DNA of 64,000 nt from Xenophilus sp. Marseille-Q4582 (GTDB lineage: Bacteria > Pseudomonadota > Gammaproteobacteria > Burkholderiales > Burkholderiaceae_C). The notes beneath the pieces are model-generated. The model was not told where the DNA came from. It did no database searches and saw nothing but the letters and a program-made list of their open reading frames with translations. The stretch spans positions 558,001 through 622,000 of the forward strand of contig NZ_CAKAKO010000004.1 of the NCBI RefSeq assembly GCF_916700565.1, given 5' to 3'. Shown here in pieces: positions 1 to 64,000 of this stretch (position 1 is the first letter of the stretch; each line of letters begins with the position of its first letter). Made by a program: the position numbers and the translations under genes.

Positions 1-392
1 GTCAGCTCGCGGATGATCAGGATGTCCAGGCCGGCCACCAGCTCGGGCTTGAGGCTGGAGGCGCCCACCAGCTGCTCGTAGCAGATGGCGGGGCGGAAGT
101 TGGCGAACAGGCCCAGGTTCTTGCGCAGCCCCAGGATGGCCTGCTCGGGCCGCAGCGGGCGGTCCAGCGTGTCGTACTTCCAGTCGCCCACGGCGCCGAA
201 CAGGACGGCGTCGGCTTCCTTGGCCAGCTTCAGCGTGGCCTCGGGCAGCGGGTGGCCGTGGGCGTCGTAGGCGGCGCCGCCGACCAGCGCGCTTTCCATC
301 TCGAACTTCAGGTCGAGGGCGTCGAGCACGCGGACGGCTTCCGCGACGATTTCGGTACCGATGCCGTCACCCGGCAGGACTGCGATTTTCAT
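1..392 (-). CDS. leuB: 3-isopropylmalate dehydrogenase, N-terminal part (cut by window edge)
   Basis: Third enzyme of leucine biosynthesis: NAD-dependent oxidative decarboxylation of 3-isopropylmalate in the cytoplasm. Only the first 130 codons are present; the gene runs off the left edge. The start [15 protein letters not shown] is the classic N-terminal nucleotide-binding start of the isocitrate/isopropylmalate dehydrogenase family, and the stretch GAVGDWKYD followed by [19 protein letters not shown] is typical of LeuB. It lies 40 bp downstream of leuD on the same strand, so it is the last gene of a leuC-leuD-leuB operon. The identification is firm; the C-terminus cannot be judged. Confidence 0.95.
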
Positions 393-432
393 GTCGTTGA
401 TTCAATGTCGTGATGGAAACAGGGGTCGCGGC

Positions 433-1083
433 TCAGCCGGCCATGTGGTGGGCCAGCCAAGGCTTGGTGGCCAAGCGCTCGGCTTCGAAGGCCTGGATCT
501 TGTCCTTGTGGCGCAGCGTCAGGCCGATGTCGTCCAGGCCGTTGAGCAGGCAGTAGCGGCGGAAGGCCTGCACCTCGAAGCCGATCTCGGCACCGTCGGG
601 CTTGACGATCACCTGGCGCTCCAGGTCCACCGTCAGCTGGTAGCCCGGGAACGCGGCCACTTCGTCGAACAGCTGCGCGATGGTGCTTTCGGGCAGCACG
701 ATGGGCAGCAGGCCGTTCTTGAAGCTGTTGTTGAAGAAGATGTCGGCGAAGCTGGGCGCGAGGAGGGCGCGGAAGCCGAACTGGTCCAGCGCCCAGGGCG
801 CGTGTTCGCGGCTGGAGCCGCAGCCGAAGTTCTTGCGCGCGAGCAGGATGGACGCACCCTGGTAGCGCGGCTGGTTCAGCACGAAGTCGGGGTTGGGCTT
901 GCGGCTGGCCGGGTCCATGCCGGGCTCGCCATGGTCCAGGTAGCGCCACTCGTCGAACAGGTTCGGGCCGAAGCCGGTCTTGCGGATGGACTTGAGGAAC
1001 TGCTTGGGAATGATGGCGTCGGTGTCGACGTTCTCGCGGTCCATGGGCGCGACGAGGCCCTGGTGCACGGTGAATTTCTTCAT
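433..1083 (-). CDS. leuD: 3-isopropylmalate dehydratase small subunit
   Basis: Small (swivel) subunit of isopropylmalate isomerase, which converts 2- to 3-isopropylmalate together with LeuC. The 216-residue protein has the usual LeuD length. It carries the N-terminal [20 protein letters not shown] block and the substrate-binding [13 protein letters not shown] motif of the aconitase swivelling domain. The start ATG lies 25 bp after the leuC stop on the same strand. Neighbours leuC and leuB confirm the pathway. Confidence 0.97.
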
Positions 1084-1108
1084 GGGATCTCTCTCTCGGT
1101 GCGCTCGC

Positions 1109-2530
1109 TCAGGCGAACTGGCGGATGTCGACGAAATGGCCGTGGATGGCGGCGGCGGCGGCCATGGCCGGGCTCACGAGGTGCGTGCGACCGCCGGCGC
1201 CCTGGCGGCCTTCGAAGTTTCGGTTGCTGGTGCTGGCGCAGCGCTCGCCCGGCTCCAGCCGGTCGGCGTTCATGGCCAGGCACATCGAGCAGCCCGGCTC
1301 GCGCCATTCGAAGCCCGCGGCCTTGAACACTTCGTGCAGGCCCTCGCGCTCGGCCTGGTCTTTCACCAGGCCCGAGCCCGGCACCACCATGGCCAGCTTC
1401 ACGTTCTTGGCGACCTTCTGGCCCAGCTTTTTCACCACGGCCGCGGCTTCGCGCATGTCCTCGATGCGGCTGTTGGTGCAGCTGCCGATGAACACCTTGT
1501 CGATGAAGATGTCGTTGAGTGCCTTGTTGGGCTCCAGGCCCATGTAGGTGAGGGCGCGTTCGATGGCGCCGCGCTTGTTGGCGTCCTTCTCCTTGTCCGG
1601 ATCGGGCACGCGTCCGTCGACGGGCAGCACCATCTCGGGCGAGGTGCCCCAGGTCACCTGCGGCTTGATCTGCGTGGCGTCCAGTTCGACCACGGTGTCG
1701 AAATGCGCACCCGGGTCGGAGTGCAGCGTCTTCCAGTAGGCCACGGCCTGGTCCCACTCGACGCCGGTGGGCGACAGCGGCCGGCCCCGCAGGTAGTCGA
1801 TGGTCTTCTGGTCCACCGCCACCAGGCCCGCGCGTGCGCCGGCCTCGATGGCCATGTTGCACACGCTCATGCGGCCTTCCATGCTCAGGTCGCGGATGGC
1901 GGAGCCGGCGAACTCGATGGTGTAGCCCGTGCCGCCCGCGGTGCCGATCTGGCCGATGATGGCCAGCACGATGTCCTTGCCCGTGATGCCGGGCGCGACC
2001 TTGCCTTCGACCTTGACCAGCATGTTCTTGGCCTTCTTGGCCAGCAGGGTCTGCGTGGCCATCACGTGCTCGACCTCGCTGGTGCCGATGCCGTGCGCCA
2101 GCGCGCCGAAGGCGCCGTGCGTGCTGGTGTGGCTGTCGCCGCACACCACCGTCATGCCGGGCAGGGTGGCGCCGTTCTCGGGGCCGATCACGTGCACGAT
2201 CCCCTGGCGCTTGCTCATGAACGGGAAGAAGGCCGCCGCGCCGAATTCCGCGATGTTCGCGTCCAGCGTGGTGATCTGCTCCTTGCTGATCGGATCGACG
2301 ATGCCGTCGTAGCCGCGCTCCCAGCCCGTGGTGGGCGTGTTGTGGTCGGCCGTGGCGACGACCGAACTCACGCGCCACAGCTTGCGGCCGGCCTCGCGCA
2401 GGCCTTCGAAAGCCTGCGGGCTGGTCACTTCATGGACCAGGTGGCGGTCGATGTAGAGGATGGACGTGCCGTCTTCCTCGGTGTGGACGACATGTTCGTC
2501 CCAGAGCTTGTCGTAGAGCGTGCGTGCCAT
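1109..2530 (-). CDS. leuC: 3-isopropylmalate dehydratase large subunit
   Basis: Catalytic [4Fe-4S] subunit of isopropylmalate isomerase (473 residues, normal length). Cluster ligands are visible as C351 in IGSCTNSR and C414/C417 in GCSMCLAMN. The histidine-containing [12 protein letters not shown] segment near residue 131 is the conserved active-site block. It is the first enzyme gene of the leuC-leuD-leuB operon and starts 54 bp downstream of a LysR-type regulator gene on the same strand, a common arrangement in Burkholderiales. Confidence 0.97.
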
Positions 2531-2584
2531 GGTGCTGTCTTCTTGAAGGGCTTTCGTGGGGGAAGGATTGTCGCGCGATGCGCG

Positions 2585-3553
2585 TCAGGCGGTGGCGGCC
2601 GAAGGGGCTTCGGCCGTGGCGGGGCTGTCGGGTGCGCGCAGGTGCTCGACCAGCGTGCGCGCGGCCACGGGCAGGGTGGAGAAATCGCGGGCCACCAGGC
2701 TGATCTGGCGTTCGGCCCAGTCGTCGGTGAGCGCCGCCGAGGTCAGCGCGCGGCCGATGCCCTCGCGCATGAGCATGAAGGCATGCAGCGGCATCACGCC
2801 CACGCCCAGGCCGTTGTCGATCATGCGGCACATGGCATCAAGGCCCGTCACGCGCATGCGCAGGCGCACGCTGCGGCCCTGGGCCAGCGCGGCCTGGTGC
2901 AAAGCGCGGTAGATCGAGCTGTTGGCGTGCAGACCCACCAGGTCGAAGTCCAGCGCCTGGGCGAAAGCCAGCTGCGGGTGCGCGGCCAGCGGATGGCCCA
3001 TCGGCATCACCAGCACCAGCTGGTCATGGCGGTAGGGCAGCGTCTGCAGGCCGTGCGCCCCAGGGGTGTCGCTGGGCACGTGGCACAGGCCGAGGTCGGC
3101 CGCACCTTCCTGCACCGCGCGCATCACCTCGCTGGACAGGTGTTCTTCCAGGTCGATCTTGATGGCCGCATGGCTGCGTGCGAAGGCGCCCAGGTCTTCC
3201 GGCAGGTACTGGACGATGGCCGAGATGTTGGCGTGCACGCGCACATGGCCGCGCACGCCGTCGGCGTATTCGCTGAGCTCGCCCTGCATCTTCTCGAGGC
3301 TGTAGAGCATGGCGCGTGCGTGGTGCAGCAGGCTTTCGCCGGCCGGCGTCAGATCGACGCCGCGCGCGTGGCGGTAGAGCAGGCTGGTGCCCAGCGTGCT
3401 TTCGAGTTCCGACAGGCGCTTGCTGACCGCCGACGCCGCAATGAATTCCCGCTCCGCGGCGCGGCCGATGCTGCCCGTCTCGCACACGGCCACGAACAGC
3501 TGCAGGCTGGTCAGGTCGATGCGGCGGGCAAAACTGCGCTCGGTGGGGTTCAT
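2585..3553 (-). CDS. LysR-family transcriptional regulator upstream of leuC
   Basis: DNA-binding regulator. An N-terminal winged helix-turn-helix (DLTSLQLFVAVCETGSIGRA ... ASAVSKRLSELE) is followed by a periplasmic-binding-like effector domain with the typical NGLGVGVMP segment near the C-terminus. The ATG at 3553 gives 322 residues (MNPTERSFARR) and is preceded by a weak GAAG; an ATG four codons upstream (3565) is an alternative, and the frame stays open further to 3619. It is co-directional with leuC, so it may act on the leu operon, but the proximity is the only evidence. The effector is unknown. Confidence 0.85.
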   Translation of the reverse strand: MNPTERSFARRIDLTSLQLFVAVCETGSIGRAAEREFIAASAVSKRLSELESTLGTSLLYRHARGVDLTPAGESLLHHARAMLYSLEKMQGELSEYADGVRGHVRVHANISAIVQYLPEDLGAFARSHAAIKIDLEEHLSSEVMRAVQEGAADLGLCHVPSDTPGAHGLQTLPYRHDQLVLVMPMGHPLAAHPQLAFAQALDFDLVGLHANSSIYRALHQAALAQGRSVRLRMRVTGLDAMCRMIDNGLGVGVMPLHAFMLMREGIGRALTSAALTDDWAERQISLVARDFSTLPVAARTLVEHLRAPDSPATAEAPSAATA

Positions 3554-3670
3554 GGCTTCAGGCATCGCGTAGGGCGATGTTCGAGGCCGATTTTCCCTTG
3601 TAGCGGGTGGAAAAGCCATCGTGCTTGGCGATGGCTTGCGTGCTCATCCGCGAGCGATGCCGCTCTCAAG

Positions 3671-3694
3671 AAAAACGGACCCCGCAGGGTCCGT
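3671..3694 (-). terminator. Rho-independent terminator of the entericidin-like gene
   Basis: Eight-base-pair stem ACGGACCC (3675-3682) with GGGTCCGT (3687-3694) and a 4-nt loop. On the minus strand it is followed by a run of five T. It lies 38 bp beyond the stop codon of the small lipoprotein gene. Confidence 0.85.
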
Positions 3695-3732
3695 CTACGA
3701 AGGAGGGTGCGCCGCGCGCAGCCGCGCCCCGC

Positions 3733-3873
3733 CTACTGGCGCTTCTTGGCGGCGTCCTCCACCTTTTCGCCGGCCTTCTGCACGTCTTGCCCGGCACCGC
3801 GCACGGTGTTGCAGCCGGTCAGGGAGACGGCGGCCGCGAATACGACGGCCATCAGGGTGGAAAGTGTCTTCAT
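3733..3873 (-). CDS. Entericidin A/B-family small lipoprotein
   Basis: A 46-residue peptide starting MKTLSTLMAVVFAAAVSLTGC with a lipobox (LTGC) and the short mature part NTVRGAGQDVQKAGEKVEDA, which is the entericidin EcnA/EcnB pattern of a lysine/alanine-rich amphipathic helix. Such peptides are outer-membrane or periplasmic lipoproteins of uncertain role, studied in enterobacteria as a toxin-antidote pair; only one peptide is present here. The ATG at 3873 is chosen because an AGGAG ribosome-binding site lies 8 bases upstream and the signal peptide begins there, although the frame is open further upstream. It has its own terminator and is probably monocistronic. Confidence 0.85.
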   Translation of the reverse strand: MKTLSTLMAVVFAAAVSLTGCNTVRGAGQDVQKAGEKVEDAAKKRQ

Positions 3874-3984
3874 GGTCGAGGCTCCTGAGTGGGTTCCCAC
3901 AAGGGATGGGACGAGGAAGACCGTCTTCCTCTGGAGCCGAACGTACGGGCGGGGCGCGGCGCGCGGTGTCAGCCACAAGGCAAG

Positions 3985-4006
3985 AAAGCTGCCCGAGGGC
4001 AGCTTT
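3985..4006 (-). terminator. Hairpin terminator downstream of gltA
   Basis: Perfect 10-bp inverted repeat, AAAGCTGCCC (3985-3994) and GGGCAGCTTT (3997-4006), 44 bp beyond the gltA stop. On the minus strand the 3' arm ends in TTTCTT, consistent with an intrinsic terminator closing the sdh-gltA operon. Confidence 0.75.
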
Positions 4007-4050
4007 CACAAGGACGGCACCCGGCGGATGCCACCGGGGGGCGTGGCCGA

Positions 4051-5361
4051 TCAGCGCTGGGCGAGCGGCTTCACGTCGCGGGCCACGGAGCCCGTGAACA
4101 GCTGGCGCGGGCGGCCGATCTTGTACTCGGGGTCGCCGATCATCTCGTTGAGCTGGGCGATCCAGCCCACGGTGCGGGCCAGCGCGAAGATGCCGGTGAA
4201 CAGGTTGACCGGGATGCCGATGGCGCGCTGCACGATGCCCGAGTAGAAGTCCACGTTCGGGTAGAGCTTGCGCGAGACGAAATACTCGTCTTCCAGGGCG
4301 ATCTTCTCGAGCTGCTTGGCCAGGGCGAACAGCGGGTCCTTTTCCAGGCCCAGCTCGGTCAGCACTTCGTTGCAGGTCTCCTGCATCAGCTTGGCGCGCG
4401 GATCGTAGTTCTTGTACACGCGGTGGCCGAAGCCCATCAGCTTGACGTTGGAGTTCTTGTCCTTGACCTTCTTGATGAACTCGCCGATCTTCTCCACGCC
4501 GCCTTCCTTCTGGATGTCGTAGAGCATGTTGAGCGCCGCCTCGTTGGCGCCGCCGTGGGCCGGGCCCCACAGGCAGGCCACGCCGGCCGCGATGGCCGCG
4601 AACGGGTTCGTGCCCGAGGAGCCGCACAGGCGCACGGTGGAGGTGGAGGCGTTCTGCTCGTGGTCGGCGTGCAGGATGAAGATGCGGTCCAGTGCGCGTT
4701 CGAGCACCGGGCTGACCTTGTAGTCCTCGCACGGCACGCCAAACATCATGTGCAGGAAGTTGCCGGCGTAGCTCAGCTCGTTCTTGGGGTACATGTACGG
4801 CTGGCCGATCGTGTACTTGTAGGCCATCGCGACCAGCGTGGGCATCTTCGCGATCAGGCGGATCGCGGCGATCTCGCGGTGCTCGGGATTGTTGATGTCC
4901 GTGCTGTCGTGGTAGAAGGCCGACAGCGCGCCCACCAGGCCAGTCATGATGGCCATCGGGTGCGCGTCGCGGCGGAAGCCGCGCAGGAAGAACTGCATCT
5001 GCTCGTTGACCATCGTGTGCTTGGTCACGAGGTTGCTGAACTTCTCCTTCTCGCTGGCGTTCGGCAGTTCGCCGTTGAGCAGCAGGTAGCAGGTTTCCAG
5101 GAAGTCGCAGTTGGTGGCCAGCTGCTCGATGGGGTAGCCGCGGTACAGCAGCTCGCCCTTGTCGCCATCGATGTAGGTGATGGTGGACTGGCACGACGCC
5201 GTCGACATGAAGCCCGGGTCATAGGTGAACATGCCCGTCTGAGCGTAGAGCTTGCGGATGTCGATCACGTCGGGGCCCAGGGTGCCCTTGTAGATCGGCA
5301 GTTCCACGTTTTGCCCGCCGTTGCTGAAGGACAGGGTGGCCTTGGTGTCGGAAGCTTTCAT
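4051..5361 (-). CDS. gltA: Citrate synthase (type II)
   Basis: Condenses oxaloacetate and acetyl-CoA, the entry step of the TCA cycle. The 436-residue length fits the hexameric, NADH-sensitive type II enzymes of Gram-negatives. Catalytic residues correspond to H269 ([11 protein letters not shown]), H313 ([13 protein letters not shown]) and D371 (NVDFYSGI). The gene starts 19 bp after sdhE on the same strand, so it is the last gene of an sdhCDAB-sdhE-gltA operon. A terminator hairpin follows. Confidence 0.98.
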
Positions 5362-5380
5362 GGCGACTTTCTCTCGGAGG

Positions 5381-5716
5381 TTAATGGAGGGGGGCGGAGG
5401 GCGGATGGCTTGTCGGGGGACGGTGCGCGCCTTCGGTGCGCAGGGTCTGCAGCAATGCCACCACGTCGGGGCCGGCCCACGCGGGGTCGGGCTCCTTGCG
5501 TTGCAGCAGCAGTTCCAGCAGATCGTGGTCCGACAGGTCCATCAGCGCCTCCAGGGCCCGGGCTTGACGCTGGGTCAGGCCAGATTCATGCCGCTCGAAG
5601 AAGCGGGTGATGAAGAGGTCGTTCTCCAGCAGCCCGCGGCGGCAGCGCCACTTGAGCTTGCCCAGGGCCTGCGCGCTCAGGGGCGCGTCGTCGAGGGCAG
5701 GATCGTGTTCGCTCAT
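5381..5716 (-). CDS. sdhE: FAD assembly factor SdhE
   Basis: Small helical protein of the SdhE/YgfY (DUF339) family that promotes covalent flavinylation of SdhA. The signature [16 protein letters not shown] with its conserved RG dipeptide lies around residues 26-41. The protein is 111 residues, longer than the usual ~85-95 because of a proline-rich C-terminal tail. Start ATG at 5716 ([10 protein letters not shown]); an in-frame ATG three codons upstream gives MPVMSEHD. It sits between sdhB and gltA, as in other betaproteobacteria. Confidence 0.93.
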
Positions 5717-5757
5717 GACGGGCATGCGGGAGCCGAAGACGCAGGCGGCAACAGGAA

Positions 5758-6459
5758 TCAGATGGCCCGGCGGACCATGAGTTCCTTGATCTTGCCGATG
5801 GCCTTGGTCGGGTTCAGGTGCTTGGGGCACACGTCCACGCAGTTCATGATCGTGTGGCAGCGGAACAGGCGGTACGGGTCTTCCAGGTTGTCCAGGCGCT
5901 CGCCGGTGGCTTCGTCGCGGCTGTCGGCGATGAAGCGGTAGGCCTGCAGCAGGCCGGCCGGGCCGACGAACTTGTCGGGGTTCCACCAGAAGCTCGGGCA
6001 GCTCGTGGAGCAGCTCGCGCACAGGATGCATTCGTACAGGCCGTTCAGCTCCTCGCGCTCCTCGGGCGATTGCAGGCGCTCCTTCTCGGGCGCGGGCGTC
6101 TCGTTGATGAGGTAGGGCTTGACGGAGTGGTACTGCTTGAAGAACTGCGTCATGTCCACGATCAGGTCGCGGATCACGGGCAGGCCCGGCAGCGGCTTCA
6201 AGACGATGGGGTCCTTCAGCGTGTTCATGTTGGTCAGGCAGGCCAGGCCGTTCTTGCCGTTGATGTTCATCGCGTCCGACCCGCACACGCCTTCGCGGCA
6301 GGAGCGGCGGAAGGCGATGCTCGGATCCTGCGCCTTGAGCTTGACCAGTGCGTCCAACAGCATGCGCTCGTGGCCGTCGAGTTCGATCTCGACGGTCTGC
6401 ATGTAGGGCTTGGCGTCCTTGTCCGGGTCGTAGCGGTAGATGTGAAAAGTGCGCTTCAT
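5758..6459 (-). CDS. sdhB: Succinate dehydrogenase iron-sulfur subunit
   Basis: Electron-transfer subunit of respiratory complex II (233 residues). The [2Fe-2S] ligands are C54, C59 and C74 with an aspartate in the third position (SCREGVCGSDAM), as in E. coli. The C-terminal ferredoxin domain carries CILCASCSTSCPSFWW for the [4Fe-4S] cluster and CHTIMNCVDVCPKHLNP for [3Fe-4S]/[4Fe-4S] ligation. It lies 13 bp downstream of sdhA. Membrane-peripheral on the cytoplasmic side. Confidence 0.98.
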   Translation of the reverse strand: MKRTFHIYRYDPDKDAKPYMQTVEIELDGHERMLLDALVKLKAQDPSIAFRRSCREGVCGSDAMNINGKNGLACLTNMNTLKDPIVLKPLPGLPVIRDLIVDMTQFFKQYHSVKPYLINETPAPEKERLQSPEEREELNGLYECILCASCSTSCPSFWWNPDKFVGPAGLLQAYRFIADSRDEATGERLDNLEDPYRLFRCHTIMNCVDVCPKHLNPTKAIGKIKELMVRRAI

Positions 6460-6472
6460 CGTGGTGACCTTG

Positions 6473-8281
6473 TTAGAACGTGCGGACCTTCGGCGGAATG
6501 CTGTCCACCGTGAGCGGCTTGAGGTTGACCGGCTTGTAGGTCAGGCTGTTGTCCGCGCTGTGCCACAGCGTGTGCTTCATCCATTCCTTGTCGTTGCGGC
6601 CCAGCGGGAAGTCCGGGTGATCGGCCGGGTGCTCGTAGTCGTACACCGTGTGCGCGCCGCGGCATTCCTTGCGCGCGGCGGCCGAGGTCATGGTGGCCTG
6701 CGCGACTTCGATCAGGTTGTCGACCTCCAGCGCTTCCATGCGCGCCGTGTTCCACACCTTGGACTTGTCCTTGAGCGTCACCGAGCCCACGCGGGCGCGG
6801 ATGGCATTGATCTTGCCGACGCCCTCGTCCATGCTCGCCTGCGTGCGGAACACGCCGGCGTGCTGCTGCATGGTGGCGCGGATGTCGTTGGCGATGTCCT
6901 GCGCGTAGGTGCCGTCGGTGGACTGCTCCAGCTCGTTCAGGCGCGCCAGCGTGCGATCGGCCCCGTCGGCCGGCAGCGGCTTGTGCTCGCCGCTGTTCTT
7001 GACGAACTCGACGATGTGCTTGCCGGCCGACTTGCCGAAGACCAGCAGGTCCAGCAGCGAGTTGGTGCCCAGGCGGTTGGCGCCGTGCACCGACACGCAG
7101 GAGCATTCGCCGACTGCGTACAGGCCGTGCACGACCTGGTTGTGCACTTCGCCGCTCTGCACCACCACCTGGCCGTTGATGTTGGTCGGGATGCCGCCCA
7201 TCTGGTAGTGGATGGTGGGCACGACCGGGATCGGCTCCTTCGTGATGTCGACGTTGGCGAAGTTGTGGCCGATCTCCTCCACCGAGGGCAGGCGCTTGCG
7301 GATGGTGTCGGCGCCCAGGTGGTCGAGCTTCATCAGGATGTAGTCCTTGTTGGGACCGCAGCCGCGACCTTCCTTGATCTCCTGGTCCATGGAGCGCGAG
7401 ACGAAGTCGCGCGGCGCCAGGTCCTTCAGCGTGGGCGCGTAGCGCTCCATGAAGCGTTCGCCATTGCTGTTGAGCAGGATGGCGCCTTCGCCGCGGCAGC
7501 CTTCGGTCAGCAGCACGCCGGCGCCGGCCACGCCGGTCGGGTGGAACTGCCAGAACTCCATGTCCTGCAGCGGGATGCCGGCGCGTGCCGCCATGCCCAG
7601 GCCGTCGCCGGTGTTGATGAAGGCGTTGGTCGAGGCCGCGAAGATGCGGCCCGCGCCGCCGGTGGCCAGCAGCACGGCCTTGGCCTGCAGCACGTACAGT
7701 TCGCCCGTTTCCAGCTCGAGGGCGGTGACGCCGACCACGTCGCCGTCGGCGTCGCGGATCAGGTCCAGCGCCATCCATTCGACGAAGAAGTTCGTCTTGG
7801 CTTCCACGTTCTTCTGGTAGAGCGTGTGCAGCATGGCGTGGCCGGTGCGGTCGGCGGCGGCGCAGGCGCGCTGCACGGCCTTTTCGCCGTAGTTGGCGGT
7901 GTGGCCGCCGAAGGGGCGCTGGTAGATGGTGCCGTCGGGGTTGCGGTCGAAGGGCATCCCGAAGTGCTCGAGCTCGATCACCACCTTGGGCGCTTCACGG
8001 CACATGAACTCGATGGCATCCTGGTCGCCCAGCCAGTCCGAGCCCTTGATGGTGTCGTAGAAGTGGTAGTGCCAGTTGTCCTCGGACATGTTGCCCAGCG
8101 AGGCCGACACGCCGCCCTGCGCCGCCACGGTGTGCGAGCGGGTGGGGAAGACCTTGGACAGCGAGGCCACGTTCAGGCCGGCGCGCGAGAGTTCGAGCGC
8201 GGCGCGCATGCCGGAGCCGCCGGCGCCGATGATGACGACGTCGAACTTGCGCTTGTTGATCTTTTCCTTGGTGTACGACAC
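6473..8281 (-). CDS. sdhA: Succinate dehydrogenase flavoprotein subunit
   Basis: Catalytic subunit of complex II (602 residues). The N-terminal dinucleotide-binding motif VVIIGAGGSGMRAALEL is followed by SHTVAAQGG, where H50 is the residue that carries covalent FAD. The active-site HPTGV block, the capping domain and SVHGANRLGTNSLLDL are all present. It begins 3 bp after sdhD, so translation is probably coupled. FAD attachment would depend on SdhE encoded downstream. Confidence 0.98.
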   Translation of the reverse strand: MSYTKEKINKRKFDVVIIGAGGSGMRAALELSRAGLNVASLSKVFPTRSHTVAAQGGVSASLGNMSEDNWHYHFYDTIKGSDWLGDQDAIEFMCREAPKVVIELEHFGMPFDRNPDGTIYQRPFGGHTANYGEKAVQRACAAADRTGHAMLHTLYQKNVEAKTNFFVEWMALDLIRDADGDVVGVTALELETGELYVLQAKAVLLATGGAGRIFAASTNAFINTGDGLGMAARAGIPLQDMEFWQFHPTGVAGAGVLLTEGCRGEGAILLNSNGERFMERYAPTLKDLAPRDFVSRSMDQEIKEGRGCGPNKDYILMKLDHLGADTIRKRLPSVEEIGHNFANVDITKEPIPVVPTIHYQMGGIPTNINGQVVVQSGEVHNQVVHGLYAVGECSCVSVHGANRLGTNSLLDLLVFGKSAGKHIVEFVKNSGEHKPLPADGADRTLARLNELEQSTDGTYAQDIANDIRATMQQHAGVFRTQASMDEGVGKINAIRARVGSVTLKDKSKVWNTARMEALEVDNLIEVAQATMTSAAARKECRGAHTVYDYEHPADHPDFPLGRNDKEWMKHTLWHSADNSLTYKPVNLKPLTVDSIPPKVRTF

Positions 8282-8284
8282 GGC

Positions 8285-8650
8285 TCAGACCCTCCAGAGC
8301 ACTTGAATGGCCCAACCCGCGCAACCCACAAGCCAGACGATGGTGAAGATTTGAAGGGCCAGGCGCAGGCCGACGGGCTGGACATAGTCCATCCACACGT
8401 CGCGCATGCCCACCCACACGTGCCACAGCAGCGACACGATGACGGCGAAGGTCAGGACCTTCATCCATTGCGATGCGAAAAGGCCCGCCCACTTGTCGTA
8501 GCCGATCGGGCCGCTGCCGATGAGCAGGGCGCCGAGCACGATGAGGGTGAAGAGGGCCATGAGGGCGCCGGTCACGCGCTGGACCAGCCAGTCGCGCACG
8601 CCATAGCCTGCGCCGACGACGAGGCGCTTGGAGCCGTAGTTCACTGCCAT
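8285..8650 (-). CDS. sdhD: Succinate dehydrogenase membrane anchor subunit
   Basis: Hydrophobic 121-residue protein with three predicted membrane segments (around residues 24-45, 57-78 and 95-117). The region LLWHVWVGMRDVWMDYVQP holds the histidine and aspartate of the anchor subunit near heme b and quinone. Together with SdhC it anchors SdhAB and forms the ubiquinone site. Assignment rests on size, topology and position between sdhC and sdhA. Confidence 0.93.
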   Translation of the reverse strand: MAVNYGSKRLVVGAGYGVRDWLVQRVTGALMALFTLIVLGALLIGSGPIGYDKWAGLFASQWMKVLTFAVIVSLLWHVWVGMRDVWMDYVQPVGLRLALQIFTIVWLVGCAGWAIQVLWRV

Positions 8651-8669
8651 GATGAATGTGCTCCCGTGA

Positions 8670-9116
8670 TCAGTAAAGGCCGAAGAGCTTGGCGCCCAGC
8701 ACGGCCGTGAGGCCCAGGCTCAGCACGAGCACCGCCACGGCGGAGCTTTTGCCGAACTCCTTGTTCACCGCGTCATGGCTCACGTCCATCCAGAGGTGGC
8801 GCAGGCCGGCGCAGAAGTGGTGCAGGTAGGCCCAGATCAGCGCCAGCGCCACGAGCTTGAAGAACCAGCCCGGAACGAAACCAAGGCCGCTGTTGAAGGC
8901 GGCCTTGAACTTGGCGAACGAGATTTCCGACGACACGGAGGTGTCGAACATCCAGATGATGAAGGGCATCAACAGGAACATCACCACGCCGCTCACGCGA
9001 TGCAGGATCGACACGAAGCCCGCAGCCGGCAGGCGATAGGTGCGCACGTCGGTGAAGACGTTGATGTTGCGGAACTCCGGGCGCTTGGACCGGGAGGAGG
9101 AGGCAAGCTCTGTCAT
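8670..9116 (-). CDS. sdhC: Succinate dehydrogenase cytochrome b556 subunit
   Basis: The 148-residue membrane subunit of complex II with three transmembrane helices. The quinone-site block ILHRVSGVVMFLLMPF (near residue 38) and the heme-binding LHHFCAGLRHLWMD block (near residue 100) are the SdhC signatures. It is the first gene of the sdhCDAB-sdhE-gltA operon. The 173-bp gap upstream, before the GntR gene, should carry the operon promoter; no clear sigma-70 promoter could be fixed there. Confidence 0.95.
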   Translation of the reverse strand: MTELASSSRSKRPEFRNINVFTDVRTYRLPAAGFVSILHRVSGVVMFLLMPFIIWMFDTSVSSEISFAKFKAAFNSGLGFVPGWFFKLVALALIWAYLHHFCAGLRHLWMDVSHDAVNKEFGKSSAVAVLVLSLGLTAVLGAKLFGLY

Positions 9117-9289
9117 GGGGATGGACTCTTGGAGGGTTTCGGGGGGACGGCTTGTTCTTCGGTGGGTAAATGCAAACAGCGCAAAATTCTATTGCAACGC
9201 ACCATGAGCGGCAGGTCGCGCCCGGCTCATCGCACCGGGGCGGTCGGACTTCGCGGCACGCTGCGCGCCCGCACGGGTGCGGGTTGCGT

Positions 9290-10048
9290 TCATCCGAGCT
9301 CGTTGCGGTAGTGATGGGTGTCCGTGCGGTAGAGGCCGCGGCGCAGCTCCATGGGCGTGTCGTGGTAGGTGTGGGCCACGCGCTCCACGCTCAGCAGCGG
9401 GGTGTCGGGCGCCACCTCCAGCAGCGCGGCCTGCTCGGCATCAGGGCGCACGGCGCGCAGCTTTTCCTCGGCGCGCACCATCCGCACGCCGAACTCGGTC
9501 TCGAAGAGCGCGTACATCGGGCCGTGCCACTGGGCCAGCCGTTCCGCCGTCAGGCCCTTGAACGGGCCGCCGGGCAGCCAGAGGTCTTCCAGGATGGTGG
9601 GCACCTGCCGATAGGCCAGCACGCGGCGCACCTGCAGCACGGGGTCGCCGCTGCGCAGGTCCAGGGCGCGTGCCACCTCGGCGCTGGCGCGCAGGCGCTT
9701 GCAGTCGACGATGCGCCGCTGCGCGGGGCCTTCGCTGTCGAGGTCCCCTTCGTCGGGCACGAGCTTCAGGAAGCGGTACTGCACATGCTGTTCGGCATGC
9801 GTGGCCACGAAGGTCCCCTTGCCCTGGCGGCGCACCACCAGGTTCTCGGCCGCCAGTTCGTCGATGGCCTTGCGCACCGTGCCCTGGCTCACGTGGTAGC
9901 GCGCCGCCAGGTCCATCTCGCTCGGGATCGGGTCGCCCGGCTTCCATTCGCCGGCATGCAGGCTCTGCAGGATCAGCCCCTTGATCTGCTGATACAGGGG
10001 GCTGAACGAGGGCGTGGACGCGTCGGCGTGGAGGGGCTTGCTGGACAT
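9290..10048 (-). CDS. GntR-family regulator with UTRA domain, TCA-cycle locus
   Basis: Transcriptional regulator of 252 residues. The N-terminal GntR winged helix (PLYQQIKGLILQSLHAG ... IPSEMDLAARYHVSQGTVRK) is followed by a C-terminal UTRA ligand-binding domain, so it belongs to the HutC subgroup. It is placed between the sdhCDAB-sdhE-gltA operon (same strand, downstream) and mdh (divergent). A palindromic element in the divergent promoter region is a likely binding site. I infer autoregulation and control of mdh, perhaps of sdh; the ligand may be a TCA-cycle acid, but the sequence does not show it. Confidence 0.85.
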   Translation of the reverse strand: MSSKPLHADASTPSFSPLYQQIKGLILQSLHAGEWKPGDPIPSEMDLAARYHVSQGTVRKAIDELAAENLVVRRQGKGTFVATHAEQHVQYRFLKLVPDEGDLDSEGPAQRRIVDCKRLRASAEVARALDLRSGDPVLQVRRVLAYRQVPTILEDLWLPGGPFKGLTAERLAQWHGPMYALFETEFGVRMVRAEEKLRAVRPDAEQAALLEVAPDTPLLSVERVAHTYHDTPMELRRGLYRTDTHHYRNELG

Positions 10049-10082
10049 GGGCGGGTTTCACGCCGTCGGCGCGAAGCCCGCT

Positions 10083-10101
10083 ATCTTATATAAGACATAA
10101 G
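10083..10101. promoter_or_regulatory. Candidate GntR operator between the regulator gene and mdh
   Basis: A perfect 12-bp palindrome TCTTATATAAGA (10084-10095) is followed by a further ATAAGA half-site (10096-10101 after one base), giving two direct and one inverted copy. It lies about 20 bp upstream of a possible mdh -10 box TAGAAT (10123-10128), so it overlaps the -35 region. A/T-rich palindromes of this form fit HutC-type GntR operators. Function is inferred from position. Confidence 0.6.
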
Positions 10102-10261
10102 ACGCCCGCCACCGATTGAGCCTAGAATGCCGGATGCTTTCCGAGCCGGCGCGCCCGCTCATGCTGGCAGGCGGCACGCGTGGACACGCGCTGCGTCACG
10201 CTGCAGCGGCCCGCCGGATGGATCGCGCACCGTTTTCTCCCTCATCTTCTGGAGTTCTCCC

Positions 10262-11248
10262 ATGAGCAAAAAGCCCGTCCGCGTTGCTGTCACCGGCGCC
10301 GCTGGCCAAATCGGTTACGCCCTCCTGTTCCGCATCGCCTCGGGCGAGATGCTGGGCAAGGACCAGCCGGTCATCCTGCAGCTGCTGGAGATTCCCGACG
10401 AGAAGGCCCAGAAGGCGCTCAAGGGCGTGATCATGGAGCTGGAAGACTGCGCCTTCCCGCTGCTGGCCGGCGTCATCCCCACCGGGGACCCGGAAGTGGC
10501 GTTCAAGGACGCCGACTACGCGCTGCTCGTCGGTGCCCGTCCCCGCGGCCCCGGCATGGAGCGTGCCGACCTGCTGGCTGCCAACGCCCAGATCTTCACG
10601 GCCCAGGGCAAGGCCCTGGACAAGGTCGCCAGCCGCGACGTCAAGGTGCTGGTGGTCGGCAACCCCGCCAACACCAACGCCTACATCGCCATGAAGAGCG
10701 CGCCCAGCCTGCCGCGCGAGAACTTCACCGCCATGCTGCGCCTGGACCACAACCGCGCCGCCAGCCAGATCGCCGCCAAGACCGGCGGCAAGGTCGGCGA
10801 GATCGAGAAGCTGACCGTGTGGGGCAACCACTCGCCCACCATGTACGCCGACTACCGCTTCGCCACCATCGGCGGCAAGTCGGTCAAGGACACGATCAAC
10901 GACCAGGTCTGGAACGCCGAGGTGTTCCTGCCCACCGTGGGCAAGCGCGGCGCCGCCATCATCGACGCGCGCGGCCTGTCGTCGGCCGCCTCGGCCGCCA
11001 ACGCCGCCATCGACCACATGCGCGACTGGGCCCTGGGCTCCAACGGCAAGTGGGTCACCATGGGCGTGCCTTCCAACGGCGAGTACGGCATCCCCAAGGA
11101 CGTGATCTTCGGCTTCCCGGTCACCACCGAGAACGGCAAGTACAAGATCGTCGAGGGCCTGGAAATCGACGCCTTCTCGCAAGAGCGCATCGACAAGACC
11201 CTGGCCGAGCTGCAAGGCGAGCAGGACGGCGTCAAGCACCTGCTGTGA
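10262..11248 (+). CDS. mdh: Malate dehydrogenase
   Basis: NAD-dependent oxidation of malate to oxaloacetate (328 residues). The N-terminal [21 protein letters not shown] is the Rossmann-fold motif of the cytosolic-type MDH group found in many betaproteobacteria. [27 protein letters not shown] and WGNHSP (catalytic histidine) follow in order. The ATG at 10262 has TGGAG upstream. The gene is divergent from the GntR regulator and together with gltA, sdh and acnB forms a TCA-cycle cluster. Confidence 0.97.
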
Positions 11249-11351
11249 TCCCGGCTCCCGGCGTGCCCCCGCGTGTGCTTCGCCGTCCTCCAAGAGGGCA
11301 GGCGCGGCCGGAAGCGGGGCGGCCGGGTGGCGGCCTTTGATTTCGTGGACC

Positions 11352-12131
11352 ATGGCTGACTGGAATCCCGCGCTCTATTCCCGCTTCGAGGAGGAGCGCA
11401 CCCGCCCCGCGCACGACCTGCTCGCGCGCGTGCCGCTCCCGTCGGTCGCGCTGGCCTATGACCTGGGCTGCGGCCCGGGCAACTCGACCGAACTGCTGGT
11501 CGAGCGCTTTCCCGGTGCCGATGTGGTCGGCACCGACAATTCCCCGGCAATGATCGACACCGCGCGCCAGCGGCTGCCGCAGGCGCGCTTCGTGTTGAGC
11601 GACATTGCCGGCTGGCGCCCCGAGGGCGCGGCCCCGCAGCTGATCTATGCCAACGCCTCGCTGCAGTGGGTGCCCGCGCACGAAAAGCTGTTGCCGCAAC
11701 TGCTCGACGCGCTGGCGCCAGGCGGGGTGCTGGCCATCCAGATGCCGGACAACCGCGACGAGCCCACGCACCGCCTGATGCGCGAAGTGGCGGCGCTGCC
11801 CGAGTTCGCCGAAGCGATCGGCGACTACACCCGGCTGCGCACCGAACTGCTCGGGCTGAACGGCTATTACGACCTGCTGGCGCCCCGGGCCGCCAGCGTG
11901 GACCTGTGGCGCACGGCCTACCAGCACCCGCTGGCCTCGGCGCGCGCCATCGTCGACTGGGTGAGCGGCACCGGCCTGCGCCCCTTCGTCGACCCGCTGA
12001 GCCCGCAGCTGCGTGCGCGCTACCTGGCCGAGTACGAGCGCCGCATCGACGCGGCCTATCCCGCGCGCGCGGACGGCCGGCGCCTGCTGGCCTTCCCGCG
12101 CCTGTTCATCGTGGCCCGCAAGACGGCATGA
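11352..12131 (+). CDS. tam: Trans-aconitate 2-methyltransferase
   Basis: SAM-dependent methyltransferase of 259 residues. Motif [14 protein letters not shown] near residue 38 binds SAM, and [17 protein letters not shown] at the N-terminus matches Tam, which methylates trans-aconitate, an inhibitory by-product of the aconitase reaction. The nearby acnB gene supports the assignment. Start ATG at 11352 (MADWNPALY). Its stop overlaps the start of the next gene (ATGA), so the two are translationally coupled. Confidence 0.9.
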
Positions 12132-13147
12132 CTGCGCTTTCCCGCCAGGCGCATCCGGCCGAGGTCCTGCTCGGCGCCCAGGCGGGCGCCGTGCGCCTGC
12201 CCGTGTGCGACCACTACAGCGGCGTCGAGGCACGCATGCGCAAGAGCCTGGCGCTGCAGGCCGAGATGGCGGCCGAATTCGGCACCTGCGTGTTCGACGT
12301 CACGCTCGATTGCGAGGACGGCGCCCCGGTGGGCGGCGAAGCCGAGCATGCGGCCCTGGTGGCCGAGCTGGCCCTGTCTGCCGCGCCGGGCCAGCGCGTG
12401 GCCGCGCGCGTGCATCCCGTCGATCACCCGGCCTTCGATGCCGACGTGGCCACCATCGCGGGCCGTGCCGGCCAGCGCCTGTGCCACCTGATGGTGCCCA
12501 AGGTCGACCGCGTTGCGGACGTCGAGCGCGCCGCCGCGGCGCTGGACGCCGCGGGCGCCACGGCGCTGCCCCTGCACGTGCTGATCGAATCGCCGCTGGC
12601 CGTGCACAACGCCTTCGCCATCGCCGCGCATCCGCGCGTGCAGTCGCTGAGCTTCGGGCTGATGGACTTCGTCTCGGCCCATGCCGGTGCGATTCCGGCC
12701 GACGGCATGGGCGCCAGCGGGCAGTTCACGCACCCGCTGGTGGTGCGCGCCAAGCTGGAGATCGCCTCGGCCGCCCATGCGTTCGGCAAGGTGCCCTCGC
12801 ATTGCGTGGTCACCGAGTTCAGCGATGCGCAGGCCCTGCGCACGGCGGCGCAGCGTGCGGCGCGGGAATTCGGGTACACGCGCATGTGGAGCATCCACCC
12901 GGGCCAGATCCGCCCGATCCTGGAGGCGCTGGCGCCGGACGAGGCGCAGATTCACAACGCGACACAAATCATCGAGGCGGCGCAGGCCGCCGATTGGGCG
13001 CCCATCAGTTTTGATGGCACATTGCATGACCGCGCGAGCTACCGGCATTTCTGGCAGGTGCTCGAGCGTGCGCACGCCACGGGGCGCGCGCTGCCGGCGT
13101 CGGCGCAGCACTGGTTTGCCGCGTTGTCCGTCCGGTCCGTTGACTGA
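12128..13147 (+). CDS. CoA ester lyase / citrate lyase beta-like protein (HpcH/HpaI family)
   Basis: A 339-residue TIM-barrel protein of the HpcH/HpaI aldolase-citrate lyase family. The metal- and substrate-binding acidic motif DVTLDCEDGAP lies near residue 60 and CHLMVPKVDRVADVE near residue 120. Relatives include malyl-CoA, citramalyl-CoA and citrate lyase beta subunits; no citrate lyase alpha or gamma genes are nearby, so a stand-alone acyl-CoA lyase is more likely. The first bases overlap the tam stop. The exact substrate cannot be told from the sequence. Confidence 0.8.
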   Translation: MTALSRQAHPAEVLLGAQAGAVRLPVCDHYSGVEARMRKSLALQAEMAAEFGTCVFDVTLDCEDGAPVGGEAEHAALVAELALSAAPGQRVAARVHPVDHPAFDADVATIAGRAGQRLCHLMVPKVDRVADVERAAAALDAAGATALPLHVLIESPLAVHNAFAIAAHPRVQSLSFGLMDFVSAHAGAIPADGMGASGQFTHPLVVRAKLEIASAAHAFGKVPSHCVVTEFSDAQALRTAAQRAAREFGYTRMWSIHPGQIRPILEALAPDEAQIHNATQIIEAAQAADWAPISFDGTLHDRASYRHFWQVLERAHATGRALPASAQHWFAALSVRSVD

Positions 13148-13177
13148 ACACGCTTGCCTCGTTCAAGGAGCCTTCCC

Positions 13178-13777
13178 ATGAAATCACTCGCCGCCGTTGC
13201 CGCCGCCGCCCTGATCGCCCTGCCGCTCGCCGCCGTTGCGCAAAGCAGCAGCACCCACAACAGCGCGGCCAAGCCGGCCGCCAAGCCCGCCTCGAAGCCG
13301 GCGCCCAAGCAGCAGGCCGCCAAGTCCGGCACCCAGGCCAAGAAGCCGCAGGTGTCGCGCAGCGCCGCCAAGGCGGTGGAAGAAGTGACGCCCATCGACG
13401 CCGACGCGAACGTAGTGCTGACCGAGGCCGACCTGGCCGTGGCGCAGAAGGTGCACACCGGCCGCATCCAGTGCGAACTGGGCGCCGACGTGACGGTGAC
13501 CGCCGATGAGAAGAAACCCGGCTTCTTCACCGTGTCGACCAAGGGCGCGCGCTACCGCATGCACCCGGTCGAAAGCCGCACCGGCGCCATCCGCCTGGAA
13601 GACGGCCGCGCCGGCGCCATGTGGCTGCAGCTGGGCAACAAGTCCATGCTCATGAACCAGAAGCAGGGCGTGCGCATGGCCGACGAATGCCAGGCCGAGG
13701 CGCAGGTGGTCTTCGCCAACGAAATGAAGAAGAACCCGCCCAGGAGCCTGCTCGACGACCCGACGCCGAGCAAATAA
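13178..13777 (+). CDS. Exported hypothetical protein upstream of acnB
   Basis: A 199-residue protein with a clear signal peptide (MKSLAAVAAAALIALPLAAVAQ) and an Ala/Lys/Pro-rich, low-complexity segment at about residues 28-60. The rest, about 120 residues, contains IQCELGADVTVTADEKKPG and MHPVESRTGAIRLEDG and looks like a compact beta-rich periplasmic domain. The start has AAGGAG 7 bases upstream. It lies between the CoA-lyase gene and acnB, all co-directional. I do not recognise a defined function. Confidence 0.75.
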   Translation: MKSLAAVAAAALIALPLAAVAQSSSTHNSAAKPAAKPASKPAPKQQAAKSGTQAKKPQVSRSAAKAVEEVTPIDADANVVLTEADLAVAQKVHTGRIQCELGADVTVTADEKKPGFFTVSTKGARYRMHPVESRTGAIRLEDGRAGAMWLQLGNKSMLMNQKQGVRMADECQAEAQVVFANEMKKNPPRSLLDDPTPSK

Positions 13778-13843
13778 CCATCCCCACACAGCGGCGCGCG
13801 TCTTGCTTGCGCGGCCGCTGCTTTGTCCCCCGGAGAAAAGAAG

Positions 13844-16429
13844 ATGTTGCAAGCCTACCGTGACCATGTTGCCGAGCGCGCCGCGCTGGGCATTCCGCCG
13901 CTGCCGCTGTCGGCCAAGCAGGTGGCCGACCTGATCGAGCTGATCAAGGCGCCTCCGGCAGGCGAGGACGCCTTCCTGCTGGACCTGCTGACGCACCGCG
14001 TGCCGCCGGGCGTGGACGACGCGGCGAAGGTCAAGGCCTCCTTCCTGGCCGCCGTGGCGCACGGCGACATCCAGGTCGGCCTGATCTCCAAGGCCAAGGC
14101 CACCGAGCTGCTGGGCACCATGGTGGGCGGCTACAACGTGCACCCCCTGATCGAGCTGCTGGACGATGCCGAAGTGGCGGGCGTGGCGGCCGACGCGCTG
14201 AAGAAGACGCTCCTGATGTTCGACTTCTTCAACGACGTCGCGGCCAAGGCCAAGGCCGGCAACGTCAAGGCCCAGGAAGTGATGAAGAGCTGGGCCGAGG
14301 CCGAGTGGTTCACCTCGCGCCCCAAGGTCGCGCAGAAGATCACCGTCACGGTGTTCAAGGTGCCCGGCGAAACCAACACCGACGACCTGTCGCCCGCGCC
14401 CGATGCCTGGAGCCGCCCGGACATCCCGCTGCACTACCTGGCGATGCTCAAGAACACGCGCCCCGACGCGGCCTTCAAGCCCGAGGAAGACGGCAAGCGC
14501 GGCCCGATGCAGTTCATCGAGGACCTCAAGAAGAAGGGCCACCTGGTCGCGTACGTCGGTGACGTGGTGGGCACCGGTTCCTCGCGCAAGTCGGCCACCA
14601 ATTCGGTGATCTGGGCGACCGGCGACGACATTCCTTTCGTGCCGAACAAGCGCTTCGGCGGCGTGACGCTGGGCGGCAAGATCGCGCCCATCTTCTTCAA
14701 CACGCAGGAAGACTCGGGCTCCCTGCCCATCGAAGTGGACGTGTCCAAGCTGGAGATGGGCGACGTGATCGACATCTTCCCCTACGAGGGCAAGATCGAG
14801 AAGGCCGGCGCAGTGGTGGCCAACTTCAGCCTCAAGAGCGACGTGCTGCTGGACGAAGTGCAGGCGGGCGGGCGCATCAACCTGATCATCGGCCGTTCGC
14901 TGACGGCCAAGGCGCGCGAGTTCCTGGGCCTGCCGGCTTCCACCGAATTCCGCCTGCCCCAGGCGCCCGCCGAGTCCAAGGCCGGCTTCACGCTGGCGCA
15001 GAAGATGGTCGGCCGCGCCGTCGGCCTGCCCGAAGGCCAGGGCGTGCGCCCCGGCACCTACTGCGAGCCGCGCATGACCACCGTGGGTTCGCAGGACACC
15101 ACCGGCCCCATGACCCGCGACGAGCTCAAGGATCTGGCCTGCCTGGGCTTCTCGGCCGACATGGTGATGCAGTCCTTCTGCCACACCGCCGCCTATCCCA
15201 AGCCCGTCGACGTGAAGACGCACCGCGAGCTGCCGGCCTTCATCTCCAACCGTGGCGGCGTGGCCCTGCGCCCCGGCGACGGCGTGATCCATTCCTGGCT
15301 GAACCGCCTGCTGCTGCCCGACACCGTGGGCACCGGCGGCGACTCGCACACGCGCTTCCCGATCGGCATCTCCTTCCCGGCGGGCTCGGGCCTGGTGGCC
15401 TTCGGCGCCGCCACGGGCGTGATGCCGCTGGACATGCCGGAATCGGTGCTGGTGCGCTTCAAGGGCGAACTGCAGCCCGGCGTGACGCTGCGCGACCTGG
15501 TGCATGCGATTCCGCTGTACGCCATCAAGCAGGGCCTGCTGACCGTGGCCAAGGCCGGCAAGAAGAACATCTTCTCGGGCCGCATCCTCGAGATCGAGGG
15601 CCTGCCGGACCTGAAGGTGGAACAGGCCTTCGAGCTGTCCGACGCCTCGGCCGAGCGCTCGGCCGCCGGCTGCACGATCAAGCTCAACAAGGAGCCGATC
15701 GCCGAGTACCTGCGATCGAACGTCGTGCTGATGAAGAACATGATCGCCGACGGCTACCAGGACGCCAAGACGCTGCAGCGCCGCATCGAGAAGGTCGAGG
15801 CCTGGCTGGCCAAGCCCGAGCTGCTCGAGGCCGACAAGGACGCCGAGTACGCCGCCGTGATCGAGATCGATCTGGCCGACATCAAGGAGCCCATCGTCTG
15901 CTGCCCGAACGACCCGGACGACGCCAAGTTCCTGTCCGAGGTGGCCGGCACCAAGATCGACGAAGCCTTCATCGGCTCGTGCATGACCAACATCGGCCAC
16001 TTCCGCGCCGCGGCCAAGCTGCTGGGCGGCCAGCGCGACATTCCGGTCAAGCTGTGGGTGGCGCCGCCGACCAAGATGGACCAGAACGAGCTGATCAAGG
16101 AAGGCCACTACGCCGCCTTCGGCACGGCCGGTGCGCGCACCGAAATGCCGGGCTGCTCGCTGTGCATGGGCAACCAGGCGCAGGTGCGCGAGGGCGCGAC
16201 GGTGATCTCCACCTCGACCCGCAACTTCCCCAACCGCCTGGGCAAGAACACCAACGTGTTCCTGGGCTCGGCCGAACTGGCGGCCATCGCCTCGCGCCTG
16301 GGCTACCTGCCCACGCCGGCCGAGTACCTGAAGGAAATGGGCGTGATCGACGCTGACAAGGCCAGCGTCTACCGCTACATGAACTTCGACCAGATCGAAG
16401 AGTACGCGGAAGTCGCCGAGAAGGTTTGA
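13844..16429 (+). CDS. acnB: Bifunctional aconitate hydratase 2 / 2-methylisocitrate dehydratase
   Basis: Interconverts citrate and isocitrate, and can act on 2-methylisocitrate. At 861 residues it has AcnB length and domain order: an N-terminal HEAT-like domain, the swivel domain placed before the catalytic domains, then the [4Fe-4S] domains. Cluster cysteines are visible in [11 protein letters not shown] and GCSLCMGNQ near the C-terminus. The ATG at 13844 ([16 protein letters not shown]) follows GGAGAAAAG. An efficient terminator follows. Confidence 0.97.
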
Positions 16430-16474
16430 TTCTGCGTGCCCGGTGCCCCTTGAACAGGGTGCCGTGAGCCACAG

Positions 16475-16505
16475 GAAGGCCCCGCGGTGCGGGGCCTTCT
16501 TTTTT
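16475..16505 (+). terminator. Rho-independent terminator of acnB
   Basis: An 11-bp G/C-rich stem GAAGGCCCCGC (16475-16485) with GCGGGGCCTTC (16489-16499), a 3-nt loop and six T. It sits 46 bp after the acnB stop and before the convergent ggt gene. Confidence 0.92.
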
Positions 16506-16536
16506 GAACCGGCCCGAATGCCGGGCAGGAATGCGC

Positions 16537-18321
16537 TCAGTAGCCCAGCGTCTTGCCGTCCGGGTTGCGCGGGTCGGAGTAGCCGTACAGCATGCCGTCG
16601 CGGATCTGGATGGTCTGCGTGCGGCCCATCGACGCCTTGAGCGCCACGTTGTGGCCGCGCTGGCGCAGCAGCGCGAGCGTGTCGGGCGACAGGCCCTTCT
16701 CGACGCGCAACTCGTCGGGCGTCCACTGGTGGTGCACGCGCGGCGTGGACGCCGCCTCGGCCGGGTTCATCTGGAAGTCGATGGTGTTGACCACCGTCTG
16801 CAGCACCGTGGTGATGATGCGCGCGCCGCCGGGGCTGCCCGTCACCAGCACGGGCTTGCCGCCCCGCAGCACCATCGTCGGCGTCATCGACGACAGTGGG
16901 CGCTTCCTGGGCGCCACCGCGTTGGCATCGCCGCCCACCAGCCCGTAGGCATTCGCCACCCCCGGCTTGGCCGAGAAGTCGTCCATTTCGTTGTTCAGCA
17001 GGATGCCCGTGCCCTGGGCCACGATGCCGCTGCCGAAGTTGGTGTTGAGCGTGTAGGTCACGGCGACCGCGTTGCCGGCCTTGTCCACCACCGAATAGTG
17101 CGTGGTCTGGTCGCTTTCATAGGGCTGCGGCCGGCCCGGCTTGATCTCGCGCGCGGGCCGGGCGCGGTTCGGGTCGATGGTCTGGGCCAGCGAGGCCGCG
17201 TAGCGCTTGGAGGTCAGGCCCTTTTCCGGCACCTTCACGAAATCCGGGTCGCCGAGGTGCTCCGAGCGGTCCGCATAGGCCAGCTTGCTGGCCTCGGCCA
17301 GGTAGTGCAGGTACTGCGCGCTGTTGGCGCCCCACTGCGCCACCGGCTGGGGCTCCAGCATGTTGAGGATCTGCACCAGGTGCGGGCCGCCGGAGGAGGG
17401 CGGCGGCATGGTCACGATCTGGTAGCCGCGGTACGTGCCTTGCGTGGGAACGCGCTCCACCACCTTGTAGTCGCGCAGGTCCTGCAGCGAGATGGCGTTG
17501 GGATGCGACGCCATCTCGGCCGCGATCTTGCGCGCGATGTCGCCTTCGTAGAAGGCGCGCGAACCCTGCTGGCCGATGAGCCGCAGGGAGGCCGCCAGGT
17601 CCTTCTGCACCAGCAGGTCGCCCACTTTCAGCGGCGCGCCGTTCTTCCAGAAGATCTCGCGCGTGGCGGGCCACTTGCCCATGTTCTTCTGTTCCTGGCT
17701 CAGGATCTTGGCCAGCGTCTCGCTGACCGGGAAGCCCTTCTCGGCCAGCGCCGCCGCGGGTGCAATCACGCGCGCCAGCGGCATCGTGCCCCATTGCTTG
17801 AGCGCATGCTCCATGCCCGCCACCGTGCCGGGCACGCCCACCGCGTAATGCGTGTAGAGCGACTTGCCGTCGATCACCTGGCCCTGCGCGTCCAGGTACA
17901 TGTCGCGCGAGGCCTTGTGGGGGGCCACTTCGCGGAAGTCCAGCGCCACGTTCCGGCCGGTCCGGGCGTCGTGCACCACCATGAAGCCGCCGCCGCCGAT
18001 GTTGCCGGCATTGGGCAAAGCCACCGCCAGCGCGAAGCCCACGGCCACGGCCGCGTCCACCGCATTGCCGCCGGCCTTGAGGATGTCCAGGCCGATCTGC
18101 GTGGCCAGCTCCTGTTCCGTCGCCACCATGCCGTTGCGTGCCACCACCGGGTGGAACACGTCCATGTCGAAGTCGTAGGCGGCACTGGCAGCCTGCGCGG
18201 CGGCCGTGGTGGCGGGCGGGGCGGTGGCCGTGCCGGATGCCTGGGGCGCGGTGCCGCAGGCGGTCAGGGTGGCCAGCGCCAGCGCAAGGCTGCTGGCCAG
18301 CAAGCTGTGGCGGATGGGCAT
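16537..18321 (-). CDS. ggt: Gamma-glutamyltranspeptidase (predicted lipoprotein)
   Basis: Periplasmic Ntn-hydrolase of 594 residues that cleaves gamma-glutamyl bonds of glutathione and related compounds. The autoprocessing and nucleophile threonine lies in SDQTTHYSVVDKAGNAVAVT, with LLNNEMDDFS, RPLSSMTPT and TGSPGGARI downstream, all conserved in the small subunit. The N-terminus MPIRHSLLASSLALALATLTAC ends in a lipobox, so a lipid anchor is predicted. The ATG at 18321 is chosen because the signal peptide starts there; the open frame upstream has no homology-like content. Confidence 0.95.
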   Translation of the reverse strand: MPIRHSLLASSLALALATLTACGTAPQASGTATAPPATTAAAQAASAAYDFDMDVFHPVVARNGMVATEQELATQIGLDILKAGGNAVDAAVAVGFALAVALPNAGNIGGGGFMVVHDARTGRNVALDFREVAPHKASRDMYLDAQGQVIDGKSLYTHYAVGVPGTVAGMEHALKQWGTMPLARVIAPAAALAEKGFPVSETLAKILSQEQKNMGKWPATREIFWKNGAPLKVGDLLVQKDLAASLRLIGQQGSRAFYEGDIARKIAAEMASHPNAISLQDLRDYKVVERVPTQGTYRGYQIVTMPPPSSGGPHLVQILNMLEPQPVAQWGANSAQYLHYLAEASKLAYADRSEHLGDPDFVKVPEKGLTSKRYAASLAQTIDPNRARPAREIKPGRPQPYESDQTTHYSVVDKAGNAVAVTYTLNTNFGSGIVAQGTGILLNNEMDDFSAKPGVANAYGLVGGDANAVAPRKRPLSSMTPTMVLRGGKPVLVTGSPGGARIITTVLQTVVNTIDFQMNPAEAASTPRVHHQWTPDELRVEKGLSPDTLALLRQRGHNVALKASMGRTQTIQIRDGMLYGYSDPRNPDGKTLGY

Positions 18322-18464
18322 GAAGGGCTCCTTGATTGTTGTGGTGCCCGCAAATGTAGAACGGGCGAAGCGGCCCTGGCCGCTTCGCCCGTCGTGCTTG
18401 CATCCGGTTGCAATCCAGGCCGCGTCCGGCCTCCTGGGCCCAACCGCCCTGGCGCGCAGGCGCC

Positions 18465-18598
18465 TTACAGACCGGCCGCTGCGCGCAGTGCGGCGGCCTT
18501 GTCGGTCCGTTGGCTCCGGCCGGCCCTTCGGGCCTCCACATCGCAAGCGATGTGAGCCTCGCCGAAGAACCGACAAGTTCGCTGCGCTCGGGCCTTAG
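18465..18598. repeat. Remnants of a metK 3' end, in both orientations, next to the IS pair
   Basis: Positions 18465-18509 (minus strand) encode [14 protein letters not shown] plus a TAA stop, identical in protein to the end of the intact metK at 20769-20813. The DNA differs at 9 of 45 positions, all silent. Positions 18566-18598 (plus strand) encode RTDKFAALGP and a stop and share a 12-base identical block with metK. Between them is an 18-bp hairpin (18537-18554). The silent-only differences suggest that the first block comes from a once-functional, diverged metK rather than from a recent local copy. Confidence 0.65.
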
Positions 18599-19919
18599 CA
18601 GGCCGTTGAAAAATCCCCTGCGAGCGTCCGCGTCGGCCGCTACGATCTGAAGCCATCCCGGAACAACTGCGACAAGAAAGATGAGAGGCAACCAAGACTT
18701 CCAGGGGGCGATGTTTAGCTACATCAGCCTTGAAGAAAGAGTGCCAGCGGCACACCCGCTGCGCAAGTTGCGCGCCGTGGTGGATGCGCTGCTGTCGAGC
18801 ATGAACAGCGAGTTCGAAGCGGTGTACGCCCGCCGTGGCCGCCCCTCGGTGCCGCCGGAGATGCTGCTCAAGGCCTTGCTGCTGCAAATCCTGTTCTCCA
18901 TCCGCAGCGAACGCCAGCTGGTCGAGGCGGTCAACTACAACCTGCTGTACCGCTGGTTCGTGGGCCTGAACATTGAAGACAAGGTCTGGGACCACTCCAC
19001 CTTCAGCGCCAACCGCGAACGCCTCTTCAACGAAGACCTGGCGCGCGCCTTCTTCGAGCGCGTCAAGCTCAGCGCCCAGTGGGGCCGGCTTGCCAGCGAC
19101 GAACACTTCAGCGTGGACGGCACGCTGATTGAGGCCTGGGCCTCGCACAAGAGTTTCAAACGCAAAGACGACGACAGCGGCACGCCACCCGGACGCAACC
19201 CCGAGGTGAACTTCAAAGGGCAGGAGCGCTGCAACGACACCCACGCCAGCACCACCGATGCCGATGCCCGGCTGTTCAAGAAGAGCGCGGGCGACAAATC
19301 TCGCCTGTGCCACATGGGGCACATCCTCATGGAGAACCGCAACGGGCTGATCGTGGATGTGGAGATCACACATGCCAGTGGCACCGCCGAGCGCGAGGCG
19401 GCGCTGGCGATGCTCAAACGCCGGGGAAACAAGAACAAGCGGGCCACGGTCGGGGCCGACAAAGGTTACGACAGCCAGGCCTTCATCAAGGGCTGCCGAA
19501 AGCTCAAAGTCACGCCACACGTGGCGGCCAAGGACAAGCACTCGGCGGTCGATGGCCGCATCCGGCGCCACGAGGGCTACAAGACCAGCCTCAAAGTGCG
19601 CAAGCGCATCGAGGAGGCCTTTGGCTGGATCAAGACAGTGGGTGGTCTGGCCAAGACCAAATTGATCGGTCAGGCCAAGCTCGCGGGCCAGGCGCTGCTG
19701 TGCTTTGCCACCTACAACCTGGTGCGCATGGGCAGTCTGGGCGGCTGGTGGGACGCGCATCATGCGTGAACCATGGGATACGTGCGCCCGGAACGGGCAA
19801 AACGGCCTGCAAACAGGCCGAAATGGCCGCTCCAATCGCTGCGCAGGCCAGTTTGGGCGATCCGTTTCTTCGAAATCCACGACCCTGGCGCGTTCGATGA
19901 GCATTTTTTCAACGGCCTG
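18599..19919 (+). mobile_element. Complete IS5-family insertion sequence (1321 bp)
   Basis: Terminal inverted repeats of 15 bp, CAGGCCGTTGAAAAA at 18599-18613 and its complement at 19905-19919. Flanking 4-bp direct repeats TTAG are at 18595-18598 and 19920-19923. This matches the YTAR target rule of the IS5 subgroup. It carries one intact transposase gene. The last base of the right-hand duplication is also the first base of the neighbouring element, so this element landed on an existing IS end. Confidence 0.9.
18681..19769 (+). CDS. IS5-family transposase
   Basis: DDE transposase of 362 residues, apparently intact. Catalytic residues are seen as D146 (HFSVDGTLIEAW), D260 (VGADKGYDSQ) and E312 (RKRIEEAFGWIK), with the spacing expected for the IS5 family. 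The N-terminal part has the family's usual block with KALLLQILFSIRSERQL. It starts about 80 bp inside the left inverted repeat. An ATG start is used; no other frame is needed. Confidence 0.93.
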   Translation: MRGNQDFQGAMFSYISLEERVPAAHPLRKLRAVVDALLSSMNSEFEAVYARRGRPSVPPEMLLKALLLQILFSIRSERQLVEAVNYNLLYRWFVGLNIEDKVWDHSTFSANRERLFNEDLARAFFERVKLSAQWGRLASDEHFSVDGTLIEAWASHKSFKRKDDDSGTPPGRNPEVNFKGQERCNDTHASTTDADARLFKKSAGDKSRLCHMGHILMENRNGLIVDVEITHASGTAEREAALAMLKRRGNKNKRATVGADKGYDSQAFIKGCRKLKVTPHVAAKDKHSAVDGRIRRHEGYKTSLKVRKRIEEAFGWIKTVGGLAKTKLIGQAKLAGQALLCFATYNLVRMGSLGGWWDAHHA

Positions 19920-19922
19920 TTA

Positions 19923-20768
19923 GAGCGTGTTCAAAGTCTCTTGAGCAAGAGCACCAAGAATGCCAAGTGGACGAACTGCAGGCTGGTGTTGAGCCATCGC
20001 TCGCAGTTCTTCCACAGCCTCCTGTTCTTGTCCAGCCAGGCAAAGCTGCGTTCCACGACCCAGCGCTTGGGCATCACCTTGAAAGTGTGAAGCTCGCTTC
20101 TCTTGGCGATCTGCACCGTCACATGCCCTCCCAGAATCTGCTGCACGCCTTGCGCGAACGGCCGACCGATGTAGCCTGCATCGCACAGCAGGCTTTGTAG
20201 CCGGCTCAACCGGGGCTTGCAGCGCTGTAGCGCCTGCAGTGCGCCTTTGCGGTCCGTCACCTCGGCCGTGGTCACCGCTATCGCATGCGGCAATCCCTGG
20301 GTGTCCACCGCGATGTGGCGCTTGATGCCCGAGACCTTCTTGCCTGCGTCATAGCCCTTCAAGCCCGCCGTGTCCGTGTTCTTCACGCTCTGCGCGTCCA
20401 CGATCAAGAGCGTGCTGCAGGCGTTGCGCCCCAGTTTCTCGCGGGCCGCGCCAACCTGATTTTTTTAATGCCTGCTCCAGCAGGCTGCCACCCTCGCGTG
20501 GCTCGCTCCAGATGGCAAAGTACGAGTGCACGGTGCGCCACTTGGGAAAGTCACTGGGCAGTGCCCGCCACTGACAGCCCGTGCGCAGCAGGTAAAGCAC
20601 GGCGCAAAACACCTCGTACAGCTCCACTTTGCGTGGGGCAGTCTTTCTGCGCGCACTCTCCAGCAATGGCCGGATCACCTCGAACTGCTCGCGCTTGATG
20701 TCGCTGGGGTAGCCTTTTCTCACCCACCGAGCTTCTCACATCAAGAGGGTGAGACTTTGAACACGTTC
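19923..20768 (-). mobile_element. Complete small IS5-family element (846 bp) inserted at the metK stop codon
   Basis: Terminal inverted repeats of 18 bp with one mismatch: GAGCGTGTTCAAAGTCTC at 19923-19940, and at the right end (20751-20768) the complement of GAACGTGTTCAAAGTCTC. It is flanked by TTA at 19920-19922 and 20769-20771, fitting the TNA or TA targets of the IS1031/IS427 subgroups. The right-hand TTA is the metK stop codon read on the plus strand. The size and two-frame transposase fit those subgroups. Confidence 0.88.
19931..20723 (-). CDS. IS5-family (IS427/IS1031-like) transposase made by -1 frameshifting
   Basis: Two overlapping frames. The first (20723-20349) starts with GTG as MRKGYPSDIKREQFEVIRP and contains the DUF4096-type N-terminal domain. 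The second runs to 19931 and holds the DDE part: D in LLIVDAQSVKNTD, D in LLCDAGYIG and E in VVERSFAWLDKNRRL. They join at a run of seven A on the coding strand (20460-20466). Slipping by -1 there continues ALKK into the second frame as NQVGAAREKLGRNACSTLL, the usual linker in these proteins. The stop lies within the left terminal repeat. Both halves look intact, so the element may be active. Confidence 0.88.
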
Positions 20769-21950
20769 TTACAGGCCCGCAGCCGCGCGGAGCGCGGCCG
20801 CCTTGTCGGTTCTTTCCCACGTGAACTCCGGCTCCTCGCGGCCGAAGTGGCCGTAGGCGGCGGTCTTGCTGTAGATGGGGCGCAGCAGGTCCAGCATCTG
20901 GATGATGCCCTTCGGCCGCAGATCGAAATGCTCCTGCACCAGCGCGGCGATCTTGTCGTCGGGGATCACGCCGGTGCCTTCGGTGTAGACCGTGATGTTC
21001 ATCGGCCGCGCCACGCCGATGGCGTAGGCCACCTGGATCTGGCACTGGCGCGCCAGGCCGGCCGCCACGATGTTCTTGGCCACGTAGCGCGCGGCATACG
21101 CGGCCGAGCGGTCGACCTTCGACGGGTCCTTGCCCGAGAAGGCACCGCCGCCGTGCGGGCAGGCGCCGCCGTAGGTGTCGACGATGATCTTGCGGCCCGT
21201 CAGGCCGCAGTCGCCCTGCGGGCCGCCGATGACGAAGCGGCCGGTCGGGTTGATCAGGTACTTGGTCGCCTGGAGCCACTCCTTGGGCAGCACCGGCTTG
21301 ATGATCTCCTCGATGATGGCCTCGGTGAAGCTGGCCTTCATCTTGGTGGGCGTCTCGCTCTGGTCGGGGTGGTGCTGGGTTGACAGCACCACGGTGTCGA
21401 TCGAGTGCGGCTTGCCGTCCACGTAGCGCATCGTGACCTGGCTCTTGGCGTCGGGGCGCAGGAAGGGCAGGCGGCCGTCCTTGCGCAGTTGCGCCTGGCG
21501 CTCCACGAGGCGGTGTGCGTAGTAGATCGGCGCGGGCATCAGTTCGGGCGTCTCGTCGCAGGCGTAGCCGAACATCAGGCCCTGGTCGCCGGCGCCGGTG
21601 TTCAGGTGGTCGTCCGATGCGTGGTCCACGCCCTGCGCGATGTCGTTGGACTGCTTGTCGTAGCAGACCATCACCGCGCAGCCCTTGTAGTCGATGCCGT
21701 AGTCGGTGTTGTCGTAGCCGATGCGCTTGATGGTGTCGCGCGCGACCTGGATGTAGTCCACGTGCGCGTTGGTCGTGATCTCGCCGGCCAGTACCACGAG
21801 GCCGGTGTTGGTCAGCGTCTCGGCGGCCACGCGCGAGCGCGGATCCTGCTCGAAGATCGCGTCGAGGATGGCGTCGGAGATCTGGTCGGCCACCTTGTCG
21901 GGATGGCCTTCGGAAACGGATTCGGACGTGAAGAGAAAGTCGTTCGCCAT
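20769..21950 (-). CDS. metK: S-adenosylmethionine synthetase
   Basis: Makes SAM from methionine and ATP (393 residues, cytoplasmic). [20 protein letters not shown] at the N-terminus, [12 protein letters not shown] and [19 protein letters not shown] are the family signatures. The start at 21950 ([10 protein letters not shown]) has GGAG 10 bases upstream. The stop codon TAA (20769-20771) is part of the target duplication of the small IS element, so the coding sequence is complete but its native downstream region has been pushed more than 2 kb away. A structured leader precedes the gene. Confidence 0.97.
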
Positions 21951-22080
21951 GAAGAAAAAACTCCGTCGAGTGGTGCCTGGCGCGTTGCCAGCCCGAGGGA
22001 GTCTTGGCGAACGCTTTAGCAGTTTGGGTTTAACGTCGCCCTGCAAGTAGTCCTGTAACTCGGCGACAATTTGCATTCTA
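21951..22080 (-). promoter_or_regulatory. Structured metK leader, SAM-II-like riboswitch candidate
   Basis: Reading the minus strand: TAGAAT (22080-22075) could be a -10 box. A 6-bp stem follows (GTCGCC 22067-22062 with GGCGAC 22040-22035). Its 21-nt loop starts GAGTTA and ends TTGCAG, and after the stem come GTTAAA and GCTAAA (22020-22015). The order of these elements resembles the SAM-II riboswitch core. Nearer the gene, a hairpin (ACTCC 22002-21998 with GGAGT 21964-21960, plus an inner CTGGC/GCCAG) would bury the GGAG ribosome-binding site. Identification as a riboswitch is a hypothesis. Confidence 0.45.
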
Positions 22081-22146
22081 TTCCTGCCGGCCGCCCGCTG
22101 CGGCGGCCGCGCCTCGCGTCCCCATTCCCACTGCCGCCCTGCCTCG

Positions 22147-23016
22147 ATGATTGCGCTGTTTCGTCTGCTTGCCCATGTGCCGCTGCCGCTGATGCACGCC
22201 ATGGGCCGCTGGCTGGGCTGGGCCGTGTGGTGGCTGGCGCCGGGCTACCGCCGCCGTTTCAAGGCCCATGCGCAGGCCGCGGGCCTGACGCCGGCGCAGT
22301 ACCGCCCGGCCATCGCCGCGGCCGGCGCCATGGTGGCCGAGCTGCCCTGGCTGTGGGCGCGCCCGCAGGGCGAAAGCGTGCTGCCCAAGGTGCTGCGATG
22401 GGAGGGCATCGAAGTCTTCGAGGCCGCGCTGGCCGCGCGCCAGGGCGTGATCATGATCGTGCCGCACCTGGGCAGCTGGGAGATGTACGGCCAGGCCGTG
22501 GGCGAGCGCTTCTTTGCCGACCATGGGCCGCTCACGGCGCTGTTCCGCCCGGCGCGCAAGAAGTGGATGGCCGAGGTGCTGGCCGGCTCGCGCGACCGCA
22601 CCGGGCTGCAGACGCTGCCGACCACCGTGAAGGGCGTGCGCGGCCTCATGCGCACGCTCAAGCAGGGCGGCTACACGGGCATCCTGCCCGACCAGGTGCC
22701 GCCCGCCGGGCAGGGCGTGTGGGCGCCCTTCCTGGGCCGCCCGGCCTACACCATGACCCTGCTGCCGCGCTTGGCGCAGACCACGGGCGCCAAGGTGTTC
22801 CTGGGCGTGTGCGAGCGCGTGCCGGGCGGGCGCTATGTGGTGCGCTTCGAGCCTTTCGAAGGCACGGCGCTCACCGACCCCAACGCCTCCATCGAAGACG
22901 CCGCCGCGGCCATGAACGAGGGCATCGAGCGCCTGATCCGCGCGCTGCCGGGCCAGTATGTGTGGGACTACGCGCGCTACAAGCAGCCGCGCGAAGAAAT
23001 GGAGGTGGCGCAATGA
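22147..23016 (+). CDS. Lipid A biosynthesis lauroyl acyltransferase-like (LpxL/HtrB family)
   Basis: A 289-residue inner-membrane acyltransferase. The catalytic HX4E motif is H107-LGSW-E112 ([12 protein letters not shown]), and [23 protein letters not shown] is the second family block. The N-terminus has a membrane segment ([19 protein letters not shown]). It adds a secondary acyl chain to lipid A or another lipid acceptor. It is followed 40 bp later by a second gene of the same family on the same strand. Which of the pair is LpxL and which LpxM-like cannot be decided. Confidence 0.88.
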
Positions 23017-23056
23017 AGGCCGCGCGTCCGGCCATGGCGCTCCGGGAGCCGGCGCG

Positions 23057-23932
23057 ATGAGCCTGTCGGCCCGCCTGGGCATCGGCTTCATGAAAGTGCT
23101 CGCGCGGCTGCCGCTGCCGCTGGTGCGCGGGCTGGGCGCGGGCTTTGGCCAACTGCTGTACGTGCTGGCCCGGCCGCGCCGTCATGTGGTCGACGTGAAC
23201 CTGCGCCTGTGCTTCCCGGCCAAGAGCGAGGCCGAGCGCCGGCGCATCGCACGCCGGACCTTCGTCTACGTCGCGCAGGCCTGGCTGGACCGCAGCTGGC
23301 TGTGGCATGCGCCGCCCGAGGTCATCGACCGGCGCGTGCGCATCGTGGGGGCCCTCGACGAGATCGACGTGGGCAACGATCCGACGATCCTGTTCGCGCC
23401 GCATTTCTACGGCCTGGACGCGGCGGCCACGGCGCTGACCAAGCACAACCCCAAGCCCTCGACCACGATCTACACCACGCAGCGCGACCCCATGGTCGAC
23501 GAGTGGACGCGCCAGGGCCGCACGCGCTTCGGCAACGTCACGGTGCTGCACCGCGTGGACGGCATCAAGGAGATCGTCGCCGGCCTGCGCAAGGGCGGCG
23601 TGCTCTACCTGCTGCCCGACATGGACTTCGGCCCCACGAACTCCATCTTCGTGCCCTTCTACGGCGTGCCGGCGGCCACCGTGCCCTCGCTGTCGCGCTT
23701 CGCGCGGCTGGCCCGTGCCAAGGTGGTGACGGTGGTGTCGCGCATCGTGCCCGATGGCTACGAGATCGAAGTGATGCCCGCCTGGACCGGCTTTCCGACG
23801 GCCGACGCCGAGGCCGACACGGCCTTGGTCAATCAGCGGCTGCAGGCCCTGATCGACACCATGCCCGAGCAGTACTACTGGGTGCACCGCCGCTTCAAGA
23901 CAAGGCCGCCAGGTCAACCTGCGGTGTATTGA
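23057..23932 (+). CDS. Lysophospholipid/lipid A acyltransferase (LpxL family), second copy
   Basis: A 291-residue protein of the same family as the upstream gene. The catalytic pair is H116-FYGL-D121 (FAPHFYGLDAAAT), followed by LPDMDFGPTNSIFVPFYGV. The start ATG at 23057 is chosen because MSLSARLGIGFMKVLARLPLP gives the family N-terminus; the open frame upstream overlaps the previous gene. The tandem pair probably carries out two successive acylations of lipid A. Confidence 0.88.
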   Translation: MSLSARLGIGFMKVLARLPLPLVRGLGAGFGQLLYVLARPRRHVVDVNLRLCFPAKSEAERRRIARRTFVYVAQAWLDRSWLWHAPPEVIDRRVRIVGALDEIDVGNDPTILFAPHFYGLDAAATALTKHNPKPSTTIYTTQRDPMVDEWTRQGRTRFGNVTVLHRVDGIKEIVAGLRKGGVLYLLPDMDFGPTNSIFVPFYGVPAATVPSLSRFARLARAKVVTVVSRIVPDGYEIEVMPAWTGFPTADAEADTALVNQRLQALIDTMPEQYYWVHRRFKTRPPGQPAVY

Positions 23933-23966
23933 GGCACGGCTTCGTCGGTTTCACCTTCTCCCAACG

Positions 23967-23988
23967 AAAAGCGCCCCTGGCGGGGCGC
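23967..23988 (-). terminator. Terminator between convergent genes
   Basis: Seven-base-pair stem GCGCCCC (23971-23977) with GGGGCGC (23982-23988) and a 4-nt loop. On the minus strand it is followed by TTTT, 36 bp after the hydrolase stop. Confidence 0.75.
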
Positions 23989-24023
23989 AGCGGTTTGTCC
24001 GAACGGGCGTGCGGACGACGGAT

Positions 24024-24950
24024 TCAGGCGCTGGGGTGACGCCGGATGAAGTCGCCGATCTCTTGCGCCACGCGTTGCGGCTGCTCGTGCACGATCCAGT
24101 GCGTGGCGTCGGGCACTTTCACGATCTCCAGCTTCGGCACATAGGCCTCCAGCCCTTCGAGCAGGCCGGGCAGCAGGGCCATGTCGTCCAGCGCCCAGAG
24201 CACCAGCGTCGGCACCTGCACGCTGACGCGCTCGGGCGGCAGCTGCGGAATGTCCGCCGCCGTGGTCTTGCCCGGCACGGGCGGCTTCATGGGCGTCACC
24301 CGGTACAGGTTGCAGGCGCCGGTCAGGCCCTGGCTCCAGACCTCGCGGTACTTCTGCTTCACGGGGTCGGTGAGCCAGCCGAAGCCGTCGGGGCCGGCGC
24401 GCATCATCGTGAACATGGCGAACAGCCGCGCGAAGTCGTTCTCGGCCAGCACGGCCTCGGAGCCCGGCGCGGCCAGCCAGTTCATGTACGCACTGGCCTT
24501 CTGCTGGGCCGGGTTGTCGCGCAGTTCGCGCGTGAAGGTGCCCGGATGCGGCGAGTTGAGGATCACCAGGCGCGTGAGCGATTGCGGCAGCGCATTGGCG
24601 AAGCCCCAGCCGAAGGCGCCGCCCCAGTCGTGCGCGACCAGCGTGTCGATGTGGCCCGTGGCGTTCTCCGATTTGGCCAGCTCGGCCACGTCCTGGATCA
24701 GCAGCTGCGGCTTGTACTGGGCCACCTCGGTCGGCGCGCTGGACTTCTCGAAGCCGCGCAGGTTGGGCGCGATGCAGCGGTAGCCGCCGTTCTCCGGCTT
24801 CGCGAAATGCGCGAGCAGCGTGTCCCAGATGAAGGCGGCTTCGGGAAAGCCGTGCAGGAACACCATCAGCGGCCGGCCGCGCTCGCCCGCGGCGCGACAG
24901 CTCAGCGTGATGCCGTGCGGCAATTCGCGCAGGAAGGTCTCGATGGTCAT
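24024..24950 (-). CDS. Alpha/beta hydrolase, epoxide hydrolase-like
   Basis: A 308-residue alpha/beta-hydrolase. The oxyanion motif HGFPE is at residues 33-37 and the nucleophile is D108 in VAHDWGGAFGW; an aspartate nucleophile (not serine) points to the epoxide hydrolase / haloalkane dehalogenase branch. The acid is probably in LWALDDMALLP and the histidine in VPDATHWIVHEQP. The start is ATG at 24950 (MTIETFLREL). It has no clear functional partner beside it. The substrate is unknown. Confidence 0.85.
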   Translation of the reverse strand: MTIETFLRELPHGITLSCRAAGERGRPLMVFLHGFPEAAFIWDTLLAHFAKPENGGYRCIAPNLRGFEKSSAPTEVAQYKPQLLIQDVAELAKSENATGHIDTLVAHDWGGAFGWGFANALPQSLTRLVILNSPHPGTFTRELRDNPAQQKASAYMNWLAAPGSEAVLAENDFARLFAMFTMMRAGPDGFGWLTDPVKQKYREVWSQGLTGACNLYRVTPMKPPVPGKTTAADIPQLPPERVSVQVPTLVLWALDDMALLPGLLEGLEAYVPKLEIVKVPDATHWIVHEQPQRVAQEIGDFIRRHPSA

Positions 24951-25005
24951 GGTGCTTGTCTCCGTGGTTGTGATCGTGTCAGCCGCGCACCAGGAAAGAG
25001 GCCGA

Positions 25006-25767
25006 TCAGCCGCCGGGCGGGCTGTCTTCCGAAGGCGGCGTATCTGTCGTGGCCGCCGCTGCTTCGGCTGGCTGCGGCGCATGCGTCCATTGCCACAGCA
25101 GCCGGGCCGCCTCTTCCACGCCCTGGCGCTTGAGGGCGGAGAACAGTCTCACCTCGCCGCCGCCGGCCTGCAGTCGCGCAATGGACAGGGCCTTCGCACC
25201 TTCGGAGCGCGTGAGCTTGTCGGCTTTGGTCAGCAGCACCAGGAAGTTCAGGCCCTGCTCCACGCGCGGGCGGATCACGTCGAGCAGGATCTCGTCCAGC
25301 TCGGTCAGCCCCAGGCGCGGATCGACCATCAGCACCACGCCGGCCAGCGTCTCGCGCGTGACCAGGTAGTTGCCCATCACGCGCTGCCAGCGCAGCTTGG
25401 CCTCGCGCGGCACGGCCGCGTAGCCGTAGCCCGGCAGGTCGGCCAGCACGGCGTCGTCGACCTGGCCCTTGCCCACGCCGAACAGGTTGATGTGCTGCGT
25501 GCGCCCGGGCGTCTTGGACGCGAAGGCCAGCCGCCTCTTCTGCGTGAGGGTGTTGATGGCCGTGGACTTGCCGGCATTGGAGCGGCCCACGAAGGCGATC
25601 TCGGGCAGGCCCAGCGGGGGTAGATGTTCGAGCTGCGGCGCGCTGGCCAGGAAATGGGCCGTGTGCAGCCAGCCCAGGGCGGTGCGGCCCGCATCGGCCG
25701 CGGAGGAAGAGGGCTGGGGGGCCGCACCCCCGCGCAGGGAGGACGAGGGCGAAGGCGGCTGGGTCAT
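25006..25767 (-). CDS. engB: Ribosome biogenesis GTP-binding protein EngB (YihA/YsxC)
   Basis: Essential GTPase needed for large ribosomal subunit assembly (253 residues). G1 GRSNAGKS, G3 DLPGYG, G4 TKAD and G5 SALK are present in order. The switch I region KTPGRTQHINLF is characteristic of the family. It has extra low-complexity tails at both ends compared with the ~200-residue core. The ATG at 25767 is used; a TTG six codons upstream is possible. Divergent from the cytochrome c4 gene. Confidence 0.95.
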   Translation of the reverse strand: MTQPPSPSSSLRGGAAPQPSSSAADAGRTALGWLHTAHFLASAPQLEHLPPLGLPEIAFVGRSNAGKSTAINTLTQKRRLAFASKTPGRTQHINLFGVGKGQVDDAVLADLPGYGYAAVPREAKLRWQRVMGNYLVTRETLAGVVLMVDPRLGLTELDEILLDVIRPRVEQGLNFLVLLTKADKLTRSEGAKALSIARLQAGGGEVRLFSALKRQGVEEAARLLWQWTHAPQPAEAAAATTDTPPSEDSPPGG

Positions 25768-25873
25768 GGGGAAGGGGTCGCGCAAGGCTCAGGGCAGGGG
25801 CCGGAAGGCCCGGGGGGCCATTGTAGAATCGCCGGGTTTTGCGCCCACAACCAGAGCCCCGAGAGCCCCCGAT

Positions 25874-26566
25874 ATGAAGTTGTGCCACGTCCGCGCCTCC
25901 ACCCGTTCGCTCTTGCTCGCAGCCGTGATGGCGGCTGCCGGCATCACCCAGGCGGTCCACGCGGCTGAGGAGCCCGCGAAGCCCGCAGCCGCAGCACCGG
26001 CCGTGGCGAAGCCCGACCCGGCCAAGGGCGACACCCTCTTCACCACGGCGCCGCCCAACGGCGTGTCCTGCGCCTCCTGCCACAACGCGGACGGCAACTC
26101 GGCCATCGCAGCCAACCCCAAGCTGGCGCAACAGCATCCCGAATACATCCTCAAGCAGCTGCAGGAGTTCAAGTCCGGCAAGCGCAAGAGCCCGGTCATG
26201 CAGCCCATGGTGGCGCACCTGAGTGAACAGGACATGCGCGACATTGCCTGGTTCCTGGGCAGCAAGACGGTCAAGACCGGCTTCGCCAAGGAAAAGGACC
26301 TCGTCACGCTGGGCGAGCGCATCTACCGCGGCGGCATCCCGGACCGCATGATCCCGGCCTGCGCCGGCTGCCACAGCCCCAATGGCGCCGGCATCCCGGC
26401 CCAGTACCCGCGCCTGGGCGGCCAGCATGCCGACTACACCGACCAGCAGCTCAAGGCCTTCCGCGACGGCGGGCGCGGCAACAGCCCGCAGATGGCCGGC
26501 GTGGCGCGCAAGATGAACGACCGCGAGATCAAGGCCGTTTCCGACTACATCGCCGGCCTGCGCTGA
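25874..26566 (+). CDS. Cytochrome c4, diheme
   Basis: Periplasmic diheme cytochrome of 230 residues. A signal peptide (about residues 1-30) is followed by two cytochrome c domains with heme motifs CASCH at 66-70 and CAGCH at 163-167. Methionine ligands probably lie in KSPVMQPM and NSPQMAG. Cytochrome c4 carries electrons from the bc1 complex to terminal oxidases. The heme-attachment genes of System II follow directly downstream, which fits. Confidence 0.93.
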   Translation: MKLCHVRASTRSLLLAAVMAAAGITQAVHAAEEPAKPAAAAPAVAKPDPAKGDTLFTTAPPNGVSCASCHNADGNSAIAANPKLAQQHPEYILKQLQEFKSGKRKSPVMQPMVAHLSEQDMRDIAWFLGSKTVKTGFAKEKDLVTLGERIYRGGIPDRMIPACAGCHSPNGAGIPAQYPRLGGQHADYTDQQLKAFRDGGRGNSPQMAGVARKMNDREIKAVSDYIAGLR

Positions 26567-26673
26567 AGCCCTCGCGCGGCGGCGCCTGTCGCCGGTCCAA
26601 CGCCGCGCCGGCGGCTGACCGACAATCCGGGCCACGGCCCCTGAACTTCGCCGCCGAAAACAACACCTAAGCG

Positions 26674-26712
26674 GGCGGGCCGATCCTCTGGGATGGCCCG
26701 CCTTTTCTTTTG
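26674..26712 (+). terminator. Terminator after cytochrome c4
   Basis: Stem GGCGGGCC (26674-26681) with GGCCCGCC (26695-26702), extended by an inner ATCC/GGAT pairing, then TTTTCTTTT. It lies about 110 bp after the stop codon. Confidence 0.88.
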
Positions 26713-26756
26713 ACCGCCGCCGCTGCCCGGTGCACTTCCGGCAGCCCACGATCCGC

Positions 26757-28943
26757 ATGAGCACTTCCACCCACGGCATTCGCCTCAGGCACGGCTCGCA
26801 CGCCTGGCGCGCGGCGGTGGAATTGCTGTCGTCGATGCGCTTCGCCATTGCGCTGCTGACGGTGATCTGCATCGCTTCGGTGATCGGCACGGTGCTCAAG
26901 CAGCACGAACCGCTGGGCAACTACATCAACCAGTTCGGCCCCTTCTGGGCGCAGGTCTTTCGCACCGCGCGGCTCGATTCGATCTACAGCGCCTGGTGGT
27001 TCCTGCTGATCCTGGCCTTCCTGGTCGTCAGCACCACGCTGTGCATTGCCCGGCACACGCCGCGCATCCTGCTGGACCTGCGCAGTTTCAAGGAAGACAT
27101 GCGCGTGCAGGGCCTGCGCGCCTTCGGTCTGCGGGCGCAGAATGCGCTGCCCGAGGCGCCCGAGGCGGCCGCCAACCGCATCGGCCAGTTGCTGGTCAGC
27201 GGCGGCTGGAAGGTCAAGCTGCAGCGCCGCGAAGCCCCGCAGCAGGGCTGGATGGTGGCCGCGCGTGCCGGCGGCGCGAACAAGCTGGGCTACATCGCCG
27301 CCCATGGCGCCATCGTGCTGGTGTGCCTGGGCGGGCTGCTCGACGGCGACCTGATCGTGCGCGCCCAGACCTGGTTCAACGGCAAGAGCGCCTTCACAGG
27401 CGGCGGCATGATCGCCGACGTGCCGGCCGAGCACCGGCTGTCGGCGTCCAACCCGACCTTCCGCGGCAACATCCTGGTGCCCGAGGGCCAGCAGTCCAGC
27501 ATCGCCATCCTGAACCAGGCCGACGGCGTGCTGCTGCAGGAGCTGCCCTTCGCCATCGAGCTCAAGAAGTTCATCGTCGACTACTACTCCACCGGCATGC
27601 CCAAGCTCTTCGCGAGCGAGGTGGTGCTGCACGACCGCGCGACCGGCGAAACCAAGGAAGCACGCATCGAGGTCAACCATCCGGCCAGCTGGAAGGGCGT
27701 GGAGATCTACCAGAGCAGCTTCGACGACGGCGGCTCCACGGTGAAGCTCAAGGCCGTGCCCATGACGGCGGCCGTGAAGCCTTTCGAGGTCGAGGGCATC
27801 ATCGGCAGCAGCACCGAACTCACCAACGGCGACCAGAAGCTGCGCCTGGAGTACACGAGCCTGCGCGTCATCAACGTCGAGAACCTCGCGAGTCCCGGCG
27901 GCAGTGGCAGCGGCGCCGACGTGCGCAAGGTCGACCTGCAGGCCGTGCGGCAGGGGCTGGAGTCGCGCCTGGGCGCCGCCAACAAGGTGACCAGGGCGCG
28001 CGAGCTGCGCAACATCGGTCCCAGCGTGGGCTACAAGCTGCGCGACGAAGCGGGCCAGGCGCGCGAATACCAGAACTACATGGTGCCCGCGCAGCTGGAG
28101 GAGGACGGCCCGGCCGTGTTCCTGCTCGGCGTGCGCGAGCAGCCCTCGGACCCTTTCCGCTACCTGCGCGTACCAGCCGACGAGCAGGGCGAGATGACCG
28201 GCTTCCTGCGCCTGCGCGAGGCCCTGGGCGACGCCGCCTTGCGCCAGCGCGCCGTGGAGCGCTACGTGGCGCGCGCACTGGAGCCCGGCCGCAGCGAGCA
28301 GGCCGAGCAACTGCGGGCCTCGGCCGGCCGGGCCCTGGGCCTGTTCGCGGGCGTGGAGCGCCTGCAGGAAGCGCCTGCCCAGGGCGCGGCGGCGCGGCAG
28401 CCGGGCGGCTGGCAGGCCATCGCCGAGTTCATCGATGCGCGCGTGCCCGAGGGCGAGCGTGAACGCGCAGGCCAGGTGCTGGTGCGCATCGTCAACGAGG
28501 TGCTGTTCGAGCTGCTCAACGTCTCGCGCGAGCGCGCGGGCCAGGCGGCGCTGACGCTGGACGACGCCTCGCAGGCCTGGCTCACGCAGGCGGTGCTGGC
28601 ACTGTCCGACGCCAACTTCTACCCGGCGCCCATGGCGCTGATGATGACCGACTTCCACCAGGTGCAGGCCAGCGTGTTCCAGGTGGCGCGCGCACCGGGC
28701 AAGACCATCGTCTACCTGGGTTGCCTGTTGCTGATCATCGGCATCTTTGCCATGCTCTACGTGCGCGAGCGGCGGCTGTGGGTCTGGATCGCACCGGGCG
28801 CAGACGGTGCCGATGGCAGCTCGGCCACCATGGCCCTGTCGGTCAACCGCCGCAATCTCGACAACGACAAGGAATTCGCGCTGCTGCGGCACAAGCTGCT
28901 GTTGCTGCCACCCGAAGAGACAGCCAAGGACCCTTCCGCATGA
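26757..28943 (+). CDS. resB: Cytochrome c biogenesis protein ResB (Ccs1)
   Basis: Membrane component of the System II cytochrome c maturation complex (728 residues). The N-terminal block ELLSSMRFAIALLTVICIASVIGTVL is the diagnostic ResB segment. Transmembrane helices lie near the N-terminus and around residues 180-200, with one near the C-terminus (TIVYLGCLLLIIGIFAMLYV) after a large periplasmic domain. With CcsA it delivers heme across the membrane and joins it to apocytochrome. ATG at 26757 is used; an upstream GTG at 26730 is possible. Its stop overlaps the next start. Confidence 0.93.
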   Translation: MSTSTHGIRLRHGSHAWRAAVELLSSMRFAIALLTVICIASVIGTVLKQHEPLGNYINQFGPFWAQVFRTARLDSIYSAWWFLLILAFLVVSTTLCIARHTPRILLDLRSFKEDMRVQGLRAFGLRAQNALPEAPEAAANRIGQLLVSGGWKVKLQRREAPQQGWMVAARAGGANKLGYIAAHGAIVLVCLGGLLDGDLIVRAQTWFNGKSAFTGGGMIADVPAEHRLSASNPTFRGNILVPEGQQSSIAILNQADGVLLQELPFAIELKKFIVDYYSTGMPKLFASEVVLHDRATGETKEARIEVNHPASWKGVEIYQSSFDDGGSTVKLKAVPMTAAVKPFEVEGIIGSSTELTNGDQKLRLEYTSLRVINVENLASPGGSGSGADVRKVDLQAVRQGLESRLGAANKVTRARELRNIGPSVGYKLRDEAGQAREYQNYMVPAQLEEDGPAVFLLGVREQPSDPFRYLRVPADEQGEMTGFLRLREALGDAALRQRAVERYVARALEPGRSEQAEQLRASAGRALGLFAGVERLQEAPAQGAAARQPGGWQAIAEFIDARVPEGERERAGQVLVRIVNEVLFELLNVSRERAGQAALTLDDASQAWLTQAVLALSDANFYPAPMALMMTDFHQVQASVFQVARAPGKTIVYLGCLLLIIGIFAMLYVRERRLWVWIAPGADGADGSSATMALSVNRRNLDNDKEFALLRHKLLLLPPEETAKDPSA

Positions 28944-30259
28944 CCACGACCACCCTCACGCTCAACGAGAGCTGGCTGTCGCGACGCACGGCCTACGACT
29001 GGGCCTTCGCGCTCGCCGTGGTGGCGGGCGGCCTGTTCGCGCTGCTGCGCTACCAGGCCTCGATGGACGGCTACGAGAAGGCGATCCTGCTGGGCACCCT
29101 GCCGGCCATGGTCTGGCTGGGCTGGTCCTGGCGGCCGCTGCGCACGCTGATGCTGGGCGTGGCCGTGGCGGCGGTGCTGGCCATCGTGAGCTACCGCGGC
29201 GACCTGGCGCGCGCCGACGAGGTCTTCTGGCTCAAGTACTTCCTGTCCAGCCAGTCGGCCATCCTGTGGATGAGCGTGCTCTTCTTCATGGCCACGGTCT
29301 TCTACTGGCTGGGCTTCTTCAGCCAGCGGCAGGCCGATGCGATGGAACTCATCGGCTCGCGCCTGACCTGGGCCGCCGTGGTCATGGCGCTGATCGGCAC
29401 GATGGTGCGCTGGTACGAGAGCCACCAGATCGGCCCCGACATCGGCCACATCCCGGTGAGCAACCTCTATGAGGTCTTCGTGCTCTTTTGCTGGATGACG
29501 GCGCTGTTCTACCTGTACTACGAGGAGCGCTACCGCACGCGGGCGCTGGGGGCCTTCGTGATGCTGGTGGTGAGCGCGGCCGTGGGCTTCCTGCTCTGGT
29601 ACACGCTGGTGCGCGAGGCGCACGAGATCCAGCCGCTGGTGCCGGCGCTGCAAAGCTGGTGGATGAAGATCCACGTGCCGGCCAACTTCGTCGGCTATGG
29701 CACCTTCGCGCTCGCGGCCATGGTGGCCTTTGCCTATCTGATCAAGCAGCAGGCTGCCGAAACACGCTGGTACAAGCTCACGCCCATCTGGCTGCTGGGC
29801 GTGGCGCTGTGCTTTGTGCCGGTGGCCTTCCGCCTGCGCGGCGTGGGCGAGGCCGGCGGCAGCTACTGGGTCGGCTATGCGGCCATCTCGGCGCTGATCG
29901 CCTTCGGCATCCTGCTGGGCCGCAAGCGCATCGCGGCGCGGCTGCCGGCCTTCGAGGTGCTGGACGACGTGATGTACAAGGCCATCGCCGTCGGCTTCGC
30001 CTTCTTCACCATCGCCACCGTGCTGGGCGCCCTGTGGGCGGCCGATGCCTGGGGCGGCTACTGGAGCTGGGACCCGAAGGAAACCTGGGCGCTGATCGTC
30101 TGGCTCAACTATGCGGCCTGGCTGCACATGCGGCTGGTCAAGGGCCTGCGCGGCACGATTGCTTCCTGGTGGGCGCTGGTCGGCCTGGCCGTGACCACCT
30201 TCGCCTTCCTGGGCGTCAACATGTTCCTGAGCGGGCTGCACAGCTACGGCACGCTGTAG
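28940..30259 (+). CDS. ccsA: Cytochrome c biogenesis protein CcsA (heme handling)
   Basis: Polytopic membrane protein of 439 residues. The heme-handling WWD motif is [18 protein letters not shown] near residue 372, with conserved histidines in the flanking loops ([26 protein letters not shown]). It partners ResB to attach heme to CXXCH proteins such as the nearby cytochrome c4. The ATG overlaps the resB stop (ATGA), showing translational coupling. Called CcsB in some annotation schemes. Confidence 0.94.
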
Positions 30260-30428
30260 CGCGCCGGAGGTGCACGGCGGCATGCGCCGCAGTGCCGGCT
30301 GCGAGCCCGTGTGTTTTCCGGCAGACTGGCGTCCGGGGCGCTGCCACGCCGTGTCAACCCGGTGCCACACTGAACTTCGGGACGCAGGCGAGAGTCCCAG
30401 CGGTTCTCCTCCAGAAAAAAGGCCTGCC

Positions 30429-31436
30429 ATGCCGATCCTGCGCAAGTCCTCCTTTTCCGAGCCTCCGGCCAGCGAAATCACGCCGCGTGCAGCCTACGAA
30501 AGCCGGCGCGAATGGCTGCGCTGGATGGCCGGCGGGGCCGCCGGCGCTGCGCTGGCCAGCTGGGCCGGGCGCGAGGCGCTCGCGCAGACCTCGCCTGCTT
30601 CCGCGCGACCGGGCAAGCTCGCGGCGCTGCCGGCCCAGCCCTCCAGGGTGGCGGGCGCCCAGACCCTGGAAAAGCTCACCGACTACAAGGACGCGAGCAG
30701 CTACAACAATTTCTACGAATTCGGCACGGACAAGGGCGACCCGGCGAAGAACGCCCATACGCTGAAGACGCGGCCCTGGACGGTGCAGGTCGAAGGGCTG
30801 GTCCACAAGCCGGGCACCTTCGGCATCGAGGACCTGCTCAAGCTCTCGCCGATGGAAGAGCGCATCTATCGCCTGCGCTGCGTGGAGGGCTGGTCCATGG
30901 TCATTCCCTGGGTGGGTTATTCGCTGGCCGAGCTGATCAAGAAGGTAGAGCCGCAGGGCAGCGCGAAGTACGTCGAGTTCCTCACCCTGGCCGACCCCAA
31001 GACCATGCCCTACATCGGCTCGCGCATCCTGGACTGGCCCTATGCCGAGGGGCTGCGCATGGACGAGGCGCTGCATCCGCTCACGCTGCTGGCTTTCGGC
31101 ATGTACGGCGAGGTGCTGCCCAACCAGAACGGCGCGCCGGTGCGGCTGGTCGTGCCATGGAAATACGGCTTCAAGTCCGCCAAGTCGATCGTGAAGATCC
31201 GCTTCGTCGAGAAGGAGCCGGGCACGGCCTGGAACAGGTCGGCGGCGCAGGAGTATGGCTTCTACTCGAACGTGAACCCCGAGGTGGACCACCCGCGCTG
31301 GAGCCAGGCGACGGAGCGCCGCATCGGCGAGCCCGGCGGCCTGTTCGCCAAGCGCCGCAAGACCCTGATGTTCAACGGCTACGAAGCGCAGGTGGGCCAG
31401 CTCTACGCGGGCATGGACCTCAAGAAGTTCTACTGA
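30429..31436 (+). CDS. msrP: Protein-methionine-sulfoxide reductase catalytic subunit MsrP (YedY)
   Basis: Periplasmic molybdoenzyme of 335 residues that repairs oxidised methionine in envelope proteins. A twin-arginine signal (SRREWLR at 25-31, then a hydrophobic stretch) exports the folded protein. C151 in [12 protein letters not shown] is the cysteine ligand of molybdenum, and the sulfite-oxidase fold blocks [16 protein letters not shown] and VPWKYGFKS are present. Its stop overlaps the msrQ start by one base, so the pair is co-translated. Confidence 0.95.
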
Positions 31437-32107
31437 TGGCCGCGGGCGCTGGTCCGGCGGCGGGCTCTGCATTGAACCGCCTGCTGATGCCTGCGGCCGT
31501 CAAGCCGCTGGTTTTCGGGCTGTGTCTGCTGCCCTTCGCCGGGCTGCTGTACGGCGCATGGGCTGATGCGCTGGGGCCCAATCCGGCCGAACATCTCATC
31601 CGCGCGACCGGCGACTGGACCTTGCGCCTGCTGTGCGTGGCGCTGGCCGTCACACCGCTGCGCGTGATGGCGCGCCTGCCCGTGCTGGCGCGCTGGCGGC
31701 GCATGCTGGGCCTCTTCGCCTTCTTCTATGCCGTGCTGCACCTGCTGTGCTACGCGTGGTTCGACATGGGCTTCGTGCTCGGCGACATCGCGGCCGACAT
31801 CGCCAAGCGGCCCTTCATCCTCGTGGGCTTCGCGGCCTTCGTGGGGCTGGCGCTGCTGGCCGCCACATCTTTCAACCGCGCGGTGCGCGCCCTGGGCGGC
31901 AGGCGCTGGCAGGCCCTGCACCGGCTGGTCTATGTCATCGCCGGCCTGGCCCTGCTGCACTTCTTCTGGATGCGTGCGGGCAAGCAGGACTTCGGTGAGG
32001 TGGCGGTGTATGCCGCCATCGTTGCCCTGTTGCTGGGCTGGCGGCTGTGGCGCCGCCTGACGAAGAAGCGCAGAAGCGGCCCGGCCGCGCGGCCGGCCGC
32101 TTCCTGA
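31436..32107 (+). CDS. msrQ: Heme-binding membrane subunit MsrQ (YedZ)
   Basis: Inner-membrane b-type cytochrome of 223 residues with about six predicted transmembrane segments, of the ferric-reductase-like family. It passes electrons from the quinone pool or flavin to MsrP. Conserved histidines are seen in YAVLHLLCYAW and QALHRLVYVIAGLALLHFFW. TGATG overlap with msrP supports a two-gene operon. Confidence 0.93.
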   Translation: MAAGAGPAAGSALNRLLMPAAVKPLVFGLCLLPFAGLLYGAWADALGPNPAEHLIRATGDWTLRLLCVALAVTPLRVMARLPVLARWRRMLGLFAFFYAVLHLLCYAWFDMGFVLGDIAADIAKRPFILVGFAAFVGLALLAATSFNRAVRALGGRRWQALHRLVYVIAGLALLHFFWMRAGKQDFGEVAVYAAIVALLLGWRLWRRLTKKRRSGPAARPAAS

Positions 32108-32128
32108 GCCGCCGAGTGCCCGGCCCGT

Positions 32129-33406
32129 TCAGGGCATCTCGGTGCGCAGCTGGTCCTCGATGGTTTCGCGGCGGCGGATCAGCGTGGCCTTGTCCCCATG
32201 CACCAGCACCTCGGCGGCGCGGGTGCGCGTGTTGTAGTTGCTGGCCATGCTCATGCAGTAGGCGCCGGCCGAGAACACGGCCAGCAGGTCGCCGGCCTGG
32301 ACGGCCAGGTCGCGGTCGCGGCCCAGCCAGTCACCGCTTTCGCACACCGGGCCCACCACGTCATAGCGCACGGCTGCCACGCCTTCGCGCCGCAGCACGG
32401 GTTCGATGCGGTGGAAGGCCTGGTACATGGCCGGCCGGGGCAGGTCGTTCATGGCCGCGTCGACGATGCAGAAGTTCTTCTCTTCGCCGGGCTTGGTGTA
32501 GAGCACTTCGGTCACGCACACGCCCGCATTGCCCACCAGCGAGCGGCCGGGTTCGATGACGATGCGCCGCTCGCCGAAGCCGCGCGCATCCAGGCGCGCG
32601 AGCAGCTGCTGCCACAGCGCATCCGCCGCCGGTGGCGTGTCGCCGTTGTAGTCGATCCCCAGGCCGCCGCCGAAGTCCAGGTGGTGCAGGCGGATGCCGT
32701 GCGACTCGATGGCCTGCACCAGGTCCAGCACGCGCTCCACCGCGTCCAGGTAGGGATCGGACTCGGTGATCTGCGAGCCGATGTGGCAGTCGATGCCCAC
32801 CACTTCCAGCCCGGGCAGCGCGGCGGCATGGCGGTACACCGCGACGGCGCGGTCGTGCGCCACGCCGAACTTGTTGCCCTTCAGGCCGGTGGAGATGTAG
32901 GGGTGCGTCTTCGGATCGACGTTGGGGTTGATGCGCACACTGATCGGGGCGCGCTTGCCCAGGGCCAGCGCCACTTCGTTGAGCACGTCGATCTCGGCCT
33001 CGCTTTCGACGTTGAAGCAGCCGATGCCGGCGGCCAGCGCCTGGCGCATCTCGGCGCGCGTCTTGCCCACGCCCGAGAAGATCACCTTGGCCGGCTCGGC
33101 GCCGGCCGCGAGCACGCGGGCGAGTTCGCCGCCCGAGACGATGTCGAAGCCGCAGCCGGCCTCGGCGAACACGCGCAGGATGCCCAGCGAGGAATTGGCC
33201 TTGATGGCATAGCAGATCAGCGCATCGCGCCCTTCGAAGCCGCGGCGGTAGGCGGCCAGGGCATCGAGCATCCACTGCTGCGAATAGACGAAGAGCGGCG
33301 TGCCATGCTGCTGCGCCAGCGCCTGCAGCGCCTGTCCCTCGACCTGCAGCGCTCCTTCGGCGCGCGCCACATGCGGTTGGCCGGGAAGAAGAGACGGGTG
33401 GCTCAC
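32129..33406 (-). CDS. lysA: Diaminopimelate decarboxylase
   Basis: Last enzyme of lysine biosynthesis, decarboxylating meso-diaminopimelate (425 residues). K69 in ICYAIKANSSLGIL binds PLP. HIGSQITE, DFGGGLGIDY, EPGRSLVGNAG and the active-site cysteine in GPVCESGDWLG follow in family order. The start is GTG at 33406, overlapping the stop of the upstream lipoprotein gene (GTGA), so the two are coupled. Confidence 0.97.
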   Translation of the reverse strand: MSHPSLLPGQPHVARAEGALQVEGQALQALAQQHGTPLFVYSQQWMLDALAAYRRGFEGRDALICYAIKANSSLGILRVFAEAGCGFDIVSGGELARVLAAGAEPAKVIFSGVGKTRAEMRQALAAGIGCFNVESEAEIDVLNEVALALGKRAPISVRINPNVDPKTHPYISTGLKGNKFGVAHDRAVAVYRHAAALPGLEVVGIDCHIGSQITESDPYLDAVERVLDLVQAIESHGIRLHHLDFGGGLGIDYNGDTPPAADALWQQLLARLDARGFGERRIVIEPGRSLVGNAGVCVTEVLYTKPGEEKNFCIVDAAMNDLPRPAMYQAFHRIEPVLRREGVAAVRYDVVGPVCESGDWLGRDRDLAVQAGDLLAVFSAGAYCMSMASNYNTRTRAAEVLVHGDKATLIRRRETIEDQLRTEMP

Positions 33407-33684
33407 TGCGTGCCTCCCGCGGGTGCGCCGACGCCGGCGGCGGGCACGTGGGTGTCGTTGCGCGCCGGCAGCGCCTCGCTGCCGCGTGCCGGGGCGTCGG
33501 GCGCCAGGCCCGGTATCACAGTCTGCGGCAGGGTCGCGCGTTGCGAGGCGGCCGGGTCGGTGGGCAGGTACAGCGGACCGCGCTGGCCGCAGGCGGCGAG
33601 GGCAAGCACGGCGGCGAGCGCAGCGACCCCAAGGCCGGCGCGGACACCTGCGCTCACTAGAATTCTTTGGGCATTCAACATCAC
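33403..33684 (-). CDS. lptM: LptM-type small lipoprotein (YifL family)
   Basis: A 93-residue lipoprotein with the signal sequence [17 protein letters not shown] and the mature start [10 protein letters not shown], the LptM/YifL signature. In E. coli LptM assists oxidative maturation of the LPS translocon LptDE. The N-terminus could also be the second methionine (33681). It is translationally coupled with lysA, the same order as the yifL-dapF region neighbours in other proteobacteria. The C-terminal part is alanine/proline-rich and variable. Confidence 0.85.
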
Positions 33685-33696
33685 GAAATTCTATTC

Positions 33697-34035
33697 ATGA
33701 CCGACCAGGAGTACTTGGACCACGCCGAGGCGGCGCTCGCTGCCATCGAACGGGGATGCGATCGCATCAACGAGGACACCGACGCGGACATCGACAACCA
33801 GCGCACAGGCGGCATGATCACGCTGACCTTCGCGAACCGCAGCCAGGTGGTGGTGAACCTGCAGCCGCCCTTGCACGAGATCTGGCTGGCCGCGCGCACC
33901 GGCGGCTACCACTATCGCCATGACGGCACGCACTGGCGCGACACGAAGACGGGCGACGAACTGTTCGCCGTGCTGTCGCGCGAAGTGAGCCTGCAGGCCG
34001 GACAGGCCGTGCGCTTCGAGGCGCCGACGCGCTGA
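33697..34035 (+). CDS. cyaY: Iron donor protein CyaY (frataxin)
   Basis: A 112-residue bacterial frataxin that binds iron and modulates Fe-S cluster assembly. The acidic first helix ([19 protein letters not shown]) and beta-sheet segments [19 protein letters not shown] and [15 protein letters not shown] are characteristic. ATG at 33697 is preferred over an in-frame ATG ten codons upstream. Divergent from lptM-lysA, with only 12 bp between the starts, so their promoters must overlap each other's genes. Confidence 0.93.
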
Positions 34036-34144
34036 GTCTCGCCGGCGCCGGGAACACGCGGATTCCAGCCGCCTCGGCGGTGGCGCTTCCGGCGGGCCCC
34101 TTCAGCGGCAGGCGGCGACGCGGCAAGCGCGGCCGTTGCGGACT

Positions 34145-36559
34145 TCAGTTCCTGAACATGTCCAGGATGCGGCTGCGCTCGTCGGTGGGCTGGCCGCCCG
34201 CGGCCGGCGGTGACGCCGTCGGGTCGGCCGTCACCGGCGCCACTTCCACGCCCAGGGTCGAGACGGCCCGGCCCGGCGTGTAGTCGTCGAAATACCACTC
34301 GCCGCCGACATTGACCACACCCGGCGGCGGTTGCAGTTCCGCGACGGGCACGCCCTTGAGGGCCGTCTGCATGTAGCTGATCCACACCGGCAGGCTCAGG
34401 CCGCCGCCCGTTTCGCGGCTGCCCAGCTTGCGCGGCGTGTCGTAACCCATCCACACCACGGCCACATTCGTGGGCTGGAAGCCGGCGAACCAGGCATCGA
34501 GCGAATCGTTGGTGGTGCCGGTCTTGCCGTACAGGTCGGTGCGCTTGAGGGTGGCCTGTGCGCGCGCAGCCGTGCCGCCGCTGGTGATGGACTGCAGCAG
34601 GCTGTTCATGAGGAAGGCATTGCGCTGCGGGATGGCGCGCATGCTCTCGTCCAGGCGCGGCGGCTGCACGTCGACCAGCACCTTGTCCTTGTGGTCGGTC
34701 ACGCGCGTGATCAGGTACGGGTTGACGCGGTAGCCGCCGTTGGCGAACACGGCATAGGCGGTGGCCATCTGCATGGGCGTGACCGAGCCTGCCCCCAGCG
34801 CCATGGGCAGGTAGGCCGGGTGCTTGTCGCGTTCGAAGCCGAAGTGCGTGATCCACTCCTGCGCGTAACGCGTGCCGATGGACTGCAGCACGCGGATCGA
34901 CACCATGTTCTTGGACTTCATGAGCGCGCGGCGCAGGCTCATGGGGCCTTCGAAATTGCCGTCGTAGTTCTTCGGCTCCCAGGGCTGGCCGCCGGTGGTG
35001 CCGGCATCGAAGAACAGCGGGCCGTCATTGACCACGGTGCTGGGCATGAAGCCCTTCTCCAGCGCGGCCGAATAGATGAAGGGCTTGAAGCTCGAACCCG
35101 GCTGGCGCCAGGCCTGCGTGACGTGGTTGAACTTGTTCTTGCTGAAGTCGAAGCCCCCCACCAGCGCCTTGATGGCGCCATCGCGCGGGTCCAGCGACAC
35201 GAAGGCGCCTTCCACTTCCGGCAGCTGCGTGATTTCCCAGCTGTTTTTGGGCGTCTGCACCACGCGGATCACGGCGCCCCGGCGGATGCGGACGTTGGGC
35301 GCTGCCTTGTCCGACAGGCCCGACTGCACGGGCTTGAGTCCGTCGCCGCTGATCTTGAGCACGTCGCCGTTCGCACGCGCGGCCGTCACTTCCCGCGCCG
35401 AGGCGCTCAGCACCACGGCCGAGCGCACGTCGCCGTTGTCCGGATGCTCGGACAGGGCATCGTCGATGGCTTCTTCCAGTGCCGCGGGGTCGGTGGGCAG
35501 GTCGACGAACTTCTCGGGGCCCCGGTAGAACTGGCGGCGCTCGTAGTCCATGATGCCGCGGCGCAGCGCTTCATAGGCGGCGGTCTGGTCGGCCGAATCG
35601 ATGGAGGTGTAGACCTTGAGGCCGCGCGTGTAGGTGCTGTCGCCGTACTGCGCATACATCAGTTGGCGCACCGTCTCGGCCACGAATTCGGCGTGCAGGC
35701 GCTGGCTGCCCTGGCGGTCGCGCAGTTGCAGTTTCTCTTCCTTGGCCTGCGCAGCCTGTTGCGCCGTGATGAAGCCGGCTTCCTGCATCCGGTCGATGAC
35801 GTAGAGCTGGCGGCCGCGGGCGCGCGTCGGGTTGTTGACGGGGTTGTTCGCGCCCGGTGCCTTGGGCAGGCCGGCCAGCATGGCGGCTTCGGCGATCGTG
35901 AGGTCCGACAGCGGCTTGCCGAAGTAGGCGTCGGCGGCTGCGGCGAAGCCGTAGGCGCGGTTGCCCAGATAGATCTGGTTCAGGTAGATCTCGAAGATCT
36001 GGTCCTTGCTCAGCTGGTGTTCGAGCTTGAAGGTCAGCAGGATCTCGTAGATCTTGCGGGTGAGCGTCTTCTCCGAGCTCAGGTACACGTTGCGCGCCAC
36101 CTGCATCGAGATGGTGGAGGCGCCCTGGCTCTTGGCGCGCTCCAGGTTGGCCAGGCCGGCGCGCATCACGCCCTTGTAGTCCACGCCGCCGTGGTCGTAG
36201 AAGCGCGTGTCTTCGGCGGCCAGCACCGCATCCTTCATCACCTGGGGAACGGTCGCGATCGGCGTGAGGTTGCGGCGCTCCTCGCCGAATTCACCGATCA
36301 GCACCCCATCGGCCGAGAAAACGCGCAGCGGCAGTTTGGGCCGGTAGTCCGCAAGATCCGACACGTCGGGCAGGTTCGGATAGGCCACGGCCAGCGCCAC
36401 CGCCAGCACGATGGCGGCCGATGCAACGGCTGCCAGGCCCAGACCGGTGATCCAGAGCACGATGCGCACCAGCCAGCGCAGCCAGGCCGGACGCGCGCTC
36501 TGGGACTTGGGTGTGCGGGGCTTCTTGTCAGGCCCGGGGGCTTGGGAGGAGTCGGGCAT
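34145..36559 (-). CDS. mrcA: Penicillin-binding protein 1A
   Basis: Bifunctional peptidoglycan synthase of 804 residues anchored by one N-terminal helix (about 28-60). The GT51 glycosyltransferase domain has its catalytic glutamate at E116 in LAAEDTRFYDHGGVDYKG. The transpeptidase has S489-S-F-K492 (QPGSSFKPF), SKNMV and YGKTGTT. An OB-like insert sits between the two domains. The ATG at 36559 is used. It is divergent from the pilM operon, the standard position of ponA/mrcA beside pilMNOPQ. Confidence 0.96.
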   Translation of the reverse strand: MPDSSQAPGPDKKPRTPKSQSARPAWLRWLVRIVLWITGLGLAAVASAAIVLAVALAVAYPNLPDVSDLADYRPKLPLRVFSADGVLIGEFGEERRNLTPIATVPQVMKDAVLAAEDTRFYDHGGVDYKGVMRAGLANLERAKSQGASTISMQVARNVYLSSEKTLTRKIYEILLTFKLEHQLSKDQIFEIYLNQIYLGNRAYGFAAAADAYFGKPLSDLTIAEAAMLAGLPKAPGANNPVNNPTRARGRQLYVIDRMQEAGFITAQQAAQAKEEKLQLRDRQGSQRLHAEFVAETVRQLMYAQYGDSTYTRGLKVYTSIDSADQTAAYEALRRGIMDYERRQFYRGPEKFVDLPTDPAALEEAIDDALSEHPDNGDVRSAVVLSASAREVTAARANGDVLKISGDGLKPVQSGLSDKAAPNVRIRRGAVIRVVQTPKNSWEITQLPEVEGAFVSLDPRDGAIKALVGGFDFSKNKFNHVTQAWRQPGSSFKPFIYSAALEKGFMPSTVVNDGPLFFDAGTTGGQPWEPKNYDGNFEGPMSLRRALMKSKNMVSIRVLQSIGTRYAQEWITHFGFERDKHPAYLPMALGAGSVTPMQMATAYAVFANGGYRVNPYLITRVTDHKDKVLVDVQPPRLDESMRAIPQRNAFLMNSLLQSITSGGTAARAQATLKRTDLYGKTGTTNDSLDAWFAGFQPTNVAVVWMGYDTPRKLGSRETGGGLSLPVWISYMQTALKGVPVAELQPPPGVVNVGGEWYFDDYTPGRAVSTLGVEVAPVTADPTASPPAAGGQPTDERSRILDMFRN

Positions 36560-36752
36560 GGCAATGGGCAGAGTGGGGCCCGCAATTATAAAAAACCGGT
36601 CCTTGGGGAGCCGGCACACGCGCGCTGCGCCGCAGCAGGTGGCCGCTCACATCACAAAGTACACAGTTTGTGCAAGAGTCGTCCGCTTTTGACAACGAAT
36701 GCTCATCCGGCGGCGGCCGAGTCTTGGTTTGGCTTGATTTCTACTGATAGCA

Positions 36753-36785
36753 TGTAACCACACGCAAAATTTTCTATTGGTTACA
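36753..36785. promoter_or_regulatory. Inverted repeat in the mrcA-pilM intergenic region
   Basis: TGTAACC (36753-36759) and GGTTACA (36779-36785) flank a 19-nt A/T-rich spacer immediately before the pilM start. It could be an operator or an RNA hairpin in the pilM leader. The 248-bp region is otherwise A/T-richer than its surroundings, as expected for promoters; no sigma-70 box was clear enough to call. Confidence 0.3.
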
Positions 36786-36807
36786 AACACCTTCTGGAAC
36801 CTGCACG

Positions 36808-37884
36808 GTGGCATTCGCATCTCTGTTTCGCCGTCAAGCGGCTCCGCTGCTCGGTCTGGACGTGAGCTCCTCCAGCGTCAAGTTGGTGGAGTTGTCCCGG
36901 AATTCCAGCGGCAAACTGGTGCTCGAGCGCTGCGCCATCGAGCCGCTGGAGCGCGGCTGGATCGCGGACGGCAATGTCGAGAAGTTCGATGAGGTGGCCG
37001 ACGCCGTGCGGCGCCTGGTGCGCAAGAGCGGCACGCGCACCAAGCATGCGGCCCTGGCTTTGCCGCCTTCGGCGGTCATCACCAAGAAGATCGTGCTACC
37101 CGGCGGCCTGAGCGAGCAGGAGCTCGAACTGCAGGTCGAGTCGGAAGCCAACCAGTACATCCCCTTCTCGCTCGACGAGGTGAGCCTGGATTTCTGCGTG
37201 GTGGGGCCGAGCGGCGGCTCCATGGACGATGTGGAAGTGCTCATCGCGGCCTCGCGCAAGGAGAAAGTGCAGGACCGCCAGGGCCTGGCCGAGGCGGCGG
37301 GCCTGAAGGCCGAAATCCTGGACGTGGACTCCTTTGCGTCCCGGCTGGCCACGGCCCGGCTCATCGAGCAGTTGCCCGGCGAGGGCCGCGACGCCGTGGT
37401 GGCCTTGTTCGAAGTGGGCGCTTTCACCACCAGCATGCAGGTGCTTCGCAACGATGAGGTGCTGTACGACCGCGACCAGGCCTTCGGCGGCGCGCAACTG
37501 ACCCAGCTGATCGCGCGCCAGTACGGTTTCTCGGCCGAGGAGGCCGAGGCCAAGAAGCGCAGCGGCGACCTGCCGCCCGAATATGCATCGGGCGTGCTCA
37601 AGCCCTTCGTGGCCAGCATCGCCCAGGAAATCGCGCGGGCCCTGCAGTTCTTCTTCACGAGCACGCCGCACAACCGTGTGGATTACGTGCTGCTGGCGGG
37701 CGGCTCGGCGTCGCTGCCCGGGCTGACCCATGCGGTGACGCGGCAGACCTCCTTTGCCTGTTCGCTGGTCAATCCCTTCGAAGGCATGGAGTTCGGCGCT
37801 GCCGTGCGCGAGAAGAAGGTTCGCCGTGAAGCGCCTTCGTATCTCACCTCCTGCGGCCTGGCGATGCGGAGGTTCCTGCAGTGA
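36808..37884 (+). CDS. pilM: Type IV pilus inner-membrane platform protein PilM
   Basis: Cytoplasmic actin-like ATPase-fold protein of 358 residues that binds the N-terminal tail of PilN. The nucleotide-fold blocks LLGLDVSSSSVKLVELS and VDYVLLAGGSASLPGL are visible. The start codon is GTG at 36808. It begins the pilMNOPQ operon, in which successive genes overlap by 4 bp or are separated by only a few bases. Confidence 0.95.
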   Translation: MAFASLFRRQAAPLLGLDVSSSSVKLVELSRNSSGKLVLERCAIEPLERGWIADGNVEKFDEVADAVRRLVRKSGTRTKHAALALPPSAVITKKIVLPGGLSEQELELQVESEANQYIPFSLDEVSLDFCVVGPSGGSMDDVEVLIAASRKEKVQDRQGLAEAAGLKAEILDVDSFASRLATARLIEQLPGEGRDAVVALFEVGAFTTSMQVLRNDEVLYDRDQAFGGAQLTQLIARQYGFSAEEAEAKKRSGDLPPEYASGVLKPFVASIAQEIARALQFFFTSTPHNRVDYVLLAGGSASLPGLTHAVTRQTSFACSLVNPFEGMEFGAAVREKKVRREAPSYLTSCGLAMRRFLQ

Positions 37885-38513
37885 TCCTCATCAACCTGCT
37901 CCCTCACCGCGAAGCGGCTCGAAAACGCCGCCGTGAGAATTTCTACGCTTCGTTGGGCGGCGCCTTCCTGGCGGGCGGGCTGCTGGCGGGGGCTGGCTAC
38001 CTGTGGTTACAGACACAGATCGAAATGCAGCAATCGCGCAATGCCCTGCTGCAGGCGGAAATCAAGAAACTGGACAGCGAGATCAAGGAAATCTCCACGC
38101 TGCAGGCCGAAATTGCGGCCTTGCGCGCGCGCCAGCAGGCGGTCGAGGATCTGCAGGGCGACCGCAACCTGCCCGTGCACCTGCTCAATGAGCTCGTGCG
38201 CCAGCTGCCGGATGGCGTGTACTTCACGGGGATGAAGCAGGAGAACCAGGTGGTCACCCTGCAGGGCATGGCGCAGTCGAACGAGCGCGTGTCGGAGTTG
38301 CTGCGCAACCTGGGCAACAGCAGTCCCTGGTTGACCAAGCCGGAGTTGATCGAGATCACGGCTGCGAATGTGACCCTGAGTGCGCGCGACGTCCGGCGCG
38401 TGGCGAGTTTCCGCATGCGCGTCGACGTGAAACGGCCGACCGAAGACAAGAACAAGGCGGACGGTGCCGCCGGGCCGGCAGCGCGCCGGGCTGCGGCTGC
38501 CGCGAAGGGCTGA
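37881..38513 (+). CDS. pilN: Type IV pilus assembly protein PilN
   Basis: Inner-membrane protein of 210 residues. The short cytoplasmic N-terminus INLLPHREAARKRRRE is the conserved PilM-binding INLLP motif. A single transmembrane helix (about 24-48) and a periplasmic coiled-coil (about 50-95) precede a ferredoxin-like domain. It overlaps pilM by 4 bp. Forms the alignment subcomplex with PilM, PilO and PilP. Confidence 0.95.
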   Translation: MILINLLPHREAARKRRRENFYASLGGAFLAGGLLAGAGYLWLQTQIEMQQSRNALLQAEIKKLDSEIKEISTLQAEIAALRARQQAVEDLQGDRNLPVHLLNELVRQLPDGVYFTGMKQENQVVTLQGMAQSNERVSELLRNLGNSSPWLTKPELIEITAANVTLSARDVRRVASFRMRVDVKRPTEDKNKADGAAGPAARRAAAAAKG

Positions 38514-38517
38514 GACG

Positions 38518-39204
38518 ATGGCCAAGACAAACGCATCTGCTGCGCGTCGCTTCGACGTGGGTGACGCCCTGCGCAAGTGGGCCGGCCAGTTCCAGGGGCT
38601 CAACCCGAATGACCCCGCCGTCTGGCCGCCAGTTCCGCGTTACGTGCTGCTGGTGGCGGTCGCTGTGATGGCGGTCGTGGCCCTGTGGTTTGTCTGGCTC
38701 ACGGGCGTCAATGACGAACTGGAAGCCGCGCGCAACACCGAACAGACCTTGCGGCAGGATTACCAGAAGAAGGTGGCGCAAGCGGTGAACCTAGAGTTGC
38801 TCAAGCAGCAGCGCGAGCAGGTGCAGCAGTACGTCACCCTGCTGGAAAAGCAACTGCCGAGCAAGGCGGAGATGGACGCCTTGCTTTCGGACATCAACCA
38901 GGCCGGGCTTGGCCGCAGCCTGCAGTTCGAATTGTTCCGTCCGGGGCAGATCGTTCTTCGCGACTACTACGCCGAGCTGCCGATCGCCGTGCGCGTGACC
39001 GGCCGCTACCACGACATGGGCGCCTTCGCTTCGGACGTGGCCCATCTGTCGCGGATCGTGACGCTGAACAACCTGTCGATCACTCCGGCCAAGGAAGGCG
39101 GGCTCACGATGGACGCCACGGCGCGCACCTACCGCTACCTGGACGCCGAAGAGCAGGCTTCCCAGAAGCGCGCCGCGCAGGCCGCCGCCGCCAAGAAGAG
39201 ATGA
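38518..39204 (+). CDS. pilO: Type IV pilus assembly protein PilO
   Basis: Inner-membrane protein of 228 residues with one transmembrane helix (PRYVLLVAVAVMAVVALWFVW, near 40-60), a coiled-coil and a ferredoxin-like periplasmic domain containing YAELPIAVRVTGRYHDMGAF, the PilO signature. It dimerises with PilN. The ATG at 38518 lies 4 bp after pilN. Confidence 0.94.
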   Translation: MAKTNASAARRFDVGDALRKWAGQFQGLNPNDPAVWPPVPRYVLLVAVAVMAVVALWFVWLTGVNDELEAARNTEQTLRQDYQKKVAQAVNLELLKQQREQVQQYVTLLEKQLPSKAEMDALLSDINQAGLGRSLQFELFRPGQIVLRDYYAELPIAVRVTGRYHDMGAFASDVAHLSRIVTLNNLSITPAKEGGLTMDATARTYRYLDAEEQASQKRAAQAAAAKKR

Positions 39205-39746
39205 GCATGCGTGCAGCACGATTGGCCGGCGCCCTGGGCCTGGCCGCCCTCCTGAGTGGATGCTTCGGCTCGCAGGAAGACCTCCGAACCTGGATGCGCG
39301 AGGAGCGCGCCAAGGTGAAGCCGCGCATCGAGCAAATCTCGGAGCCCAAGCGCTTCGAAGCCCAGCGCTACACGGAAGGCATGGCGGTGGAGCCGTTCAG
39401 CAACGTCAAGCTCACGCAGGCGCTGCGCCGCGACACCGGCCAACCCGGCCACTCCGACCTTCTGGCCGCGGAGCTGAACCGCCGCAAGGAAGCCCTGGAG
39501 GCGTTCCCGCTGGACGCCATGGCAATGGTGGGCAGCCTGGACCGCAACGGCCAGCGGGTGGCGCTGCTGATGGTCGACAAGCTGCTCTACCAGGTGCGGG
39601 TGGGCAACCACCTGGGCATGAACTACGGGCGCATCACGCGCATTGATGAAACGGAACTGGCTCTGCGCGAGATCGTGCAAGACGCGGCCGGGGAGTGGAT
39701 CGAGCGGCCGGTCACGCTGCAATTGCAAGAGAAGGCGAGCAAATGA
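39201..39746 (+). CDS. pilP: Type IV pilus lipoprotein PilP
   Basis: Inner-membrane lipoprotein of 181 residues. The signal peptide ends in a lipobox (LLSGC), followed by an unstructured linker and a beta-sandwich domain with MAMVGSLDRNGQRVALLMVD and YRVGNHLGMNYG-type strands (here YQVRVGNHLGMNYGRIT). It links PilNO to the secretin PilQ. Overlaps pilO and pilQ by 4 bp each. Confidence 0.94.
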   Translation: MSMRAARLAGALGLAALLSGCFGSQEDLRTWMREERAKVKPRIEQISEPKRFEAQRYTEGMAVEPFSNVKLTQALRRDTGQPGHSDLLAAELNRRKEALEAFPLDAMAMVGSLDRNGQRVALLMVDKLLYQVRVGNHLGMNYGRITRIDETELALREIVQDAAGEWIERPVTLQLQEKASK

Positions 39747-41872
39747 AAGCACAAGCAACTCGGACTTGGACGGGCTGGGTGCGTCGCGCGGGCTGGGGCC
39801 TGCTGGCGCTGAGCGCTGCGGCGCTGGCCCATGCGCAGAATGCCATCGAGGCCGTGACAGGGTCGCTGCAGTCGGGCGCGGAAGTGGTGCGCATCGATTT
39901 CGCGCAGCCGCTGACGGCGGTGCCGCAAGGCTTCACGGTCCAGAGCCCGGCGCGCATCGCCCTGGACTTTCCGGGAGTGAGCAATGGCATCGGCCGTTCG
40001 GCGATCGAACTGAACCAGGGCAACCTGCGATCCGCCAACGTCGTGCAGGCCGGAGATCGCACGCGGCTGGTGCTGAACCTGAAGCAGGCGGCCGCCTACC
40101 GTGCGCAAGTGCAGGGCAAGTCTCTGCTGGTGGTACTGGATCCGGCAGCGGGGCCGGCCTTGGTGTCGGCCGGCCAGACCACTTTCGCCGAGAACCGCAA
40201 CCGCGACACCCTGCCCATCCGCGACATCGATTTCCGCCTGGGCGAGGGCAACACCGGGCGCGTCATCGTCGACCTGCCCAACAACCAGGTGGGTGTGGAC
40301 GTTCGCCAGCAGGGCAGCCAGTTGCTGGTCGAGTTCACGCGTTCGCGCCTGCCGGAGGGCCTGCGCCGCCGCCTGGACGTCGCCGACTTCAACACACCCG
40401 TCCAGTTCGTCAACTCGCAGCAGGTGGGCGACCGCGTGCGCATGACCATCGAGCCGCGCGGTGATTGGGAGCATTCGGCCTACCAGAGCGACAACCAGTT
40501 CGTGGTGGAGGTGCGGCCGCGCAAGGTGGACCCGACCAAGCTGACGCAGGGCGTGGGCTACACCGGCGAGAAGTTGTCGCTCAATTTCCAGAACATCGAG
40601 ATCCGCTCGCTGCTGCAGGTGATCGCCGACTTCACGAACTTCAACATCGTGACCTCCGATTCGGTGACGGGCGCACTGACCCTGCGCCTGAAGGACGTGC
40701 CCTGGGACCAGGCGCTGGACATCATCATGCAGGCCAAGAACCTGGGCATGCGCAAGAACGGCTCGGTGCTGTGGATCGCGCCCAAGGATGAGATCAACGC
40801 CAAGGAGAAGATGGATTTCGAAGCGCGCGCCGCCATCGAGAACCTGGAGCCGCTGCGCACGCAATCCTTCCAGCTCAACTACACCAAGGCATTGACCATC
40901 GCCCAGGGCCTGGCCGGCACGGGCGCCGCGGCAGGCGGAAGCGGCAGCGGCACGACGACCCGCATCCTGAGCCCGCGCGGCAGCGTCATCGCCGAGCAGC
41001 GCACCAACCAGGTCTTCGTGACGGACGTTCCGGCACGCCTGGCCCAGGTGGCAGAGATGATCCAGAAGCTCGACGTGCCCATGCGGCAGGTGCTGATCGA
41101 GGCGCGCATCGTGGAAGCGACCGACACCTTCGGCCGCTCGCTGGGCGTCCGCCTGGGCGGCGGGATGATCAACACGCGCAGCACCATCGGGGCCATGCCG
41201 GTCGTGACGCCGAACGCCGTGGTCAATGGGGCATTCACGGCCAACCCGAGCGCGACCACCACTTTCACGAACAGCAACTTCATCAATCTGCCGGCGACCA
41301 GCTCGAACGGCGACCCGGTGGGCACCTTTGCGCTGTCGCTGTTCAATTCCAGCTTCTCGCGCATGCTGAACCTGGAAATCTCGGCCATGGAAGCGGACGG
41401 CAAGGGCCGCGTGATCTCCAGCCCGCGCGTCATCACCGCCGACCAGACCAAGGCGCTGATCGAGCAGGGTGAGGAAATTCCCTACCAGCAGGCCACGTCC
41501 AGCGGGGCGACCTCCATCTCGTTCCGCAAGGCGGTCCTCAAGCTGGAGGTGACGCCCCAGATCACGCCGGAAGGCAACATCATCCTGACACTGGATGTCA
41601 GCAAAGATTCGCGGGGGGTGAATACGCTTTCCGGACCGGCGATCAACACCAAGCACGTGCAAACGGAAGTGCTGGTGGAAAACGGCGGCACCGTCGTGAT
41701 CGGCGGCATCTTCGAGCTGACCGAGACGAACGACGAGTCGCGCATTCCCGTGCTGGGCGAAGTGCCGGTGGTCGGCGCCTTGTTCCGCAAGCGCGAGCGC
41801 ACGGCCAACAAGACGGAAATGCTGGTCTTCATCACGCCGAAGATGATCACCGACCGCAACGCGAGCCGCTGA
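39743..41872 (+). CDS. pilQ: Type IV pilus secretin PilQ
   Basis: Outer-membrane secretin of 709 residues. After a signal peptide come AMIN domains (about 40-300) that bind peptidoglycan, an STN/N0 domain (ISLNFQNIEIRSLLQVIADF-type, starting LSLNFQNIEIRSLLQV), an N1 domain and the secretin barrel with VPVVGALFRKRERTANKTEMLVF, the C-terminal secretin signature. It forms the gated channel through which the pilus fibre emerges. It is the last pil gene here; the aroK-aroB pair that often follows pilQ is absent. Confidence 0.96.
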   Translation: MKAQATRTWTGWVRRAGWGLLALSAAALAHAQNAIEAVTGSLQSGAEVVRIDFAQPLTAVPQGFTVQSPARIALDFPGVSNGIGRSAIELNQGNLRSANVVQAGDRTRLVLNLKQAAAYRAQVQGKSLLVVLDPAAGPALVSAGQTTFAENRNRDTLPIRDIDFRLGEGNTGRVIVDLPNNQVGVDVRQQGSQLLVEFTRSRLPEGLRRRLDVADFNTPVQFVNSQQVGDRVRMTIEPRGDWEHSAYQSDNQFVVEVRPRKVDPTKLTQGVGYTGEKLSLNFQNIEIRSLLQVIADFTNFNIVTSDSVTGALTLRLKDVPWDQALDIIMQAKNLGMRKNGSVLWIAPKDEINAKEKMDFEARAAIENLEPLRTQSFQLNYTKALTIAQGLAGTGAAAGGSGSGTTTRILSPRGSVIAEQRTNQVFVTDVPARLAQVAEMIQKLDVPMRQVLIEARIVEATDTFGRSLGVRLGGGMINTRSTIGAMPVVTPNAVVNGAFTANPSATTTFTNSNFINLPATSSNGDPVGTFALSLFNSSFSRMLNLEISAMEADGKGRVISSPRVITADQTKALIEQGEEIPYQQATSSGATSISFRKAVLKLEVTPQITPEGNIILTLDVSKDSRGVNTLSGPAINTKHVQTEVLVENGGTVVIGGIFELTETNDESRIPVLGEVPVVGALFRKRERTANKTEMLVFITPKMITDRNASR

Positions 41873-41948
41873 TCGGGCGGTGGCCGCACGCGCGGGACCC
41901 TGTTCTTTTTTTGAAATGCCGATTGGGCGGCGAACTGGAAGGAAAACT

Positions 41949-43586
41949 ATGAGTTACGTGGTGGGAATCAAGCGATGGAGCCTGCTGGCGGTCGTCGCGG
42001 CAACCGTGGCGGCCTGCGGTGGAGGGGGCGGCAGTCCCTCGCTGCCCATCATTCCGATCACGCCCACGAACCCTTCGCCCACGGCGTCGGACCTGATCGT
42101 CACCCTGGACAAGGTCAACCTGACCAATTCGGGCAGTGACTCGGCGACCCTGACGGTCACGGCCGTCGACAGCTCGCGCAACGTGGTGGCCTCTGCGCCC
42201 GTGACCGTGGCGGTGGAGAACAACGGCGTCTTCACGCCCGACACCGCCGGCGGCGTCACCGGCGCCAACGGCGTCTTCTCCGGCAAGATCGTCATCGGCA
42301 GCGACAAGTCGAACCGGCTGATTCCGTACACCGTCAAGTCGGGCAGCATCACCAAGACCGGCCACCTCACGGTCGCTGGCATTGCGCTGGCGGCCACGGC
42401 CGTGCCGTCGGCCCCTGCGCCGGGCCAAGCCGTGACCTTGACGGCCAGCGTCAAGGACTCGGCCGGCAACGCCGTCCCGGGTGTGGACGTCGCGCTCAAT
42501 GGGGTGCCGGGGAGTGCCGCGCTGGCGGCCCGCACCGACAACGCAGGGCAGGCCGCTTTCCGCTTCAACGCGCCGAGCAGCGAGGGCACCTACCCCCTCA
42601 GCATCGCGGGCGCGGGTGCGACGGGCAGCTACGACCTGAAGGTGCTCACCCCGGGTTCGACCACGGTTCCGGTGGCCATCGGCCCGATCTCGGGTGCCAG
42701 TGCGATCGCCACCCCGGTGGTGCTGGGCGTGAACGCCGCCGGCTCGACCGCCAAGCAGTCCGAAGTCCGTGCGCTGTTCGTGGGCGCGGACAACAAGCCG
42801 ATCAGCAACGTGCGGGTGCGTTTCTCGGTCGCCAGTTCGGCGCTGCCGGGCGAGTCGCTGACCAACGGTTCGAACATCGTCTACAGCGACACCACCGGCG
42901 TGGCCAAGACCAACTACGTGGCGCCCACCACGGCCAGCCCGAACGAAGGCGTGATCATCCGCGCCTGCTACTCGGAGAATGATTTCGCCGTCACGGATTG
43001 CCCGAACGCCGTGACGGCGCGGCTGACCGTCGCTTCGGCCCCCGTTTCGCTGACCATCGGGGTGGACAACGTGATCGAGAAGTCGGCCAGCGGCATTTCG
43101 TACGTGAAGAAGTTCGAAATCCAGGCGGTGGACGCGGCGGGCAACTATGCGCGTGACGTGCCCCTGTCGGCCGTCGTGAGCATCGAGGGCTACCGCAAGG
43201 CTGCGGACTATGCCGCTGCCGGAATCTGGTGCCCCAACGAGGACACGAACCGCAACGGCGTGCTGGACACCCTGCCGGTCAACGAGGACACCAATGGGGA
43301 CGGCGTGCTGACGCCTCGCCAGTCCGACGTGGCTGTCGGCTTCGTCGGCGAGGCCAAGACCAATGCCACGGGCCTGGCCCTGCTGCAGATCCAGTATCCG
43401 CAGAACGTGGCCACCTGGCTGAACGTGCGGATCAAGGTCAATGCCGGCGTGTCGGGCAGCGAAGGCGAGTCCACCTACTCGTACGTGCTCGGCTTCGCCG
43501 AGGATGACGAGGAGAACGGTTCGTTCCGCCGTCCGCTGTATGGCAGCGACACGACCGCGGAAGGCGGCTGCGCGACCGCGCGCTGA
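41949..43586 (+). CDS. Ig-like repeat lipoprotein with calcium-binding-type motifs
   Basis: A 545-residue predicted lipoprotein: the signal ends ATVAACGGGGGSPS, where the cysteine after ATVAA would be lipidated and the glycine run forms a spacer. Several tandem beta-sandwich modules resemble bacterial Ig-like (invasin/intimin-type) domains, each with a VTAVDSSRNVVASAPVTV-like strand pattern. Near the C-terminus two aspartate/asparagine loops, EDTNRNGVLD (431-440) and NEDTNGDGVL (445-454), look like dockerin or thrombospondin-type calcium sites. GGAAGGAAAA precedes the ATG. It follows pilQ by 76 bp and may be read through from it; a role in adhesion is a guess. Confidence 0.7.
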   Translation: MSYVVGIKRWSLLAVVAATVAACGGGGGSPSLPIIPITPTNPSPTASDLIVTLDKVNLTNSGSDSATLTVTAVDSSRNVVASAPVTVAVENNGVFTPDTAGGVTGANGVFSGKIVIGSDKSNRLIPYTVKSGSITKTGHLTVAGIALAATAVPSAPAPGQAVTLTASVKDSAGNAVPGVDVALNGVPGSAALAARTDNAGQAAFRFNAPSSEGTYPLSIAGAGATGSYDLKVLTPGSTTVPVAIGPISGASAIATPVVLGVNAAGSTAKQSEVRALFVGADNKPISNVRVRFSVASSALPGESLTNGSNIVYSDTTGVAKTNYVAPTTASPNEGVIIRACYSENDFAVTDCPNAVTARLTVASAPVSLTIGVDNVIEKSASGISYVKKFEIQAVDAAGNYARDVPLSAVVSIEGYRKAADYAAAGIWCPNEDTNRNGVLDTLPVNEDTNGDGVLTPRQSDVAVGFVGEAKTNATGLALLQIQYPQNVATWLNVRIKVNAGVSGSEGESTYSYVLGFAEDDEENGSFRRPLYGSDTTAEGGCATAR

Positions 43587-43613
43587 GCGTCTGCCTTCGC
43601 ACGCACCCTGGAA

Positions 43614-43632
43614 ATGCCGCCTCTGGCGGCAT
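43614..43632. repeat. Short hairpin before the shared terminator
   Basis: ATGCCGCC (43614-43621) and GGCGGCAT (43625-43632) with a 3-nt loop, placed 2 bp before the main terminator arm. It may add to termination or protect mRNA 3' ends. Confidence 0.5.
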
Positions 43633-43634
43633 CC

Positions 43635-43669
43635 AGCAAAAAGCCGGCTTTTGGAGCCGGCTTTTTGCT
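43635..43669. terminator. Bidirectional terminator between the lipoprotein gene and ureG
   Basis: A 14-bp perfect stem, AGCAAAAAGCCGGC (43635-43648) with GCCGGCTTTTTGCT (43656-43669), with T-runs on both strands. It serves the convergent plus-strand lipoprotein gene and the minus-strand urease operon. Confidence 0.92.
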
Positions 43670-43719
43670 TGTCGAGTACACGCCATCCGCGCGGAGGCGG
43701 GAGCGGACAGATTCGCCCA

Positions 43720-44385
43720 TCAGTGACGGTCGGCCCCGGTCTCCTGCAGCATGCCCTTGTGCTCGATGAAGCGCACCACTTCCTGCAGGCCGGCCAGGGT
43801 CTTGAGATTGGTCATGACGAAAGGCTTGTCCTTGCGCATGCGCCGGGTGTCCGCCTCCATCACGCCCAGGTCGGCGCCCACGTGCGGCGCGAGATCGGTC
43901 TTGTTGATGACGAACAGGTCGCTCTTGGTGATGCCGGGCCCGCCCTTGCGCGGAATCTTCTCGCCGGCCGCCACGTCGATCACGTAGATCGTGAGGTCGC
44001 TCAGCTCCGGGCTGAAGGTGGCGGCCAGGTTGTCGCCGCCGCTTTCGACGAACACTACGTCGGCATCCGGGAACGCCTCGAGCATGCGGTCGATGGCCTC
44101 GAGGTTGATCGAGGCATCTTCCCGGATGGCGGTGTGCGGGCAGCCGCCCGTTTCCACGCCCATGATGCGCTCGGCGGGCAGGGCGCCCGCCACGGTGAGC
44201 AGGCGCTGGTCTTCCTTGGTGTAGATGTCGTTGGTGATCGCGATCAGGTCGTAGCGATCGCGCATGGCTTTGCAGAGCATTTCCAGCAGGGTGGTCTTGC
44301 CGGAACCGACGGGGCCGCCGATGCCCACGCGCAAGGGGGGCAGCTTCTTGGTGCGGTTCGGGAGGGTGTGCAAGGCAGCGCTCAT
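43720..44385 (-). CDS. ureG: Urease accessory GTPase UreG
   Basis: SIMIBI GTPase of 221 residues that drives nickel delivery to urease. The P-loop is [10 protein letters not shown] near residue 23; the Ni/Zn-binding CPH motif is in [18 protein letters not shown] context ([13 protein letters not shown]), and the NKTD base-recognition motif is present. It is the last gene of the operon, 9 bp after ureF, and is followed by a strong terminator. Confidence 0.97.
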
Positions 44386-44394
44386 GGGATGGGT

Positions 44395-45132
44395 TCAGCT
44401 TCTGAAGAGTCGTGAGTATTGGTGCTCATGCTGGGCCGACAGGATGGCCAGCAGGGGCGAGAAGGCCTGGCGCGTGTCGTCGGTGCGGGCCAGCGCGTCT
44501 TCCACGGCCGCCGGCATCTCGCGTGCCAGCTGGGCCAGCATGCGTTGGCCGGCACTCTGACCCAGCGGCACGGCTTTGACCGCGGCGGCCGTCATGTTCT
44601 CGGCCCAGCCGAAGGCGAAGGCCAGGCAGGCGCTGCGCACATCGGCGCCGCTGCGGGCGGCGGCAAATGCAAAGGCGATGGGGTAGGTGACGACGGCCAG
44701 GTCCTGGAAACAGGTTGCGGCGTCCTCATGATGCAGCTTGAGCCATTCGACGAAGGAGCGCCCCATCTGCTCGGTCTGCAGCCGGAACTCGGCCGATTCG
44801 CGGGTGGCCAGCACCCAGCCGTTCAGTGTCCGGATGCGTGCGGCATCCTGCGCCCGCCAGGCGGGCACGGCCGCAGCCAGCACGGCCAGGTCCCCGGGAG
44901 CAAGGCTCAGATGCAGTTGCTGCACCAGCCATCGGGTGGCGCTGGCCTCATCCGCGGCCAGGTCTTGATCGACGGCGGCTTCGAGCCCTTCGGAGTAGGA
45001 GAAGCCGCCGATGGGCAGGGCCGGCGACGCGAGCCAGATCAGCTGCAGCAGGCCATGCGCGGAAAGCGCGTGGCCGGGGTCTGCGGGGCACTTTTCAGTG
45101 GGAATGGCCAGGGTGGCCGTGTCCGTGGTCAT
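44395..45132 (-). CDS. ureF: Urease accessory protein UreF
   Basis: All-helical chaperone of 245 residues that links UreG to the apo-urease-UreD complex. The family blocks [24 protein letters not shown] and [21 protein letters not shown] are present. The ATG at 45132 ([11 protein letters not shown]) lies inside the 3' end of ureE, an overlap of 38 bp. The frame stays open upstream through the ureE histidine codons, but that part reads as low-complexity sequence and is not UreF-like. Because UreF works through UreD, the missing ureD is notable. Confidence 0.93.
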
Positions 45133-45715
45133 GATCGTGGTGCTGCGTGTGGCCGTGGATGTGGGCGTGGGCGGTGCCGTGGCCATGAGGCGCAGGGGCT
45201 TCATGCGAGTGGCCGCCGTGCCCGTGCGCGTGCGCATGTCCATGCCCTTGGCCGTGCCCATCGCCGCCATAGGCCCCGCCTTCGGGTTCGAAGCCTTCTT
45301 CGGTCTGCGTCACGATCAGGTGCATCGCGCGCAGCATGTCGGCCAGCACATGGTCGGGCTCGATCTTGAGGTGGTCGGGTTGCAGCTCGATGGGCACATG
45401 GCGGTTGCCCAGGTGGTAGGCCGCGCGGGTCAGGTCGAAGGGCGTGCCGTGCCGCGTGCAGTGCGTGATGCGCAGCACGGCCTGCGGCGCCGCGATCACG
45501 CGCACCAGCGAGCCGTCTTCCACCACCAGCACGTCGCCGCCGCGCACCACGGTGCCGCGTGGCAGGAACACCCCGAGCGCACGACCCAGTGAATCCGTGG
45601 CGTCGAAGCGGCTCTTCTGCCGCACATCCCAGTCGAGTTCGACCGTGGCGGCGCGCTTGAGCAGCACGGGCGCCAGGCCGCGGCCCTGGGGCATGAGTTT
45701 GTTGATGGTCAGCAT
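45095..45715 (-). CDS. ureE: Urease nickel metallochaperone UreE with very long His-rich tail
   Basis: Nickel-binding chaperone of 206 residues. The N-terminal peptide-binding domain and central metal domain ([41 protein letters not shown]) match UreE. The last ~54 residues contain about 22 histidines interspersed with G, A and D, longer than the tail of Klebsiella UreE, so strong nickel storage is likely. It overlaps ureF by 38 bp. It is separated from ureC by a GNAT gene. Confidence 0.95.
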
Positions 45716-45786
45716 GAGCGAAAGGAAAGAGGCCGTGCGATCGCAGCATGGTCGCACAGCTGGAGGGACACCTGGCGCGCGCAAAC

Positions 45787-46278
45787 TCAAAGCAGCCGCG
45801 TCATGAAATGGCTGGCCGGGTCGGGGCCGTAGCTGCCGAAGGGCGCGCAGGCCTCGAAGCCGTGCCGCGCATACAGCTGCCGCGCAGGCGCGAAGAAGGG
45901 CTGGCTGCCGGTTTCCAGGCTCAGGCGCGCGTAGCCCTGCGCACGGGCGTGCACCAGCACATGTTGCAGCAGTGCACGCGCAATGCCGGAGCCGCGCAGG
46001 CTCTCGGCCGTGCGCATGGACTTGAGTTCGGCATGCCCGCCCTCCAGCCGCTTGAGCGCCGCCGTGCCCGCGAGTTGCCAGCCGTCCTGGGCGGCGGCGT
46101 CCGGCAGCCAGGCCGACCAGAAGCGGATGGCCGGCTGCCGCAGGCCGTCCAGGTCCAGCGCATGCACGCTCCCGGGCGGCGACACGCGGCGCATGTCGGC
46201 CAGATGTTCTTCCAGAAAGGTGGCGATGCGCGGGTCGCGCAGGTCGTCCAGGCGGATCTGCAACGGCAAGCCGTCCAT
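45787..46278 (-). CDS. GNAT-family N-acetyltransferase inside the urease operon
   Basis: A 163-residue protein with the GNAT acetyl-CoA-binding motif A, ELKSMRTAESLRGSGIARALLQHV (RGSGIA loop near residue 95), and a C-terminal ARQLYARHGFEACAPFG block. It starts 3 bp after the ureC stop, so it is co-translated with urease subunits. The acceptor is unknown. GNAT genes occur in some betaproteobacterial urease operons, but no urease role is established for them as far as I know. Confidence 0.88.
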   Translation of the reverse strand: MDGLPLQIRLDDLRDPRIATFLEEHLADMRRVSPPGSVHALDLDGLRQPAIRFWSAWLPDAAAQDGWQLAGTAALKRLEGGHAELKSMRTAESLRGSGIARALLQHVLVHARAQGYARLSLETGSQPFFAPARQLYARHGFEACAPFGSYGPDPASHFMTRLL

Positions 46279-46281
46279 CGT

Positions 46282-48000
46282 TCAGAACAGGAAATAGAGC
46301 TGCGCCATGGGCAGCACCGTGGCGGGCTGGCAGCTCAGCAGCACGCCGTCGGCGCGCACGGCATAGGTCTGGTGGTCGATCTCCATCACGGGCGTGAGCC
46401 CGTTGTGGACCAGGTGCTGCTTGCGCACGCCGCGAATGCCCTTCACGGCGCTCAGCGTCTTCGCCAGCCCGAAGCGCTCCTGGATGCCCGCGGCCAGGCC
46501 GGCCTGCGAGACGAAGGTGAGCGAGCTGCGCGCGGTGGCTCCACCGAAGGCCCCGAACATCGGCCGGTAGTGCACCGGCTGCGGCGTCGGGATGCTGGCG
46601 TTCGGATCGCCCATGGCGGCCATGGCGATGCTGCCGCCCTTGAGGATGCAGAAGGGCTTCACGCCGAAGAAGGCCGGCTTCCACAGCACGATGTCGGCCC
46701 ACTTGCCCACTTCGAGGCTGCCCACTTCGTGGCTGATGCCGTGCGAGATCGCCGGGTTGATCGTGTATTTGGCCACGTAGCGCTTGGCGCGGAAGTTGTC
46801 GTTGCGCGCGCTGTCTTCCGGCAGCGCGCCCCGCTGCGCCTTCATCTTGTGGGCTGTCTGCCAGGTGCGCAGGATGACCTCGCCCACGCGGCCCATGGCC
46901 TGCGAGTCGCTGCTCATCATGCTGATGGCGCCCATGTCGTGCAGGATGTCCTCGGCCGCGATGGTCTCCTTGCGGATGCGCGATTCGGCGAAGGCCAGGT
47001 CCTCGGCGATGGCGGCGTCGAGGTGATGGCACACCATGAGCATGTCGACATGCTCGTCGAGCGTGTTCACGGTGTAGGGCATGGTCGGGTTGGTGGAAGA
47101 GGGCAGGAAATTCGACTCCCCGACCACGCGCAGGATGTCGGGGGCATGGCCGCCGCCCGCGCCTTCGGTGTGGAAGGCGCACAGCGAGCGGCCCTTGGTG
47201 GCGGCGATCGTGTCCTCCACGAAGCCCGACTCGTTCAGCGTGTCGGAGTGGATCGCCACCTGCGTGTCGGTCTCCTCCGCCACCGTCAGGCACTGGTCGA
47301 TGGCCGAGGGCGTGGTGCCCCAGTCCTCATGCAGCTTCAGGCCGATCACGCCGGCCTCGATCTGCTCGCGCAGCGCCTCGGGCCGGCTCGCGTTGCCCTT
47401 GCCCAGGAAGCCCAGGTTCATCGGGAAGGCGTCGGCCGCCTGCAGCATGCGCTCGATGTGCCAGGGGCCGGGCGTGCAGGTGGTGGCGAAGGTGCCGGTG
47501 GCCGGGCCGGTGCCGCCGCCGAGCATCGTGGTCACGCCGCTGGCCAGCGCTTCCTCGATCTGCTGCGGGCAGATGAAGTGGATGTGGCTGTCGATGCCGC
47601 CGGCCGTGACGATGTGGCCTTCGGCCGCGATGATCTCCGTGCCCGGGCCGATGACGATGTCCACGCCCGGCTGCGTGTCGGGATTGCCCGCCTTGCCGAT
47701 GGCCGCGATGCGGCCGTCCTTGAGGCCGATGTCGGCCTTCACGATGCCCCAGTGGTCGAGGATCAGCGCGTTGGTCAGCACCGTGTCCATGGCGCCCGCG
47801 GCGCGCGTGCGCTGGCTCTGCGCCATGCCGTCACGGATGGTCTTGCCGCCGCCGAACTTCACTTCTTCGCCGTAGCCGCCGGCGCGCAGCGTGTAGTCCT
47901 CCTCGACCTCGATCACCAGGCCGGTGTCGGCCAGGCGCACGCGGTCGCCCACGGTGGGGCCGAAGATTTCCGCATAGGCGCGGCGCGAGATGGTGGCCAT
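46282..48000 (-). CDS. ureC: Urease alpha subunit (catalytic)
   Basis: Nickel amidohydrolase subunit of 572 residues that hydrolyses urea to ammonia and carbamate. All active-site residues are present at the Klebsiella positions plus five: H139, H141, the carbamylated lysine K222, H224, H251, H277, D365, and the flap residues C324 and H325 (MVCHHLD). Nothing suggests inactivation. It lies 76 bp downstream of ureB. Confidence 0.98.
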
Positions 48001-48076
48001 CGGTCAGTCCTCGATGCGCCGGCCTGTCGATGCAGCCGGCGTCTTCATGCATGAAAAGGAAAGGCGCGTCCTGCTG

Positions 48077-48382
48077 CTACAGCGGACCCTGCACCTGCGC
48101 GCGAAAGCCGAACACGACCCGGTCGCCGCCCAGGTCCACCAGTTCCACGGTGCGCTGCTGGCCGGGCTCGAAGCGCACGGCGGTGCCGGAGGCGATGTTC
48201 AGCCGCATGCCGCGCGCGGCCTGGCGGTCGAAATCCAGCGCGGCGTTGGTTTCGGCGAAGTGATAGTGCGAGCCCACCTGGATGGGCCGGTCCGACGCAT
48301 TGCGCACCAGCAGCACGCGTGTGCCGCGCCCGGGGTTCAGCGCATGGTCGCCGGCGTCGACGAGCAGTTCGCCCGGAATCAT
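48077..48382 (-). CDS. ureB: Urease beta subunit
   Basis: Structural subunit of urease (101 residues). [19 protein letters not shown] and [19 protein letters not shown] are the family signatures. Its ATG overlaps the stop of the preceding 58-codon gene (ATGA), so translation is coupled to that small gene rather than to ureA directly. Confidence 0.97.
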
Positions 48383-48555
48383 TTGCGGCCGGCCCAGAGC
48401 GCGATGCCGACCGCGACCGCCAGCGCGATGAAGATGGCCGCGTCGGTGGCATGCCAGTGGGGGCCGCTGAGGCCATGGCCTTCATGGGCCAGGGCCGGCA
48501 CGGCCACGGTCGCGGCCAGGGTGGCGAGGGAGCGGCGAAGCAGGTTCCTTGTCAT
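48379..48555 (-). CDS. Small exported/membrane protein (58 aa) between ureA and ureB
   Basis: A short open frame starting [19 protein letters not shown]. It encodes a signal-peptide-like N-terminus ending PALAHEGHG, a histidine-containing [15 protein letters not shown] stretch (24-38) and one transmembrane helix ([15 protein letters not shown], about 40-54), ending AGRK. The stop codon overlaps the ureB start by the ATGA arrangement, strong evidence that it is translated. The HEGHG start recalls the mature N-terminus of HupE/UreJ nickel permeases, but the protein is far too short to be one. It may bind nickel at the periplasmic face; this is inference. Confidence 0.72.
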
Positions 48556-48657
48556 GGATGGTGTCCTTCAGGGGCGATGAGGGCGCGAGTGCGCCGAGGG
48601 CGGGGCAAGTCCCGGCGCCCGCGGCGGGGCGGCCGGGGGATCGATGGACGAGCGCGC

Positions 48658-48960
48658 TCACGCAATGGGTTGATGCACGGTGACCAGCTTGGTGCCATCG
48701 GGGAAGGTGGCTTCGACCTGGATGTCCGGGATCATCTCGGGCACGCCGTCCATCACGTCGGCACGGGCCAGCACTTCGCGGCCCTCGCTCATCAGCTGGG
48801 CCACGGTCTTGCCGTCGCGCGCGCCTTCCATCACGGCCGCCGAGATCAGCGCCACCGCTTCGGGGTAGTTGAGCTTGAGGCCGCGTGCCTTGCGCCGCTC
48901 GGCCAGCAGGGCGGCGGTGAAGATCAGCAGCTTGTCCTTCTCTCGGGGTGTGAGTTCCAT
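48658..48960 (-). CDS. ureA: Urease gamma subunit
   Basis: Smallest structural urease subunit (100 residues). [23 protein letters not shown] and [23 protein letters not shown] are diagnostic. The ATG at 48960 gives the normal length. It is the first gene of the operon; the start lies about 20 bases downstream of the transcription start predicted from a sigma-54-type promoter. No ureD gene lies upstream; a divergent sensor gene does. Confidence 0.97.
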
Positions 48961-48989
48961 GGCGTGATGAGTGAGTCGCCTTGACATGA

Positions 48990-49021
48990 TGCAACACTCG
49001 TGCCGTGGCACGGGTGTTGCA
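48990..49021. promoter_or_regulatory. Back-to-back sigma-54 promoters in one palindrome
   Basis: A 30-bp imperfect palindrome (48991-49020; 14-base arms with one mismatch, 2-base centre). On the plus strand TGGCACGGGTGTTGCA (49006-49021) matches the sigma-54 consensus TGGCACG-N4-TTGCW at every position. On the minus strand CGGCACGAGTGTTGCA (49005-48990) matches except for the first T. The two face opposite ways, toward the permease-kinase gene and toward ureA. Predicted starts are about 49032 (plus) and 48979 (minus). An NtrC-type activator site was not identified. Confidence 0.72.
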
Positions 49022-49031
49022 CCACAAAGGT

Positions 49032-52636
<3,605 letters not shown>

Positions 52637-52640
<4 letters not shown>

Positions 52641-53665
52641 CCTTCAGCCCTCCACCTCTGGCCACCAGCCTGCGCGATGAGACCGCCCAGGGCGATCTGG
52701 TGCTGATCGTCGACGACGTGCCCGACAACCTGGCCGTGCTGCACGATGCGCTGGACGAGTCGGGCTACACGGTGCTGGTCGCGACCAGCGGCGAGGCCGC
52801 GCTGGCGCGCGCGGTGCAGGCCCGTCCAGACATCGTGCTGCTGGACGCCATGATGCCCGGCATGGACGGCTTCGAGGTCGCGCGCCGCTTGAAGGAGGAC
52901 CCGGCCACGGCCCACATCCCCATCGTCTTCATGACCGGCCTGACCGAGACCGAGCACCTGGTGGCGGCGCTGGGCGCGGGGGCTGTGGACTATGTGACCA
53001 AGCCCCTCAAGCCCAAGGAAGTGCTGGCGCGCATGAACGTGCACCTGCAGGGCGCGCGCCGCGCCCGCCAGCAGGCGCAGCAGGCGGGCCAGGCGCGCAA
53101 CGCGCTTGACGCCTTCGGCTACGCCAGCATCACGGTGCGCATGCCCGAAGGGCGCGTGATCTGGCAGACCTCCCTGGCGCGCGAACTGCTGCAACGCTAT
53201 GCGCAGACCGCGGCGCCGGCCATGCCGGCCGCCATGCGCGACTGGCTCGCCCAGCACCTGCCGGCCACCCGCCAGGGCGTGGAGCCGCCGCCGCTGGTGC
53301 TGGTACAGGGGGCGGCCGAGCTGCAGGTGCGCGTGCACCAGCAGACCGGCGATGACGGCCGCGAGGCCGAGGCCGACGGCGTCTCGGGCGAGTGGCTGCT
53401 GATCCTGCGCGAGGTCAGCGACGGCGCCGCCATCGAGGCCATGCGCCTCGCGCTCAAGCTCACCGCGCGCGAGGCCGAGGTGCTGTACTGGGTGGCCAAG
53501 GGCAAGACCAACAAGGACATCGGCGACATCCTCGGCAGCAGCCCGGCCACCGCCAAGAAGCACCTGGAGCGCATCTACGTGAAGCTGGGCGTGGAAACGC
53601 GCACGGCCGCCGCGGCCGTGGCGCTCAAGCGCATCCGCGAAGTCTCGCCCCAGTTCCAGATCTGA
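52637..53665 (+). CDS. LuxR-family response regulator partnered with the transporter-kinase
   Basis: A 342-residue regulator. The receiver domain (about 20-140) has the acidic pocket IVDDVPDN, phospho-aspartate in IVLLDAMMPGMDG and the lysine in DYVTKPLKPKE. A middle region of ~120 residues (ALDAFGYASITVRMPEGRVIW...) resembles a PAS fold. The C-terminal LuxR helix-turn-helix is LTAREAEVLYWVAKGKTNKD ... ATAKKHLERIYVKLGVETRT. The start overlaps the kinase stop (ATGA), so the two form a cognate pair. Targets are unknown; the adjacent urease operon is the obvious candidate. Confidence 0.92.
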
Positions 53666-53716
53666 GAAGAGCGGCGAACGAAGCCCCTGGCCGGGGCCAC
53701 GGGGCGCGCAGCGCGA

Positions 53717-54703
53717 TCACTCCAGCTTCACGCCCGCGTCGTTCACGACCTTCGTCCATTTGGGGATTTCCTTGGCCAGCAGCTCGCCGAAGGCCTCGGG
53801 CGTGCTGGCCACCACTTCCACGCCCTGGTCGCGGAACAGCTTCACCACCTCCGGGTCCTTGAGCACGGCCACGATGTCGCGGTTGGCGCGCTCCACGATC
53901 GGCTTGGGCACGCCCGCCGGCATCTGCATGCCGAACCAGACGATCACCTCGTAGCCCGGCACGCCGGCTTCCTGCACCGTGGGCACGTCGGGCAGCAGTG
54001 CCGCACGGCTGGAGCCGGTCACGCCGATGGGCTTGAGCTTGCCGGCCTTGATCTGCTGCATGAGGTTGGGCACGTTGTCGAACAGCACGTCGATCTCGCC
54101 GCCCAGCATGGCCATCACCGCCGGCGCGCTGCCCTTGTACGGCACGTGCGTCAACTTCGTGCCCGTCATGCTCTGGAAGAGCTCCATCGACAGATGGTTG
54201 GACGAACCCGAGCCGGTGGAGCCGTAGTTCAGCTTGCCCGGGTTCTTCTTCGCGTAGGCGATCAGCTCCTGGACGTTGCTCACGCCCTGCAAGTCGGGCC
54301 GGATCACCAGGGCGTTCTGCGTGTAGCCGGCCCACACCAGCGGCTGGAAGTCGCGCGTCGCGCTGTAGGGCAGCTTGTCGCCGTACAGCGCCGGCAGGGC
54401 CGAGAAGGGCAGCGGCGTGATGAGGATGGTGTAGCCATCGGCCGGCGACTTGGCCGCCAGGTTGTTGCCCAGCACCGTGTTGCCGCCGGGTCGGTTGTCC
54501 ACCATCACCGAATGCTTCCACGTGCGGTTCAGGCGGTCGCTCACCGTGCGCGCCAGCGTGTCGTTGAAGCCGCCGGGCGTGTACGGCACGATGATGCGTG
54601 TCGGCTTGCCGGGGTATTCCTCGTTGGCGAAGGCGCCGCCGAAGGCGAGTGTCAGGGGGGCCGCGGCCAGGGCTCGCAGCAGGGTGCGCTTGTTGACTTG
54701 CAT
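53717..54703 (-). CDS. TctC/Bug-family periplasmic solute-binding protein
   Basis: A 328-residue exported binding protein (signal MQVNKRTLLRALAAAPLTLAFGG). The Bug-family blocks YPGKPTRIIVPYTPGGFND, VDNRPGGNTVLGNN and LNYGSTGSGSSNHLSMELF are present. Such proteins bind carboxylates for tripartite tricarboxylate transporters, but no TctA or TctB is in the window; orphan copies are common in this family of bacteria. It is the last gene of the minus-strand catabolic operon, convergent with the response regulator. Confidence 0.92.
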   Translation of the reverse strand: MQVNKRTLLRALAAAPLTLAFGGAFANEEYPGKPTRIIVPYTPGGFNDTLARTVSDRLNRTWKHSVMVDNRPGGNTVLGNNLAAKSPADGYTILITPLPFSALPALYGDKLPYSATRDFQPLVWAGYTQNALVIRPDLQGVSNVQELIAYAKKNPGKLNYGSTGSGSSNHLSMELFQSMTGTKLTHVPYKGSAPAVMAMLGGEIDVLFDNVPNLMQQIKAGKLKPIGVTGSSRAALLPDVPTVQEAGVPGYEVIVWFGMQMPAGVPKPIVERANRDIVAVLKDPEVVKLFRDQGVEVVASTPEAFGELLAKEIPKWTKVVNDAGVKLE

Positions 54704-54768
54704 GGTTTGTCTCCGTTGTTCGATCTGTCATGGCCGGTCATGGCGCACCGGCGGGCGCAGGGCTCAGG

Positions 54769-55917
54769 TCAGAACTTCACGACGTAGCCCGGGCCGTCCA
54801 CCATCGGGTACTTGTCGAAGATGGCTTCGTCCACCTCGATGCCGATGCCGTGGCCTTTGGGCGGCTCAACGCAGCCGTCGGCGCCGATCTGGAAGGTGCT
54901 GCCGAACATGTCGCGGAAGGGGTTGAAGTGCGACACGCAGGCTTCGAAGTAGCCCGCGTTCTCGGTCGCCGCGAGGAAGTGCAGCGTGGCGGCATGGTTC
55001 AGGCCGGTGGCCGAGCTGTGCGCATGCAGCGGGATGCGGTAGGCCGAGGCCATGGCCGCGATGCGCACGCCTTCGGTGATGCCGCCGCTCTTGGACAGGT
55101 CGGGCTGCCACACCTGCACTGCGCGTGCGTCCAGCATCTGGCCGAACTCGAAGCGCGTGAAGTGGTTCTCGCCGGCGGCGATGGGCACCAGCGGCGTGAT
55201 CTTGGCGGCCTCGCGGTAGGAGGCGAAGTCGTTGCAGGCGAAGGGCTCCTCCAGCCAGCCGGCCTGGATGTCGGCCAGCGCCGGCAACACGCGCCGCACG
55301 TCGGCGATGGTGTAGGCCGTGTTCGCATCGGTGAGGATGTCGATGTCGTCGCCCAGCACCTCGCGCACCTTGCGCACGCGCGCGATGTCGTTCTTCACCG
55401 TGTCGCCGATGCGCAGCTTCACGGCCTTGTAGCCCTGCGCCACATAGGACTGCGCTTCCTCGGCCATCGATTCAGGGGCCTGGTAGCCCAGCGCGATGCC
55501 GCCTGCGTAGGCGGGAATGCGACGGTGCGAGCCGCCCAGCAGTTCATAGAGCGGCATCTTGGCCGCCTTGCCGCGGATGTCCCACAGCGCCATGTCGATG
55601 CCCGACAGCGCCAGGCAGGTGCCGGCGCCCAGGCCGTGGCTGGACAGCTGCATGCGGTGCACGCGCTGCCAGGCGCCCACCACGTCCGTCGCGTTCATGC
55701 CGACCAGCAGCGGCTGCAGCGTGTTGTGGATCAGGCTCACGATCGCGCCGGGGCTGCGGCCCGGGTGCGCCTCGCCATAGCCGGTGATGCCTTCGGAGGT
55801 CTCGACGCGCACGATGATGCAGTCGCGCTTGAGGGTGCTGCCGATGCCCATGGTCACCGTCTTGCCCTCGGGCAGGCGGTAGGACAGCGGCACGGCGGTG
55901 ATGCGGGTGATCTTCAA
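54769..55917 (-). CDS. Mandelate racemase / muconate lactonizing enzyme family protein
   Basis: Enolase-superfamily enzyme of 382 residues. Metal ligands are D in ILTDANTAY, E in GWLEEPF and E in IAAGENHFTR; the general-base candidates are K in YKAVKLRIGD and H in IPLHAHSSATG. The K-x-R arrangement on the second strand and the distal histidine suggest the mandelate racemase group (sugar-acid dehydratases and racemases). Its place beside a 2-hydroxyacid dehydrogenase and a carboxylate-binding protein supports a hydroxy- or sugar-acid substrate. The specific reaction is not deducible. Confidence 0.87.
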   Translation of the reverse strand: MKITRITAVPLSYRLPEGKTVTMGIGSTLKRDCIIVRVETSEGITGYGEAHPGRSPGAIVSLIHNTLQPLLVGMNATDVVGAWQRVHRMQLSSHGLGAGTCLALSGIDMALWDIRGKAAKMPLYELLGGSHRRIPAYAGGIALGYQAPESMAEEAQSYVAQGYKAVKLRIGDTVKNDIARVRKVREVLGDDIDILTDANTAYTIADVRRVLPALADIQAGWLEEPFACNDFASYREAAKITPLVPIAAGENHFTRFEFGQMLDARAVQVWQPDLSKSGGITEGVRIAAMASAYRIPLHAHSSATGLNHAATLHFLAATENAGYFEACVSHFNPFRDMFGSTFQIGADGCVEPPKGHGIGIEVDEAIFDKYPMVDGPGYVVKF

Positions 55918-55957
55918 GGGGGTCTCCTGAGTGGCGGTGGATGGCGAAAGGCGGTCT

Positions 55958-56953
55958 TCAGTCCGAGGCCCGCGCCGGCTGACCGAAGACTTCGGGGTTG
56001 ACGATGTTGGGCGGTCGCTCGCCGCGCAGCAGCACGGCGGCCAGCGTGTCGACGGCCAGCACGCCCATGGCGCGTTCGGCCTCCTGCGTGATGCCCGCCA
56101 GGTGCGGGGTCAGCAGCACGCGCGGGTGCCGGCGCAGCGTGCTGTCGTCGGGCAGCGGCTGGGTCTCGAACACGTCGAGGACGGCGCCGCCCAGCTGCTG
56201 GTCGGCCAGCGCCTGCGCGAGGTCGTCCTCGCGCACGACGGGGCCGCGGCCCACGTTGACCAGCACCGCGCCCGGCCGCGCATGGGCCAGCACGCGGGCG
56301 TCGACCATGCCACGCGTCTGCGGCGTGAGGGGGCAGGCGACGACGACGAAATCGCTGGCCGCGAAGAGCGCCTCCAGCGGCAAGGCCGTGAAGCACGGCG
56401 GCACCTTGCCCGGCGTGCCCGTGCACACCGCGACCGGCATATCGAAACCCTGGTGCGCAATGGCGGCGATGCGCTGGCCGATGGCACCGAAGCCGATGAC
56501 TCCAAGGGTGCGGCCACGCAGCTCGAAGGTGCGTGCGCCGGCCTGTGCGCGCACACCCCAGTCGCCGGCACGCACGCGCTGGTCGAAGGCCGCAAGCTGA
56601 CGCGCATGTGCGAGCAGGGCGGCGAACACGTATTCGGCCACCGCGTTGGCATTGACGGCGGGGGTGTTCCCTACCGGGATGCCGTTCGCGGTCGCGCGCG
56701 GCACGGGGATGAAGTCCAGCCCTACGCCCTGGCGCATCACGCAGCGCAGCGTGTGCGGGCGGTCGAACAGATCGGGCGGCAGCAGCCGGCGCACGACGAG
56801 CCCCTGAACGCGCGCCATGGCCGTGCGCAGGAAGTCGTCGCTGCCTTCGCGCACCAGGCCGTCGGGGATCCGTTCCACCTCTGCCCATTGCGACAGGCGC
56901 GCTTGCGCATCGGGGTGGAGCGGGTCGGTCAGCAGCACGCGGGGCTTGTACAT
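55958..56953 (-). CDS. D-2-hydroxyacid dehydrogenase (NAD-binding)
   Basis: A 331-residue oxidoreductase. The nucleotide-binding motif is LGVIGFGAIGQRIAAIA; the catalytic arginine is in LVNVGRGPVVRED, glutamate in VFETQPLPDD and histidine in LTPHLAGIT. The ATG at 56953 (MYKPRVLLTDPLHP) gives family length, though the frame extends through the promoter palindrome upstream. It would interconvert a 2-keto and a 2-hydroxy acid. It is the first gene of the minus-strand operon, after the GntR gene. Confidence 0.92.
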   Translation of the reverse strand: MYKPRVLLTDPLHPDAQARLSQWAEVERIPDGLVREGSDDFLRTAMARVQGLVVRRLLPPDLFDRPHTLRCVMRQGVGLDFIPVPRATANGIPVGNTPAVNANAVAEYVFAALLAHARQLAAFDQRVRAGDWGVRAQAGARTFELRGRTLGVIGFGAIGQRIAAIAHQGFDMPVAVCTGTPGKVPPCFTALPLEALFAASDFVVVACPLTPQTRGMVDARVLAHARPGAVLVNVGRGPVVREDDLAQALADQQLGGAVLDVFETQPLPDDSTLRRHPRVLLTPHLAGITQEAERAMGVLAVDTLAAVLLRGERPPNIVNPEVFGQPARASD

Positions 56954-57049
56954 GTCGCCGGATTTGCAGTCTTGGAAGCGCTCGTGGCGAGCGGGTGCGC
57001 CGCAGGTTGCTGGCGCCTTGTCTCGGTTCCCGGTCAGCGCGGGAATTTC

Positions 57050-57079
57050 AAGTTGTGTGATGAATCTATCACACAACTT
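57050..57079. promoter_or_regulatory. Long perfect inverted repeat, candidate GntR operator
   Basis: Perfect 12-bp arms AAGTTGTGTGAT (57050-57061) and ATCACACAACTT (57068-57079) with a 6-bp spacer GAATCT. It begins at the last base of the gntR stop codon and lies about 100 bp upstream of the hydroxyacid dehydrogenase start. It could be an operator of the minus-strand operon or a weak terminator of gntR; no T-run follows on the minus strand, which favours an operator. Confidence 0.55.
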
Positions 57080-57939
57080 CATAATTGACGACCGGCTTTG
57101 CGCGGGGTCGGCCGCTGCGGCGTGACCACGGCTGCCGCCGGGGTGCCCAGCTTCGCTCTCGCCACGCGGCGCGCGGCAGCGCGGCTGTCGCCCGTCCAGA
57201 AATCCTTGCCGGCCTGCTCGATGCGCTCACCTGTGTTGTGCATGTGCATGAAGGCGGCGGTGCGGGCTGCGGCGGCATCGCGGGCTTTGATGGCCGTGCA
57301 GATCGCTTCGTGCTCCGCCCGCACCTGCGCCGCGAGGTCGATGCGCCGCGCCTCATTGGAGCGCGTGAGCCGGATGGCGTCGTGCAGCGCGCGGGTCAGC
57401 ATGCCCAGCAGTTCGGTGTAGTGTGGGTTGTGCGCGGCGCGTGAGATGGCGATGTGGAAGGCCAGGTCTTCCTCGACGCCGTCACGCCCTTCCTTTTCGG
57501 CGCGGGCGATGGCGCGCAGCGCCTGCTGGATCTGCGTCATCTCGGTCGTCGTGCGCCGCTCGGCCGCCAAGGCAGCCATCTCGGCCTCGATGCCGCGGCG
57601 CAGCTCCAGGATGCGCAGCACGCCTTGCGCAGGGTTCTCTGCGTCCGTGGGGCCGGCCTGGGCCAGGCGGAAGGCATCGGCCGTCTTCGGGTCCCGCACC
57701 ACCGTGCCGCTGCCTTGCCGGGTTTCCACCAGGCCTTCGGACTTCAAACGCGAGATCGCCTCGCGCACCACGGTGCGGCTCACGCCGTACTGCTGCGTCA
57801 TGGCCTGTTCGGTGGGCAGCCGCGTGTTCACCGGGTAGACGCGGGCGCGGATGTCGGCCGCGATGAGCCCCGTCACGCGGTCGGCGAGCGTGCCGTCCGT
57901 GGCGCGGGGGCTGACGTCGTCGGAAGAGGAGAAGGCCAT
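57079..57939 (-). CDS. FadR-type GntR transcriptional regulator
   Basis: A 286-residue regulator. The winged helix is LADRVTGLIAADIRARVYPV ... LPTEQAMTQQYGVSRTVVREAISRLKSEGLVE, and the C-terminal FCD domain has the metal-type histidines in EEDLAFHIAISRAAHN and VRAEHEAICTAI. The ATG at 57939 (MAFSSSDDVSPR) is used. It sits between two divergent sets of catabolic genes, each with a palindrome in its promoter region, so it probably represses both in the absence of a hydroxy- or keto-acid inducer. Confidence 0.9.
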   Translation of the reverse strand: MAFSSSDDVSPRATDGTLADRVTGLIAADIRARVYPVNTRLPTEQAMTQQYGVSRTVVREAISRLKSEGLVETRQGSGTVVRDPKTADAFRLAQAGPTDAENPAQGVLRILELRRGIEAEMAALAAERRTTTEMTQIQQALRAIARAEKEGRDGVEEDLAFHIAISRAAHNPHYTELLGMLTRALHDAIRLTRSNEARRIDLAAQVRAEHEAICTAIKARDAAAARTAAFMHMHNTGERIEQAGKDFWTGDSRAAARRVARAKLGTPAAAVVTPQRPTPRKAGRQL

Positions 57940-57990
57940 GGTGTTCGCGAGAAATTCGGGACTTGAAGAATAGCACCGGCCTCTGCGTGC

Positions 57991-58021
57991 TTGACAAGGT
58001 GGTAATACGTATTTGTAATAT
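57991..58021 (+). promoter_or_regulatory. Sigma-70 promoter with embedded palindrome for the plus-strand catabolic operon
   Basis: TTGACA (57991-57996), a 17-bp spacer, then TGTAAT (58014-58019; TAATAT two bases later is an alternative). Inside the spacer is the perfect palindrome AATACGTATT (58004-58013) within GGTAATACGTATT. A GT...AC core of this kind is typical of FadR-subfamily GntR operators and would block the polymerase. The first gene starts at 58077. Confidence 0.6.
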
Positions 58022-58076
58022 GACTTGAGACAACGACATGCGGCGTCCGTTGGCGCAGCGCACCCCGAAGACAGCC

Positions 58077-59048
58077 ATGAATCTTCCAAACAGGCCACGT
58101 GCCTTTCTCTGCCGTCGCTTCACGCCGGCGGTGGAAGCCGCGCTCCACGAGCGCTTTCTCCTCGAGCTCAACGAGGACGATTCGATCCTGTGGCCGGCGC
58201 AGATCGCGGCGCGCGCCCAGGGCTGCGAAGTGCTGTTCGTCAGCGCCACCGAATCGGTCACGGCCGAGGTGATCGCGGCGCTGGCCCCCACGCTGCGCAT
58301 CGTGGCCACGCTGTCGGTGGGGCATGACCACATCGACCTGGCGGCCGCGCGCGCGGCCGGTGTGCAGGTGCTGCACACGCCCGATGTGCTCAGCGATGCC
58401 TGCGCGGAGATCGCGCTCATGCTGCTGCTCAATGCCTGCCGCCGCGGCTTCGAGGCCGACCGGCTGGTGCGCAGCGGGGCCTGGCAGGGCTGGGCGCCCA
58501 CGCAACTGCTGGGCATGGGCCTGGTGGGCAAGCGCCTGGGCATCTTTGGCATGGGGCGCATCGGGCGTGCCATCGCGCAACGCGCGCAGGCCTTCGGCCT
58601 TGCGATCCACTACCACAACCGCTCGCGCCTGGAGCCCGTGCTGGAGGCTGGCGCCATCTATCACGCCACGCTGGAGGGGATGCTGGCGCAGAGCGACATC
58701 CTCATGATCGCGGCGCCCGGCGCGCCTTCGCTCAAGGGCACGTTCAACGCCGAACGGCTGGCCCTGCTGCCGCGCGGCGCCGTGGTGGTGAACATCTCGC
58801 GCGGCGATCTGGTCGACGACGCGGCGCTGATCGCTGCCCTGCAAAGCGGCCAGGTGCGCGGTGCGGGGCTGGACGTGTTCGCGAACGAGCCGCGCGTGCA
58901 TCCCGGCTACCGCAGCCTCGACAACGTCTTTCTCTCCCCGCACATCGGCAGCGCCACGCACGAGACGCGCGATGCCATGGGCTGGCTGCTCATCGAGGGC
59001 ATCGCCGCGCTGCAAAGCGGCGAGACACCCGACAACCTTCTTCGCTGA
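58077..59048 (+). CDS. D-2-hydroxyacid dehydrogenase (glyoxylate/hydroxypyruvate reductase-like)
   Basis: A 323-residue enzyme. The nucleotide fold is KRLGIFGMGRIGRAIAQRA, with arginine in VVNISRGDLVDD, glutamate in VFANEPRVHPGY and histidine in LSPHIGSATHETRD. The arrangement VATLSVGHDHIDLAAARAAGV resembles glyoxylate/hydroxypyruvate reductases (GhrB/GyaR). The ATG at 58077 (MNLPNRPRAFLCRRF) is used. First gene of the plus-strand operon; a garR-like reductase gene two genes on is consistent with glyoxylate or tartronate-semialdehyde chemistry. Confidence 0.9.
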   Translation: MNLPNRPRAFLCRRFTPAVEAALHERFLLELNEDDSILWPAQIAARAQGCEVLFVSATESVTAEVIAALAPTLRIVATLSVGHDHIDLAAARAAGVQVLHTPDVLSDACAEIALMLLLNACRRGFEADRLVRSGAWQGWAPTQLLGMGLVGKRLGIFGMGRIGRAIAQRAQAFGLAIHYHNRSRLEPVLEAGAIYHATLEGMLAQSDILMIAAPGAPSLKGTFNAERLALLPRGAVVVNISRGDLVDDAALIAALQSGQVRGAGLDVFANEPRVHPGYRSLDNVFLSPHIGSATHETRDAMGWLLIEGIAALQSGETPDNLLR

Positions 59049-59071
59049 TCTTTTTCCAACGAGCGCTTCTC

Positions 59072-60544
59072 ATGAAACTGCAACATCCCGATCTCTTCCG
59101 CCAGCAATGCTTCGTGGGCGGCCGCTGGGTCGACGCCTCCGATGGCGCGACGCTGCCGGTGAGCAACCCGGCCGACGACAGTGTGATCGGCACCGTGCCG
59201 CGCCTGAGCGCCGAAGACGTGCGCGCCGCCGTGGATGCGGCCAACCGGGCCTTGCCGGCCTGGCGCAACACGGCCGCCAAGGAGCGCTCGCGCCTGATGC
59301 GCCGCTGGTTCGACCTGTGCATGGCGCACCAGGACGACCTGGGCCTGCTGCTCACGCTGGAGCAGGGAAAGCCGCTGGCCGAGGCCAAGGGCGAGATCGC
59401 CTACGGCGCCAGTTTCATCGAATGGTTCGCCGAAGAGGCCAAGCGCGTGTACGGCGACGTGATCCCGGCCGCGGCCATGGACCGCCGCATCGTGGTGCTC
59501 AAGCAGCCGGTGGGTGTGGTCGCGGCCATCACGCCGTGGAACTTCCCCAACGCGATGATCACGCGCAAGGCCGGCGCGGCGCTGGCGGCCGGCTGCACCA
59601 TCGTCATCAAGCCGGCCTCGGCCACGCCCTACTCGGCACTGGCGCTGGCCCAGCTGGCGCAGGAGGCCGGCATCCCCGCCGGCGTGCTCAACGTGGTCAC
59701 GGGCTCGGCTTCCACCGTGGGCGGCGAACTCACGGGCAACCCGGTCGTGCGCAAGCTGTCCTTCACGGGCTCGACCGAGATCGGCAAGAAGCTGATGGAG
59801 CAGTGCGCGGGCACGGTGAAGAAGGTGTCGATGGAACTGGGCGGCAACGCGCCCTTCATCGTCTTCGACGACGCGGACCTCGATGCGGCCGTGGCCGGCG
59901 TGATGGCCTCCAAGTTCCGCAACGCCGGCCAGACCTGCGTGTGCGCCAACCGCATCTTCGTGCAGACCGGCATCTACGAGCGCTTCACCGCCAAGCTCAA
60001 GCAGGCCGTGGAGGCCCAGGTGGTGGGCAACGGCCTGGAGCCCGGCGTGAACCTGGGCCCGCTGATCGACGACGCGGCCGTGGCCAAGGTGCGGGAGCAC
60101 ATCGACGACGCGGTGGCACTGGGCGCCAGCATCGTCACGGGCGGCCAGCCGCACCGGTTGGGTGGGCGCTTCTTCACGCCCACCATCCTGGCCGAGGTGT
60201 CGCCCAAGTCCAAGCTCATGCAGGAAGAGACCTTCGGCCCGGTGGCGCCGCTGATCCGCTTCGAGACCGACGAGGAGGCCGTGGCCATGGCCAACGACAC
60301 GCCCTTCGGCCTGGCCGCGTACTTCTACACGCAGGACTACGCGCGCGCCTGGCAGGTGGCCGAGGCGCTGGAGGTGGGCATCGTCGGCCTCAACGAAGGC
60401 CTGATCTCGACCGAGCTGGCGCCCTTCGGCGGCATCAAGGAGTCGGGCGTGGGCCGCGAGGGCTCCAAGTACGGCGTGGACGACTACCTCGAGATCAAGT
60501 ACGTGTGTGCCGGCGGGCTGGGCCAGGCGCTGGCGGGCCGCTGA
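59072..60544 (+). CDS. NAD(P)-dependent aldehyde dehydrogenase, succinate-semialdehyde dehydrogenase type
   Basis: A 490-residue dehydrogenase, 23 bp after the previous gene. The general base is E in SMELGGNAPFIVFDDADLD and the nucleophile C in NAGQTCVCANRIFVQ; the cofactor block is FTGSTEIGKKLM and the asparagine lies in TPWNFPNAMI. Best fit is GabD-like succinate- or glutarate-semialdehyde dehydrogenase, but alpha-ketoglutarate semialdehyde or related aldehydes are possible in a sugar-acid pathway. Confidence 0.9.
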   Translation: MKLQHPDLFRQQCFVGGRWVDASDGATLPVSNPADDSVIGTVPRLSAEDVRAAVDAANRALPAWRNTAAKERSRLMRRWFDLCMAHQDDLGLLLTLEQGKPLAEAKGEIAYGASFIEWFAEEAKRVYGDVIPAAAMDRRIVVLKQPVGVVAAITPWNFPNAMITRKAGAALAAGCTIVIKPASATPYSALALAQLAQEAGIPAGVLNVVTGSASTVGGELTGNPVVRKLSFTGSTEIGKKLMEQCAGTVKKVSMELGGNAPFIVFDDADLDAAVAGVMASKFRNAGQTCVCANRIFVQTGIYERFTAKLKQAVEAQVVGNGLEPGVNLGPLIDDAAVAKVREHIDDAVALGASIVTGGQPHRLGGRFFTPTILAEVSPKSKLMQEETFGPVAPLIRFETDEEAVAMANDTPFGLAAYFYTQDYARAWQVAEALEVGIVGLNEGLISTELAPFGGIKESGVGREGSKYGVDDYLEIKYVCAGGLGQALAGR

Positions 60545-60570
60545 ACATTCATCCCATCACGGAGACAGAC

Positions 60571-61458
60571 ATGAAAGACAAGAAGATCGGCCTCATCGGC
60601 GTCGGACTCATGGGCCATGGCATCGCGAGCAACATCGTCAAGCACGGGCATGCGCTGGCGGTGCTGGAGCATGAAGGCAACCAGCCGCTGGATGCCTTGA
60701 AAGCCGCCGGCGTGCGCACTTTCACGACCGCGAAGGACCTTGCCGCGGCCGTGGATGTGCTGCTGCTGTGCGTGACGGGCTCGCCGCAGGTCGAGGCGGT
60801 GCTGCTCGGCGACGAGGGCGTGCTGCAGGGCATGCGCCCGGGCTCGGTGATCATCGACTGCTCCACCGCGATCCCGGCCTCGACCGAGCGGCTGGCGAAA
60901 GTGGTAGCCGAGGCCGGCGGACGCTTCATGGATGCGGCCATGACCCGCACGCCCAAGGAGGCGGCCGAAGGCCGGCTCAACCTGCTGGTGGGCGCCGACG
61001 AGGCGCTCTTCGCCGAATGCCGGCCGCTCCTGGCCTGCTTCGCCGAGAACATCACGCACTGCGGGCCGGTGGGTGCGGGGCACCGCATGAAGCTGCTGCA
61101 CAACTACGTGTCGCTGGGCTCGGTGTCGCTGATCGCCGAAGCCGCGGCCTGCGCCCAGCGCGCGGGTGTCGCGCCCGAGGTCTTCGTCGACGTGCTGGCC
61201 AAGGGCGGCGGCGGTGGCACCGCGCTGGAGCGGCTCAAGCCCTTCCTGACCCAGCAAGACCCGAGCGGCCTGCGCTTCACGATGTCGAACGCGCTCAAGG
61301 ACCTGGGCTACTACACCACCATGGCGCAGGACAGCCAGGCCGCGCGCACGATTGCGGAAGGCGTGCGCCAGACGCTGGCGCAGGCGGTCGACAGCACGGG
61401 CGGCCAGCGCCTGCTGCCTGAACTGGTCGCGGTGCTGGCCGCGCGCGACGCGGGCTGA
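60571..61458 (+). CDS. 3-hydroxyisobutyrate dehydrogenase-family reductase (GarR-like)
   Basis: A 295-residue enzyme of the beta-hydroxyacid dehydrogenase family. It has the N-terminal KIGLIGVGLMGHGIASNIVKHG, the substrate loop DAAMTRTPKEAAEGRLNLLVGG-like segment (here ending LLVGADEA), and the catalytic lysine in GHRMKLLHNYVSLGS. Members include tartronate semialdehyde reductase (GarR/GlxR) and 3-hydroxyisobutyrate dehydrogenase. ATG at 60571 follows GGAGACAGAC, 26 bp after the aldehyde dehydrogenase stop. The exact substrate is open. Confidence 0.88.
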   Translation: MKDKKIGLIGVGLMGHGIASNIVKHGHALAVLEHEGNQPLDALKAAGVRTFTTAKDLAAAVDVLLLCVTGSPQVEAVLLGDEGVLQGMRPGSVIIDCSTAIPASTERLAKVVAEAGGRFMDAAMTRTPKEAAEGRLNLLVGADEALFAECRPLLACFAENITHCGPVGAGHRMKLLHNYVSLGSVSLIAEAAACAQRAGVAPEVFVDVLAKGGGGGTALERLKPFLTQQDPSGLRFTMSNALKDLGYYTTMAQDSQAARTIAEGVRQTLAQAVDSTGGQRLLPELVAVLAARDAG

Positions 61459-61573
61459 GGGCGCCGCGCGGCAGCAGCTCGTTCCAGCACTGCCGCTTCC
61501 GGTCATTTCATCCCTCCCGTCCCTCCTGCCACGCGTGGCCCTCGCCGCCGCGCGGGCATTCCTCTTTTCCCCG

Positions 61574-61591
61574 CGCAGCCTGCAGGCTGCG
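61574..61591. repeat. Perfect 18-bp palindrome before the IMDH-like gene
   Basis: CGCAGCC (61574-61580) and GGCTGCG (61585-61591) around TGCA form a fully symmetric 18-bp palindrome in the 156-bp gap before the dehydrogenase gene at 61615. It may be an operator or a small hairpin; no T-run follows. Confidence 0.35.
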
Positions 61592-61614
61592 TGCTCACCT
61601 GGAGAACCGGATTC

Positions 61615-62712
61615 ATGTCCCTGTATCAAATCGCCACCATCGACGGTGACGGCATCGGACCCGAGGTGTGCCAGTCGGCCACCCGCATCCTGGCTGAAGC
61701 CTGCGGCAGCGACCTGTTGCACTTCACGCGCTGCGACGGCGGCGCCGCCCACTACGCGCGCACCGGCCATGTGCTGCCCGACGACACCTTCGCGCTGTGC
61801 CGCAAGTCGGCCGCCATCCTGCACGGCGCGGCCGGCCTGCCGGGCGTGACCTACCCCGACGGCACCGAGGTCGGCAACGACCTGCATCTGCAGCTGCGCT
61901 TCCGGCTCGACCTGTATGCCAACGTGCGGCCCGTGCGCCTGTGGCAGGGCGTGAAGTCGCCCCTGGCGGGCTGGCAGGCCGGCCAGATCGACTACGTGAT
62001 CGTGCGCGAGAACACCGAGGGCCTGTATGCCAGCCGGGGCGGAGGCATCAACCTGCGCGGCGAGGTGGCGACCGACACCATCGTGGTGACGCGCAAGGGC
62101 GTGGAGCGCGTGGCGCGCTTCAGCTTCGGGCTCAGCCGCAAGCGCCACGGTGCGCCGCGCGACGGCAAGCGCCGCGTGACCGTCTGCGACAAGGCCAACA
62201 TCCTGCGCAGCTACGCCTTCTTCCGCGCCGTCTGCGACGAGGTGGCGCGCGAGCATCCGGATGTGGAGATCGACTACGCCTATGCCGATGCGATGACCGT
62301 GCATCTGGTCAAGCGCCCCGACTTCTACGACGTGATCGTGGCCGAGAACATGTTCGGCGACATCATTTCCGACCTGGGCGCCGCCACCATCGGCGGCATG
62401 GGCCTGTCGCCGTCTGCCGAACTGGGCGAGCACCATGGCCTGTTCCAGGGCGCGCACGGCTCGGCCCCCGACATCGCGGGCCAGAACCTGGCCAGCCCGC
62501 TGGCCACCATCCTGTCGGGCACGCTGATGCTGCAGTGGCTGGCCGAGCGCCATGGCGACGATCGCCTGGCCGTGGCCGCGCGCCGCATCGAGACCGCCGT
62601 GGGCGAGGTGCTGGCACACGGCGACGCCGTGCCGCGCGACCTGGGCGGCACCGCCACCTGCACCGAAGTGACCGAGGCCGTGCTGCGCCGCCTGGACCGC
62701 GCCGCCGGCTGA
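61615..62712 (+). CDS. Isocitrate/isopropylmalate dehydrogenase-family protein
   Basis: A 365-residue decarboxylating-dehydrogenase-type enzyme. The N-terminus IATIDGDGIGPEVCQSATRIL, the YVIVRENTEGLYASRGGG loop, the lysine/aspartate block in VCDKANILRSY and VIVAENMFGDIISDLGAA with GLFQGAHGSAPDIAGQNLASP are family hallmarks. It is distinct from leuB at the left end of the window. Beside GarR- and tartrate-type genes it may act on tartrate, malate or a homolog (TtuC-like), but this is inferred. ATG at 61615; 156 bp separate it from the previous gene. Confidence 0.88.
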   Translation: MSLYQIATIDGDGIGPEVCQSATRILAEACGSDLLHFTRCDGGAAHYARTGHVLPDDTFALCRKSAAILHGAAGLPGVTYPDGTEVGNDLHLQLRFRLDLYANVRPVRLWQGVKSPLAGWQAGQIDYVIVRENTEGLYASRGGGINLRGEVATDTIVVTRKGVERVARFSFGLSRKRHGAPRDGKRRVTVCDKANILRSYAFFRAVCDEVAREHPDVEIDYAYADAMTVHLVKRPDFYDVIVAENMFGDIISDLGAATIGGMGLSPSAELGEHHGLFQGAHGSAPDIAGQNLASPLATILSGTLMLQWLAERHGDDRLAVAARRIETAVGEVLAHGDAVPRDLGGTATCTEVTEAVLRRLDRAAG

Positions 62713-62742
62713 TTGCTTCCAAGAACACAAGGAGACATTGAG

Positions 62743-63708
62743 ATGCGCAAGACGCTCACCCGGCTCGCCACTGCGGCCCTGTCCTTCTTCCTGCTGTCCG
62801 GGGCCCAGGCCGCCGGCCCCATCACGATGATCGTGACGGTGCCGCCCGGCGGCTCTTCCGATGCGCTGGCGCGGCTCACCGCGACGGCGCTCGGCGCCCG
62901 GCTCAACCAGTCCGTCGTGGTCGAGAACGTGACCGGCGCGGGTGGTCTGGTCGGCATGCAGCGCTTCCTCAAGGCCAAGGCCGATGGCAGCACGCTGCTG
63001 TTCATCAACCAGTCGCTCGCCATCCTGCCGCACCTGTACAAGCAGGCCGGCTACTCGGCCGTGAACGACGTGGCGCCCGTGGGCATCGTGGCCAAGGTGC
63101 CGATGGTGCTGTCGGTCAGCAATGCCAGCGGGGTGCAGGATCTGTCGGGCCTGATCGGCCGGATGAAGAGCACGCCGGGCGCGCTCAACTTCGGCTCCGG
63201 CGGTCCGGGCACCACCGCGCATTTCGCCGAGGCGCTGTTCATGCAGCAGGCCGGCGTGCAGGGGCAGCTGGTGCAGTACCGCGGGTCGGGACCGGCCTTG
63301 ACCGATCTCATGGCCGGCACGATCCAGGCCGTGATCGACCAGACCGTGACCATGCTGCCGCTGCACAAGGACGGCCGCGTGCGCGCCCTGGCGGTGTCGG
63401 CCGCCGCGCGCGTGCCGCAAAGTCCGGATGTGCCCACCTTCGCCGAGGCCGGCCTGCCGGCCTTCGACCTGGCCATCTGGAACGGCGTCGTGGCGCCCAA
63501 GGGAACCCCGGCGGCCGAACTGCAGCGCCTCGAGCAGGCCCTGTCCGCGGCAGTCGCCGAGCCGGCCTTCAAGGCGCAGATCGAAAGCATGGGCGCGCAG
63601 GCGCCCTCCGCGCAGGAGAGCGGTTCGGGCCACTTCCGCCAGTTGATCCAGCAGGACGCGGGGCGTGTGGCCGATCTGGCCAAGACCGGGGTGTTCGTCG
63701 CCAACTGA
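62743..63708 (+). CDS. TctC/Bug-family periplasmic solute-binding protein (second)
   Basis: A 321-residue exported protein (signal ending LLSGAQAAG). PITMIVTVPPGGSSDALARL, VVENVTGAGGLVGMQRF and ALNFGSGGPGTTAHFAEALF match the Bug family. It is less similar in detail to the copy at 53717-54703 than a recent duplicate would be. GGAGA precedes the ATG at 62743. It ends the plus-strand operon and probably scavenges the acid that the operon degrades. Confidence 0.92.
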   Translation: MRKTLTRLATAALSFFLLSGAQAAGPITMIVTVPPGGSSDALARLTATALGARLNQSVVVENVTGAGGLVGMQRFLKAKADGSTLLFINQSLAILPHLYKQAGYSAVNDVAPVGIVAKVPMVLSVSNASGVQDLSGLIGRMKSTPGALNFGSGGPGTTAHFAEALFMQQAGVQGQLVQYRGSGPALTDLMAGTIQAVIDQTVTMLPLHKDGRVRALAVSAAARVPQSPDVPTFAEAGLPAFDLAIWNGVVAPKGTPAAELQRLEQALSAAVAEPAFKAQIESMGAQAPSAQESGSGHFRQLIQQDAGRVADLAKTGVFVAN

Positions 63709-63848
63709 GCCAACGGAGGGCAGCGCTCAGCGTGTGGCCCCACTGCGGCAGGCGGCTGCGCGTCGGGCGCGCGTGCTTCGACCGGTGGCAAACGCAGGCC
63801 CGCCGCCGAGACCCCTGGAGGCCATGGCGGCGGGCATGACGATGAAGA

Positions 63849-63869
63849 GGCCGGCAGGGCAGGCCGGCC
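63849..63869. terminator. Possible hairpin between convergent genes
   Basis: GGCCGGC (63849-63855) and GCCGGCC (63863-63869) with a 7-nt loop, in the 173-bp gap between the TctC gene and the partial minus-strand gene. There is no T-run, so termination is uncertain. Confidence 0.35.
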
Positions 63870-63881
63870 AGGCGTCCGGGG

Positions 63882-64000
63882 CTACTCGCTCAACGAGGTG
63901 CTGCGCAGCGACGGATCGCCGGTGATTTCCGCTTCCGAGAACGGTACCTTGAGCCACTGCCCCTGGCTGTACGCCTTCGTGTAGTCGGCGTTGTGCGGCG
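63882..64000 (-). CDS. C-terminal end of an unidentified gene (cut by window edge)
   Basis: A minus-strand frame enters from the right edge and stops with TAG at 63882-63884, encoding about 39 residues that include HNADYTKAYSQGQW and end ITGDPSLRSTSLSE. The ordinary amino-acid composition and convergent orientation to the TctC gene suggest a real gene end. I do not recognise the family. Too little is present to say more. Confidence 0.5.
   Translation of the reverse strand, partial: PHNADYTKAYSQGQWLKVPFSEAEITGDPSLRSTSLSE

Follow-up and report, generated by a model that had tools for sequence, protein, structure and literature searches.

Predicted back-to-back sigma-54 promoters between the urease genes and a transporter-kinase gene with a putatively leaderless GTG start

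In Xenophilus sp. Marseille-Q4582, two sigma-54 boxes stand back to back between the urease cluster and the gene of a transporter-like hybrid histidine kinase, and the GTG start codon of the kinase lies at the transcription start predicted from one of them. We think that this part of the window (the whole stretch of 64,000 nucleotides analysed here) serves as a compact region of divergent sigma-54 promoters, from which the urease operon and the transporter-kinase/regulator operon would be activated together, with a leaderless kinase message that begins at its own GTG. The probability that we give to this explanation as a whole is about 0.7. Compared with an earlier note made on the same DNA, the divergent promoters and the hint of a leaderless transcript find support, whereas a near-complete overlap of the boxes and a competitive switch as their purpose do not.

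Taken singly, none of the elements is new: urease genes under sigma-54, transporter-kinases that have LuxR-type partners, and leaderless messages are all known. Among the matches listed from the open-access literature, the passages available describe neither sigma-54 messages that are leaderless at GUG nor abutting back-to-back sigma-54 boxes. If our explanation is true, sigma-54, which depends on an activator, feeds leaderless messages into translation at GUG, which reportedly works poorly as a start in E. coli, and a transporter-kinase family whose membrane part has no Pfam name would be in charge of urea use. Besides, the relatives would offer a natural series of about 100 promoter pairs, from zero spacing to separated and with or without an operator, in which the competition of back-to-back sigma-54 holoenzymes could be measured.

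The two boxes and the genes that they face

The plus-strand box, TGGCACGGGTGTTGCA, is perfect, and the minus-strand box, CGGCACGAGTGTTGCA, has one mismatch; read on the plus strand, the whole element is TGCAACACTCGTGCCG followed by TGGCACGGGTGTTGCA (Table 1). On both strands the GG and GC doublets lie 10 bp apart in the context TGGCAYR-N4-TTGCW. A perfect box on one strand and a near-perfect one on the other had been claimed in the earlier note, which proposed a scan of both strands with a sigma-54 matrix. When a simple sigma-54 score is applied to every position of the 64-kb window on both strands, the two boxes rank first (12/12) and second (11/12), the Markov-1 expectation per window being 0.05 sites at score 12 and about 1 at 11 or more. 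Sites with up to two mismatches to TGGCACG-N4-TTGCA number 8 in the window versus 10.6 expected, so one loose sigma-54 match alone carries little meaning.

The note had described the boxes as overlapping almost completely. The boxes and their positions are real, but the description is wrong: they are two abutting 16-bp blocks whose recognition elements have no base pair in common, with the -24 ends meeting and the boxes pointing away from each other, toward ureA and toward the transporter-histidine-kinase gene. The resulting 32-bp inverted repeat pairs at 14 of 16 positions by our own count and occurs a single time in the 5.54-Mb genome at up to three mismatches. Taken as a single strand of DNA, it gives a better fold than any of 200 shuffled versions (z -4.1).

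To the left of the boxes the gene order is ureA, ureB, ureC, a GNAT acetyltransferase gene, ureE, ureF and ureG. No ureD is present in this cluster, and the only UreD match of the genome is about 300 kb off (G000:C4:908521-909135). Between ureA and ureB, at 48390-48555, there is only a 55-codon stretch without a family match; in Mitsuaria a full HupE/UreJ gene occupies this place, and the stretch is perhaps a remnant of such a gene.

On the other side, the kinase combines HisKA, HATPase and REC domains with a LuxR-type partner, as in CrbS/CrbR, in which a membrane transporter-like domain is likewise fused to a hybrid kinase (PMC5715377). In the account of that paper, CrbS has SLC5 and STAC domains and serves acetate use, whereas the window kinase sits beside urea genes and its N-terminal 556 amino acids have no Pfam match at E≤1, SLC5 included, and no PDB sequence match. 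The AlphaFold model of the membrane domain has a mean pLDDT of 45.8 and was set aside. One stand-alone homolog of the membrane part, with 46% identity and annotated as allantoin permease, adjoins urease genes in Acinetobacter; from this annotated homolog and our own reading, an NCS1/allantoin-type domain is a candidate identity. Further homologs of the membrane part adjoin urtABCDE and formamidase genes on a Klebsiella plasmid and on a Paraburkholderia plasmid, and in Mitsuaria one adjoins ureA in the same layout as in the window. Since its homologs adjoin urea and urease genes, the transporter-kinase system appears tied to urea. Among the matches listed, the closest named record by the kinase is Xenophilus arseniciresistens (96% in the membrane part).

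Table 1. Positions of the genes and predicted promoter elements in the window
Feature	Position	Strand	Remarks
ureG, ureF, ureE accessory genes	43720..45670	-	ureE PF05194/PF02814, ureF PF01730, ureG PF02492 and TIGR00101
ureC, urease alpha subunit	46282..48000	-	572-aa ORF; named from reading the translation, not from a family search
ureB, urease beta subunit	48077..48382	-	PF00699
ureA, urease gamma subunit	48658..48960	-	first gene of the urease cluster; PF00547, 1.6e-48; ATG 48960
Sigma-54 box of the predicted ureA promoter	48990..49005	-	-24 GG 49004-49003, -12 GC 48992-48991; predicted +1 48979
Sigma-54 box of the predicted transporter-kinase promoter	49006..49021	+	-24 GG 49007-49008, -12 GC 49019-49020; predicted +1 49032
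Inverted repeat, 32 bp, from zero spacing of both boxes	48990..49021	.	unique in the genome
Hybrid sensor kinase, membrane transporter-like domain fused to HisKA-HATPase-REC	49032..52640	+	GTG at predicted +1; about 1,200 codons
Response regulator, REC, linker and LuxR-type (GerE) helix-turn-helix	52637..53665	+	4-base overlap with the kinase stop if the chosen ATG is right

Conservation and spacing of the boxes

The membrane part of the kinase has a match in at least 169 of 299 family genomes. For comparison, the 90 best-ranked places of the family-genome matches were taken together with the best 80 loci listed in the genome collection, and this sample leans to close relatives because only best-ranked loci were taken. 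From the 171 loci examined, window included, 29 without an adjacent divergent ureA start and 6 duplicate regions were dropped before counting, which leaves 142 loci with the kinase divergent from ureA and 136 distinct intergenic regions. The cut-off on the box score was ≥9 on the kinase side and ≥9.5 on the ureA side of a pair, and ≥9.5 for the counts of start codons and Shine-Dalgarno cores. In this sample of mostly close relatives, a kinase-side box is found in 127 of the 136 regions (the other 9 have none at score ≥9), and the divergent pair in 118; from the composition of the window, a strand of 150 bp would hold about 0.08 such boxes (score ≥9) by chance. Five more distant loci adjacent to ureA, kept outside the counts, have a strong pair in three cases (L189, L190 and L191), a weak one in L193 and none in L194. 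The earlier note had named a lack of conservation of the GG/GC doublets in relatives as evidence against itself. Its proposal has passed this test, and the idea of divergent sigma-54 promoters for urease and sensor is supported by the same pairs.

The spacing of the boxes is from -1 to +1 bp in 19 of the 118 pairs and from 4 to 212 bp in the remaining 99. Among named records, zero spacing is found in Xenophilus and in parts of Variovorax and Ramlibacter, and the state has changed at least six times on a DNA tree of 86 loci, a quick tree in which 28 of 83 inner branches have less than 80% support. These figures bear on the switch put forward in the note, according to which the boxes are so close that only one sigma-54 holoenzyme binds and the expression of urease and of the sensor is mutually exclusive. 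The footprint of a sigma-54 closed complex reaches about -34. At zero spacing the -24 GG doublets are set 3-5 bp apart, and such a footprint would run into the other box; moreover, the tight arrangement recurs across the tree. Steric competition between two holoenzymes is thus plausible, at zero spacing only. However, the same genes have separated boxes in most pairs, so that exclusion cannot be the general purpose and an obligatory switch between urease and sensor is not supported. Exclusion on one DNA copy alone does not make a switch either, and the joint sensing and use of urea would favour co-expression. We consider such a switch unlikely, and prefer to regard both operons as co-activated.

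Neither does the palindrome seem to have a purpose of its own. The four central bases agree at two or fewer positions in 16 of the 19 zero-spacing loci; as most of these relatives do not have the near-perfect palindrome, it is a consequence of zero spacing and no conserved site in its own right. It could otherwise be thought of as the site of a dimeric regulator, such as the LuxR-type response regulator, with the likeness to sigma-54 boxes being secondary. The 32-bp inverted repeat would suit such a protein, and the non-consensus bases of the two boxes of the window agree at 3 of 4 positions, while random pairing of boxes gives 3 or more in 3% of cases. Yet relatives keep each box and set the boxes apart, the centre is asymmetric in most zero-spacing loci, and the probable operator is a different repeat, TACGCC-N4-GGCGYA, which makes a regulator site in the palindrome highly improbable. 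Quasi-palindrome correction was also considered as the origin of the near-perfect symmetry and is a weak candidate.

The operator-like repeat, searched as TACGCC-N4-GGCGTA with up to three mismatches, is found in 42 of 78 spacers of at least 16 bp (16 of 42 clusters), where shuffling expects 1.6. The 40 tighter pairs, searched together with their boxes and short flanks, have none (1.4 expected). In 35 of the 42 spacers the repeat starts 2-6 bp from the ureA-side box, and in 27 the distance between its end and the kinase-side box is 4-5, 15 or 26 bp, in 11-bp steps. It resembles the CrbR ACTU motif, an imperfect inverted repeat such as TACGACGTCGGTCGAAT (PMC5715377). From its sequence and place, we think that TACGCC-N4-GGCGYA is probably the operator of the LuxR-type response regulator, missing in the zero-spacing lineages. 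In the window's own genome the repeat has 5 palindromic places versus 47 in the control, from which no inference is drawn. The length of the spacers has a best period of 11.2 bp (compared with a jitter null, p is about 0.001; 8 spacers longer than 64 bp were left out of this test alone). This phasing is only suggestive, as the period was looked for once the data were known and loci that are related do not count as independent cases.

Second copies of the kinase offer a separate observation. Upstream of 10 of the 14 second copies fetched (L175-L188) there is TACGTCAATCAACGTA, in 8 exactly and in 2 as one-base variants, and in most of the copies with this repeat there is also a GG-N10-GC box that includes TTCTTGC. 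The Klebsiella, Paraburkholderia and Cupriavidus homologs, too, have similar repeats upstream.

Activation of the two operons

The genome has one rpoN gene, enhancer-binding proteins and an NtrC above the curated cut-off. The earlier note stated that sigma-54 and NtrC control urease in other bacteria, and this agrees with what is reported for Burkholderia cenocepacia, in which the urease genes drop in an ntrC mutant (PMC5491218). Urease genes also appear in a survey of sigma-54, chiefly for alpha- and beta-proteobacteria (PMC12316311). The window is like B. cenocepacia H111 in having the urease operon behind a sigma-54 promoter, here a predicted one, and NtrC in the genome; it differs from what is described for H111 (PMC5491218) in that this promoter lies back to back with a second one for the transporter-kinase, and its dependence on NtrC is putative.

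As for the binding sites of the activator, upstream NtrC sites were to be looked for according to the note. Over 600 bp on either side in 127 loci, neither TGCACC-N5-GGTGCA nor a looser version of it reveals a conserved NtrC-like site at a constant distance upstream. The hits that recur fall on the -12/+1 region or lie 230-250 bp downstream, in coding sequence that is itself conserved; an enhancer site may yet be present within coding sequence. One of these places is the NtrC-like dyad TGCACC-N5-GGTGTG at 49018-49034, which overlaps the -12 element and the start codon. Of the 23 hits with up to two mismatches to TGCACC-N5-GGTGCA in the 0-50 bp bin of the 127 loci, 21 are this dyad in the same place, and it may be a by-product of the TGCA and the GTG.

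In the mechanism that we propose, one box would drive the urease operon and the box at its back the transporter-sensor-kinase together with the LuxR-type response regulator. A single enhancer-binding protein, most probably NtrC acting when nitrogen is limiting, would open both promoters; with a shared activator both operons would rise together and not in an either/or manner. The leaderless GUG start would let the membrane sensor be translated sparingly and keep it scarce. In many relatives, the probable operator of the regulator lies between the two promoters. In the lineage of the window, as in some Variovorax and Ramlibacter, the boxes abut and no operator stands between them, the palindrome being a by-product.

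The start of the kinase and urease messages

In the sigma-54 numbering the GG is at -24 and the GC at -12, as given in PMC4842269. The C of the -12 GC is 49020 and the +1 is 12 nt on, so the predicted start, 49032, is the G of the in-frame GTG of the kinase, as the earlier note had predicted. Its remark that the transcript might be leaderless, made in passing, has turned out to be the best upheld of its claims, on account of the conserved position of the start codon at the predicted +1. Of 124 loci whose box scores at least 9.5, 51 (14 of 58 clusters) have an in-frame GTG exactly 12 nt after the C and 18 (11 of 58 clusters) have one 13 nt after it, while every other offset from 2 to 45 nt has at most 3 in-frame GTGs. 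All GTGs at these two offsets are in frame, though the distance to the conserved start of the protein varies. Because of an in-frame stop, only one start is possible in 18 loci; it is 12-15 nt after the C in 14 of them and further down in 4. The start codons found 11-16 nt after the C are GTG in 76 loci, the window among them, ATG in 12 and TTG in 1. On the tree, 56 of the 86 loci have the near start and 30 have no start near +1, with at least four changes between the states; several loci without an adjacent ureA, such as L058, L069 and L078, have kept the near start.

Of 76 loci with the near GTG, 5 have a 4-nt Shine-Dalgarno core ahead of it, compared with an expectation of 32% from shuffled sequence. 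The lack of this core is not diagnostic, because the leadered kinase group also lacks it (0 of 29, 8% expected).

It could also be thought that the kinase starts upstream, at a GTG or ATG within the -24 box, from an unseen sigma-70 promoter, and that the sigma-54 box acts as a roadblock or is silent. Such a codon is indeed in frame 15 nt before the C in 36 of 127 loci (21 + 15; in the window it is the GTG at 49005). Nevertheless, an in-frame stop 9 nt before the C rules this start out in L040, L050, L057, L073, L120 and L123 among others, and the bases between the box and the GTG are hardly conserved, only the first two being so in 14 cluster representatives. No sigma-70-type site is found in 48700-49300, a weak argument since shuffling expects none either. 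All in all, an upstream start is quite improbable, and judging from the position of the codon the kinase message is most likely leaderless, with its GTG as the predicted first codon.

Leaderless messages with the start codon at or within a few nucleotides of the 5' end, as predicted here, have been described for S. meliloti (PMC3616915), B. japonicum (PMC4842269) and C. metallidurans (PMC7563307). In S. meliloti, all 171 of 171 leaderless starts reported are AUG (PMC3616915), whereas the window kinase has GTG. In B. japonicum, the motif given for leaderless messages is RpoD-like (PMC4842269), unlike the sigma-54 box of the window, and the relatives of the window have mostly GUG at a 5' end that is only predicted. 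A review describes leaderless starts other than AUG as inefficient in E. coli, with GUG much less efficient there and more efficient in some actinobacteria (PMC9031893). The S. meliloti data and the low efficiency in E. coli speak against a leaderless start at GUG.

On the other side of the region, the predicted ureA leader of the window is 19 nt, from the +1 given by the -12 C at 48991 to the ATG. In the 118 pairs, the ATG of ureA is 13-18 nt from the C of the box in 26, 19-28 nt in none and 29 nt or more in 92, and this gap is what we would expect of messages that either have no leader or have one of sufficient length for ordinary initiation. A Shine-Dalgarno core is present in 8 of the 26 near-start ureA genes (21% expected), which counts against a leaderless ureA, and in 31 of the 92 with longer distances (15% expected).

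Taking both sides together, a wider proposal can be made, although with somewhat less than even confidence. In Comamonadaceae there might be a class of sigma-54 promoters in which +1 is the translation start. The urea sensor kinase would have leaderless messages that mostly begin with GUG, and ureA would have reached this state separately several times. The ureA-operator-kinase module would be kept in helical phase, with spacer steps of about 11 bp, and would repeatedly collapse by operator loss into abutting promoters with mutually exclusive holoenzymes.

A search for a box with a start codon 12 or 13 nt after the C in 120 family genomes gave 128 matches versus 30 in a backward control (hand-summed); since some of the matches are pilin genes in which an RTG falls there by chance, we do not generalize from this figure. 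Five other loci (L260, L274, L238, L250 and L236) combine a strict sigma-54 box with a start codon that follows the C by 12-13 nt, and from their translations the products read as GntR-type regulators, amino-acid-binding-like proteins and a NasT/AmiR-like regulator; these genes are candidates for further leaderless sigma-54 genes. In the window's own genome, at L198 and L032, strict sigma-54 boxes also precede a pilin-like gene and a nitrate-binding-protein-like gene, named by reading, whose nearest listed starts are 59 and 146-188 nt after the C.
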